45,205 nucleotides of DNA, from contig JBCCIM010000023.1 of assembly GCA_039111535.1 (NCBI GenBank), positions 1 to 45,205 on the forward strand, in the 5' to 3' direction. Below, one piece after another: positions 1 to 45,205 of the stretch (within the stretch, counting starts at the first letter, position 1; each line of letters begins with the position of its first letter). Position numbers and translations under genes: made by a program. Source of the DNA: Bacteroidota bacterium (GTDB lineage Bacteria; Bacteroidota; Rhodothermia; Rhodothermales; JAHQVL01). The notes beneath the pieces are model-generated. The model was not told the DNA's origin. It worked only from the letters and a program-made list of their open reading frames with translations, and did no database searches.

Positions 1-1
1 C

Positions 2-1531
2 GACATTAAATTCCCCTGCATCAATGGTGCGTTCACGGACCATCTCGTAGTTGACTTCCTAGAAGTTGAAAACGAGTTTCCGTTGATTTCACCGCGTATT
101 CGGACACAATTTGGCGCGGTGACAACCTACAGCAGTCTGTGTAAAAACCCGCAGATCCATTTTAATCAATTCAAATGTGGACGCTTCGCCCTGATACTGG
201 ATGAAGCCCACCAACTTGGACAGGAAACGGAAGGCGGTCAGGGCACCCAATCAGCAAAACTCATCGAGCAGTTGGTTGAATATGCCGAGTTTGTCATTAT
301 CATGACAGGCACAGAGGTGCGAACAGATCGCAAGAAAATCCTGCCCAAATACATCACCTATGAAGAACGCACCGGCGATAACGGTGAGAAAAAACTGTAC
401 CTCGTCCCCGATGTTTTAGCGCGCTACACAGATGGCGTACGAGATGGTTACTTGCGCAAGTTCTGGTACAACCTGGTTGACGTAAGTTACTCCAAAGTGT
501 TTTCAGACCGCACTGAGCAGGTCAACATTGAATATGAAGACGGCTCGATTAAAAAGGCCGTCAAACACCCGGAAGTCTGGCAGGCACTGGTCGATAAAGG
601 CGTTGAGCGTTTGCTTGAAGGCAAACAAAACATCGATCAGCGTTTGTGCGAACTGATTACCGCTGTGGACCAGGCTCATGCACGCAAAATACACAGATAT
701 CTCCTGGAGAAGTACCCACGCCTGAAGTCGCTGATTGCGGTATCAGACGACGGTGCAAAAGCCAAGAACAACCTGGAAGACTTCAAGCAGGGTGGCTACG
801 ATATTCTGGTCACGGTGAAGATGGCCTATGTAGGGTATAGCTACAAGTGGCTCATGTACTGGGTATGCGCTTCGCACTACCGGGCCTTTCTGGATTTGGA
901 GCAGACCTCCGGGCGTATTATTCGCACCCTGCCGGCTTCTACTATTCCACTAAAAAAGCAACTGGCAGAGGTTATTGCGCCGAGCGACGTACGCATGCGC
1001 AACTTCCTCATCTACATGAAAGAATGTAGCGACCGCGGCATCGGTGAAAGGGAAGAAAAAGAACTGGAAGAGGTCACTGTAAAAGAAGCTACATTTACGC
1101 CTGAGCTTTATAAAATTGAAAACGTTAGCATCAAGCCGGGCGAAACGATGAGCCTCTTCCCTGAAGTGGAGCAACCACCAGAGCCGGCCAAACCGATTTT
1201 CAATTTCCACAACATGCAGCAGATCACTGCCGGCCCAAGGCCCCGAACCTACCGGGATACACTCGACGACCTGAGGAACAAGCTGCAGCGCGCAATGAGC
1301 CAGACCAACGTGCTCTTTGCAAAAAAATACAACCGGCCAATCGATCACACCTTCACCGCCAACGCCTGTGCAAAATTCTTTGGCGAGGTTATCAACGATA
1401 ACACCATCAGAACACCGCAAGACGTCATCAAGCGCATGCGGTGGTTGCAAAACTTCCGCAAGCAACGCAAACTGCCGGTCCCGAGGTTCAAGTTGGACGA
1501 AATCCTCGACGAACTCGAAGCCGAGATCTGA
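2..1531 (+). CDS. SF2 DEAH-box helicase-like protein, 5' end missing
   Basis: The frame is open from base 2, so the gene enters from the left edge; the first in-window start-like codon (TTG at 83) is internal, since upstream codons read on as coding sequence. About 510 residues are visible. A DEAH motif (LDEAHQL, nt about 200-220) is followed by MTGTE, equivalent to helicase motif III, and by a C-terminal RecA-like lobe with VTVKMAYVGYSYK (motif V position) and QTSGRIIR (motif VI with the arginine finger pattern Q..GR..R). The Walker A motif must lie before the window. The last 150 residues are a non-helicase tail of unknown role. This is known of DEAH nucleic-acid translocases generally; phage, mobile-element or restriction-related origin is possible but not shown. 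It converges on the giant gene with only 6 bp between stops and no terminator hairpin. Confidence 0.8.
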   Translation, partial: DIKFPCINGAFTDHLVVDFLEVENEFPLISPRIRTQFGAVTTYSSLCKNPQIHFNQFKCGRFALILDEAHQLGQETEGGQGTQSAKLIEQLVEYAEFVIIMTGTEVRTDRKKILPKYITYEERTGDNGEKKLYLVPDVLARYTDGVRDGYLRKFWYNLVDVSYSKVFSDRTEQVNIEYEDGSIKKAVKHPEVWQALVDKGVERLLEGKQNIDQRLCELITAVDQAHARKIHRYLLEKYPRLKSLIAVSDDGAKAKNNLEDFKQGGYDILVTVKMAYVGYSYKWLMYWVCASHYRAFLDLEQTSGRIIRTLPASTIPLKKQLAEVIAPSDVRMRNFLIYMKECSDRGIGEREEKELEEVTVKEATFTPELYKIENVSIKPGETMSLFPEVEQPPEPAKPIFNFHNMQQITAGPRPRTYRDTLDDLRNKLQRAMSQTNVLFAKKYNRPIDHTFTANACAKFFGEVINDNTIRTPQDVIKRMRWLQNFRKQRKLPVPRFKLDEILDELEAEI

Positions 1532-1537
1532 TTCCAG

Positions 1538-4500
1538 TTACTTGGCAAGCAGCATTTTCTTTGTCCTTACCTCCCCTTGCACGTGCAAGCGATAGAAGTA
1601 CACACCCGATGCCAGTCCTGCCGCATCAAAAGTAATACTGTGCGTTCCGGCCTGCATTTCTTCGTCGACCAGTACGTCTACTTGCCGGCCCAACACATCG
1701 TAGAGTACCAGCGTTGCCGGTGCTGCAACCGGTAAATCAAATTGTATGTTCGTAACCGGGTTAAACGGATTAGGGTAGTTCTGATAGAGGGTGAGTTCAT
1801 TGGGTAGTGCATTGAATCCTTCATAAGCCGTGCGCGCACCAAAGGTTATGTATGCCGCTTCATCAACATCGAGGAATGCTTCCAGGTAGGCAGCGTCCTT
1901 GCCATACGATAGCGCAACCAGTTCTGGATCAGCGAAGGCAGGCGTATGATCAATCAGAAGATACTCAGCGCGTGTGCCAGCAGGCAGTATAACGTTTAAC
2001 GAATCGACGTTGCCTGTTTCTTGGATGAACCAGACACGGTTCATTTGATACGGCGCTTTGAACACGTCCGTTGGCAGGTTGATCGCCAGCGATTCATCGT
2101 TGTGCCCCCAGAGCGTATAGCTGTTGTTATCCTCAAACGCCATAGCTTCTTCAGCCACCGGCCTGGTGACCGTCAACACCTGCTCAACGCCGGCTGCTTT
2201 TGCACGGGTCTGTAGCAAACCAAATGCATCATCACGTCCGATTCCAGCAATACCTGTAGCAAAATCGGGATGCAGCGCCCGGTCCCAAAGCGTGTCGCCC
2301 GTTGTACTGACATAAGACTTTGTAAAAGGAAGGCTGTATTTCAAAGCAAGGTACGTTGCAACCATACCAGACTCCGCTTCTGAAGGCGTTTGATAAGTAG
2401 CCATTAATTCTGCTACCATCCCTGTTGTCAACGCAATGTCACCAAGCAACAGGGTCTCGCCACCAGCAGATGCAGCGGTGGACTCACCGGCATCTGGGGG
2501 GCCATCGGTATTGATGCTGCTCCCAGCACTCGACATAACCTCAAGTGCGAAGGTGTCATCTGCTCGGCCTTCGTCTCCAGCGATAACGGCCCAAACCGTA
2601 GCGCTGCTCAGATCCTGCTCACCAAAAATCCCGCCTTCAATACGCATCCGGGCATCGTCGCTATCAAATTGAATCGCGGGGTATCCATTAACGGCATTCT
2701 CAACAAACACCGGCGGTGTGTCAGCAAGTGCGGTAAACCCATGCCGGCTCTGGTCCAGCCATACGTGCACAGGATCTGCTGCATGGGCGGTCGTGGACAC
2801 CTCAGGATCAGCATATACATCCGCCGAAGCCATCAACCAGAAGTCGAGCATGTGTGATACGGCAAGGGTGTTAATTTTACCCAGTGCCAGATCAGTACCA
2901 TCAAACCGCAATACCCGGTTGTGGTTATTGTCGGCAACCCATACGTAATCATTGCTTTCATCGACGAGTACATCGTTGGCCCCATTAAAAGAGTTGTTAT
3001 CAACAACGCCGTCGCGGGTGGTAAATCCGGGTTGCCCAATGATCCCGTCTGCATCTGCACCATTGGCTTTACTGGCCGCATTGTGAAACCAGACAACGCG
3101 GTCACCCCAGCGATCAGCTACCCAAAGCCGACCATTGTTGTCTACATCGAGGCCGGCATCAGGCCACTGCAATGTATTGGCAGCCGTACCCGTACCCCGG
3201 ATAGTGCGCCAGGACGTGAAGTCGGGCTGCCCAAGCACACCGTCAGCGGCAGCACCATTGGCTTTGCCGGCCGCTGCATCAAAACGCAGCACGCGACTGT
3301 TGCCAGAATCAGCAACCCAGAGTACACCATTCTGATCTACACAAACACCCGACGGGTATACAAACGAATCGCCATCCGTATTGTCTTTCCACATCCTGCT
3401 GTTGCTTGTAAACCCTGCTTGCCCCAACACACCATCTGCGGCTGCTCCGTTTGCCTTCGCGGCCACATTATCATACCGCAGCACCCGGTGATTGAGCCAG
3501 TCTGATGCCCACAAAGCGCCACTGCCATCTACATAAAGATCCATTGGCCAGCGCAAAGTGTTGGCAGCCGGACTCCCAGAGCGGTTTGCATCATTCGATA
3601 CAAAATCAGCCTGTCCCAACACGGCATCTGCTGCCACCCCGTTGCCCGCATTCTCTGCATTATCAAACCGGAGGATACGGTTGTTGCGAGAATCTGCAAC
3701 ATACAAGGCACCAGTAGTGGACACAAAGAGACCGTGGGGCTCGTAGAGGGTATTGGCTGCTACGGTACCGCCCCTGTTTGAAGATGAAGCCGTAAAGTTT
3801 GCCTGACCGAGTACAGCTTCAGCTGCGCTCCCATTAGAAGCAGCGCTGGCGGAGGACCAACGCAGAATACGGTTGTTGTCGGTATCGGATACAAACAATT
3901 TCCCGGTTGGTCCTATAGCAAGAAAAGAAGGACCATCGGTTGTAGAAGCTGACACACCGCCGTTATTCGCACCACCAGACCCCAAACCGGGCTGTCCGAG
4001 CACGCCGGCGGCTGCTTGCCCATCAGCAAGCGGTGCATCCGTGGTGCCGGCTACGTAGTCGGTAAGCAACATCAGGTAGTCGCCATCTTCAACATCAACA
4101 CTGGTAAATGTGGCAACATCCGACGCAAAACTTGACGCCCGAATCAACTGCCGCGACCCATTTGAGGGATCGGTGTCTGTATCCAGCACGAGATAAAAGT
4201 CCTGTGCACTTGTGCCGGTTACAGACACGCCCGTCAGATCAAATTGTAATTCGAGTGTACCCGTTGCGCCTGTTTCTGTAGCCAGCCAGGTACGCCCCAA
4301 CTGTTGGCCGGCTGTTGAACTGATGGTGACCGGTGTTTCCGTCAGGCTACCCCCGTCGTGTCCGAGCACCAGCGCTGTCACGTCGGCACTGAATGCATTG
4401 CCATTGGCGGCATTGTCCGCAGCCATGGCCCCCAGCGCTACCGCAAGGATATCCGCTCCCGACTGCTTCTGGTTAAGATCGGAGGCATCATCCCGGGCGA

Positions 4501-7500
4501 TACCAAAAACATCGTTGTGATACGCCGCATTTGTTGAGGCATTCCAAAGGACCGTAGCGTCGGAGGCAACATAATTCCGATTGATGGTGAGCCCGTACTT
4601 AATCGCCAGATAGGATTCGATCGGCCCCAAATTGGCAGAAACATCGTCGCTGTAAACCAGCAATTCGCTGAGTTCAAAGCTCCCGCCGGCATGGTTGGCT
4701 ACATAGGCCTCCCCGATGGAATACGCCCCACCACCATCTGTGTCTATGCCTTGCGATGTCACAACAGGCGTTCCCGCAACCGCATTCAGGTATGTGGTAT
4801 ACTGTGTGCCCGTGTAATTGGCCGTAACCAGTGACCAATTGGCTGCATCCGCCGCCGTTCCTGGTGAGTAAGCAAGCAAGTTACTGGCAAAGCTGTTGTC
4901 GAAAGCACCCCACGCAGCGCTGGCATTGCCACGCTCAATCCGATGCTCTGCCCCCTGCCCCGATAAATTGAAAACAGATTCGAAATCGGCTGACCCTTCA
5001 TCAACAAGCACTGCAAAGATGGTGATTGTGTTGTCGTCATCCATGTTCAGGCCCTGCGTACCTTGCAGATACTCTGTTGATGCATTCCATTCCAGCGAAG
5101 GGTTGTAGTTCACCCCGGCGCTGTTCTGTGTAATTGTGCCGGCACCAGCAGAAGCGTCATTGCTTTTGCTACTCTGGTCAGCCCATGTAGCCACGTTGCC
5201 AGATGCCAGCGACACGCCGGCATCTGCTTTAAGCCATAATTCCAGATTGGCATTCACGCCACCCGGCATTACCAGATCAGCGCTAAAGCTAAAAAACGCA
5301 CCATTGGCAAAATCTACCGTTGTGCTCAGCGTACCGTCTCCGTTATCAGTCAGGGCTGTTTCTGTTGGTGAAGTAAACGCGCTGCTGCTGCTGACAATAA
5401 GATGGGTTACCCCGTAGGTGTCAGGGATTTGGATTTCAACGGTCCCTACGGTGCCTGTCTCGGCGACATTCCAGACACGCGTCATCCGTGTGTTGGTGGC
5501 TGTGCCGGCAAATGCAGTAGACACTCCCGTGCCGGCATTGTCGTGGCCCCAGGCCATAAACGTCAAATCTGCATCGAAGGTATTTGCATTGGATGCATTT
5601 TCGGCTGCCAGCGTCCCAAGTCCTATTTCAACAATTCCCCCACTTGCGCTGGTTGCCTGTTTTTGGTCGAGCGCAGATCCGTCGTCGCGACCTATACCAG
5701 CCACGTCGTTGTGATACGACGCGTTTGCTGTAGCATCCCATATCGTAGACCCATCGCTGGCCAGGTAGTCGTGCCCCAGCATCAGGCCGTATTTGAGTGC
5801 AAGATAGCTTTCCACCTTGTTCAGGCTAACGGTGGACAATTCCTGCTCGTAAGCAACAACCTCAAGTATGTCCCCATCAAAGCCGGCTCCGGAACTGCTT
5901 TGTCCCACATAGGCAAACGAAGCCGTAGTATTCATCACACGCGGACTTCCTCCTAGCGTGCTCAGGCCAGTGATTTCGGTGCCGTTGAGATACATCTGCC
6001 ACTCATTGGATTGGGCTGCATCCGGCAATGTGAAACTGGCCAGCGTGGGCTGTCCATCTGAAAGTGGTGATGTATTTGTCCCGTACGTGTGATTGTTCAC
6101 CCCAATCTTCATCGTCGACTCATTAAACGTAAAGCCAATTCGCCTGCCCACAGCATCTGTCCCGTGATTCATAATCGACAGTTCGCTTTCATTATCGGGT
6201 ATGGCTACAAACAGGTAGCTACGTGGATTGGTTGTCCCGGGCAAAAGGGCGGGATCCAGCGAAAAGTACTGCGGCTGGGTTTTATCAAACGTGATACCCG
6301 GATGGTAATTGAGCGTACCACTCGTTAATGTCGGCTGTTGCGCAGTTGTACCCTGGGAAGCATCGTTGCTGTTACTGCTCTGATCAGCCCAGTCAGTCAC
6401 ACTGCTGCCGCTCGTTGTAGTGCCGGCATCTGCCTTTAGCCATAATTGCAGGTCAGTATCCACACCACCGGGCGCAACCAGCGGCTCCGGTCTATCCAGC
6501 GTCGAGGTGTAGTAGCCGTTTCCGTGTGTGCCAATCGCCACATATCCATCGCTATTGCGGATGTCGATCATATCGACAATCACATTGCCTATATCCGTGG
6601 GCCCTTCCTGCGTCCACACGGTAGAGATGCCATTGAGGGTAGTTGTTGCATACAACCCGGTGCTGGTGCCTGCAAAATACTGTGACTCAGCATCAGAGAT
6701 TTTCCCAATTTTGATCCACCGTACAGAAGGGCCACTCCCGCTGCCGTCTACATTCTCCTCCAGCGAACCACTGATGTCGGTCCAGGATGCGCCGGCGTCA
6801 TCAGAATGAAAAACACTTTTTACCGAGTAGTTGGAGAATACTACAACCACTTCATCCGCGTTTTCTGGATGCACCGCAATGCTATTTACATAGGCACTGC
6901 CCGGAAAAAGACCCGACGTAATATCTACGGCAGCAGGATCACCTGTGTCCGCATTGTCAAGTCGATACACCTTGCCAACCGACGTGCCGTAATACACCCG
7001 GTGATCGGGGTTGGACTCCGATGCAACCACTGCGCTGATCACCCCGCCCCCACTCGTTGTTGAATTGGACAGCGTTTGCCACCCGATGGTGTGTGTTGAG
7101 CCTTGATAATTGGGGATGCTAGACAGGCTCGTGTTCCGGTAGATGCGCTGCGTTCCCGGCAAATACATAATCTCGCTATCATTCGGATCCAGCACAAACG
7201 GATGGATAAACAGGTAACTAGAAATCAAGCTTGTGGAGACGAGTGCCCACGATGTCAACTGATTGGAAGTGTTGTACGTAAGGCGATAAATCTGCCCGTT
7301 CTGAAACGAGGCATACCGGAGGTCACCATCATCCAGCAAAGACACAAAGGCCCCATCTCCACTCCAAATTTGCTCTCCAAGCGTTGAGGCATCCGGGTCG
7401 TCCACAAACCAGGTCCCGTTGTCCTGCGTCCCGCCCAGCAATGCCATATTGGCTTCAGACGTGTGGTCCACTGCAACGGAGTAAAACTGGCCGCTCAGGT

Positions 7501-8878
7501 AACCCCGATTTAGCGAGGTCCAGGATACTTCCGCAGCCAGATTGTTGGCTGTACGATGGATACCGCCATCACTGCCTGAGTACATGATATCAGGGTCTGT
7601 TGGCGAGAAAACAAGGATATGCTGATCAGCATGATGTGGTCCAGACCAGTCGTCAGTTGCCCCCGAGTAGCCCCCAATCCAATCGGTACTTGTGGTTTGA
7701 AAACCATCCCGGGAACGATAGAGCGAGGTGCCGCCAATAAAAACCGTGTGTTCGTCATCGGGTTTGACAGCAATAAGCAGATCATAACCACTCTGAGAAT
7801 CAAAGACGCCATTGGAAAACGAGCCGAAACCCGGAATATTGGCAGAACGGTTCACCCATGTAGTTGTCGAATGGGTATACTTCCAGAGGGAGTGGTCGTA
7901 GGTGCCCGCACCGGGAGTATTGGTAATTGTGTAGAGCACATCTTCATTGGAAGGCGCAAGCGCAAGCGCTGTACGCGACGAGCCAACGGCCCAGCCCACC
8001 GGCTTGATGTTGCTCCAGGTTATCCCATCCGTTGATCGCCAGATGCCGGCGTTTGTACCGGTTAGTGCTGCGTAAAGTACACCCGTAGAAGAAATCACAA
8101 CATCCGCATACAACGCACCCGAACTGGATAACACCTCGGTCCACGAAGTACCGCCGTCCACGCTGCGGTAAATCCCGCCATACGTAGCGGCATATACTTC
8201 ATCTTGCGCAAGGTTGGAGGCATCTGTGACGACACGCCAGATGAAGTCCATTTCCTGGTCAAAAGACTCCGGCCGGCCTGTCGAGGTACTGGCAAGCAGC
8301 GTCCACGAGTCTCCCCCATCCGTCGATTTGTAAATCCCGTCTCCATAAAAATAGGCCCCGCTTGCGGAAGCACTGTTGCCCGAGAGTTCGCCGGTGCCAG
8401 CATACCAGGTATCTGTATTGCCGACACGCGTATCCTGCACAATTGAGGTCACGCTCAGTAGTTGCGTTGGCGTCAGGGTTTGTGTCCAGCTTGTACCGCC
8501 ATTGGTAGACTTCCAGATACCGCCTGATACAGCCCCAGCTATAAGTGTGTTGGCATCTGTGGCGTCAACGGCAAGGGCGCGGGTACGGCCCCCCAGTGTA
8601 TCCGGTCCGGCCTGCGTCCAGACGGCCGGCGCACGTTTGGCCAATGATTGTGTCTGCCGGGCCATTGCGCGCGAAAAAACGAGCTCCTTTTGTTTGATGT
8701 TTGGAGGCAAAGCGCCGGTCGCAGGATCTTTTGTGCGTTCAAACTCCCAGCGGGAGCGTGATTCCGGGGTATTGGTGGGCGCTTCCGGAACGGCGGGTGG
8801 ATGTTCGGGAAGAGCCAGATACAGGATGCCCAACAGGGCCAGACAGAGCGTGCCGGCTAGTACAGTGGATACTCGCAT
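1538..8878 (-). CDS. Giant secreted multidomain protein: BNR propeller, lectin-like modules, NHL propeller, T9SS sorting domain
   Basis: The 2446-residue product starts with a hydrophobic export segment (residues about 5-23). Residues about 85-795 carry BNR/sortilin-like repeats (STNGGTSW, STDGGDSW, SVDGGTSW, SDDAGASW), typical of beta-propellers. Two similar modules of about 400 residues start near 800 (GGVDTDLQLWLKADAG) and 1203 (GGVNANLELWLKADAG); each has a LamG/ConA-like first half and a second half with YLALKYGL...YHNDVAGIGRDD. Residues about 1610-2000 hold six NHL repeats (xLWVADSxNxRVLRF). A third, diverged module spans about 2005-2340 (YLALKYSL, IAGIGRDD). The last 80 residues are the NYPNPFNP sorting domain of type IX secretion, ending KKMLLAK. 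Likely surface-attached or released; adhesion or glycan binding is inferred from domains only. No catalytic motif is recognised. Composition matches its neighbours. A GCGCGA palindrome lies 17 bp before the start. Confidence 0.9.
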   Translation of the reverse strand: MRVSTVLAGTLCLALLGILYLALPEHPPAVPEAPTNTPESRSRWEFERTKDPATGALPPNIKQKELVFSRAMARQTQSLAKRAPAVWTQAGPDTLGGRTRALAVDATDANTLIAGAVSGGIWKSTNGGTSWTQTLTPTQLLSVTSIVQDTRVGNTDTWYAGTGELSGNSASASGAYFYGDGIYKSTDGGDSWTLLASTSTGRPESFDQEMDFIWRVVTDASNLAQDEVYAATYGGIYRSVDGGTSWTEVLSSSGALYADVVISSTGVLYAALTGTNAGIWRSTDGITWSNIKPVGWAVGSSRTALALAPSNEDVLYTITNTPGAGTYDHSLWKYTHSTTTWVNRSANIPGFGSFSNGVFDSQSGYDLLIAVKPDDEHTVFIGGTSLYRSRDGFQTTSTDWIGGYSGATDDWSGPHHADQHILVFSPTDPDIMYSGSDGGIHRTANNLAAEVSWTSLNRGYLSGQFYSVAVDHTSEANMALLGGTQDNGTWFVDDPDASTLGEQIWSGDGAFVSLLDDGDLRYASFQNGQIYRLTYNTSNQLTSWALVSTSLISSYLFIHPFVLDPNDSEIMYLPGTQRIYRNTSLSSIPNYQGSTHTIGWQTLSNSTTSGGGVISAVVASESNPDHRVYYGTSVGKVYRLDNADTGDPAAVDITSGLFPGSAYVNSIAVHPENADEVVVVFSNYSVKSVFHSDDAGASWTDISGSLEENVDGSGSGPSVRWIKIGKISDAESQYFAGTSTGLYATTTLNGISTVWTQEGPTDIGNVIVDMIDIRNSDGYVAIGTHGNGYYTSTLDRPEPLVAPGGVDTDLQLWLKADAGTTTSGSSVTDWADQSSNSNDASQGTTAQQPTLTSGTLNYHPGITFDKTQPQYFSLDPALLPGTTNPRSYLFVAIPDNESELSIMNHGTDAVGRRIGFTFNESTMKIGVNNHTYGTNTSPLSDGQPTLASFTLPDAAQSNEWQMYLNGTEITGLSTLGGSPRVMNTTASFAYVGQSSSGAGFDGDILEVVAYEQELSTVSLNKVESYLALKYGLMLGHDYLASDGSTIWDATANASYHNDVAGIGRDDGSALDQKQATSASGGIVEIGLGTLAAENASNANTFDADLTFMAWGHDNAGTGVSTAFAGTATNTRMTRVWNVAETGTVGTVEIQIPDTYGVTHLIVSSSSAFTSPTETALTDNGDGTLSTTVDFANGAFFSFSADLVMPGGVNANLELWLKADAGVSLASGNVATWADQSSKSNDASAGAGTITQNSAGVNYNPSLEWNASTEYLQGTQGLNMDDDNTITIFAVLVDEGSADFESVFNLSGQGAEHRIERGNASAAWGAFDNSFASNLLAYSPGTAADAANWSLVTANYTGTQYTTYLNAVAGTPVVTSQGIDTDGGGAYSIGEAYVANHAGGSFELSELLVYSDDVSANLGPIESYLAIKYGLTINRNYVASDATVLWNASTNAAYHNDVFGIARDDASDLNQKQSGADILAVALGAMAADNAANGNAFSADVTALVLGHDGGSLTETPVTISSTAGQQLGRTWLATETGATGTLELQFDLTGVSVTGTSAQDFYLVLDTDTDPSNGSRQLIRASSFASDVATFTSVDVEDGDYLMLLTDYVAGTTDAPLADGQAAAGVLGQPGLGSGGANNGGVSASTTDGPSFLAIGPTGKLFVSDTDNNRILRWSSASAASNGSAAEAVLGQANFTASSSNRGGTVAANTLYEPHGLFVSTTGALYVADSRNNRILRFDNAENAGNGVAADAVLGQADFVSNDANRSGSPAANTLRWPMDLYVDGSGALWASDWLNHRVLRYDNVAAKANGAAADGVLGQAGFTSNSRMWKDNTDGDSFVYPSGVCVDQNGVLWVADSGNSRVLRFDAAAGKANGAAADGVLGQPDFTSWRTIRGTGTAANTLQWPDAGLDVDNNGRLWVADRWGDRVVWFHNAASKANGADADGIIGQPGFTTRDGVVDNNSFNGANDVLVDESNDYVWVADNNHNRVLRFDGTDLALGKINTLAVSHMLDFWLMASADVYADPEVSTTAHAADPVHVWLDQSRHGFTALADTPPVFVENAVNGYPAIQFDSDDARMRIEGGIFGEQDLSSATVWAVIAGDEGRADDTFALEVMSSAGSSINTDGPPDAGESTAASAGGETLLLGDIALTTGMVAELMATYQTPSEAESGMVATYLALKYSLPFTKSYVSTTGDTLWDRALHPDFATGIAGIGRDDAFGLLQTRAKAAGVEQVLTVTRPVAEEAMAFEDNNSYTLWGHNDESLAINLPTDVFKAPYQMNRVWFIQETGNVDSLNVILPAGTRAEYLLIDHTPAFADPELVALSYGKDAAYLEAFLDVDEAAYITFGARTAYEGFNALPNELTLYQNYPNPFNPVTNIQFDLPVAAPATLVLYDVLGRQVDVLVDEEMQAGTHSITFDAAGLASGVYFYRLHVQGEVRTKKMLLAK
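2900..3960 (-). repeat. Six-fold NHL blade repeat inside the giant gene
   Basis: Six diverged copies of about 190-200 bp encode blades with a V(S/A)D..N.RVLRF core, at roughly 3890, 3690, 3500, 3300, 3100 and 2930. Each blade is paired with a GVLGQxxFTS segment. Six is the usual blade number of an NHL propeller, so the set probably forms one complete propeller. Confidence 0.8.
4040..6490 (-). repeat. Tandem pair of about 1.2-kb lectin-like modules inside the giant gene
   Basis: The modules starting near 6476 and near 5275 (reading on the minus strand) encode closely similar proteins: LWLKADAG near the start of both, WADQSSxSNDAS in both, and YLA(L/I)KYGL followed by the YHNDV and RDD signatures in both. 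The third copy near 2870-1860 is much more diverged, so the pair looks like a later duplication. Confidence 0.75.
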
Positions 8879-9275
8879 ACGTGTGGTAATAAAAGCGCGA
8901 CATATCGCGCTGAATTATTCGGTGATAGCAGGTACGAGATGGCGCGTACCTGGATGCCGCGTGTTACAGGTTGAGGTGTGGAGGGTACTGTGGTGGCGGG
9001 CAAATCATCGTTTGCACGTTTGGTAGGTGTATCGCCCTGAAACCTGCCTGGATAAGCATAAAATCTATCCTTGCGCTGGTAGCTGGATGTGTCGTGGCAA
9101 AAAAAATCCACGCGACTAATTTTTTCGGATGCGTGGCCGATGACTCTGAAAAGCTCTATAACTGCGCTCCTGTCAAGCGTCGCCGGTCCCTCTTACACAC
9201 AACGGCATTCCATCTGCCAGCCGGCCCCATGGCTTGTCCGCAGCCTGTATTTTTAGAATAAACTCTCTACAGACC
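8879..9275. other. 397-bp divergent intergenic region between giant gene and flagellin
   Basis: No ORF is supported here. It holds a 6+6 palindrome GCGCGA-CATA-TCGCGC (8895-8910) just before the giant gene, an inverted repeat CCACGC/GCGTGG (9108-9113 and 9131-9136), and the sigma-28-like promoter described separately. The palindrome could be an operator or leader hairpin for the giant gene; this is inference. Confidence 0.5.
9117..9143 (+). promoter_or_regulatory. Sigma-28 (FliA)-like promoter of flagellin
   Basis: TAAT (9117-9120), a spacer of exactly 15 bp, then GCCGATGA (9136-9143). The known enterobacterial FliA consensus is TAAA-N15-GCCGATAA, so 3 of 4 and 7 of 8 positions fit at the correct spacing. 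It points at the flagellin start 132 bp downstream. A CCACGC/GCGTGG inverted repeat brackets the -35 element and spacer. Confidence 0.55.
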
Positions 9276-10514
9276 ATGATTGAGGTTGGCGGCTACTCCC
9301 GGAGCCTGGAAATGCTGTACGCATTCTCCTCAAACAATCATCAGATAAGCACCCGACAACAACGCCTGTCGACAGGTAATGCTATTAACCGGGCTGAAGA
9401 AGACGCTGCCGGCATCAGCATTGCTGCACGACTGGAATCTCGCATCAGGGGCCAGGCCCAGGCGCTCGCAAATATTGAGGATGCCAAAAGTCTGCTTAAC
9501 ATTAAAGAGCAAAACCTTACCAGCGTCCAGGAAATCCTGATTACCATGCAGGAGAAGGCAACCCAGGCGGCAAACGATACCCTCGACTCCCAAGCCCGAG
9601 ATCTCGTTACCCGGCAGCTGCAGTCGCTTGCAGCGGAGATTACCACGACGCTCACCACGGCTTCTTATGGTGATGTATCGCTCAATACTTCATCAGCGTT
9701 TACCTTTCAAGTAGGTGAAGAAGCAAGCGAGTCATTTGTTGTGGAGAACAGCGACGAACAGGCAGAAACATTGAGCCTGGGTACGTTGAATGACGGCATT
9801 GCGTCATGGGACGCACTTTCGGGCACCGGGTATATCATGTATACCGAGACAGATATTTTCACGCGCTTTGGCGCTAACCCCGGATTTAATACAGCAGAAA
9901 ATCTGGTTGCCGTAGTAAACCAGGGTGGACAATGGTACTGGAGCAGTTGGGGAGGCCTGACCGCATTTACGCCGGAAAACTCGGATCAATTGCTGGCTGA
10001 AGTAGATTTTGACAGCGATACGGTGGTAAACCTTGAGGGCACGGAAACCACCATAGAGGGCATCAGCGCCGGCTATGAAAGCGGTGACCTTGTCATCACA
10101 CCCAACCAATTCGGGACCCCGCCCGCCGGCTCTCCCGAGGACTTCCATGTGCAGGGCACATCGGTTGTTATCCCCCCGCCAACGCTGGCTGATGAGCTGA
10201 CATTTTCTGCTGCCCAACTCACTGTATCAACAGCCGCCGCTGCACGATCTCTCATGGGCAGTGTTGAATCAGCGCTCGAAACCCTGAATACAGAAATACA
10301 GGCCATTGGCGAATACCAGCAAATGTTGACACTCAAAAGCGAATTTCTGAGCACGAAGCGAATCAACGCTTCTCAGGCAAAAAGTAGAATCATGGATGCT
10401 GACTTTGCCAAAGAACAAATCGAACTGGCCAAACTGGAAATACTGCAAAACACAGGCGCATCGTCGCTGTCTCAGGCTGTTTCGGACAACAACCTCGTGT
10501 TACAACTCCTCTAG
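9276..10514 (+). CDS. Flagellin
   Basis: The 412-residue product has the conserved D0/D1 ends of flagellin. The N-terminus reads RLSTGNAINRAEEDAAGISIAARL, matching the family RLSSGxxIN.A.DDAAG pattern (shown here split: RLSTGNAIN, EEDAAGISIAARL), followed by a heptad coiled coil to about residue 135. The C-terminus has SRIMDADFAKE and ends LVLQLL, as expected for the D0 helix. FlgL is less likely because of the DAAG motif and the C-terminal pattern. The ATG at 9276 is preferred over the TTG at 9234, because flagellins begin close to the first helix. The central insert (about residues 140-320) is unlike classical D2/D3 and contains a Trp-rich stretch (QWYWSSWGG). No other flagellar gene is in the window, so this is a detached flagellin locus. 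Confidence 0.9.
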   Translation: MIEVGGYSRSLEMLYAFSSNNHQISTRQQRLSTGNAINRAEEDAAGISIAARLESRIRGQAQALANIEDAKSLLNIKEQNLTSVQEILITMQEKATQAANDTLDSQARDLVTRQLQSLAAEITTTLTTASYGDVSLNTSSAFTFQVGEEASESFVVENSDEQAETLSLGTLNDGIASWDALSGTGYIMYTETDIFTRFGANPGFNTAENLVAVVNQGGQWYWSSWGGLTAFTPENSDQLLAEVDFDSDTVVNLEGTETTIEGISAGYESGDLVITPNQFGTPPAGSPEDFHVQGTSVVIPPPTLADELTFSAAQLTVSTAAAARSLMGSVESALETLNTEIQAIGEYQQMLTLKSEFLSTKRINASQAKSRIMDADFAKEQIELAKLEILQNTGASSLSQAVSDNNLVLQLL

Positions 10515-10544
10515 CACAACCGCCCGGCAGACGCGGCGTAGCTG

Positions 10545-11669
10545 CTACGGCGCATCGAGGTAAGATGCCACCAATTCATTGAACCGCGACAGGCCGGCCT
10601 CCAGGTATGGCAGTGGTAATGCTGAGCTGATCCGCAAGTGATGATCCATGCCAAAACAATCACCCGGTACCATCAGCACACTCTTTTCCTGCCGCAACCG
10701 CGCGGCAAACCGGGTTGAATTGACCGGAAGATTATAACGCACAAAAGAAAGCGCTGATGCCCGTGGCGGCGCCATCTCAAAGACACCGGGATGGACACGC
10801 AAGTACCTGTTGAGGGTCGCAAATCCGGTTTGGATGAGCGCACGCGTTCGGTTGATCAGTGCAGATCGGACATCAAGGGCAGCGCTGGCCAGTATGTTTG
10901 AAAGCATCGTGGTGCTCACCACGGCGTACTCGTGCCGGCGCCACAACGCTTCAATAGTATCGCTGGGTCCAACCATCCACCCGACACGCAGCCCGGGTAA
11001 CCCGTAAGCCTTGCTCATACTGTTGACAGCAATGACGCGGTCATATTTACCGTAAAGCGTTTCCGTTTCGGGTGCGCCATCGTGTTCGGTGCCGGCGTAG
11101 ACTTCATCTGCCAAAATCCAGGCTCCCACCCGGTCAGCAACCCGAATGAGCGCCTCAATTTCAGAAGCCGTTAGCATTGATCCCGTTGGATTATTCGGAT
11201 TCACAATGGAAATCACCCGCGTGTTGTCGCTGACCCGATCCTCCAGTTCTCCAACATCCAGACGCCATCCTTCTGCTTCGTCCAATGCAAGGTGATGCAC
11301 GTGTACGCCGATATTGGCTGCCATGCCGCCAAACTGCAAATAGGTGGGTCGCAACGCCAGCACGTCATCGCCGGGTGCAAGCAACGTTGTAGCCGCCAGC
11401 AAATTTGCCTCGGAAGCACCAACAGTTACCAGTACATTTTCAGCTGTTGCATCAGGATAAAGCGCAGCAATTTTTTCTCGCAATGCCTCGGCGCCATTTA
11501 CCTCGGGATAGTTAATTGGTACATCCGCAAGATCACCAAATCCGAGCCCTGCCATTTCAAGCAACTCAGCCAGTTTCACCGGATGTACGCCGCTTTCCGA
11601 GTAGTTGTAGTCAACAAACTGCTCGTTTTCTGACAGAAATTGCTCCAGCGTAAAAGGCTTAAAGGTCAT
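10545..11669 (-). CDS. PLP-dependent class I/II aminotransferase
   Basis: The 374-residue fold-type I aminotransferase has the full set of signatures: INYPEVNGAEALR near the N-terminus, NPNNPTGS (substrate/PLP-binding Asn), ILADEVYAG (Asp pairing with the pyridine nitrogen), and SMSKAYGLPGLRVGW, where Lys220 should form the Schiff base; a C-terminal LRISSALP supplies the carboxylate-binding Arg. ATG at 11669 is chosen over TTG at 11675, because a GGAG lies 8 nt before the ATG and only 2 nt before the TTG. It lies 19 bp downstream of the Gfo/Idh/MocA gene and is probably cotranscribed. The amino acid or amino-sugar substrate cannot be read from the sequence. Confidence 0.9.
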   Translation of the reverse strand: MTFKPFTLEQFLSENEQFVDYNYSESGVHPVKLAELLEMAGLGFGDLADVPINYPEVNGAEALREKIAALYPDATAENVLVTVGASEANLLAATTLLAPGDDVLALRPTYLQFGGMAANIGVHVHHLALDEAEGWRLDVGELEDRVSDNTRVISIVNPNNPTGSMLTASEIEALIRVADRVGAWILADEVYAGTEHDGAPETETLYGKYDRVIAVNSMSKAYGLPGLRVGWMVGPSDTIEALWRRHEYAVVSTTMLSNILASAALDVRSALINRTRALIQTGFATLNRYLRVHPGVFEMAPPRASALSFVRYNLPVNSTRFAARLRQEKSVLMVPGDCFGMDHHLRISSALPLPYLEAGLSRFNELVASYLDAP

Positions 11670-11688
11670 GGGCAAGGCTCCGGGATAT

Positions 11689-13047
11689 TTAGCCGATTGA
11701 CGAACGCACAGCTACAGGCTCGAGCGTGGTCAGCTCAGAAATTTTAACCAATCGGTTTTCCTTGATGCTTTTACGGGCAGCGATACCTACTAGACTAGAC
11801 ATTGCGCCGTCGCGAAAGCCGGCTGACTGGCGGTATGGGTCGGGCGCATCCGGGTTTACAAAGATTTTGTCTTTCAAACGCGTATCTCCTCCACCGTGTC
11901 CGCCGCCCCCATGCGGTACCTGGATCAATTGGGTGTAGCCAAAATTATCTGTTAGACGGAGCTCGTCGTAAGCCTCTCTCGGCCAGGGTTGGCGTTCCTG
12001 AACCCAGGCTTCAAGCCGGCCCTTGGTGCCATTAAACGCAATGCGGTACCCTTCATAAGGCGAGTAGGTGGTACAGGAATAAGAGACCTGCACATCGTTC
12101 GCGTACTTAATTTGCGCACCCATTTTGTCGTAGATGTCAATTTCATCCGACCACACGCATCCATCGCGCAGGTATCCGTCGTGATGTTCGTGGTCTACGT
12201 AGAGCTTCTTCAGGGTCTCATTTTTGGTGATATCCCAATGAAAATCACAAGATTGCTTGTGGGGACAGCTACGGCAGTTTGTATGCCGGAAATCATTGTT
12301 GCTGCCGTAAAACTCCAGGCCACCGTGCGCAAACACTTGCGTAGGTTCTGAATCGAGCCACCAGTTTAGCAGGTCAAAATGATGGGCTGCTTTGTGCACC
12401 CATAGCGAGCCGCCAAACTTTTCTTTGCCATGCCACCGGCGGAAGTAATCCGCCCCGTGGTATACATCCAAATACCAGTGAAAATCGACCGAAGTTACTC
12501 GCCCGATTTCACCTTGCATGAGCAACTCTTTCATTTTTTGACGGTGCGGCGAGTAGCGATAGTTGAACGTAACGGTGAGATTTTTACCCGTCTCCGCTTG
12601 TTTATCGATAATCGCCTGGCATTTCTGCTCGTCTGTGGTCATCGGCTTTTCCGAAATCACGTCACAGCCAAAGTCCATCGCTTTAACGATGAACTCGTGA
12701 TGGGTGGAATCGACGGTGGTTACAATCACCATGTCGGGTTTGCCTTCACGCAGCATCAGATCAAAATCTGTATACGTTTTACAGTCCACGCCGATATACG
12801 CCTTGCCATAGGCCAGCCGGCCCGGGTTGTTGTCGCACAGCCCTACAAATTCCACTTCGTCAGCGTATTCACGCGCCACAGAACGTCCCCACATGGTAGT
12901 GCCGCGGATGCCCGTGCCTACCAGGGCTACTTTCATCTTTGCCTTTTTTGCCCCAAAAGCAATCCCCGGCCCTACAGCAGTTCCTGCAACAGCTGCGCTA
13001 CTTGTTGCCAAAAATTCCCTACGCGACACATTTTTGTTGCTGTGCAT
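11689..13047 (-). CDS. Tat-exported Gfo/Idh/MocA family oxidoreductase
   Basis: The 452-residue product begins with a twin-arginine signal (SRREFLATSSAAVAGTAVG), so it should fold in the cytoplasm and be exported with its nucleotide. A Rossmann fold follows: VALVGTGIRG as the dinucleotide loop and a SEKPMT motif holding the conserved EKP lysine. A typical C-terminal alpha/beta domain contains HHFDLLNWW. An insert with C-x2-C-x5-C (NCRSCPHKQSCDF) and a later DGCVW may bind metal or be disulfide-linked; similar Cys clusters occur in part of this family. A GGGGHGGGD loop precedes the C-terminus. Family members oxidise sugars or cyclitols with NAD(P). With the aminotransferase just downstream, sugar or amino-sugar conversion is a reasonable but untested guess. 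Confidence 0.9.
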   Translation of the reverse strand: MHSNKNVSRREFLATSSAAVAGTAVGPGIAFGAKKAKMKVALVGTGIRGTTMWGRSVAREYADEVEFVGLCDNNPGRLAYGKAYIGVDCKTYTDFDLMLREGKPDMVIVTTVDSTHHEFIVKAMDFGCDVISEKPMTTDEQKCQAIIDKQAETGKNLTVTFNYRYSPHRQKMKELLMQGEIGRVTSVDFHWYLDVYHGADYFRRWHGKEKFGGSLWVHKAAHHFDLLNWWLDSEPTQVFAHGGLEFYGSNNDFRHTNCRSCPHKQSCDFHWDITKNETLKKLYVDHEHHDGYLRDGCVWSDEIDIYDKMGAQIKYANDVQVSYSCTTYSPYEGYRIAFNGTKGRLEAWVQERQPWPREAYDELRLTDNFGYTQLIQVPHGGGGHGGGDTRLKDKIFVNPDAPDPYRQSAGFRDGAMSSLVGIAARKSIKENRLVKISELTTLEPVAVRSSIG

Positions 13048-13401
13048 AATGATTCCTCAATCAAAATTTCCCAAATGCGGTGGACATCAAGTTGTGGTAT
13101 GTGGCTGATTGTGCCAGGCACGCCAATATAAACAGAAATACTACAAATTGAGGGGATAACTCACCAAAATCGACCTATCAGCAACAGAAGAAAAAACCTC
13201 AACAAAGTGGGTTTTAATACCGGTCTCCGTGCAGATCGCATTCGCTCCTGCCCCTACTGCAAGCAATTTGGGCAACTGATTTTTTGATTTTTGAAAACGG
13301 TTTCATAAATTCCTGAAAAGGTTTTCAAAAAAAGGAATGGCTACACCACCTCATCCATGCCTGCTGACATTTAATCTCCCTCCTAAAAACGATTAAACAT
13401 T
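13048..13401. other. 354-bp divergent intergenic region with tandem LacI-like sites
   Basis: Between the divergent oxidoreductase and the sorting-domain protein no ORF is supported. The only clear structure is the operator pair at 13292-13327; the remainder has no hairpin or repeat that I can support. Confidence 0.5.
13292..13327. promoter_or_regulatory. Two tandem LacI/CcpA-type operator-like palindromes
   Basis: TGAAAACGGTTTCA (13292-13305) and TGAAAAGGTTTTCA (13314-13327) are both 14-bp near-perfect palindromes. Their centres are 22 bp apart, i.e. on about the same DNA face. The first has the central CG typical of LacI-family operators; the second has GG. No LacI regulator is encoded in the window. 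They lie 75 bp before the secreted protein at 13402 and could also affect the divergent oxidoreductase. Confidence 0.5.
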
Positions 13402-14370
13402 ATGCGTTTGAACAAGCTACTATGTTTTGCACTTTCACTGCTTTTGATGCCGGGGCTGGTTTCTCAATTAGCCACCGCACAGGATGTAGTCTTTGATGAC
13501 ATGGAGCATGCAGATCCAGACAACAATGGCTGGTTTGCCTTTGGCAGTGACATTGGCGGTGGCGGGTATGCCATCGAAGACATGGACCTCCCTGCTGACA
13601 ACGGTGGCGCAGCTGCGCTTAGCGTTGGCTTTGGCGGTGCAGCCGGCTTCATTGGCGGGTTTGGACGTACCAACCCGGTGGACCTTAGCAATGTGGACCA
13701 TTTCAATTTCTGGATCAACCCGGCAGCCGACCAAAGCTATACGCTCGAAATCAACTTCCAGGATGATGACAACGGCGATGACGACATCCCCAACCCGTCT
13801 GCCGATGACGATGAATACCAGTTCAACTGCGTCGTTGGCCCTAACGGCCCTTGTGCTGTGAGTGGTGGTGGCTGGCAGTTGGTTGAAATCCCGTTTTCGG
13901 AGTTGTTTGATGACAATTCGTTTCATACCGGGGGCAACGCGGCCTTCGATCCAACGCCAACCTCTGCGGGCGGCAACGGGCAACTGGTCAACGTTGTGAT
14001 CGCAATTATTGGCACCGGTACGGATGCCAACTTCCTGACAGATTACTGGGTGTTTACCCAGGGTGCGCTGTCAACGGACATCGAAGAAGCCGGCATCCCA
14101 ACGGACTTCGCGCTCATGCAGAACTACCCCAACCCCTTCAATCCATCAACTGCCATCACGTTTAATATGCCACAGGCGGAAACGGTGAATCTCTCCGTGT
14201 TCAACCTCCTGGGCCAGCGTGTTGCTACGTTGATCGACGGGGCACAGCTGCAGTCCGGACAGCACACCGTTTCTTTTGATGCCACCAACCTGCCAACAGG
14301 CATGTACATCTACCGCCTAACCGCTGGCACCTCGTTTGCGCAAACGCGCCGCATGACGCTGGTGCGCTAA
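13402..14370 (+). CDS. Secreted protein with galactose-binding-like fold and T9SS sorting domain
   Basis: The 322-residue product has a clear signal peptide (LLCFALSLLLMPGLVSQLATAQ). Residues about 28-225 form an all-beta, Asp/Gly-rich domain starting VVFDDMEH and including the FNFWINP and WQLVEIPFSEL segments, which resemble CIA30/carbohydrate-binding beta-sandwich proteins. An acidic stretch (DDDNGDDD) could bind calcium. Residues about 236-322 are the NYPNPFNPST sorting domain. No catalytic motif is visible. Two LacI-like operators upstream and a strong terminator directly downstream suggest a single-gene, sugar-responsive transcript. A glycan-binding role is inference. Confidence 0.85.
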   Translation: MRLNKLLCFALSLLLMPGLVSQLATAQDVVFDDMEHADPDNNGWFAFGSDIGGGGYAIEDMDLPADNGGAAALSVGFGGAAGFIGGFGRTNPVDLSNVDHFNFWINPAADQSYTLEINFQDDDNGDDDIPNPSADDDEYQFNCVVGPNGPCAVSGGGWQLVEIPFSELFDDNSFHTGGNAAFDPTPTSAGGNGQLVNVVIAIIGTGTDANFLTDYWVFTQGALSTDIEEAGIPTDFALMQNYPNPFNPSTAITFNMPQAETVNLSVFNLLGQRVATLIDGAQLQSGQHTVSFDATNLPTGMYIYRLTAGTSFAQTRRMTLVR

Positions 14371-14392
14371 ATACAGGTAATAACGGAACACG

Positions 14393-14430
14393 AAAGGCCA
14401 GGCTGACGATGCGTCAGCCTGGCCTTTTTT
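14393..14430 (+). terminator. Strong intrinsic terminator
   Basis: A perfect stem AAAGGCCAGGCTGACG / CGTCAGCCTGGCCTTT with loop ATG is followed by a T run (14425-14430), 22 bp after the stop of the sorting-domain gene. The rest of the gap to 14683 holds no further feature that I can support. Confidence 0.9.
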
Positions 14431-14682
14431 ATGAATGTCGATTCTCGAGCGCCAAATGCCGCTTGGTTTATTTTGGCGCTTTCGCCGCCAATCAACAGCC
14501 AGATCCCACAAACCGGCGTCTCCGATATACAGGCTGTCTCAAGATTAGTCCAGCAAAGGGGCCCACAGCATCGCAATACGGGCTGTTTTGACTGTATTTA
14601 AGGTGTGGCGCAATTTCTGCTTTCTCCTTTCCATAACAAGGGCGCACTTCTTGTTCATCCCCTCGCCAACCGTGACACTGCC

Positions 14683-15165
14683 ATGCAGAATGCTACTATA
14701 AAAGCGACGCTTACCCTTGCCCTCCTCTTTTTTACACAACCGCTAATTGCAGCTCCAATGCCGGATGACGACATCCAGCCGGGTGACTTGCTGTTCTTCT
14801 GGATCAGCGACAAAGGCCGGCACGTGGGCATTTACCTTGAAGACGGCAAATTCTTTCACGCCTCTACTTCAGAAGGCGTGACGATCAGCCGGCTCGATGC
14901 TGATTACTGGCGCTATCGCCTCATCTCCGTCCGCCGTGTAAATCATGACGTATCCCTGGATGCATTGAAGCGCGCCTTCAGGCAATACGACCCTGCAGCC
15001 TACAAGTACGGCGCCGTTGGCCCCAATCGATTCGACTGCTCGGGGCTCGTGCAACGCGTATTCAGAGAACACGGTGTTGACTTGCCCCGCACCACGCGCA
15101 CCCAATTGGGGGTTGGTCGGAAAGTGATGTCGGGCCGCGACTACCTGTTGCGGAACCGGCGATAA
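14683..15165 (+). CDS. NlpC/P60-type cysteine peptidase with circularly permuted domain order
   Basis: The 160-residue secreted protein has a signal peptide ending near LIAAPMPDDD. ATG at 14683 is used; a GTG at 14605 would place 26 residues before the signal. The usual NlpC/P60 order is DCSGLV (Cys) first, then PGDLLFF...HVGIYLG (His). Here the order is reversed: IQPGDLLFF (32-39), RHVGIYLEDGKFFHAS (His47, His59), ISRLDADYW and VRRV come first, then a linker, then YKYGAVGPNRFDCSGLVQRVF (Cys119; written as two pieces: YKYGAVGPNRF, DCSGLVQRVF) and LPRTTRTQ. All catalytic positions are present, so it may be an active peptidoglycan endopeptidase or amidase. The stop closely follows the point where a normal member would continue into PGD. 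Known permuted relatives (LRAT/YaeF-like) are much more diverged. Confidence 0.85.
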   Translation: MQNATIKATLTLALLFFTQPLIAAPMPDDDIQPGDLLFFWISDKGRHVGIYLEDGKFFHASTSEGVTISRLDADYWRYRLISVRRVNHDVSLDALKRAFRQYDPAAYKYGAVGPNRFDCSGLVQRVFREHGVDLPRTTRTQLGVGRKVMSGRDYLLRNRR

Positions 15166-15257
15166 TGCCGACACAGCGGGATCAGGCCTAATCGGATCTT
15201 TGCAGCAATTTGGTTAAGTTGCCCTCTCACAACCTAGCCCAAATGCAAGCTTAGCTC

Positions 15258-17501
15258 GTGAATTTGCCGCACCTGCCTCCCAACACCATAGCACTCAGCG
15301 CATCCAGACTTATCCTAACAGGCTATTGCTGGATGTGCTGTTTTTCCCTGCTCCTGTGCATCAACCAATCAGCAGTGGCACAATCAGCGGCTGATTGGCT
15401 CATCGATAATTCCGCTTACCCGGCACGTATAACTACAGATGAATCTGCTGACAAAGTGGTCCTCTCAAACGGACTCATTGCCCGCACCTTTAAACTCGCA
15501 CCAAACGGTGCGACGATTGGGTTTGATAACCTGATTACCAGTGAATCCATCCTGCGGGGCGTAAAACCCGAAGCGGTAGTCCTGATCGACAGCGTGCGGT
15601 ATGCCATTGGCGGACTTACCGGACAACCCAACTATGCTTACCTTCAGCCTGGTTGGATTGACACGATGGTATCAGATTCCACTGCATTTCAATTTGTAGG
15701 CTATGAGACATGGTCCATCGAAGCGCCATTTGGCTGGAAGAGGGTCAGGCATCATGACGAAGATCTTGCGTGGCCGCCCAAAGGTGTGGCGCTGCGTATG
15801 GACTATCAACCGCCAGCGCACGCAACTTGGCTGGAAGGGGTCACTGTTTCTGTGCACTACGCGCTATATGACGGCATCCCGGCCTACAGTAAGTGGATCA
15901 CGGTTCAGAACAACGCAGATGCGACAATCAACCTCGACGCGTTTACGAGCGAAATACTGGCCGCTGTGGAGCCGGCATCTTGGGTTGAAACGCGCGGCGT
16001 GCCCATGCCGACGCCCAACCTGCACGTAGAAACCGATTACGCCTTTGGTGGCATGCGTCCGGAGAATGCCAACCGGCTGTCTGTGCATTGGGTTAAAGAT
16101 CCAGACTACGACACCCAGGTAAACTACCTCCGTACCACTCCTGCCCTGTTAGAAGTGCGGCCGACATACGGCCCCAATCAAACCATTAACGCAGGGAGTA
16201 CCTTCACCTCTTTCAGGGCATATATACTCGTTTATGATACTACAGAAAGAGAACGCAAAGGCCTGGCAAAGCGCAAATTCTACAGGACCATTGCCCCGTG
16301 GGTTACCGAAAACCCGATTATGATGCATGTACGTTTTGCAGATTGGGAAAGCGTAAAGAAGGCCATTGACCAGGCAGCTGAAGTTGGATTCGAAATGGTG
16401 ATTCTGACGTTTGGCAGCGGGTTCGACATCGAAAACCAGGACCCGGCCTATCGGGCAGAAATGAAACGTTACGCGAGCTATGCCCAATCCAAAGGCGTGG
16501 AACTGGGTGGGTATTCGCTGTTATCGAGCCGGCGTATTGAACCAGATTCAGATAACACGGTCAATCCGGATACCGGCGAACCCGGCGGCCAAACCCATGG
16601 CTTCAGCCCGGCGCTCGCGAGCCCCTGGGGACAAGCATACTTCGACAACCTGTATGACTTTTACAGCACCTCCGGCTTCACCCTCCTCGAACACGACGGC
16701 TCTTACCCGGGTGACCTCGATGCAGCCGCCCGCCCTCCCCTGCAAAAGGGCGTACACGACTCGCGTTGGGTGCAGTGGCAGATCATTGCTGATTTCTACA
16801 AGTGGTGCCGGGCGCAGGGTATTTACCTGAATGTGCCCGACTGGTACTTCCTCGTCGGCTCAACCAAAGTGGCAATGGGCTATCGGGAAACAAACTGGTC
16901 CCTCCCCCGCATCCAGCAGGTGATTCACGCGCGACAGAATATCTACGATGGGACATGGGACAAAACTCCTTCGATGGGCTGGATGTTTGTCCCGCTCACA
17001 GAGTACCACGGCGGCGGCGAGGCTGCTACGATTGAGCCGCTGGACACGCACCTGTCCCATTATGAGCAAATGTTAGCCAACAACATGGGCGCCGGCGTCC
17101 AGGCCGCCTACCGCGGCCCGCGCCTGTACGACACCCCGCGTACCAAAGCGATGGTAATGAAATGGGTGAACTGGTACAAACAGTACCGTGACATCCTCGA
17201 AAGTGATCTCATCCACGGCCGCCGCGCAGATGGGCGGGATATCGATTGGATGCTGCACGTAAATCCCTTTCTCGAAGAAAAAGGGATGCTCGTTGTATTT
17301 AACCCACTCAAAGAAGAAGTCAGCCGCACGCTAAGGGTCCCGCTGTATTATACAGGCTTAACAGACAGCGCTGTTGTTGGGCACGCAGGTACAAGTCCAT
17401 CGGTATTACCCCTGGCGCGCGACTATTCGATTGAACTAGAAGTGACTGTACCTGCACAGGGCATGAGCTGGTACGTGATCAAAGCCCCTTCCGATAACTG
17501 A
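15258..17501 (+). CDS. Secreted TIM-barrel glycosidase candidate, GH36/GH-D-like architecture
   Basis: The 747-residue product starts at GTG 15258 (an in-frame TAG is at 15252) and has a signal segment (CWMCCFSLLLCINQSAVAQ). Residues about 45-335 look like a beta-supersandwich (NGLIARTF near its start), about 345-660 like a TIM barrel, and 665-747 like a C-terminal beta domain. This layout is that of alpha-galactosidase-type GH36 and relatives. The strand ending FTLLEHDGSYPGD places Asp480 where the GH-D nucleophile is expected; Glu478 is nearby. DWYF, NWSLPR and a Trp-rich MVMKWVNWYKQYR are further conserved-looking parts. The family call is weak, and the substrate is unknown. It lies 92 bp after the NlpC/P60 gene. 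No sorting domain is present, so it is probably periplasmic. Confidence 0.7.
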   Translation: MNLPHLPPNTIALSASRLILTGYCWMCCFSLLLCINQSAVAQSAADWLIDNSAYPARITTDESADKVVLSNGLIARTFKLAPNGATIGFDNLITSESILRGVKPEAVVLIDSVRYAIGGLTGQPNYAYLQPGWIDTMVSDSTAFQFVGYETWSIEAPFGWKRVRHHDEDLAWPPKGVALRMDYQPPAHATWLEGVTVSVHYALYDGIPAYSKWITVQNNADATINLDAFTSEILAAVEPASWVETRGVPMPTPNLHVETDYAFGGMRPENANRLSVHWVKDPDYDTQVNYLRTTPALLEVRPTYGPNQTINAGSTFTSFRAYILVYDTTERERKGLAKRKFYRTIAPWVTENPIMMHVRFADWESVKKAIDQAAEVGFEMVILTFGSGFDIENQDPAYRAEMKRYASYAQSKGVELGGYSLLSSRRIEPDSDNTVNPDTGEPGGQTHGFSPALASPWGQAYFDNLYDFYSTSGFTLLEHDGSYPGDLDAAARPPLQKGVHDSRWVQWQIIADFYKWCRAQGIYLNVPDWYFLVGSTKVAMGYRETNWSLPRIQQVIHARQNIYDGTWDKTPSMGWMFVPLTEYHGGGEAATIEPLDTHLSHYEQMLANNMGAGVQAAYRGPRLYDTPRTKAMVMKWVNWYKQYRDILESDLIHGRRADGRDIDWMLHVNPFLEEKGMLVVFNPLKEEVSRTLRVPLYYTGLTDSAVVGHAGTSPSVLPLARDYSIELEVTVPAQGMSWYVIKAPSDN

Positions 17502-17506
17502 TCTGC

Positions 17507-18346
17507 TTACAAACTTTCGCGCACCACATCGAAGATGCTAACTACCCCATTAAACGCAGTAAATACACCCAGGCCGCCTTCAATATTCGATGGAGGCTCA
17601 GTAAGATCGCGTGAGTCCTGTTCGCGGTTTTCATACAGGTCAACGTACTCCTGGTTGATCTGGTATACCGTCACGTAATGGGGCCCTAACCAACTCAACG
17701 TAACCGGAATGATGTCGTGGAAATCTGCCGTAGTAGGTTCTGAAATGATTTCAAAATCTCCAATAAAATCGCGCACAAAATCAGGTAGGATAAAGTCCGG
17801 GTCCTCCGGGTCGTCGCTGGTGACAACCACAAAATGATAGTTCGCTGCCGGGTTATCCCAGGTCACAGTGAAGAACTCACTCAGGCTATCAAAATTGCCG
17901 CCACCACCGCCAAACCCTATGCCGGCAAAATTCGGTACGGGCATTTCACTACTGGGTAACTGGACGTTTTGCGGTGGTCCAGGTACCGTCGTTGTAGCCG
18001 TGATGGTTGTGCCATTGTAGTCGATGGACAAAAGAAACGTATCCCCTGTTTCGATTGTCAGATCCTCCCCATCGTAGGCATAAAATCCATCTGCACCGGA
18101 TGCCGTGAGCGGGTAGCTTGTGCCGGCTTTCATCAGCGTAACCGATGCGTCATTTACCGGTACACTGCTTGAATCTGCACTACCAAAAGGAATGGCGCGT
18201 TTCAGACGTACATCGTTGACTGGTTCGCCGGCAAAAAGGAAGGCTTCTACAACAAGCAAATCTTCCGCTGTATCAGGCGCGGTACTGTCGCACCCAATTG
18301 CCACCAATACAAACAGGCTAATACACAAGACACGAAGTGTTTTCAT
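17507..18346 (-). CDS. DUF4249-type lipoprotein paired with TonB receptor
   Basis: The 279-residue lipoprotein has a signal ending LVAIGCD (lipobox Cys), then a beta-rich body with VEAFLFAGEPVNDVRLKRA and the domain of DUF4249 proteins (WDNPAANYHFVV, VYQINQEYVDLYE). ATG 18346 gives a normal lipoprotein signal. An ATG at 18391 overlaps the receptor stop (TGATG), but it would add a polar 15-residue leader. Family members sit next to TonB receptors and are thought to be surface accessory lipoproteins, by analogy to SusD. It is downstream of and probably coupled to the receptor at 18391-20868. It converges with the glycosidase across a 5-bp gap. Confidence 0.8.
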   Translation of the reverse strand: MKTLRVLCISLFVLVAIGCDSTAPDTAEDLLVVEAFLFAGEPVNDVRLKRAIPFGSADSSSVPVNDASVTLMKAGTSYPLTASGADGFYAYDGEDLTIETGDTFLLSIDYNGTTITATTTVPGPPQNVQLPSSEMPVPNFAGIGFGGGGGNFDSLSEFFTVTWDNPAANYHFVVVTSDDPEDPDFILPDFVRDFIGDFEIISEPTTADFHDIIPVTLSWLGPHYVTVYQINQEYVDLYENREQDSRDLTEPPSNIEGGLGVFTAFNGVVSIFDVVRESL

Positions 18347-18390
18347 CGGTATAGAAATTTTGGATGAACGGTTTGCACGATTGTAAGCCA

Positions 18391-20868
18391 TCAAAAATCG
18401 ACACGAAAAGAGAGGTTGGGTGTAAACCCGAGGAATCCGACATCGGTGACTGTTACAGGAGTCTGCGACAAATCAAATTCTTTGTACCAGGTATTGCTCT
18501 GGTTGTACAGGTTGAAAATCGAAAACCCAAGCTTGCCTTTGGCTGCTTCGCCTACCGGAAACAGGTAGTGCACAGCCAGGTCCAGCCGATGGTAGGCCGG
18601 CAGCCGGCGATCGTTTTTCCCACTCACATGGATGTAACTCTGCACCGAGCCATCTACCAATTCGATGTCATAAAATGACTCGGGCGCGGTGTAAGGTTTA
18701 CCGGAAGCATAGGTCCAGGTCATCGAACCAAGCCATTGTTCGTTAATCTCAAAACTGTTCACCAGTTTGAGTTCGTGCTCCTGGTCTTGCAAGGCGGGAA
18801 AAGGCGCGCCGTTGTTCAGGTCAGCAAAGGTGTGCTCCACTTCAGCAAGCGTATAGCTTAACCAGCCGGTAAACCTTCCGGTTTTCTTTTGAATGAGAAA
18901 TTCCATCCCGCGCGCAATGCCGTCCCCGGTAAAGAACAACTCATCAGCGCTAATCTCGCGTATGCTGGGTCGGAATCGCAAGGAAAACTCGGTGAGTCCG
19001 GATAGGTCTTTGTAGTAGGCTTCGACATCAAACAGCCAGTTTGCTGCATCGTAGCTCAGGCCGGCGACATAGTGGGTTGCGCCCTGCACACCTACGTCCT
19101 CTCCATCAGCGAGTAGCCAAAAATCACGGGCACCCTCCGTCACGTTCTCATTTACTACACGCGCCACAAACTGGTTATAATCACCATACGCTGCTTTGAG
19201 ATGCAGCCGGGGTGTCAAATTGAACTTCATCGCAAGACGCGGCTCCAGGTATGTTTGATCTACCTGATCGTAGTGGGCCATGCGCAAACCGGGCGTTACC
19301 GTGAGACCGGGGAATACGCGCCAGGTATCTTGCACATAGGCACTGAACTGACGTCCCAGCTGGTCGCGTGATAATACGCCGAGCGTGTCATCCCGGACGA
19401 AGTTGTAGGTCACATCTGAAGCAGTGTACTGCGCGCCAAATTCAACGTTGTGGTTTTGCGAAAGGCGCCACTCGTTTTCGAGCTTCAAGGTCAGGTCTTG
19501 CACGTCGTTGTTTTCGACTGTGCTAAACGTGTTAGCAAAGAGTACTGTATCAGCATCTGCATCACGCCGTTCGACAAACCCGTTCCGGTCATAATCACTG
19601 AAGTAGTTGGAGTAAGCAACCAGCGCGTTGGTGTAAAAGCGCGGCGTCCATTGCCGGGACCACTTGGTGCTTACGCCAATGTTGCCCCAGTCTGTGAAAT
19701 CAGCCAGTTCACTATCGATACTGACGTTGGCTTCCGCACCGAAATTGCCGGCTCCCGGAATCAGTTCACGTGACTTATCGAGATGGTCTTTTCCGTTATA
19801 AAAACTTAGCGCCAATACATCTTTCCGGCTCGGTCGGTACGTGAGGCGCGCGTTTACATCGTAGAAATAGAAATTGGGTTCTACCGCGGCTGACTGTTGC
19901 CCGAAAGGTCCGTTGCCGCCCGTCTGATCGACATTCAGGTCCTCACCAGTTACGGTCTCATAGATACTGCTGTAGACTCCTGATTCCAGGATATCGGTAT
20001 ACGACCTGCGCGCTGACAACAGCAAGCTACTTTTTGCCCCAATCGGGGCCTCGATGGTAGCATTGGCACTCAAGAGGTTTACACTGGCGTGGCCGGCAAA
20101 CACATTGGCCCCGGTACGCCCCGTAAGATCAACCACGCTGGACGTGCGACCGCCGTATTTTGCCGGATACCCCCCTTTGAAGACCTGCACGTCTTTGATC
20201 GCATCAGCGTTAAAGGCACTGAAGAAACCATAAAAGTGATCCACGTGGTAGACCGTCATGCCATCCAGTAAGACCAGATTTTGATCCGGTGTCCCACCGC
20301 GGACGAACAATCCGGCTGAACCTTCGTTCGTACCGCTGATCCCCGGCATGAGCTGCAAAGAGCGGAAGATATCTACATCGCCGGCCGTTGGCAACACAGC
20401 GAGGTCTTTAGGTGAAACGGTGAGTTGGCTCACATTTTCAGCGGTTTTCATCATCTGGTACCGCTCTGCTGTAACTACAACCTCTTCTTCAAAGGACGCC
20501 GTCACCGGCTCCAATAATACATCAAGGGGTCTATTCAGCGTGCGCACGTCAATTTTGAACTCGGCAGGGCTGTATCCCAGGTATCTGAATCCGATAACAA
20601 CACTGTCTTCGGGTACGCCCAGCAAGACAAAAAAGCCGTCCACATTGGTGGCAGCACCCAAAGCGGTGCCAACAACAAGAACGCTTGCATTGGGTAGCGT
20701 CTCTCCCGTATTTGCATCACGTACAATGCCGGAGACGGTCTTCTGTCCGTAAGCTTCAGATACCAGCCCCCAAGGGCCTAACCCCAAAAATATAACCATG
20801 GCTGCCAGGTACAAACCTCTGTTCGTTGCCGGCAACACTTTTCGTTTAAACATCAAATGAACCCTCAT
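18391..20868 (-). CDS. TonB-dependent outer membrane receptor with carboxypeptidase-like N-terminal domain
   Basis: The 825-residue receptor has a signal peptide (LYLAAMVIFLGLGPWGLVSE region), a CarboxypepD_reg-like domain at about 43-122 (VSGIVRDANTGETLPNASV), a TonB-box-like VVVTAERY, a plug at about 130-250 (LFVRGGTPDQNLVLLDGM, GGYPAKYGGR) and a 22-strand-type barrel ending LSFRVDF, with the C-terminal Phe needed for Bam-dependent insertion. It should import a large ligand across the outer membrane using TonB energy; the ligand is not evident. ATG 20868 or 20853 could start it. The DUF4249 lipoprotein follows. The 256-bp region upstream is shared with the divergent histidine kinase and contains a GTAAC-N4-GTAAA box. 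Confidence 0.9.
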   Translation of the reverse strand: MRVHLMFKRKVLPATNRGLYLAAMVIFLGLGPWGLVSEAYGQKTVSGIVRDANTGETLPNASVLVVGTALGAATNVDGFFVLLGVPEDSVVIGFRYLGYSPAEFKIDVRTLNRPLDVLLEPVTASFEEEVVVTAERYQMMKTAENVSQLTVSPKDLAVLPTAGDVDIFRSLQLMPGISGTNEGSAGLFVRGGTPDQNLVLLDGMTVYHVDHFYGFFSAFNADAIKDVQVFKGGYPAKYGGRTSSVVDLTGRTGANVFAGHASVNLLSANATIEAPIGAKSSLLLSARRSYTDILESGVYSSIYETVTGEDLNVDQTGGNGPFGQQSAAVEPNFYFYDVNARLTYRPSRKDVLALSFYNGKDHLDKSRELIPGAGNFGAEANVSIDSELADFTDWGNIGVSTKWSRQWTPRFYTNALVAYSNYFSDYDRNGFVERRDADADTVLFANTFSTVENNDVQDLTLKLENEWRLSQNHNVEFGAQYTASDVTYNFVRDDTLGVLSRDQLGRQFSAYVQDTWRVFPGLTVTPGLRMAHYDQVDQTYLEPRLAMKFNLTPRLHLKAAYGDYNQFVARVVNENVTEGARDFWLLADGEDVGVQGATHYVAGLSYDAANWLFDVEAYYKDLSGLTEFSLRFRPSIREISADELFFTGDGIARGMEFLIQKKTGRFTGWLSYTLAEVEHTFADLNNGAPFPALQDQEHELKLVNSFEINEQWLGSMTWTYASGKPYTAPESFYDIELVDGSVQSYIHVSGKNDRRLPAYHRLDLAVHYLFPVGEAAKGKLGFSIFNLYNQSNTWYKEFDLSQTPVTVTDVGFLGFTPNLSFRVDF

Positions 20869-21002
20869 AAATCAAGTCTCCTTTTTCTTAAACTTGGATG
20901 GCCTATGCGTATTTCAGGGTCTATCTCATGTGCATAAGGGCACCAGCACAAGCCGGCGCAATCTGGTGGCGAGGGTATGAACGGAGCAGCGGGAGGCATG
21001 TT

Positions 21003-21038
21003 GTTACATCGTTTTAAAAAGGATGTAACAGATGTAAA
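21003..21038 (+). promoter_or_regulatory. Putative regulator site upstream of kinase operon (GTAAC-N4-GTAAA)
   Basis: GTTAC (21003-21007), then GTAAC-agat-GTAAA (21025-21038), 86 bp before the kinase ATG and 135 bp before the divergent receptor. The core matches the box at 23759-23772. Tandem direct half-sites suit an OmpR-family regulator and resemble the E. coli CpxR box (GTAAA-N4-8-GTAAA). Binding by the regulator encoded at 22982 is inference. Confidence 0.5.
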
Positions 21039-21124
21039 CGAAGCGTATCATCGGTGTTAATTCTTTATATGCAGCAGAAACGTACAACCGATCTAGCCGT
21101 AGCTTTTTCCTGATACGGTCATTT

Positions 21125-22957
21125 ATGAAGCAACGCAAAAAATACCCCAAAGTCTTGGTACTGGCGCTTGTGCTGCTCGGCTCGCTGCCGTTGCTCGCCG
21201 TCCTCCAGTACAACTGGCTCTCACAGCTTAGCCAGGCGGATTATGTGCGCATGCAATCCAATATCGAAAGCGTTGCCCAGCAATTTAGTCAGGATGTAGA
21301 TCAGGAGTTGATTGGTGCACACGTTGCGTTTGTGGGTTCGCGCACCACGACCCGCGAGGCGTTGACCACCGAATTGGTAGAGCGGTTTAATCGTTGGGAA
21401 GCCTTGTCTCCTTACGCCTCGATCGTCAAATCTATTTACCTCGTCGAAAAATCGGATAGCGGAGCGCCAACACTTTATCGATTCGACAAAGCTACCGGTC
21501 ATCTGACACAGGCGAATTGGCCGGCAGCAGTTGTCAACTGGATAGCGCAACAGCCAGTGTACCAGGCACATCCCCGGCCGCAAGCAGAATCTCAAACAAA
21601 CGAATGGATATCGCCGATTCCCTTCTCAGGGACAACAGGCCTAATACAACCAGGGAATCGTCCTCCCATCGGGTGGCCTACGGGCATGATGGCTAACGAA
21701 GCATTCAACCAGTTGTTGCTCGGCTTTGATACACCCTACATTTTTGACCAGATGATACCTGCTATCGCGGCCAAATACTTCCTTGAAACAGCAGATGCTG
21801 CGTATGATCTTCTGATTACAAAGCGCGGTGCACCCAATGCAATTTTATACCAATCCGACCCCACCCTCACAACTGCGTCTTTTGCAGCGGAGGATTTTTC
21901 GATGAACATCGGCATGCCTGATCAGCCGCAGATCATGCATACCTTCTCCAAACTCCTGGGCGCACAATCACCGATCACACCAGAAACGGTGATGGCCTTC
22001 TTCCGCAAAGGCTTTCAGTATTCACGACTCACTGCTGGTGGACCTTCGGCCGGCATGGGAGGTGGTTCAGCCGGCTTCATGCCCGTGCGAACGTGGCAGT
22101 TGCACATAAAACACAAAGCCGGGCCACTTAACCAAATCGTAGCACAAACCAGAAACCGCAATCTTTGGATAAGCTTTGCTGTACTGCTGATCCTTGGCCT
22201 GTCCATTGCCATCATCATCATCTACACCCGGCGCATGCAGCAGTTGGCAGATCAGCAAATGGCGTTTGTGGCTGGCGTCTCACACGAATTACGCACGCCG
22301 TTGGCTGTTGTGCACGCCGCTGGCGAGAACCTGCAAGATGGGCTCATTACCGATATGGCTGAGACGCGGGACTATGGTAAACTCATTGTTGATGAAAGCA
22401 GAAGCCTGTTGAATACCATCGAGCAAGTACTGGCCTATGCCGGCATTTCTTTCGGACTCGGCCCACCGCCTGACACAGAAGTCTACGTAAACACCCTTAT
22501 ACACCAAATCCTGGATGAAAACCGCGAAGCACTGCGGTCTTTTGAGCTACACCTACAACTAGACGAAGACCTTCCACCTGTTCAGGGTGACCAGGAAGCG
22601 TTGCATACCGTACTGCAAAATCTGGTACAAAATGCCATCAAATATGCCAACGGCAAGAAATGGATTGCCATCCATTCACACCCCTCGGATACGCACGAGA
22701 AAGCTGTAGAAGTAGTCATACAGGACCGTGGTATTGGTATCGACCTGGCAGAACAGGCCAACATTTTTGAACCCTTTTATCGCACAGCAGATGTACGCAA
22801 AACGCAAATCCGCGGTAATGGACTCGGACTCAGCATTGCGCGGCAAATACTCCACGTGCATGGTGGTGACATATCCGTCACCAGTACCCCCAACAACGGC
22901 AGCGCCTTTTATGTAACCCTCCTGCATAGACCGCCCAAAGTATCCCCTGCTGCCTAA
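21125..22957 (+). CDS. Membrane sensor histidine kinase
   Basis: The 610-residue kinase has a first membrane helix at about 10-30, an extracytoplasmic sensor of about 315 residues without a recognised fold, a second helix at about 347-367, and a short juxtamembrane segment without an obvious HAMP domain. The HisKA helix has SHELRTPL with phospho-acceptor His387. HATPase motifs follow: N box (LVQNAIKYA), G1 (DRGIGIDL), F box (FEPFYRTADV) and G2 (GNGLGLSIA). All catalytic elements are present, so it should phosphorylate the regulator 24 bp downstream. Signal is unknown. A shared box upstream suggests autoregulation. Confidence 0.9.
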   Translation: MKQRKKYPKVLVLALVLLGSLPLLAVLQYNWLSQLSQADYVRMQSNIESVAQQFSQDVDQELIGAHVAFVGSRTTTREALTTELVERFNRWEALSPYASIVKSIYLVEKSDSGAPTLYRFDKATGHLTQANWPAAVVNWIAQQPVYQAHPRPQAESQTNEWISPIPFSGTTGLIQPGNRPPIGWPTGMMANEAFNQLLLGFDTPYIFDQMIPAIAAKYFLETADAAYDLLITKRGAPNAILYQSDPTLTTASFAAEDFSMNIGMPDQPQIMHTFSKLLGAQSPITPETVMAFFRKGFQYSRLTAGGPSAGMGGGSAGFMPVRTWQLHIKHKAGPLNQIVAQTRNRNLWISFAVLLILGLSIAIIIIYTRRMQQLADQQMAFVAGVSHELRTPLAVVHAAGENLQDGLITDMAETRDYGKLIVDESRSLLNTIEQVLAYAGISFGLGPPPDTEVYVNTLIHQILDENREALRSFELHLQLDEDLPPVQGDQEALHTVLQNLVQNAIKYANGKKWIAIHSHPSDTHEKAVEVVIQDRGIGIDLAEQANIFEPFYRTADVRKTQIRGNGLGLSIARQILHVHGGDISVTSTPNNGSAFYVTLLHRPPKVSPAA

Positions 22958-22981
22958 ACCAGATCGTCAAGCAAACCCAGC

Positions 22982-23671
22982 ATGAATAAGCGCATATTGT
23001 TGATTGAAGATGAACCAGGCCTCGTACTCACGCTTCGGAAGCGCCTGGAGTCCGAAGGCTTTGACGTGTTGGTTGCAGATAATGGGGACGCCGGCCTCGA
23101 ACAGGCGATCAATGAATCGGTGGACCTGGTGCTGTTGGATGTGATGATGCCCGGCCGCGATGGGTTTGAAGTCTGCAGCGAAGTGCGCCGGCACAAAGCC
23201 TTCATCCCGATTATGATGCTAACTGCCCGAAGCCAGACCATGGACAAAGTGCTCGGCTTCCGACTTGGCGCAGACGACTACCTCACCAAGCCATTTCAGA
23301 TGGCCGAGCTCATCGCCCGCATCAAAGCCCTGCTCCGCCGATCAACCGCCAAAGAGGAAGCCATCAACGAACACCGCTATGTCTTTGGCAAGGTGACCGT
23401 CGATTTTAAACGCGCCGAGGTATCCCTGGATGACACCCTGGTTGCCCTCTCCGCCAAAGAGTTTCAGCTACTACGCTATTTTGTCGAACACCGGGGCGAA
23501 GTACGTTCTCGCGTTGAAATACTCAACGAAGTGTGGGGATACCCAACCGTTCCTAATACCCGTACGGTGGACGTCCACGTTGCCAGGCTCCGGCAAAAAA
23601 TAGAACCCAATCCGACCAAACCCATCTACCTGCTTACCGTCCACAATATCGGGTATCGGTTCGACGGCTGA
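22982..23671 (+). CDS. OmpR/PhoB-family response regulator
   Basis: The 229-residue regulator has a REC domain at 1-120 with acidic pocket Glu9/Asp10/Glu11, phospho-acceptor Asp53 (LLLDVMMPG reads LVLLDVMMPG) and switch Lys in LTKPFQ. A C-terminal winged-helix DNA-binding domain at about 130-229 contains LSAKEFQLLRYF, EVWGYP and RTVDVHVARLRQKIE, the recognition helix and wing signature. It is the cognate partner of the kinase just upstream. Members bind tandem direct repeats; the GTAAC-N4-GTAAA boxes before the kinase and before the EF-hand gene are candidates. Confidence 0.93.
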   Translation: MNKRILLIEDEPGLVLTLRKRLESEGFDVLVADNGDAGLEQAINESVDLVLLDVMMPGRDGFEVCSEVRRHKAFIPIMMLTARSQTMDKVLGFRLGADDYLTKPFQMAELIARIKALLRRSTAKEEAINEHRYVFGKVTVDFKRAEVSLDDTLVALSAKEFQLLRYFVEHRGEVRSRVEILNEVWGYPTVPNTRTVDVHVARLRQKIEPNPTKPIYLLTVHNIGYRFDG

Positions 23672-24012
23672 CAGCGCTATACCTGCGAAAAAATTTCTAC
23701 GCCTAGCATCTTTTGCCGCTGTTTCCCACAACAAGGCGGTTACAGATGTCAACAGCATGTAACAAACGTAAATTCGACAGCCTTATCGCCCTTTTTCGCT
23801 TATAAGCCCATCATACCGACCGATGACTTCATTGGCTTGAAAGGATGGAAAACGCACCCAATTTCACCTGTTTGTCCGCTGAGACGCATGTTGACCTGCC
23901 ACATATCAACAATAACAGGGCAGAATGCCGGCATATAGGTTGCATTTTCCATCACCATGTTTGCGCGAACATAGCAATACCATAAAAAATCAACTCTTTA
24001 CGAGGTATACAC
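23672..24012. other. 341-bp intergenic region before EF-hand gene
   Basis: No ORF is supported. It holds the regulatory box at 23739-23772 described separately and an A/T-rich leader with GAGG 8 nt before the EF-hand ATG. No terminator hairpin was seen after the response regulator, so read-through into the EF-hand gene is possible. Confidence 0.5.
23739..23772 (+). promoter_or_regulatory. Second GTAAC-N4-GTAAA site, upstream of EF-hand gene
   Basis: GTTAC (23739-23743) then GTAAC-aaac-GTAAA (23759-23772), 241 bp before the EF-hand gene. The arrangement (GTTAC, short spacer, GTAAC, 4 bp, GTAAA) repeats that at 21003-21038. A second alignment also holds: GTTACAGATGTCAAC here and GTAACAGATGTAAAC there differ at 2 of 15 bases. 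Confidence 0.5.
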
Positions 24013-24456
24013 ATGGAAATATCAGGATTGGGATTTCGTCAGGAAATCCTCGCATCCGGACAGCTTCCTGACGTACAGGAAGTAAGCAGCCGTATGATCC
24101 AGAAAATGGATCAAGACGGTGATGGACAGCTGAATACAGCTGAGCTGGGCAAACACGCTGAACGGCTTGCCGGCGCAGACCAGAATGAAGATGGCCTGAT
24201 CGGGCAGGACGAACTGATCCAGCAAATGGAAGCCAAAATGGCCGAGTTTGGCGGATTCAAACCCGGCGAGAAACCCAATATTCAGAAGCTGAAAAGTATG
24301 ATGGGTATGATGCAGCAGAAGTTCACCGCTGCAGGCGGACCTGCTGGCCAGGAAAACGATCTCTTCAGCCTGCTCGACTCGCTCGAGACGTCTGAGGACG
24401 ACAAACAACGCCTCAAGTCGCTGATGGAAAGCAACCCATTTGACATCTCTGTCTAA
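24013..24456 (+). CDS. Small EF-hand calcium-binding protein
   Basis: The 147-residue protein has two canonical 12-residue EF-hand loops: DQDGDGQLNTAE (33-44) and DQNEDGLIGQDE (56-67). Coordinating positions 1, 3, 5 and 12 are all acidic or Asn, so both should bind Ca2+. There is no signal peptide or membrane helix, so it is predicted cytoplasmic. The C-terminal half is Met/Gln-rich and helical. GAGG precedes the ATG by 8 nt. It follows the two-component genes and a shared putative operator, so it may be their target; a calcium-sensing role is inferred. Confidence 0.85.
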   Translation: MEISGLGFRQEILASGQLPDVQEVSSRMIQKMDQDGDGQLNTAELGKHAERLAGADQNEDGLIGQDELIQQMEAKMAEFGGFKPGEKPNIQKLKSMMGMMQQKFTAAGGPAGQENDLFSLLDSLETSEDDKQRLKSLMESNPFDISV

Positions 24457-24480
24457 GTGGGATTCTGTTTAAGTGCGTTG

Positions 24481-24512
24481 TACAGGAGCCCTCATCGGTG
24501 AGGGCTCCTGTA
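24481..24512. terminator. Hairpin between convergent genes, probable bidirectional terminator
   Basis: A perfect 14-bp stem TACAGGAGCCCTCA / TGAGGGCTCCTGTA with TCGG loop lies between the EF-hand stop (24456) and the convergent lipoprotein stop (24524). It lacks a clear T run on either strand, so termination is plausible by position but not certain. Confidence 0.6.
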
Positions 24513-24523
24513 TCTCATTCATA

Positions 24524-24925
24524 CTACCGATACCGCAGAAACGCCACGTTCCAATGCCGCTCGTCAACATTGAGTTGGCCGCCAATTATTATCTTCGTCT
24601 TGGCCAACCCGGTGATTAAAATAGCATCAGCACCTCGCGCCTTTGCCTCCTCTTCCAGTTTGGATTTAATCTTTCGGGTCCGGGCCAAAAAGCCGCTGCC
24701 CAATCCGCGCCCAATTAAGTCGTACGGTTTATCTACGGAAGCTTCTGTGTAGTAAAAATCGACTGCTGCTGTTGGTGCATATTCATCGCCGACATAGTAT
24801 ACATTAGCGCATCCTGAAACCGACATAAAGACAAGACATACAGTCATCCATACAGTACACCGGGGCAAAAAATCGCCATGGTTAATGTTATTATGGGTCA
24901 GCATACTTGAAAAGAACGTGTGCAT
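24524..24925 (-). CDS. Small lipoprotein of unknown function
   Basis: The product is 133 residues from ATG 24925, or 107 from ATG 24847. A lipobox SVSGCAN gives a mature protein of about 95 residues. The longer start supplies an Arg before the hydrophobic segment (CTVWMTVCLVFMSVSGC), so it is kept, but the leader would be long. The mature part has YYVGDEY, a basic/acidic helix (KIKSKLEEEAKARG) and GADAILITGL, a pattern seen in small envelope lipoproteins of the DUF4156/RcsF-like type; this is only a resemblance. It is the last gene of the minus-strand block with the pump and Spy-like gene. Confidence 0.65.
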   Translation of the reverse strand: MHTFFSSMLTHNNINHGDFLPRCTVWMTVCLVFMSVSGCANVYYVGDEYAPTAAVDFYYTEASVDKPYDLIGRGLGSGFLARTRKIKSKLEEEAKARGADAILITGLAKTKIIIGGQLNVDERHWNVAFLRYR

Positions 24926-24963
24926 CTACTTCTTCCTTTTTTGTCTGTGAATAGAGCTTCCAA

Positions 24964-25404
24964 TTAGCCGGCGGACATCATACGCTTGCGCATTTGCTTC
25001 TTCCGATCTTTCTCCATCTTCTTCCAGGTTTTCATTTGCTTCTTGTCCAGGTGCGCGTCCAACTGCTTGTTGGTATCCTTCTCAATGCGCTCCATTTCAT
25101 TGCCCATTTGCTGCAATGTGCTACGTGCAGGGCGCTTAAAATTGGGGTCGCTGAAATCAATGCCGTATTTATCCATGATGATCAGGCGTTCGACCATCGT
25201 ATTTTGCAAAATCTCGCCAACGGCTACGGCCTGTTCGTCGGTCAATGATAACCGTTCTTTGTTCTCCATCATCTGCGCATCAAACTGTTGCTTTTGCGCT
25301 TCAGAAAGCGTTAGTGTTTGTGCCATCGCAGGCGAAACAAAGAGAAGGAGCAGCATACTGAATGCTGCCATTCTGATGTTATTAACGAGTGTATTGTTCT
25401 TCAT
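24964..25404 (-). CDS. Spy/CpxP-like small periplasmic protein
   Basis: The 146-residue product has a signal peptide (MAAFSMLLLLFVSPAMAQ), then a highly charged, all-helical mature domain rich in Lys, Glu, Met and Gln, including LSLTDEQAVAVGEIL and LDKKQMKTWKKMEKD. LT.EQ-type motifs and this composition are typical of the Spy/CpxP family of periplasmic chaperones and envelope-stress sensors, though the family match is by pattern only. It lies 100 bp downstream of the ABC ATPase in the same direction, which suggests a role in envelope homeostasis linked to the pump. Confidence 0.65.
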   Translation of the reverse strand: MKNNTLVNNIRMAAFSMLLLLFVSPAMAQTLTLSEAQKQQFDAQMMENKERLSLTDEQAVAVGEILQNTMVERLIIMDKYGIDFSDPNFKRPARSTLQQMGNEMERIEKDTNKQLDAHLDKKQMKTWKKMEKDRKKQMRKRMMSAG

Positions 25405-25504
25405 GGGTTTGTATCCTTATTTATTTATGATAGCATTACTACAGGCCCCTGTTAGGAAACTACCCTGTAGCGTGTGGTTGGTATTACTTCTTGCCGGCCC
25501 AGTA

Positions 25505-26185
25505 TCAATGGGCCACAATCCGGCCATCTTCCATTTCGATGGTGCGATCACTGGCCTCGGCAAAGTCTACATCGTGTGTGACAACCAGGATGGTGGTATT
25601 GGTCTCGTCCACCAGTTGCCTGAAGACATCAAAAACGATATCGGTATTTTTAGAGTCGAGATTCCCAGTAGGCTCGTCGCAGAGTACGATGTCGGGTTCA
25701 TTGATGAGTGCGCGGGCAATTGAAACGCGTTGCTGTTGTCCGCCGCTCAACTTAATTGACTGCTTCAGTGCCTGGTCTCGCAACCCCAGGATATCCAGTT
25801 TCTGGTAAGCCCGCGCCTCAATTTCCTCATAGCTGTATTTACCGAGTTTGAGGGCCGGCAGCATGACGTTTTTTAGGCAGGTAAACTCAGGCAACAGGTA
25901 GTGGAATTGGAAAACAAATCCGATGTTCTTATTGCGGATCGAAGCCATGTCCGAATCGTGCCGACCGGTGACGTTTTCATCAAGCAAATGTAGTTCGCCC
26001 GTATAGTCGTTGTCCATTGTACTGAGGCAGTAGAGCAACGTCGATTTACCAGATCCGCTTTTGCCGATCATACACGCAAACTCGCCGCGGCGCACGCTCA
26101 CGTTGATGTCTTTCAACACGTGAAACTCAACAGGGGTATGGAAAAATTTATTCAGATTGCGGGTTTGCAATACAAAATCTTGCAT
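25505..26185 (-). CDS. ABC transporter ATPase, LolD/MacB type
   Basis: The 226-residue ATPase has Walker A GKSGSGKST (41-49), Q loop (VFQFHYLL), signature LSGGQQQR (147-153 region), Walker B IVLCDEP and an H loop (VVTHDVDFAE). DEPTGNLD is typical of LolD/MacB/FtsE-like ATPases that drive FtsX-fold permeases. It is the last gene of the pump set, 9 bp downstream of the permease. In tripartite MacAB-TolC systems, ATP hydrolysis works as a mechanotransmitter to push substrates through the outer-membrane channel. Confidence 0.9.
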   Translation of the reverse strand: MQDFVLQTRNLNKFFHTPVEFHVLKDINVSVRRGEFACMIGKSGSGKSTLLYCLSTMDNDYTGELHLLDENVTGRHDSDMASIRNKNIGFVFQFHYLLPEFTCLKNVMLPALKLGKYSYEEIEARAYQKLDILGLRDQALKQSIKLSGGQQQRVSIARALINEPDIVLCDEPTGNLDSKNTDIVFDVFRQLVDETNTTILVVTHDVDFAEASDRTIEMEDGRIVAH

Positions 26186-26194
26186 GGCTCTTAC

Positions 26195-27424
26195 CTATTT
26201 TCTAAAGATTTCTACAGGGTCCACGTCGGCGGCTTTGCGCGCCGGGAAATAGCCGGCACAGAAGGTCAGTACCAGGCCCAACAAGGTGCTCCGTAACACG
26301 AGGGGCGCCTCCATGCTGATCGGGAAATAACCAACAGGTTGTCCGATGTAGATGTGGCTCATGATATTGATCAGCATCAGGCCTCCTAAAATCCCGAGCA
26401 TCGTCCCGATCACTCCGAGTAACAGCGCCTCCATGATGAAAATGCGGATGACGTCTTTGCCATTAAAACCGGTTGCTTTCAAGATTGCGATGTCGTCTAT
26501 TTTCTGAGAGATTGTGGTGCTCAGAATGTTGTAGATACCAAAGCCGGCCATAAACAAAATTGCTATCGATATCGCCGTCATCATGATCTCGCGGGTCGAT
26601 TCCTGGGTGAGGATATCTTTGTTGATCACCGTCCAATCGTCAACGTTGTAGGGCACCACGTCGGCCAGTTGCTCCACGTAAGAGAGGCTCGCATCTGGAT
26701 CAACCGTATTGGCATAGATGGTAGTCACATAGCTCGGTCCTTGCTTGAGAAATTGCTGCGCGGTGGTTGTGTTGACAAACGACCGCGCTTTGTCTAGCGA
26801 ACTGGCACCCGTTTCGAAAATCCCGACAATTCGCAGGACTTTATTGACTCCTTCGGTTGAAGAAACCGTAATGTTATCTCCGATGGAGAGGCTGAGGTTT
26901 TCGGCGATGCCGGCGCCTACAATGATACCATTCAGGTTATCCTGCAGCGCCTCAAGCGAGCCTGCAATCATCACCTCTTCGGTTTCAAACATCGCTGCAT
27001 ACTCCCGCATATTAACACCAATACCCTGCCCCTGCATTTGCGAACTGCCGCGCCGATAGGTAGCTGAAAACTCGACAAGCGACAATGCATTGGTGATGTA
27101 AGGCTCCTCTTTGATGTCGCGCAGCAAGGCTTCCGGGTTGCTCAGTTTCTTTGATCCTTTGGTAATCTGCGGATTCTTGATCAGCACCATCCCTTCCCCA
27201 TTGCCAAACAACGGCAGACTCATTTCGTCATCTTTGTCGATAACGATGTGCGCGTTGTTCTTGAAAATGTTATCCCGGCTAAAGTCGGAAAACCCACTGC
27301 TTAACGAGTTCATGAACAGGTAGATGGCTACCGCTATCGTGATTCCCAGCGCAGTAACAAGGGTCTGCTTCTTTCGGGTAATGATGTGGGTTAAGGCAAT
27401 CTCTAGATTTACGGGTAAACGCAT
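26195..27424 (-). CDS. ABC permease, FtsX/MacB fold
   Basis: The 409-residue permease has one N-terminal helix (about 18-38), a large periplasmic domain and three C-terminal helices (about 285-310, 335-360, 380-402), the MacB/LolC topology. The FtsX domain has ILKATGFNGKDVIRIFIMEALLLG (ILKATGF, then the coupling-helix segment) and ARKAADVDPVEIFRK at the end, a signature of this family. The ATPase is encoded separately downstream. With the adaptor and TolC homolog upstream it should form a MacAB-TolC-like exporter; a lipoprotein-sorting role is possible but less likely because an adaptor and TolC are encoded nearby. Confidence 0.9.
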   Translation of the reverse strand: MRLPVNLEIALTHIITRKKQTLVTALGITIAVAIYLFMNSLSSGFSDFSRDNIFKNNAHIVIDKDDEMSLPLFGNGEGMVLIKNPQITKGSKKLSNPEALLRDIKEEPYITNALSLVEFSATYRRGSSQMQGQGIGVNMREYAAMFETEEVMIAGSLEALQDNLNGIIVGAGIAENLSLSIGDNITVSSTEGVNKVLRIVGIFETGASSLDKARSFVNTTTAQQFLKQGPSYVTTIYANTVDPDASLSYVEQLADVVPYNVDDWTVINKDILTQESTREIMMTAISIAILFMAGFGIYNILSTTISQKIDDIAILKATGFNGKDVIRIFIMEALLLGVIGTMLGILGGLMLINIMSHIYIGQPVGYFPISMEAPLVLRSTLLGLVLTFCAGYFPARKAADVDPVEIFRK

Positions 27425-27513
27425 TGTTCTCGGTTTTTTGGGGATTTCGGACTATCGTGATTCCAGCATGCTCAAATCGAAAACACGGAAGCACAAAAAC
27501 CCGAAATCACGTG

Positions 27514-28605
27514 CTAATTGATGGCGACCGTCAGGGCCGTTTCTTCATCGATACCGTCGATTACCTGTACCCATTCATTGCTGACGGTTTTGGTTTTCAC
27601 CGGTACCTTTTCACCCGTGGCTTTAAGCTGGACATTGCCATTGAAGTCCAGGAATTTGCGCGGGATGAGTAACGCGTTATCCACCTGCTCCACAATGATA
27701 TTGCTCTGTAACTGCGTACCTACAATCTGAAAATCAAGCGGATCGAGGAAGGTGAGCCGCGACGTAAAGGACTGACTGGTTTCATTGAATGTCGGTAGAA
27801 TTTCGCTCACTACAGCCTGCAGCGGCTGACCGGGATTTGTGTTAAGTTCAACGATAGCAGGCTGCCCCACTTTGACCTCAACAATGGCGCTCTCATCGAT
27901 CTGTACCTCGGCATAGATATCAGTAGGGTGCCCAATGGTGGCGATAACCGTACCGCGCCCAACGTAGTCCCCTACTTCCTTGAACTTCTGGTACACTTTA
28001 CCGGGGACAACAGCGCGAATAGCAACCTGCTTCAGCGACTCAGAAGAAAGCTCAAAACTCATCCGTGAATTGATCAACTGCTGCTCTGTATCCCGTTCGA
28101 GCTGGCTACGGGTTTCAATGGCCGCTTCCAGGTTTTTCTTCGCGTTTTGCGCCGTCAATTGGGCGCGCTCGTAGTCGACCCGTGCAACACTATTCTGCTC
28201 CCAAAGGGTAGTGTAACGCGCCGCCTGCAAAGAATCCTGTGCGTACTGTGCCTCGGCTATTTCTATGGATACCTGTGCCTGGCGTAAAGCCGGCGACGTT
28301 TTGCTTGCATTCGACTCAGCGATGGCCAGAAGCTCTTCGCTGCCCTGGTTGTTTACCCGGGTTTCTTCGTTGTCGATGACGGCCAATACCTTACCCTGCT
28401 GGACGATATCGCCGGCTTCAAAATCCATTGCGACCAGGTAACCATCAGATTTGGCGATCAGGTTGTACGTACCCCGCGCAGCCAGTTTGCCGCTTGCAAA
28501 GACAGTTTCCGTTACGTCTTTGCGGATAGGCGTCGTATCTTCAAATTCTTGCTGACATCCGGTCAACAAAACAAATAAAGCGAGTATGGAAAGTTGGGTT
28601 TTCAT
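27514..28605 (-). CDS. HlyD/MacA-type periplasmic adaptor, lipoprotein
   Basis: The 363-residue adaptor is a predicted lipoprotein (LLTGCQQ, Cys17). It has a lipoyl-like half (GYLVAMDFEAGDIVQQGKVLAVID; lipoyl motif GDIVQQG), a helical hairpin with heptads (about 85-170), a second lipoyl half (GKVYQKFKEVGDYVGRG) and beta-barrel and membrane-proximal parts. This is the MFP order expected to connect the inner-membrane ABC permease with a TolC channel. It starts 5 bp after the TolC-like gene and ends 89 bp before the permease. Confidence 0.88.
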   Translation of the reverse strand: MKTQLSILALFVLLTGCQQEFEDTTPIRKDVTETVFASGKLAARGTYNLIAKSDGYLVAMDFEAGDIVQQGKVLAVIDNEETRVNNQGSEELLAIAESNASKTSPALRQAQVSIEIAEAQYAQDSLQAARYTTLWEQNSVARVDYERAQLTAQNAKKNLEAAIETRSQLERDTEQQLINSRMSFELSSESLKQVAIRAVVPGKVYQKFKEVGDYVGRGTVIATIGHPTDIYAEVQIDESAIVEVKVGQPAIVELNTNPGQPLQAVVSEILPTFNETSQSFTSRLTFLDPLDFQIVGTQLQSNIIVEQVDNALLIPRKFLDFNGNVQLKATGEKVPVKTKTVSNEWVQVIDGIDEETALTVAIN

Positions 28606-28610
28606 AGCGG

Positions 28611-29924
28611 TTAGAATCTGTTGTTGATCAAAATTTTCTCGTAAGCCAATTCGAGTGAGATGGCTGAAGCATTGGCGGCATAAATGGCATTGAGCATGGC
28701 GTCGTAGCTATCCAGCAACCTGTCCACCGGCAGCAATCCCTGCACATACAGGTTCAAGTTTTTACTGTAGCTATCCTCCTGCAGGCGCTGAATTTCTACA
28801 GATGTGGTGTACTCGTCCTGTGCTTCTTTATAGGTATTATCCAACCGCTGCTCCTCGATACTTAGCGCAAGTTCAGCTTTCTCCACTTCGCGCGAGGCGA
28901 TCTCGTAATCGAGTTTCGCCTGCCGCATACTGGATACGGTGCCTGTGGTTGGCAATCTGAAACTGAGCGTTAGGCCCAGGTAGTTGCTGTTGACCCAGTC
29001 GCCAGTAAGCGGCGTAAAAGACTGGTTGTTTAGCTGGTAGGTGTTGCCGGCAAAAAAGGAAAGCGATGGCCAGAGCAAGGACTTGCTTTTCTTGTAATTC
29101 TGCCGCGCATAATCCTGATTCAGCAACTGTAATTTGAGGTCCAGCCGGCTTTGCGCCACCGTGGGCTGTGCATGTAATGCTTCCGCTTGCTCCTCATGCA
29201 CAACACGCACCTCTTCCGTCTCGGGAATATTGCACAGCGCTTTAAGCGTCAGGTAAGCATCGATCAGCAGATAATCGATTTGCCGCAGGCTTTTTTTGGT
29301 GTTCAGTTTGCTGACCTGCGCATTGTTCAGGTCTTGCTGACTCACCTGCCCTTCTTCAAACTTGCGTTGCGTGATCTCAAGCACAGAGTCAGCTGAAGCC
29401 AACAAGGCGTCTGTGCTTGCGCGCTGACGGTCCAGGTTGACAATGGCGTAATAACTGTCTGCCAGGTTCTCTTGCAAGATCTGACGTGTACGCTCCCCAC
29501 TTGAGCGCGTCAGGTCTTCGTTGATTTTGGCGAGTTTATAATCGGCCCATCCAAGCGGGTTGAGCAGCTTGACTTCCAGGGTTTGGGAAAACTCTGTGGT
29601 ATAGGGCGAGCCGGCGCGCAGTTCAACGGTTGAGCCGGGTTGTCCACCAAAGATTTCGGCCGGCAGCAGCGTCACTGGTAATTCGCTAAAATGGGTAAAC
29701 GTGCCGGGCAGGCTGACAGTCGGGTCAAACATCTCGAAGCCAGCGGCTTTCTTTGCCGTTTTGGCTTGCGCGAAGCGGATGTTATCGATGATCAGGTCCA
29801 GGCTCGCTGTTTCGCTGTATGCGATAACTTCGTCGAGACTGCGGAAAGTATGTTCGGTGCCCTGCCCTGCGGCGTTGCCAGCAGCAAGGGTTATGCTAAG
29901 TATGATCAGTAAGAGCGTCTTCAT
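28611..29924 (-). CDS. TolC-family outer membrane efflux protein
   Basis: The 437-residue product has a signal peptide (LLIILSITLAAGNAAGQG) and two long coiled-coil repeats typical of TolC: LDLIIDNIRFAQAKTAKKA...LADSYYAIVNLDRQRAS and SRLDLKLQLLNQDYARQNYKKSKS...AELALSIEEQRLDNTYKEAQ. It should form the outer-membrane channel of the exporter made with the three downstream genes. It is the first pump gene and lies 75 bp downstream of the repeat pair at 29999-30030. Confidence 0.88.
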   Translation of the reverse strand: MKTLLLIILSITLAAGNAAGQGTEHTFRSLDEVIAYSETASLDLIIDNIRFAQAKTAKKAAGFEMFDPTVSLPGTFTHFSELPVTLLPAEIFGGQPGSTVELRAGSPYTTEFSQTLEVKLLNPLGWADYKLAKINEDLTRSSGERTRQILQENLADSYYAIVNLDRQRASTDALLASADSVLEITQRKFEEGQVSQQDLNNAQVSKLNTKKSLRQIDYLLIDAYLTLKALCNIPETEEVRVVHEEQAEALHAQPTVAQSRLDLKLQLLNQDYARQNYKKSKSLLWPSLSFFAGNTYQLNNQSFTPLTGDWVNSNYLGLTLSFRLPTTGTVSSMRQAKLDYEIASREVEKAELALSIEEQRLDNTYKEAQDEYTTSVEIQRLQEDSYSKNLNLYVQGLLPVDRLLDSYDAMLNAIYAANASAISLELAYEKILINNRF

Positions 29925-29998
29925 AGAAATAGGCTTTCAAGGTGATTGACACCTGGGAGAAGACGCAGATAAAAGCCGTTGGGTTATGCGAAAGTACC

Positions 29999-30030
29999 TG
30001 AAGTGGACAAGGTAGCGGGTGAAGTGGACA
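29999..30030 (-). promoter_or_regulatory. Direct-repeat pair with LytTR geometry upstream of efflux operon
   Basis: TGAAGTGGACA occurs at 29999-30009 and 30020-30030, two perfect 11-bp direct repeats with exactly 21-bp period. LytTR-domain regulators (e.g. AgrA, LytR types) bind two imperfect 9-bp direct repeats with 12-13-bp spacers, i.e. 21-22-bp period. The pair lies between the LytTR regulator gene (stop at 30048) and the TolC-like gene (start at 29924), so it is a good candidate target of that regulator. Confidence 0.6.
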
Positions 30031-30047
30031 GCCGGCCTATTTTAAAC

Positions 30048-30818
30048 TCAAGAAGTGCTCAGCCATTCTTTAAACGCTGTCACTTTTAGCTTACCGACGA
30101 GCACGCGCTCGTCGAACGGAATGGTCAGTTTGACCTGCAATTTACGGTGGTAGTCTTTGGCAACGCTTTGCACAGCCCGCCGGTGTACAAGCTGCTGGCG
30201 GTTCACGCGAAAGAAGGCCGGCGCAAGGTCTGCCTCGAGCTGATCGAGCTTCTGATCTACAAAATATCGTTTCTTATCAAAGGTAAGCGCAGAGAGCATT
30301 TCATCTTTGATAAAGAAGACCGCCACGTCATCTACAGCAATTGGGATAAGTTTGTCGCCCTGATGGATAAGAATTGACGTGGTTTTGCGTGCCGGGAAAA
30401 GCTCTTGTTTAATCGCTTCTGTAATGGCCTGAAAATCCACAGCCGGCGCAGGACTCGTCTGTCTTTTCAGGCTGGTATATTTATCGATCGCCCGCTGCAC
30501 TACTGCCTGGTCAAACGGTTTCAGGATATAATCGATGCCATAGGTTTGAAAAGCCTGCAGCGCAAATTGATCAAATGCTGTGCAAAAGACCACGGGGATC
30601 GTATTCTCAACAGCCTGAAAAATATCGAAGCTCAGCCCATCTGAAAGCTGGATATCAGAGAAGATGAGATCAACAGCCGGCCTGGCCTGCAAGAAAGCAA
30701 TGCCGTCTTCTACAGATCCAACCACGGCTACAATTTGGGCTGCAGGCAATACCTCAAAAATGGTCCGTTTCAGGTCGTTTGCTGTGCGCTTTTCGTCTTC
30801 GATAATGAGTATGTTCAT
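30048..30818 (-). CDS. LytTR-family response regulator
   Basis: From ATG 30818 the regulator is 256 residues; TTG at 30836 lies in the kinase stop region and is not preferred. REC domain at 1-120: Asp8 pocket, phospho-acceptor Asp55 (LIFSDIQLSDG), KPFD switch Lys. The C-terminal LytTR domain (about 150-256) includes DVAVFFIKDEMLSAL, FFRVNRQQLVHRRAV and the terminal EWLSTS. It starts 4 nt after the kinase stop, so the pair is coupled. LytTR proteins bind direct repeats and control cell-surface or export functions; here the adjacent pump operon is the obvious candidate. Confidence 0.92.
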   Translation of the reverse strand: MNILIIEDEKRTANDLKRTIFEVLPAAQIVAVVGSVEDGIAFLQARPAVDLIFSDIQLSDGLSFDIFQAVENTIPVVFCTAFDQFALQAFQTYGIDYILKPFDQAVVQRAIDKYTSLKRQTSPAPAVDFQAITEAIKQELFPARKTTSILIHQGDKLIPIAVDDVAVFFIKDEMLSALTFDKKRYFVDQKLDQLEADLAPAFFRVNRQQLVHRRAVQSVAKDYHRKLQVKLTIPFDERVLVGKLKVTAFKEWLSTS

Positions 30819-30822
30819 AATC

Positions 30823-31806
30823 CTAAACGCTGACAATCAACGGAATGGTTACAGCAAAAGAATCTTCACCATCTACAATCTCAATATCTGAGCCATTGGT
30901 TAGCTGATACCGTTTTCTCAGGTTCAACAACCCCGTTTCATTGCGTTCAGTAAGCTTCAATCCAACCTTTTTATTCCATACCGTCAGTTGCTCAGCCGTG
31001 TACGAGATAGTAAAATGCAACGGCTTCTTTTCACTGAAATAGTTGTGTTTGAAGATATTCTCTACGAGCGTCTGCAACGCAAACACAGGAAGTTGATGAG
31101 TTAACGCCTCCTCAGGGATATTTATTTCATACGTAAAGGCATCTTCAAACCGGATAACCTGCAGTTCGATGTAGTTCTGCACGTATTCCAATTCCTGCGC
31201 AAGCTTTGTAAGATCCGCTGATTCGTTGGTGAATGCGTAGCGCAGAAAGCTGGAGAGTTTGACGGTATACGCCTCAGCGTCTTTGGCATTCTCAGCTATG
31301 AGCGACTTGAGTGTACTGAGCGCATTGAACAAAAAGTGCGGCTGAATTTGCCGGATCAGCGACTGTTTTTGCGCTTCCAGGTTTTCGATTTTGAGCTTGT
31401 CGATGGTGGTTTGCGCTTCCTTTCTGAGCTCGCCCGAGCGCACAAGTTCAATGATCACCCAGATGATGCCGTTCACCACCAGGGCATTAATAAAAGGATA
31501 GACCGGGACTCCAGCGAAAGCAAAACCTTCGCCCAGTAAACTGCGAGCAAGCAAACGAACAGGAAAACTTAAAAAAATAATCAGTACAAAGCTCACCAGG
31601 TACAATTGCCAGTGCTGGGGTAACCGCACACGCGACACCAGTACAATGTTCACAAACCATATGGAGGACACATATAAGCTGATAACTACACCAAACCTAA
31701 ACGTATCCTCAACACTCATCCCTCCCTGAAAATACAACGCCAGCGCTGCATTCAGTACGATAAGCGGCGTGGTGATGCATGCGCCGAGCAACAGTTTTTT
31801 GATCAT
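30823..31806 (-). CDS. LytS/YehU-type (His_kinase family) sensor kinase
   Basis: The 327-residue kinase has four predicted helices (about 5-25, 38-58, 66-86, 103-123), a short coiled coil, and a His_kinase domain with QIQPHFLFNALSTLKSL, where His157 is the phospho-acceptor. The HATPase part has LVENIFKHN (N box) and GLLNLRKRYQL near the end; the usual glycine-rich G1 loop is poorly recognisable, as often in this family. No long periplasmic sensor is present, so it may sense within the membrane. It is coupled to the LytTR regulator downstream. Confidence 0.9.
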   Translation of the reverse strand: MIKKLLLGACITTPLIVLNAALALYFQGGMSVEDTFRFGVVISLYVSSIWFVNIVLVSRVRLPQHWQLYLVSFVLIIFLSFPVRLLARSLLGEGFAFAGVPVYPFINALVVNGIIWVIIELVRSGELRKEAQTTIDKLKIENLEAQKQSLIRQIQPHFLFNALSTLKSLIAENAKDAEAYTVKLSSFLRYAFTNESADLTKLAQELEYVQNYIELQVIRFEDAFTYEINIPEEALTHQLPVFALQTLVENIFKHNYFSEKKPLHFTISYTAEQLTVWNKKVGLKLTERNETGLLNLRKRYQLTNGSDIEIVDGEDSFAVTIPLIVSV

Positions 31807-31909
31807 GCTTCAGTCTAACCCTTAGCCGCTTTTTTGGCTTACGCGAGTTGTATGAAAGCTATTTTCAGCGAGATGTGCAACAGATTTCCAACGACTGACT
31901 TCCTGTTTC

Positions 31910-32776
31910 TCACTCAACTTCAAATATCGTGGGCAGGTGTGCTGAAAAATACCCTAAACCATCTCGTACATTTGTCGGATGGTTTACCGGTTCGTTAACC
32001 AGCGAGGAAATCAACCCGCCAGTGCGCTGCCTCGCATCCAGAAAGCGAAAATAGCCTTCTGAAATATGCGCCAGGGTTAGAAACACGTCAGCCGAAGCCA
32101 ACGCATCATCGAAGATCAACTCAGATCCGCTTAACATGGCCCCATCTACCGCCTGATCGGTGAGTAGCGCACGGTAGAAAATGAGTTCGTTCGTATTCAG
32201 GCTGGCAAGCGGGTTTTCAGGATCTTCGATATCAACAGAATCACCTTCGGCAATTTTGTATCCATAGAGCGCGTAATAATTGTCTCCGGGTAAGTCTTCA
32301 AAGGCATAAGACAAGCTGAACGCCGTACTGTCGCCATCACTTTCCTCAGTCAGGGAAACGGTATCCAGGGTTGCCACGGGGAGCCATTCAGTTACCGCTT
32401 CAATGGATTGGCCTGATGAAAAATCAACAACAGAAAGCGTTAGCAAATCGTACGGCTGTAGATTATCGGGCGCTATAAGCGTGTAAACACCAGGCGTATC
32501 CGGTACTTGAAAAAGGGTATCTGTCCCCATCGGGTGTGATACCGTCACCAGGGCGTCAGCAACAAGCAATGTGTTGATCAAATCGGCCTCCAGGCTATCA
32601 ACCGAAGTTGCTGACAATGCAGAAAAACTACGGCTGACGGTTACCAGCATGGCTACATCTCCAACACGAATCGAAGACACCACCAGTTCAGACGCTGCCG
32701 GCTCAACCTCCACGGGCAGATCAGCGATACTACAACCCGTTACCAGTACGCTTAAGAAGAGGAGTATGCGTTTCAT
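31910..32776 (-). CDS. DUF4249-type lipoprotein, second copy
   Basis: The 288-residue lipoprotein has lipobox LVTGCS (signal LLFLSVLVTGC), a beta-rich body starting VEPAASELVVSS, an NYYALYGYKI motif and the FRFLDARQ C-terminal part, in line with DUF4249. The ATG overlaps the receptor stop by 4 bp (ATGA), showing translational coupling. It is the last gene of a three-gene receptor operon (32773-35816). It is related to, but diverged from, the copy at 17507. Confidence 0.8.
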   Translation of the reverse strand: MKRILLFLSVLVTGCSIADLPVEVEPAASELVVSSIRVGDVAMLVTVSRSFSALSATSVDSLEADLINTLLVADALVTVSHPMGTDTLFQVPDTPGVYTLIAPDNLQPYDLLTLSVVDFSSGQSIEAVTEWLPVATLDTVSLTEESDGDSTAFSLSYAFEDLPGDNYYALYGYKIAEGDSVDIEDPENPLASLNTNELIFYRALLTDQAVDGAMLSGSELIFDDALASADVFLTLAHISEGYFRFLDARQRTGGLISSLVNEPVNHPTNVRDGLGYFSAHLPTIFEVE

Positions 32777-35100
32777 CGGTTGATATTGAAGTTATAAGAG
32801 AAAAAAGGAATGAAGCCAAAGAGTCCTTGCTGGACGTATTGGTAGGTAACGCCGTTGTTTTCGATGGCGACGCGAAATGGTGAGGCCCGGTTGTAGAAAT
32901 TGTAAGCACCAATCTGCCACTCCCCGCCCCACCAGCGGGTGGCTCCAGAGCGAATGATGAAGCTGATGTCGAGTCGGTGCGTGGGCGAAAGCGCAACACC
33001 GTTTCGTTCAGAAAACACAGGGACTAGTTCAACGGACGTAAGCGTCGGATCGGGCATGAGAAACTGGCCCGTTTGCGGTGTAAATCGCGCTCCAGACATG
33101 TAGCTCCACACCGTTGAAAACGTGACTTTGGGCGTCAACTCAGCCATAGAAACAAGGGTAAATGCATGCCGGCGGTCGAACTTGGCCGGATAGCGGTTCG
33201 CGTTGTTGAGTTCGTCAAACTGCCGGTCGGTTTTCGACAGGGTGTATGCCAGCCAACCAGTCCACCGCCCGGTGCGCCGGCGCAACAACACTTCCATCCC
33301 GTATGACCGGCCACTCCCCTGCAGCAGCTCATTTTCAAAGTTGTCGTTGAGAATCAAACTGGCCCCTTCGCGAAACTCGGTGATGTTGTCCAAAGACTTA
33401 TAGTATCCTTCAAGCGTCAGACTGGCACCGAGCTTATTAAGCGCTTGCGTTACCCCCATCGACACTTGATTCGACACCTGGGGCTTCACGCGTCGGGTTA
33501 CCGGATACCACAAATCGGTTGGTAAAGCGATACTTGAAGAAGAAACCCGATGCATGTACTGTCGCATTACGCTGTAGCTCGCTTTTACAGACGTGTCTTC
33601 ATTTAGCAAATAGCGCAACGCAATCCTGGGCTCAGCGCCTGAGAAGCTTCTGCCGGATACAAAGGCCCCCGTATACCGGAGTCCGTAGTCTACTTTTAAT
33701 GCCTCTCCAAAAGCGCGCTCGTTGCCGGCATACACTGCCCATTCTGTGGTGTTTAGTCGCTCTCCTTCCTGTGAAGCTACAACGTCGTTGATGTCGCCGG
33801 CAGTTCGGATAACATTGGGCCTGAACTGATGATAAACCGTCTGCCCACCAAACACGTACGTATTCTCGGGGTCACTAAAATATTCCCAGTCGCCTTTGAA
33901 GCCAAGGTCTTGAATCTGCGATTTGATCAATAGCGAGTTGTCTACAAATTCGCCGAAGATATCGTACTTGAACCGCGTTTGATGCAAGGTCAGATTGGAA
34001 AACAACTTGCCACTTGGATAAACGTGATTCCAGCGGAGCGTGGACGTAAAGTTGCCGAGGTTAAATCCGAAGTCCAGATCCCCTTCGAGTTCTTCTTCTT
34101 CCTCTTCATTAAGCTCGGGTAGTGAGAGCACATCATCCCCAAAATACGTACTAAAAAACAGGCGATCATTGGGCGAGATGCGGTAGTTCAGCTTCCCATT
34201 CAAATCGTAAAAGTAATACGGGATCTGTATGCCCGCCCAACGGAAAACCTGGTCGATGTAGGTCCGCCGGCCGGCCACCATGAAACTCACCTTGTCGCCA
34301 ATCGGACCGTCAACCGTAAGCCGCGACGTCAACAGGCCAATGCCACCGCGGGCAGTAATCCGCTCAGAACTGCCTTCTTTCATCCGTACATCGAGAATAG
34401 ACGACAAACGTCCGCCTTGCTGCACAGGAAAGGCCCCTTTGGTTACCTCAACATCGTTGATCGCATCGGTGTTGAATACAGAAAAGAAGCCAAACAGATG
34501 CCCGACGTTGTACACCACAGCTTCATCCAGAATTACCAGGTTTTGATCATCCGCACCGCCCCTGACAAACATACCGGTGGTCCCCTCGTTGCCTGTAGTC
34601 ACGCCAGGCAGCATCGTGGCCACTTTGATTAAATCTGCCTCACCACCAATGGTTGGTATGGCGGTAATTTCTCCGGGCTCAAGACGCGTCGCGCCCATTC
34701 TGGTTGAGCGTACTTCTTCTTGCAACTCGTATCGGTCGGCGGTCACAACCACGCCTTCAAACGCGAGCACTTCGGGCGCAAGCTGGAAGTCGACACGCTC
34801 CCTTTCGCGAAGGTCCATCTCCCGCGTAATGGCTTCGTAGCCGATGTACGAAACCCGCAGGGTAACAAGCGGCTGTGCCAGTGTAATGGAGTAAAACCCG
34901 TAGGCGTTTGTGGTTGTCCCGAGTGTAGTGCCTTCAACCTGCACTGTTGCACCAATCAAAACTTCTCCATCTTCAGCGTCAGTGATCGAACCGCTGAGGG
35001 TAAAGGTTGGTGCTGGCTGCTGTGTTTGGGCAGCTACGGAAGTGATCCCCAAACACCAGAGTAAGCCCAAGCCGGCGTAAAATCGTATGACTGTCTTCAT
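32773..35100 (-). CDS. TonB-dependent receptor, second copy
   Basis: The 775-residue receptor has a signal peptide (GLGLLWCLGITSVAAQ), a CarboxypepD_reg-like domain (LSGSITDAEDGEVLIGATV), VVVTADRY, a plug with MFVRGGADDQNLVILDEAV and GAFPVQQGGRLSS, and a barrel ending FFSYNFNINR. The last residue is Arg instead of the usual Phe/Trp, although FSYNFN lies just before. An acid loop with NEEEEEELEGD (about 330-340) may bind cations. It is overlapped by 4 bp with both the gene before and the gene after, so the three products are made together. Confidence 0.9.
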   Translation of the reverse strand: MKTVIRFYAGLGLLWCLGITSVAAQTQQPAPTFTLSGSITDAEDGEVLIGATVQVEGTTLGTTTNAYGFYSITLAQPLVTLRVSYIGYEAITREMDLRERERVDFQLAPEVLAFEGVVVTADRYELQEEVRSTRMGATRLEPGEITAIPTIGGEADLIKVATMLPGVTTGNEGTTGMFVRGGADDQNLVILDEAVVYNVGHLFGFFSVFNTDAINDVEVTKGAFPVQQGGRLSSILDVRMKEGSSERITARGGIGLLTSRLTVDGPIGDKVSFMVAGRRTYIDQVFRWAGIQIPYYFYDLNGKLNYRISPNDRLFFSTYFGDDVLSLPELNEEEEEELEGDLDFGFNLGNFTSTLRWNHVYPSGKLFSNLTLHQTRFKYDIFGEFVDNSLLIKSQIQDLGFKGDWEYFSDPENTYVFGGQTVYHQFRPNVIRTAGDINDVVASQEGERLNTTEWAVYAGNERAFGEALKVDYGLRYTGAFVSGRSFSGAEPRIALRYLLNEDTSVKASYSVMRQYMHRVSSSSIALPTDLWYPVTRRVKPQVSNQVSMGVTQALNKLGASLTLEGYYKSLDNITEFREGASLILNDNFENELLQGSGRSYGMEVLLRRRTGRWTGWLAYTLSKTDRQFDELNNANRYPAKFDRRHAFTLVSMAELTPKVTFSTVWSYMSGARFTPQTGQFLMPDPTLTSVELVPVFSERNGVALSPTHRLDISFIIRSGATRWWGGEWQIGAYNFYNRASPFRVAIENNGVTYQYVQQGLFGFIPFFSYNFNINR

Positions 35101-35816
35101 CGTGCACCTCCACGTAGCCTGAACTGAAAAGCCAACGAGCCACCACGCATAAAAGTCTGCACGGCAGTCCCATCCAGTTTGGTCAACAAGAACGAAGGGC
35201 GGGTATCGAGTTTGAGCGCCACTGAACGCGCCAGCTTAAGCCGGAGGACAAAGGGTACGCTGATGATCCAAAGCCCGGCCTCTCGTGCGAAGAATTCCGT
35301 CCCCCCCGCTGCGAACCCATCGCCGAGGCCTTCAGAGGTCATGGCCGAAACAGGAAAGCCATATTCGATCATCGGTCCGGCAGAAATGGAAAGCCTCCGC
35401 TGCGACCGTAAACGGTATCTGTAGCCAGCTCGGACCAGAAAGTATTCGTTGCTACTTTCCAGCATAAATGGCACCTCTTCGGTTTGAAGGTAAAGCGCCG
35501 TTTCGAGGCGAAACTGACTGAACCCTGCACTGAAAGCATGCCGCGGTAGATCTGGCTGTATTAAGTCGAAATTGATGGCAAAGCCGGTGGACGTTGTATT
35601 GCCATCAGCACTTCCCGGTGCAAGCGATGTCGTGCGAAAAAGAGCCGGCACCCGGGTATTGTTTATGAAGGTCGCCTGGGCCGGCAACGATATTTTGCCG
35701 GTATGATTAGTAAACTGGACAGTAATGCCCTCCAGGATTACACGCTGCGCATGGCCCGGCGAAGCGCCCAACAGGCAAAATCCGAAGCAGAACAGCGGAA
35801 ATAGTAGCAATCTCAC
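35097..35816 (-). CDS. Predicted outer membrane beta-barrel protein
   Basis: The 239-residue product has a signal peptide (LLLFPLFCFGFCLLGASPGHAQ) and alternating amphipathic strands with aromatic girdles (YFLVRAGYRYRL, SLAFQFRL), fitting an 8-10-strand barrel similar to opacity-type or OmpW-like proteins. No specific family was recognised. It is the first gene of the receptor operon, and its TGA overlaps the receptor ATG (ATGA). A role as accessory to the TonB receptor is inferred from coupling. Confidence 0.65.
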   Translation of the reverse strand: MRLLLFPLFCFGFCLLGASPGHAQRVILEGITVQFTNHTGKISLPAQATFINNTRVPALFRTTSLAPGSADGNTTSTGFAINFDLIQPDLPRHAFSAGFSQFRLETALYLQTEEVPFMLESSNEYFLVRAGYRYRLRSQRRLSISAGPMIEYGFPVSAMTSEGLGDGFAAGGTEFFAREAGLWIISVPFVLRLKLARSVALKLDTRPSFLLTKLDGTAVQTFMRGGSLAFQFRLRGGAR

Positions 35817-36232
35817 GTAATTAATTGGGTCTAGACGGTGGTTACTGCTTAATGCGAAATTTTATGACCGTCCTTCAGCAAATGAGACTCCAATTCTATT
35901 TTTTCTGCAAATGACCTGCGAGATGCCGTTTAATACATGCCACTTCAACCACAAGGGACAATCTGTGCAACACCCGAAAACATCTTAAAAAACAGGAATC
36001 CGTGAATAAGCATTTCATTTGATTAGCAATGCTTTATCAAGAAGCAGACCACCCTATATTGCGGCCTTCTACCCCTACCCACATTCCTTCTTGTGCGTCG
36101 CGCGGCAAAGAAAGTTGATTTGCCAGAATAACCTCCCAGCATCCATAAACGGATGCTTTCTGCTGTGATTTTATGCTTCACAACAGCCGTCAACTTTCGT
36201 AAGACCGTACAAGTAGGCAGTACTTTTTATAT
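35817..36232. other. 416-bp divergent intergenic region with inverted repeats
   Basis: No ORF is supported. It holds an inverted repeat AAGCATT / AATGCTT (36008-36014, 36028-36034; centres 20 bp apart), a possible operator, and a hairpin AGCATCC-ATAAAC-GGATGCT (36138-36157) about 76 bp before the glycosidase start. The latter has no T run and may be a leader structure. Confidence 0.45.
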
Positions 36233-39200
36233 ATGTTTATCCCGCTTAGCACCATTTCCTTATTCTGTTTAACCCTCGTAACTTTTTCACTCCGACATTT
36301 CCGAACTAAAGCGGCAACCAGCCTGTTGGCTGCTGCTGCGCTTATGCTGGCAAGCGTGCAAGTTGCACACAGCCAGGAGCCGGCTTTTATCGAAAAAGAT
36401 GGCCTCATTGTTATCCAGGCTGAGTCTGTTGACTTAACCAGCAACTGGGTCATCGAATCATCCGAAGCCAACCATACTGGCGCCGGCTATATTCGGTGGA
36501 ACGGCAATGACCTCTTTGGCAACCCTGGCGTTGGTATTCTCGCGTACCGCGTACATATCAAGAATGCCGGCGATTACAACGTACGCTTCCGCATGTCGCA
36601 CCTTGGCGCACCCAAAGGTGACCAGGAAAACGATGTGTGGGCACGCATGAACGCGGGGACCTGGGTTAAGGTATTACACCCCGCGAACTACAAAGACGAT
36701 GGCTTTACGTTCAACTCCCCCACAGAGCCTTCCAGCGGCGTGTTCAGCCAGATGCGTTACACGCTCTCTGCCGGCATCCACACCTTTTACATTTCTGGGC
36801 GCTCGCGCAACGCGCGGGTTGACCGGATCCACATGTACAAAGACGGCGTCGGCAATCCGCTCAACCTCGCGTTGGCGGAATCCGAGTTCGCTGTAGAAGA
36901 TGAACCCGAAGAAGAGCCAGTTGAACCACCTGAGATAACGGTCTCTATAGAGGGTGCACTCAAAAAATGGCATCCCGTTACCCTTACACTCGACGGTCCG
37001 GATGCCAGCGAAATGGATGAGGGCAATCCATTCCTCGACTACCGTTTTGATGTCACTTTCACGCAGGGTGACCGCTCCTTCCGCGTCCCGGGATATTTTG
37101 CAGCAGACGGTGACGCTGCTGAATCAAGTGCCCATTCAGGCAACAAATGGCGCGCCCACTTCATGCCCGACAGTACCGGTAGCTGGGCCTATGAAATAGC
37201 TTTCGTCGCTGGCGCAAATATCGCCGTAGCTGAGCAACTGGAAACGGGCACGCCTACCATCCACGATGGGTATTCCGGCACGTTCGAGATTGCTGACACA
37301 GACAAAACCGGCCGCGACCATCGCGGCAAAGGCATCCTGCGGTATGTAGATAAACACTACCTGCAATTTGATAATGGCGAGTACTTCCTCAAAGGTGGCG
37401 CCAACAGTCCGGAAAATTTTCTGGCCTATGCAGACTTTGATAGTACCTACAGTGTCAAAGAGATTCACCCCATCAAGCAGTACGCGGCCCATGAGGGTGA
37501 CTGGACTGCTGATGATCCAACCTGGCAAGACGGTAAAGGCAAAGGCATAATTGGTGCGCTTAATTACCTGAGTGATGCCGGCATGAACGCCGTGTACTTC
37601 CTGACCATGAACGTCAATGGCGACGGGCAGGACGTCTGGCCGTGGACAGCCCATACGGAGCGTACGCGCTTCGACGTTTCCAAACTCGATCAATGGAACG
37701 TGGTCTTTGACCATATGGACCGCAAAGGTCTTATGCTCCATGTCGTTCTTCAGGAAACAGAAAACGAGTTGCTGCTCGATGGTGGCAACCTCGGTACGCA
37801 ACGCAAACTGTACTTCCGTGAATTGGTGGCACGCTTTGGGCATCACCATGCCCTGACCTGGAATTTGGGCGAAGAGAACGATGAAAATTCGGACGCGCAG
37901 CGCAAGGCGTTTGCAGACTACATCCGAAATCTCGACGTATACAATCATCCCATCACCATCCACACTTTCCCAGGCCAGTATGACGACGTATACGAGCCAC
38001 TGCTTGGGTTTAAGAATTTTGATGGACCGTCGTTGCAATTACATGGGATGGAAAATACGTACAGCGAAACGCTGACCTGGTATGAAGCATCCGCAGCATC
38101 GGGCCGCCCCTGGGTGGTAACGGTAGATGAATTTGGTCCCTTTCAGGTAGGGGTAACCGAAGAAGGTTTGGATAGCAACCATGATGCTGTACGCCAGCTC
38201 AGCCTCTGGCCAAATCTGATGGCTGGTGGCGCCGGCGTAGAGTGGTATTTTGGTTACGAAACGGCCAGCCATGACCTCAACAACGAAGACTGGCGTTCAC
38301 GCGGCACCATGTGGGACTACACGCGACACGCGCTCGACTTTTTCCAGCAGCATCTCCCTTTCAGCGCAATGCAGCCGACAGCAAACCTGACGAGCAAGGA
38401 TACCGCTTATGTATTTGCCGACTCGGGGAAAGTCTACGCCCTGTACCTTCCGTCTGCTGATTCTGTACGGATCACATTACCGGCAGGAGAATATGCGGCA
38501 CAGTGGTACAATCCGCGAACAGGCGGCGAGCTATTATCTGGAGAACAAACCTTCGTATACGGCCCCGGCCAGACCTCCCTTGGCCAGCCGCCGGCAGACC
38601 CTACCAGCGACTGGGCCCTGTTGCTCACCAACACAGGAGCCGAAGTCACCTACCCAGTTTTGGCAGTAACACCTGAACCCGTTGACTTTGGGGCGGTAAC
38701 CCCGGACTCGTTGTTCAGTGTCGCTGTAGATTTCAGCAATGCCGGCACGGCGCCGCTGGTAATCGACTCGCTCAGTCTGGATGGTGTACATGCTGCATTT
38801 TTCTCGCTGCCACCGCTATCTGCTCTTGACATAGACCCTGGAGCGCTGCAGTCAATAGCGCTTTCCCTGGCACCCGACAGCACCCTGAGCGACTCAGTAC
38901 TTGCTACGTTGAACGTATACAGCAACGATCCTGTAAATCCTGTATATCGCGTGCCTGTCTCAGGATATGTAGGCCCGTACAATGTACCGCTGGACTCGAC
39001 AACGGTCATCAACTTCACGCTGATCGATGCAGATACCAACGAAGCGTTGGGCGTATTGCGTAATGGCATGACACTTGACCTGAGTACTCTCCCACCACAC
39101 GTCAATGTGCGCGCGGATGTCGGCGTATTTGAGGAAGATATTGTGCAGTACGTGTGGCTAGAGTTAGCGCCCATTGAAATCAAGCGCAGAGAATCCGTCG

Positions 39201-39700
39201 CGCCTTATGCGTTGTTTGGCGACCTTGGCGGCAACTTTCTGCCGGGCACCTTTGATACGGGTGAAAACACGCTGGTTGCAACACCATACATCCAAGATGC
39301 AACAGGCAGCATTGCTGGCAAATCGCTGACGGTGAGCTTCTTGGTAGTTGGCATCAACAACAAAACCAGTGTACAAATCCAGGCCGGCACAACGGAAGAA
39401 GAAATTGCCAATCGGGATGATCCCAATGTGATACCGGATGCTTTCGAACTGGGCAGTAATTACCCGAACCCGTTCAACCCGACCACAACAATTCCTTTCA
39501 GAATTCCGGAGCTGGATGCAGTGAAGCTGGTGGTATACGACATGCTTGGCCGCGAAATCAGCACGCTTATTGATGAGACGATGACCGCCGGCCAGCACGA
39601 AGTGCGTTTTGATGCATCAGGCTTACCATCTGGTACGTATCTGTACAAGCTCACCACCCCGCAACGTAGCCTTACGAGTAAAATGTTGCTGGTTAAGTAA
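36233..39700 (+). CDS. Secreted multidomain glycoside hydrolase: CBM, DUF5060, TIM barrel, T9SS domain
   Basis: The 1155-residue product has a long leader with signal RTKAATSLLAAAALMLASVQVAHSQ. In order: a malectin/CBM-like domain (about 50-205, VIQAESVDL...GYIRWNG), an acidic linker (EDEPEEEPVEPPE), a DUF5060 domain (about 235-345), a TIM barrel (about 365-720), a beta domain with LPAGEYAAQWYNPRTGG, an ASH/HYDIN-like Ig domain (about 805-915, VDFGAVTPDSLF) and the NYPNPFNPTT sorting domain (about 1071-1155). Catalytic candidates: Glu547/Glu548 in NLGEEN and Glu633 in VTVDEFG, fitting acid/base and nucleophile of a retaining clan GH-A-like enzyme. Similar DUF5060 enzymes act on plant or algal polysaccharides; substrate not known. 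Confidence 0.85.
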   Translation: MFIPLSTISLFCLTLVTFSLRHFRTKAATSLLAAAALMLASVQVAHSQEPAFIEKDGLIVIQAESVDLTSNWVIESSEANHTGAGYIRWNGNDLFGNPGVGILAYRVHIKNAGDYNVRFRMSHLGAPKGDQENDVWARMNAGTWVKVLHPANYKDDGFTFNSPTEPSSGVFSQMRYTLSAGIHTFYISGRSRNARVDRIHMYKDGVGNPLNLALAESEFAVEDEPEEEPVEPPEITVSIEGALKKWHPVTLTLDGPDASEMDEGNPFLDYRFDVTFTQGDRSFRVPGYFAADGDAAESSAHSGNKWRAHFMPDSTGSWAYEIAFVAGANIAVAEQLETGTPTIHDGYSGTFEIADTDKTGRDHRGKGILRYVDKHYLQFDNGEYFLKGGANSPENFLAYADFDSTYSVKEIHPIKQYAAHEGDWTADDPTWQDGKGKGIIGALNYLSDAGMNAVYFLTMNVNGDGQDVWPWTAHTERTRFDVSKLDQWNVVFDHMDRKGLMLHVVLQETENELLLDGGNLGTQRKLYFRELVARFGHHHALTWNLGEENDENSDAQRKAFADYIRNLDVYNHPITIHTFPGQYDDVYEPLLGFKNFDGPSLQLHGMENTYSETLTWYEASAASGRPWVVTVDEFGPFQVGVTEEGLDSNHDAVRQLSLWPNLMAGGAGVEWYFGYETASHDLNNEDWRSRGTMWDYTRHALDFFQQHLPFSAMQPTANLTSKDTAYVFADSGKVYALYLPSADSVRITLPAGEYAAQWYNPRTGGELLSGEQTFVYGPGQTSLGQPPADPTSDWALLLTNTGAEVTYPVLAVTPEPVDFGAVTPDSLFSVAVDFSNAGTAPLVIDSLSLDGVHAAFFSLPPLSALDIDPGALQSIALSLAPDSTLSDSVLATLNVYSNDPVNPVYRVPVSGYVGPYNVPLDSTTVINFTLIDADTNEALGVLRNGMTLDLSTLPPHVNVRADVGVFEEDIVQYVWLELAPIEIKRRESVAPYALFGDLGGNFLPGTFDTGENTLVATPYIQDATGSIAGKSLTVSFLVVGINNKTSVQIQAGTTEEEIANRDDPNVIPDAFELGSNYPNPFNPTTTIPFRIPELDAVKLVVYDMLGREISTLIDETMTAGQHEVRFDASGLPSGTYLYKLTTPQRSLTSKMLLVK

Positions 39701-39703
39701 TTG

Positions 39704-39739
39704 CAATCCCGAGGCCGGGTTCTGCCGGCCTCGGGATTG
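39704..39739 (+). terminator. Hairpin downstream of glycosidase
   Basis: A perfect 15-bp stem CAATCCCGAGGCCGG / CCGGCCTCGGGATTG with loop GTTCTG begins 3 bp after the stop codon. The following atgtttattgttt is T-rich but not a clean run, so it is a probable terminator. Confidence 0.75.
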
Positions 39740-39806
39740 ATGTTTATTGTTTGCGTACGGCTGGGGTGGCATGAAGGATTAACATCTACCATCAACACAT
39801 CGTCAT

Positions 39807-39877
39807 CTCGGACTTGCTCCGAGGTCCACACGGATGGCTGACTGCCAGACGGGTCGATTCCCAATCAAGTTGGGAAT
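39807..39877. repeat. Two-hairpin intergenic element, possible interspersed repeat
   Basis: CTCGGACTTGCTCCGAG (39807-39823) and ATTCCCAATCAAGTTGGGAAT (39857-39877) form two small hairpins in a non-coding stretch that starts CGTCATCTCGG. This design is typical of interspersed short palindromic elements in many bacterial genomes, but only one copy is in the window, so repetition is not shown. Confidence 0.35.
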
Positions 39878-39959
39878 GCCGGATAAGGAGTGGGATTGGC
39901 CAGCGAGGCATCGAATAGCAGGTGAGAGTAGGGAACGCCTGCCGAGAACAGCATTAGCA

Positions 39960-40427
39960 TCAAGGTTGCCCTACAGGCCGCAGCATAACAACGGGGGATT
40001 CACCATGTGCATCACTCCCCCACAAGCATTCGAGCGTCTCTGCTGTACCCTGCGGCAGATCGCAATACAGCACATCTGCGCCATAACGCCCAACAAAAGC
40101 AGGCCCACTGATCAATTCAGGCGAAGCGCCGGCAAGCACCAGCTTCCCACTTTCGTCATTGATGGACACGGTGAGGGTTTGCGTTATGGTCCGTTTGTCA
40201 GCCTCACTGCCGGTTGAGGCGTATATCACTTGCATGACATTATCATCGGTGCGAAGCTCAAAGCTGTACGTTTCATCTATATCACCCCGTACAAACCGGA
40301 CCGGGTCACTTTGCCATGTGCCGGCAAAAACTGTGTACTCATCTACGGACTTCGGGGACGTCCCACATCCAGTAAACATCGTCACCACCAGGCAGGACCC
40401 AACAAGTTTCAGGAGAAATTTGATCAT
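39960..40427 (-). CDS. Small lipoprotein cotranscribed with AraC-type regulator
   Basis: The 155-residue lipoprotein has signal LLKLVGSCLVVTMFTGCGTS (Cys at the lipobox), then a beta-rich mature part beginning FAGTWQSDPVRFVRG. The GTW start and strand pattern resemble small lipocalin-like lipoproteins, but no family is recognised. It starts 2 bp after the stop of the AraC-type regulator, so the two are cotranscribed. Two Cys (YCDLP, LECLWG) may form a disulfide. Function unknown. Confidence 0.75.
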   Translation of the reverse strand: MIKFLLKLVGSCLVVTMFTGCGTSPKSVDEYTVFAGTWQSDPVRFVRGDIDETYSFELRTDDNVMQVIYASTGSEADKRTITQTLTVSINDESGKLVLAGASPELISGPAFVGRYGADVLYCDLPQGTAETLECLWGSDAHGESPVVMLRPVGQP

Positions 40428-40429
40428 GG

Positions 40430-41557
40430 CTATGTAGTTTGTGTCCGGAATTGACTCGGTGTAGTTTGGGTGATTTTTCTGAATGCAGTATTAAATGTAG
40501 ACTTGGAATTGAATCCCGCAGCCAGCGCAATTTCCAGCACGTTACGTTGCGGATTATCCAGCAACGCTCGTTTGGCATGCTCGATGCGGTGCCTATTGAT
40601 AAATTGGTAGAAGTTGGTATCGAGCTCCTGGCTCAGAACCTGGGAAACGTAGTGCGAGGATTCTTTGATGTGAGAGCTCAGCGTACGCAAACTGAGCAGG
40701 TTATTGCAATACAATTGCTCACCTTCCATTGCATGGCTGAGCTTCTGCAAAATGCGTTCACGGGTTTCTTTGGTGAGCGGCGACTTCGCATACTGCGCCG
40801 GCTCGACAGTGGCAGGGTCTGGATTGTTGTAAGAAGTTGAAGTGTGCCGCACCATCACATACAAAACACCGATCGTAATACCGACATCTATACAGGTAAA
40901 AAACAATTGCAGTAGAGACGATGCGCCGGGTACGATACAATGTACGGTACGCAAGATCCCAAGTAGCCAGGCTGAGCAGAGTATTAAAATGAAAAAACGA
41001 ATTGTCCCAAGCGACGCATTACCCTTTTCAGGGTGGAATTTTTGTTGTACGTCAAGGTGGCTTACAAATCGTCTGTAGATGCGCAACAGATAGTACGGGA
41101 CCTGAAGCGTGAAGAGCACAATACAGGCCAACATTGTTCCGTGGATGAATAATCGCTGTGCAGTGCTTGTCTCGATAGCAGGATTTGCATAACCAACACC
41201 CCAATGTGCTGTAGCAAGCAATGGCAGACACAAGACAAATCCTGCAACAAGCACTGCATAATGCCCTTTTTGAAGCGACTTTAAGGGAATCCGCTCACCC
41301 GTAAACAACTCGTGATATGCCAGCCAAAGCAGCGGAGCCGGCAGAAATGATAGTACCATGAGCGATCCTAACCACAGGGACTTCGCTGGCGAATGGGGAT
41401 GGATCATCAACCATTCCAGCAAAAAACAAGCAGCTTCAACGGCCAGCAGCGCTATGATATACCGAGAAAATCGACGCTGATGCCCAGCCAAGAGCCCTAT
41501 CGAAAACAAAGACAGTGCAATGGCAGCTACGTAGAGAAGGCTTTGTGTTTCGTACAT
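40430..41557 (-). CDS. AraC-family regulator with seven-helix membrane domain
   Basis: From ATG 41557 the product is 375 residues; an upstream start at 41608 would add a polar 17-residue leader. Seven predicted helices cover residues about 5-250 (for example SLLYVAAIALSLFSIGLLA, FFILILCSAWLLGILRT, CIDVGITIGVLYVMV). The C-terminal AraC domain has two HTH motifs: LRTLSSHIKESSHYVSQVL and VLEIALAAGFNSKSTFNTAF, ending TPSQFR. Such membrane-bound AraC one-component regulators sense within the membrane. The lipoprotein gene follows after 2 bp and may be its output or partner. Confidence 0.88.
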   Translation of the reverse strand: MYETQSLLYVAAIALSLFSIGLLAGHQRRFSRYIIALLAVEAACFLLEWLMIHPHSPAKSLWLGSLMVLSFLPAPLLWLAYHELFTGERIPLKSLQKGHYAVLVAGFVLCLPLLATAHWGVGYANPAIETSTAQRLFIHGTMLACIVLFTLQVPYYLLRIYRRFVSHLDVQQKFHPEKGNASLGTIRFFILILCSAWLLGILRTVHCIVPGASSLLQLFFTCIDVGITIGVLYVMVRHTSTSYNNPDPATVEPAQYAKSPLTKETRERILQKLSHAMEGEQLYCNNLLSLRTLSSHIKESSHYVSQVLSQELDTNFYQFINRHRIEHAKRALLDNPQRNVLEIALAAGFNSKSTFNTAFRKITQTTPSQFRTQTT

Positions 41558-41974
41558 GTGATACTTGCAGCTTACTGACGCAGTTATAGCTTTTCCTGAA
41601 GAGGACAAAAATCCTCTACGGAAGTTGCGCTAAATTTGATTCTTCGCATCAAAACCAGGTAACCACACACCGGCGCGCCGCAACTTTCCTGCTCCGCGTT
41701 CACCGCTCCCCAACCAGAAGACGTCCTCAAAAAGTGCAAGCAAGTGTCCGTTTTGTGTAGGGTTCGCAGGATATTCTGCCGCTATCTTTTCAACCGTACC
41801 TGATCGATCGGTTAGACCGATAGGGTTCGCAAAATTTACTGCAAGCCAGGCCGGCCTCCCAATCACGCATATTACGGGGTGATTGGGAGGCACCAAAAAA
41901 TAATGCATCCAGGATTGCTGCAATCAGCACCAGCAAGCGACCAACTACCGTTTTACACATACTGGACAGTTATC
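41558..41974. other. 417-bp intergenic region with hairpin, direct repeat and doubtful ORFs
   Basis: It holds a hairpin GCCTCCCAATCAC / GTGATTGGGAGGC (41854-41891; loop about 12 nt), an 11-bp direct repeat TAGGGTTCGCA (41758-41768 and 41821-41831) and a small hairpin ATCGGT-TAG-ACCGAT (41808-41822 region). Both strands are open for about 240 bp (minus strand 41630-41923, plus strand about 41645-41880), but neither has a signal or family motif, and the start of the minus ORF lies inside the hairpin side. I do not call a gene. Confidence 0.4.
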
Positions 41975-42355
41975 ATGAACCTTCGATTTGTAACCAAAAC
42001 CATCCACGCCTACCTCGATTACCCGGTTGCCATCAGCCTCATGGCCCTCCCTTTTCTACTGGGCCTCGGTAGTTCAAACCCGCTGGCGCTGTGGCTCTCT
42101 GTGGGCACAGGCGTTGCCGCGTTTCTGCTCACCATCCTGACCGACCACAAGCTCGGTGTGATCCGCGTGTTATCGTACGCGTTTCACCTGCGCGTTGATT
42201 TTCTTGTGGGGGTTGTCTTTGTGATTGCGCCGCTTGTGCTCGGCTTCAGCGGCATCGATGCGTGGTACTACTGGCTGAACGGTGCGGCAGTACTCACGGT
42301 TGTGAGTTTGCATAGCCCGGAAACTACACAGCACCGCGCCGACGCAGTCGCCTAG
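41975..42355 (+). CDS. SPW-repeat-like small membrane protein
   Basis: The 126-residue product (ATG 41975; the upstream in-frame part lacks a start-like context) has four hydrophobic helices in two repeated halves: YPVAISLMALPFLLGL followed by a WLSVGTG helix, and FLVGVVFVIAPLVLGF followed by a YWLNGAA helix. The two-fold layout with aPxxLGF resembles SPW-repeat membrane proteins. No enzyme motif is visible. It is flanked by a probable terminator hairpin at 42387. Confidence 0.7.
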   Translation: MNLRFVTKTIHAYLDYPVAISLMALPFLLGLGSSNPLALWLSVGTGVAAFLLTILTDHKLGVIRVLSYAFHLRVDFLVGVVFVIAPLVLGFSGIDAWYYWLNGAAVLTVVSLHSPETTQHRADAVA

Positions 42356-42386
42356 CCTCCCATCTAAAGCAAGAAATACAAGAATG

Positions 42387-42416
42387 ACAGGCGGACACAA
42401 CACTGTGCCCGCCTGT
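42387..42416. terminator. Hairpin between convergent genes
   Basis: ACAGGCGGACAC / GTGCCCGCCTGT with one mismatch and a loop of 6 nt lies between the SPW gene stop (42355) and the DUF1501 gene stop (42427). On the minus strand it is followed by a modestly T-rich stretch. Probable bidirectional terminator. Confidence 0.55.
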
Positions 42417-42426
42417 TCGCTTTCAG

Positions 42427-44043
42427 CTACAATTTAACCATAGTGCCTGACTGGACCTTCCCATCAACTAGCAGGCGATAGTAATATGTGGCTGCAGGCA
42501 GATTGCCTCCATCGAAACGAACCTGCTGCCGGCCTGCAGGCAACTGGCCATCCACAACCGTACTGATTTTGCGCCCAACCACATCAAATACTTCCAGCTT
42601 GGTTTGCGACGAACGTCCAAGTGTAAATTCGATGGTTGTTGTACCCTGGAATGGGTTTGGATAATTGCCGTCGAGTGCAAACGAAACTGGCGTTTGCGCC
42701 GGCTCATTGGCGACAGGGGCACCACCGCGCACAAGTGGCAACGGTGTAAACGATCCCCCGAGCACCGCTTCAATGCCCGTGTTATCCAGTCCAAACCACC
42801 CACTCAGCACCGAGGCATACACAGCTCTGAAATCTGTGGTAAAGCGGCGGTCGCCGAACTCATCCGTATTCACGAGGTCAGGTAGCGTGCCATAGATCCC
42901 CCCATTCACATTGGGGCCGATCAGGAAAAGCGGCGCGGTTGTACCATGGTCCGTGCCGGCGGAGCCATTCTCCCATGATGTACGGCCAAATTCAGAGAAG
43001 GTCATGGTCAGTACGCGATCCTGTAGTCCAGCTGCCTGCAGGTCGTCTTGAAAAGCTTTAACGGAAGCGGCCAGCGATTGCATCAAGTATGCATGCTCTT
43101 CAGCCTGCGCTACGTGCGTGTCAAATCCGCCCAGGCTCACCATGTAGATCCGTGTATTCAACCCACCCCGGATCAGTTGCGCTACGTTGGCCAGGTTTTC
43201 TCCCAACTCGTTGTCCGGATATGTTACTGCGTTCGAGGTGTTCTGCGTAGCCTCCTGAATCGCGCTTGCGTACCGGTACGAGTTATTTACCACCGTCCGC
43301 GCAAAACTCATCTCTGTACCCGACGGCGTGCCCGGTAAGCCCGTGGTTTCATACAGGGCGCCTCCGTTGGCAAGCTGTTCAAAAACTTCCGGGCTTTGTA
43401 TGGTCATGCCCATGTCGTTTTGCGTGCCTTTGAATACAAAACTTGTCCCGCCCATCTGTACAGCCAGGGGGTGCGCCGGTGGCTGTGTTAGATAGTTAGG
43501 CGTCATTTGCTCCAGATACCGACCGGTCCAGCCCGAGGGATCGTGCCTGGTTGGGTCTGAACCAGACAGCCAGATGTCCATCGACCGGAAATGCGACAGG
43601 TTAGGACTTGGATACCCTACTTCCTGTACGATAGCGAGTTGCCCCTCTCCAAAATAGGCATCCCAACCTGTGAGGTTTTGGGTCAGTCCAAGGTCGCTTG
43701 ACAAGCGGTAAGTTTCACGTTCTGGAATGGCTAAACTGGGGCGTGTGTTGTAATACTCATCGTTGGTCAGTGGGACCACCGTATTCAGACCATCATTGCC
43801 GCCATCCAATTGGATAAGCACTAGAATCCGGTCGGTATCTGCGTTGAGCAATGGGGCAAGCAAGGCTGAATTGGCGATCGCATTCACCGGGGTGCCACCC
43901 ATCATAAAACTGCTGGCGGTAGCGCCCAGGCCAAGGGTTTTGAGGAACGATCGACGTGTCCAGGCTTCGTGATCATGGGAATGCGCAGCACCATCTTGAA
44001 GCCGGCCTCCCTTTCGGTTTTTTTTGTTAAATCCTTTATACAT
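42427..44043 (-). CDS. DUF1501 protein with Tat signal and T9SS sorting domain
   Basis: The 538-residue protein has a 28-residue polar leader, then a Tat signal TRRSFLKTLGLGATASSFMMGG. The DUF1501 domain (alkaline-phosphatase-like fold) covers about 60-440: LVLIQLDGGNDGLNTVVP, DTHVAQAEEH, MTFSEFGRTSWEN and TDHGTTAPLFL, with metal-ligand-like Asp/His positions. The last 80 residues carry NYPNPFQGTT and end VQSGTMVKL, a type IX sorting domain. DUF1501 and DUF1800 genes commonly pair in environmental bacteria; function is not known. It starts 86 bp after the DUF1800 gene end. Confidence 0.88.
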   Translation of the reverse strand: MYKGFNKKNRKGGRLQDGAAHSHDHEAWTRRSFLKTLGLGATASSFMMGGTPVNAIANSALLAPLLNADTDRILVLIQLDGGNDGLNTVVPLTNDEYYNTRPSLAIPERETYRLSSDLGLTQNLTGWDAYFGEGQLAIVQEVGYPSPNLSHFRSMDIWLSGSDPTRHDPSGWTGRYLEQMTPNYLTQPPAHPLAVQMGGTSFVFKGTQNDMGMTIQSPEVFEQLANGGALYETTGLPGTPSGTEMSFARTVVNNSYRYASAIQEATQNTSNAVTYPDNELGENLANVAQLIRGGLNTRIYMVSLGGFDTHVAQAEEHAYLMQSLAASVKAFQDDLQAAGLQDRVLTMTFSEFGRTSWENGSAGTDHGTTAPLFLIGPNVNGGIYGTLPDLVNTDEFGDRRFTTDFRAVYASVLSGWFGLDNTGIEAVLGGSFTPLPLVRGGAPVANEPAQTPVSFALDGNYPNPFQGTTTIEFTLGRSSQTKLEVFDVVGRKISTVVDGQLPAGRQQVRFDGGNLPAATYYYRLLVDGKVQSGTMVKL

Positions 44044-44129
44044 GATAGATCAAAATTTGGATGTGAGATGCCGGCGCAGTGCTGCTAATATGAGCGTGCA
44101 GGCCAGACCATGAGCAGTTGTTGGCTGTA

Positions 44130-45205
44130 TCAGGCCAGCTGGTATTCAGGGAGTTCACAGACAAAAGCGATGAATTCGCGTAAAGCGTATTCTGCTTCTT
44201 CTGTATTGAGGTCCCATTCGTACCAGGGAATACCCGCCAGCATCTGTTTGGTGAGGTGATGCACGTATTGCGGCCCCTGCTCTATTTCCACCGGGATAGG
44301 CTGTCCCCCCGACCAGGGTGCACTGATGGGCTGAATCGCCAGTGCCTCAACGGGTGCGCCAATAAAATGCGTAACGATAGCTACAGGAAGAGAGAAAACC
44401 GCGAGTACATTGTCATTGTCTTGCAGCGCATTGACAAAAGCCATCAGTGTCTCTCTTGCAATCAAATCGAGCATCACAAAACGGGTACTATCCCATCTGG
44501 CGGGTACCGATGACGTAGAAAGCCAGATTCGATAACCGGGGTAGCCGCCTACGTTTGGTGGATGCAGCAAGAGTTGTCCTGCATACTCACAGGCGCCGGC
44601 CATTTCCTGGTAAAGATCTTCCGAGTCGTTATCCGATAACCCGGTATCCATTATCAAGCCGGCAAAACACTCGAAGGGACTTTTGATGCGCGCAATGTTA
44701 AACGCCGGGTCAAAGAAATGCTTGCTTTTGAGCAACGTTGACAGGACTGCGCCAATGTCAAAGTTATTGGCTTCAAAGACCTGTGCCAACCCTTGCACGA
44801 TTTCCGGCTGCGGTGCCTCGTAGACAAACTCCTGGTAGAGCTTCTGACAAATGTGGAAGGCAATCTGATTAGACCGCTGGGAGAAAAGCAGATTTACCAC
44901 ATCATTGTAGCCCCACGCGCCTGTTTGGCCAAATATCGTTTTAGTGCCGGCGTCGTGCATTTCAGCTTCAAATGCAACTTCCCAATCATCCTCGTCCAAA
45001 TAATAGCCGGTCAGCGCACGTGCAATTTCACTGACATCCTGTTCTGTGTAGTTGGGCTGGCCACTCTGATTTGTCAGCCCTATCGTAAATAGCTCGCATA
45101 ACTCGCGCGCATAATTCTCATTGGGAGCTTCAGCAACATTTTCTGCGCCGTCCAAAAAGACAAGCATGGTTGCGTCAAGCCCGATGTCAGCTACAAACTG
45201 TTTGA
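44130..45205 (-). CDS. DUF1800 protein, N-terminal part cut by the right edge
   Basis: The frame stays open past the ATG at 45167 to the window end, reading FVADIGLDATMLVFLDG, so the true start lies outside. About 358 residues are visible. DUF1800 landmarks: MLVFLDGAEN, NENYARELCELFTIGL, DVSEIARALTGY and a C-terminal LRIxPFECF-like part (KSPFECFAGLIM) and PPNVGGYPGYRIWL. These are normally exported proteins paired with DUF1501, as here. Catalytic role is unknown. Confidence 0.88.
   Translation of the reverse strand, partial: KQFVADIGLDATMLVFLDGAENVAEAPNENYARELCELFTIGLTNQSGQPNYTEQDVSEIARALTGYYLDEDDWEVAFEAEMHDAGTKTIFGQTGAWGYNDVVNLLFSQRSNQIAFHICQKLYQEFVYEAPQPEIVQGLAQVFEANNFDIGAVLSTLLKSKHFFDPAFNIARIKSPFECFAGLIMDTGLSDNDSEDLYQEMAGACEYAGQLLLHPPNVGGYPGYRIWLSTSSVPARWDSTRFVMLDLIARETLMAFVNALQDNDNVLAVFSLPVAIVTHFIGAPVEALAIQPISAPWSGGQPIPVEIEQGPQYVHHLTKQMLAGIPWYEWDLNTEEAEYALREFIAFVCELPEYQLA

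Follow-up and report, generated by a model that had tools for sequence, protein, structure and literature searches.

The window analysed here, a stretch of 45,205 nucleotides from contig JBCCIM010000023.1 of a Bacteroidota bacterium (order Rhodothermales; assembly GCA_039111535.1), contains at 14683-15165 on the forward strand an open reading frame of 160 amino acids plus stop, whose translation matches the protein given in the preliminary description of this DNA. The parts of the gene are collected in Table 1. Residues 1 to ~24 of the translated sequence resemble a Sec signal and contain no lipobox, whereas a lipobox can be read in the sequences of the canonical NlpC/P60 (P60) proteins of genomes G000 and G002. 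A GTG at 14605, in frame with the gene, is an alternative start. About 80 bases 5' of the start codon, the stretch GTGTGGC.C.ATTTCTGC (window 14602-14626) is also kept upstream of the orthologue described below (L134), unlike the other upstream DNA, which is not conserved between the two genera; it could represent a regulatory site or an extended N-terminus beginning at this GTG. Just upstream (13402-14370, forward strand) lies the gene for a protein with a Por_Secre_tail sorting domain of type IX secretion, regions similar to which are present in three other open reading frames of the window. The gene directly downstream (15258-17501, forward strand) encodes an exported protein of 747 amino acids with no Pfam match at E 0.001, and beyond it, on the reverse strand (17507-20868), a DUF4249 protein stands beside a TonB-dependent receptor with a CarboxypepD_reg domain, apparently as an outer-membrane pair.

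Table 1. Features of the permuted NlpC/P60 gene, in window coordinates.
Feature	Position	Strand	Basis
Permuted NlpC/P60 coding sequence	14683..15165	+	Pfam half-matches; orthologue P0002 in L002/L134; pS/pN
Signal peptide, ~residues 1-24, without lipobox Cys	14683..14754	+	Sequence; low pLDDT; residues 1-26 identical at 8/26 positions in orthologue
First segment, beta/His half, residues 30-86, MepS/Spr-like	14770..14940	+	Pfam 46-105 at residues 26-85; strands between 36 and 85
His47, predicted to act as catalytic base (YkfC His291)	14821..14823	+	Invariant in P60 His-half alignment; YkfC spacing (PMC2954226)
His59, predicted third member of the triad (YkfC His303)	14857..14859	+	Invariant in P60 His-half alignment; PMC2954226, PMC3142127
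New junction, short linker and helix alpha1, residues 87-105 (helix 92-102)	14941..14997	+	pLDDT ~90-94
Second segment, Cys-helix half, residues 106-149	14998..15129	+	Pfam 3-45, E 3.5e-9; helices 119-128 and 138-141, strand 146-150
Cys119, predicted catalytic nucleophile	15037..15039	+	D118 and C119 invariant in P60 Cys-half alignment
C-terminal tail SGRDYLLRNRR and stop	15130..15165	+	Residues 143-160 identical at 11/18 positions in orthologue; helix 151-157

The Pfam NLPC_P60 profile (PF00877) matches the protein in two stretches with a total of 96.6 bits (E 9.9e-28), and the orthologue with 92.6 bits, against a cut-off of 23 bits. The two stretches occur in the genome in the order profile 46-105 (E 4.7e-15) and then profile 3-45; the His half thus precedes the Cys half, the reverse of the canonical order of PF00877. 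This bears out the reversed arrangement reported in the preliminary description, where His47, His59 and Cys119 were also correctly numbered. A custom P60 HMM, trained on canonical P60s from this order and its class, matches with model positions 64-126 at residues 26-88 and then with positions 8-66 at residues 93-150. When the mature sequence was rotated in silico to start near residue 91, it gave one continuous match to model positions 9-126 with 124.8 bits. The half-matches and the result of the rotation indicate that the domain is complete and present in a single copy and that its order alone differs; the halves jointly cover the P60 domain once, with neither loss nor duplication. The cut lies just before strand beta1 (IQPGDLLFF), and the tail and stop sit where the canonical chain enters PGD/beta1. 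The stop had been described as following the second half at the point where the first would normally continue, and it is found at the identical place in a second genus.

Judged by its sequence, the protein is a P60 nearest to MepS/Spr and not to C92/YiiX, in line with its earlier separation from the diverged permuted relatives. MepS/Spr (C40; PDB 2k1g, 7v6s, 8xud) is the best sequence match in both the PDB (E 1.1e-12 for the His half) and NCBIfam, where the top model, the MepS equivalog NF008096, matches in two stretches (94.6 bits); the scores obtained with it, 94.6 and 86.9 bits, lie below its curated cut-off of 186. The two proteins share the Cys-His-His triad, the HVGIY and HAST motifs and a YW motif close to where the His half ends; they differ in the order of the halves and in the loop of the Cys half, which is shorter in the permuted protein. 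Compared with canonical P60s from its own order, the His half is up to 58% identical.

The first reading of this gene held that both halves are nearly canonical. This holds for the His half, whose resemblance to MepS/Spr is clear; the Cys half, in contrast, stands as far from MepS/Spr relatives as from other P60s: its mean scores are 91 against non-MepS P60s and 89 against MepS-like proteins, it falls below every MepS-like member in a half-against-half regression, and its loop, one residue shorter, has the generic P60 length. Such features would also fit a chimera, in which recombination, and not the rotation of one gene, joined a MepS-like His half to a Cys half from another P60 subfamily. 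We consider this origin unlikely, as trees of the separate halves did not support it. An AU test on the Cys-half tree did not reject a common parent with the MepS-like proteins (p 0.76), and the tree constrained in this way had the higher likelihood. While the test does not prove a single MepS-like parent, this non-rejection makes faster change of the Cys half after the permutation the simpler reading of the same data.

The residues expected around the active site can be compared with those of YkfC, in which Tyr226, Asp237, Arg255 and Ser257 line the S2-S1 cavity around Cys238, His291 and His303, and Ser239 also binds substrate (PMC2954226). Their equivalents in the permuted protein are Y107 (Tyr226), D118 (Asp237), C119 (Cys238), S120 (Ser239), R136 (Arg255), T138 (Ser257), H47 (His291) and H59 (His303), with the spacing of YkfC: 12 residues from Tyr to Cys, 17 from Cys to Arg and 12 from His to His. 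At the level of sequence, the four catalytic residues and the residues of YkfC that bind gamma-D-Glu are retained, among the latter the S1 residues Y107, D118, S120 and T138, which maintains a small residue at position 257; the S1 pocket is therefore predicted to be of the cell-wall type. Y107, C119, H47 and H59 are present in both orthologues, the columns of C119, H47 and H59 are invariant (alignments A5 and A6), and positions 118-120, 47 and 59 vary little or not at all among P60 relatives.

Structures were predicted with AlphaFold2 from two separate alignments, each deep over one half; a joint MAFFT alignment set Cys-half fragments on the His half. One row, from a plasmid record, was left out of the prediction alignment. 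The model with its depth on the Cys half (pLDDT 84.3, pTM 0.74) has five strands, a helix at 92-102, the Cys helix at 119-128, a strand at 146-150 and a short tail helix. The strands and main helices recur in the second model, with its depth on the His half (pLDDT 71.5; 41-74 in the Cys half). Structural comparison with VIA-align placed the permuted enzymes first, aligned end to end: YiiX (2if6; Z 13.5, 123 residues, 2.3 Å, 20% identity), followed by BcPPNE (3kw0; Z 12.2, 122 residues) and, lower, by HRASLS/PLAAT proteins (Z ~8). Canonical P60s, MepS included, aligned over 60-78 residues, mostly one half at a time. Foldseek ranked MepS first, but over ~60 columns only (44-48% identity). The prediction supports a model in which both halves come together again as a single papain-like domain, with a P60 sequence following the path of the YiiX chain. 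The absence of such a fold had been named as grounds for abandoning the idea of a permuted P60; in the AlphaFold model the fold is present. The profiles, the orthologue and the predicted structure, which aligns end to end with permuted papain-like enzymes, together uphold the proposal of a circular permutation of a near-canonical P60.

The resemblance to YiiX raises the question of whether a genuinely permuted protein might now be directed at lipids, like YiiX, LRAT and Tox-Act1, as an envelope amidase or phospholipase. Its chain topology is that of YiiX and BcPPNE, with the beta/His half first and the Cys helix last, near the C-terminus, and the proteins of the YaeF/YiiX group (Peptidase_C92; 2if6, 3kw0) can be aligned from end to end; the Peptidase_C92 profile (PF05708) gives a weak match in a single stretch, with 23.4-23.9 bits; and published work links permutation with lipid substrates and an S1 pocket of hydrophobic character (PMC3142127, PMC12994826). 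The C92 score is, however, under the cut-off of 27 bits, and identity to the YaeF/YiiX proteins is 16-20%, which leaves the protein, through its His half, far nearer to canonical P60s than to YiiX. A hydrophobic S1 pocket is described for YiiX and BcPPNE, with Glu as the third member of the triad (PMC3142127), whereas the permuted protein has His59, at the position and spacing of a P60, and keeps the polar S1 residues of P60s by sequence, including all of the residues with which canonical P60s bind gamma-D-Glu (PMC2954226). The LRAT and HRASLS (PLAAT) acyltransferases and phospholipases share the permuted papain-like topology but are lipid enzymes with 13-18% identity to the permuted protein (PMC3142127). 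Activity on lipids thus appears improbable, and peptidoglycan the better candidate substrate.

The orthologue is encoded on contig JAHQVL010000312.1 of Rhodothermaceae bacterium MAG.022 (genome G002), which belongs to the same family but to another genus. It is 66-68% identical over the whole length and has the same order of halves and the same end. Similarity between the neighbouring open reading frames is limited to one neighbour, whose matches are scattered across the whole window, so that the gene context differs between the two genera. Over the 160 codons compared, pS is 0.835 (saturated) and pN 0.227, with 48, 29 and 103 differences at the first, second and third codon positions. By part, pN rises from 0.096 in the His half, the most constrained, through 0.204 in the Cys half, 0.289 in the tail and 0.353 in the junction to 0.428 in the signal peptide; the junction, with 9 of 19 residues identical, is the least conserved part of the mature protein. 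The permuted protein is thus conserved under purifying selection in two genera. The permutation had been called recent or well conserved: conservation is confirmed, while 'recent' needs care, as the event is older than the split of the two genera.

Domains of the P60 family that lack the catalytic Cys do exist, among them the degenerate repeats in L122-L124 and L126 described below, and none of the genes beside the permuted one is a conserved partner, so an inactive P60-derived domain, for instance a peptidoglycan-binding or regulatory protein, has to be weighed. The strong purifying selection, and the retention in both orthologues of the Cys, both His, the Tyr and the Asp-Arg pair, make the loss of activity quite improbable. 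An artefact of assembly or sequencing, or the decaying fragment of a rearranged canonical gene, might be suspected in a draft genome of 355 contigs, but can be set aside with near certainty because the same structure occurs in another genus, in another gene context and with saturated synonymous sites, and because the frame is intact, a signal peptide is present and the source genome carries a separate canonical P60.

Both carrier genomes hold a canonical P60 besides the permuted one; a third genome of the family (98% complete) has a canonical P60 and lacks the permuted protein. A search of genomes for proteins with the same order, proposed at the outset, used as queries the full-length protein, the profile made from it or the Cys half alone, in part with strict thresholds. 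In ~1,970 genome searches, some of them of the same genomes, the orthologue was the sole further protein with the permuted order. No other permuted P60 was found among relatives or in samples of the class and phylum, nor in samples of the phyla of L048 (Bacillota), L035 (Kangiella), L034 (Acidobacteria) and L036 (Yinghuangia), the last three searched without a positive control; apart from the orthologue, phages, plasmids, genome_contigs and IMG/VR yielded canonical P60s alone. These searches are samples, which leave absence unproven, and more distant cases may exist. One record encountered, NZ_AP026896.1 (L031), is listed as an Aeromonas caviae plasmid, and its size of 4.94 Mb, with only 18 annotated features, suggests that it is a mislabelled chromosome.

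Matches over residues 29-148 in Bacillota proteins were considered as permuted P60s and rejected, being tandem P60 repeats. In these proteins (L122, L123, L124 and L126) the query aligns at 35-42% identity across a His half and the Cys half that follows it, but they differ from the permuted protein in consisting of whole repeats, each unpermuted and in canonical order. L122 and L124 have three repeats, L123 and L126 two, and only one repeat in each has the catalytic Cys, the remaining ones reading FDSSG, FDASG, FDTTG or FDTAG; such degenerate repeats could by now serve in binding, or else a half of one repeat may pair with a half of another. The tandem proteins contain natural His1-Cys2 junctions with a similar linker, and thus show that a His half directly before a Cys half occurs in nature. 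The classical route to a permutation is duplication followed by loss of the outer halves (PMC3320104). No tandem P60 intermediate or leftover half was found in the lineage of the permuted gene, and when the flanks in the two genomes were searched with profiles in all six frames, neither a frameshift nor leftover halves appeared near the gene.

Taken together, these results suggest that the gene most probably encodes a peptidoglycan-cleaving cysteine endopeptidase, secreted or periplasmic, of the MepS/Spr type of NlpC/P60, that has been circularly permuted; its activity and origin are what we infer from the comparisons above. The permutation would lie between strands beta1' and beta1 of a MepS/Spr-type P60, so that the chain would begin with beta1, run through the sheet with His47 and His59, cross a short new linker into helix alpha1, and close with the helix that carries Cys119, followed by a strand and the tail. 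Cys119, which His47 would activate and His59 would hold, may cleave a peptide bond in stem peptides or cross-links, like other P60s. The gene may have arisen when a P60 gene was duplicated and the copies were fused (Cys1-His1-Cys2-His2), with loss of the outer halves. We somewhat favor the further view that a cell-wall P60 was permuted independently, at a cut site close to that of the YiiX/LRAT group, and kept its specificity for peptidoglycan.

In the NlpC/P60 superfamily, canonical members cut peptidoglycan and permuted members act on lipids, a preference that has been suggested to stem from the permutation (PMC3142127; PMC12994826); a paper of 2026 holds that the permutation creates a hydrophobic pocket that gives lipid specificity (PMC12994826). 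In the open-access literature permuted NlpC/P60 folds are already known, but as diverged, lipid-associated families, too diverged to separate cause from effect. The permutation described here is young enough for both halves to remain recognizable as P60 by sequence, and a permuted protein with the sequence and pocket residues of a cell-wall P60 offers a natural test of whether permutation leads to lipid specificity. As the pocket residues are P60-like and a canonical P60 of the same organism is available for comparison, one activity assay would separate topology from the choice of substrate. If specificity for peptidoglycan has indeed been kept, permutation alone would not be what makes the known permuted enzymes specific for lipids.
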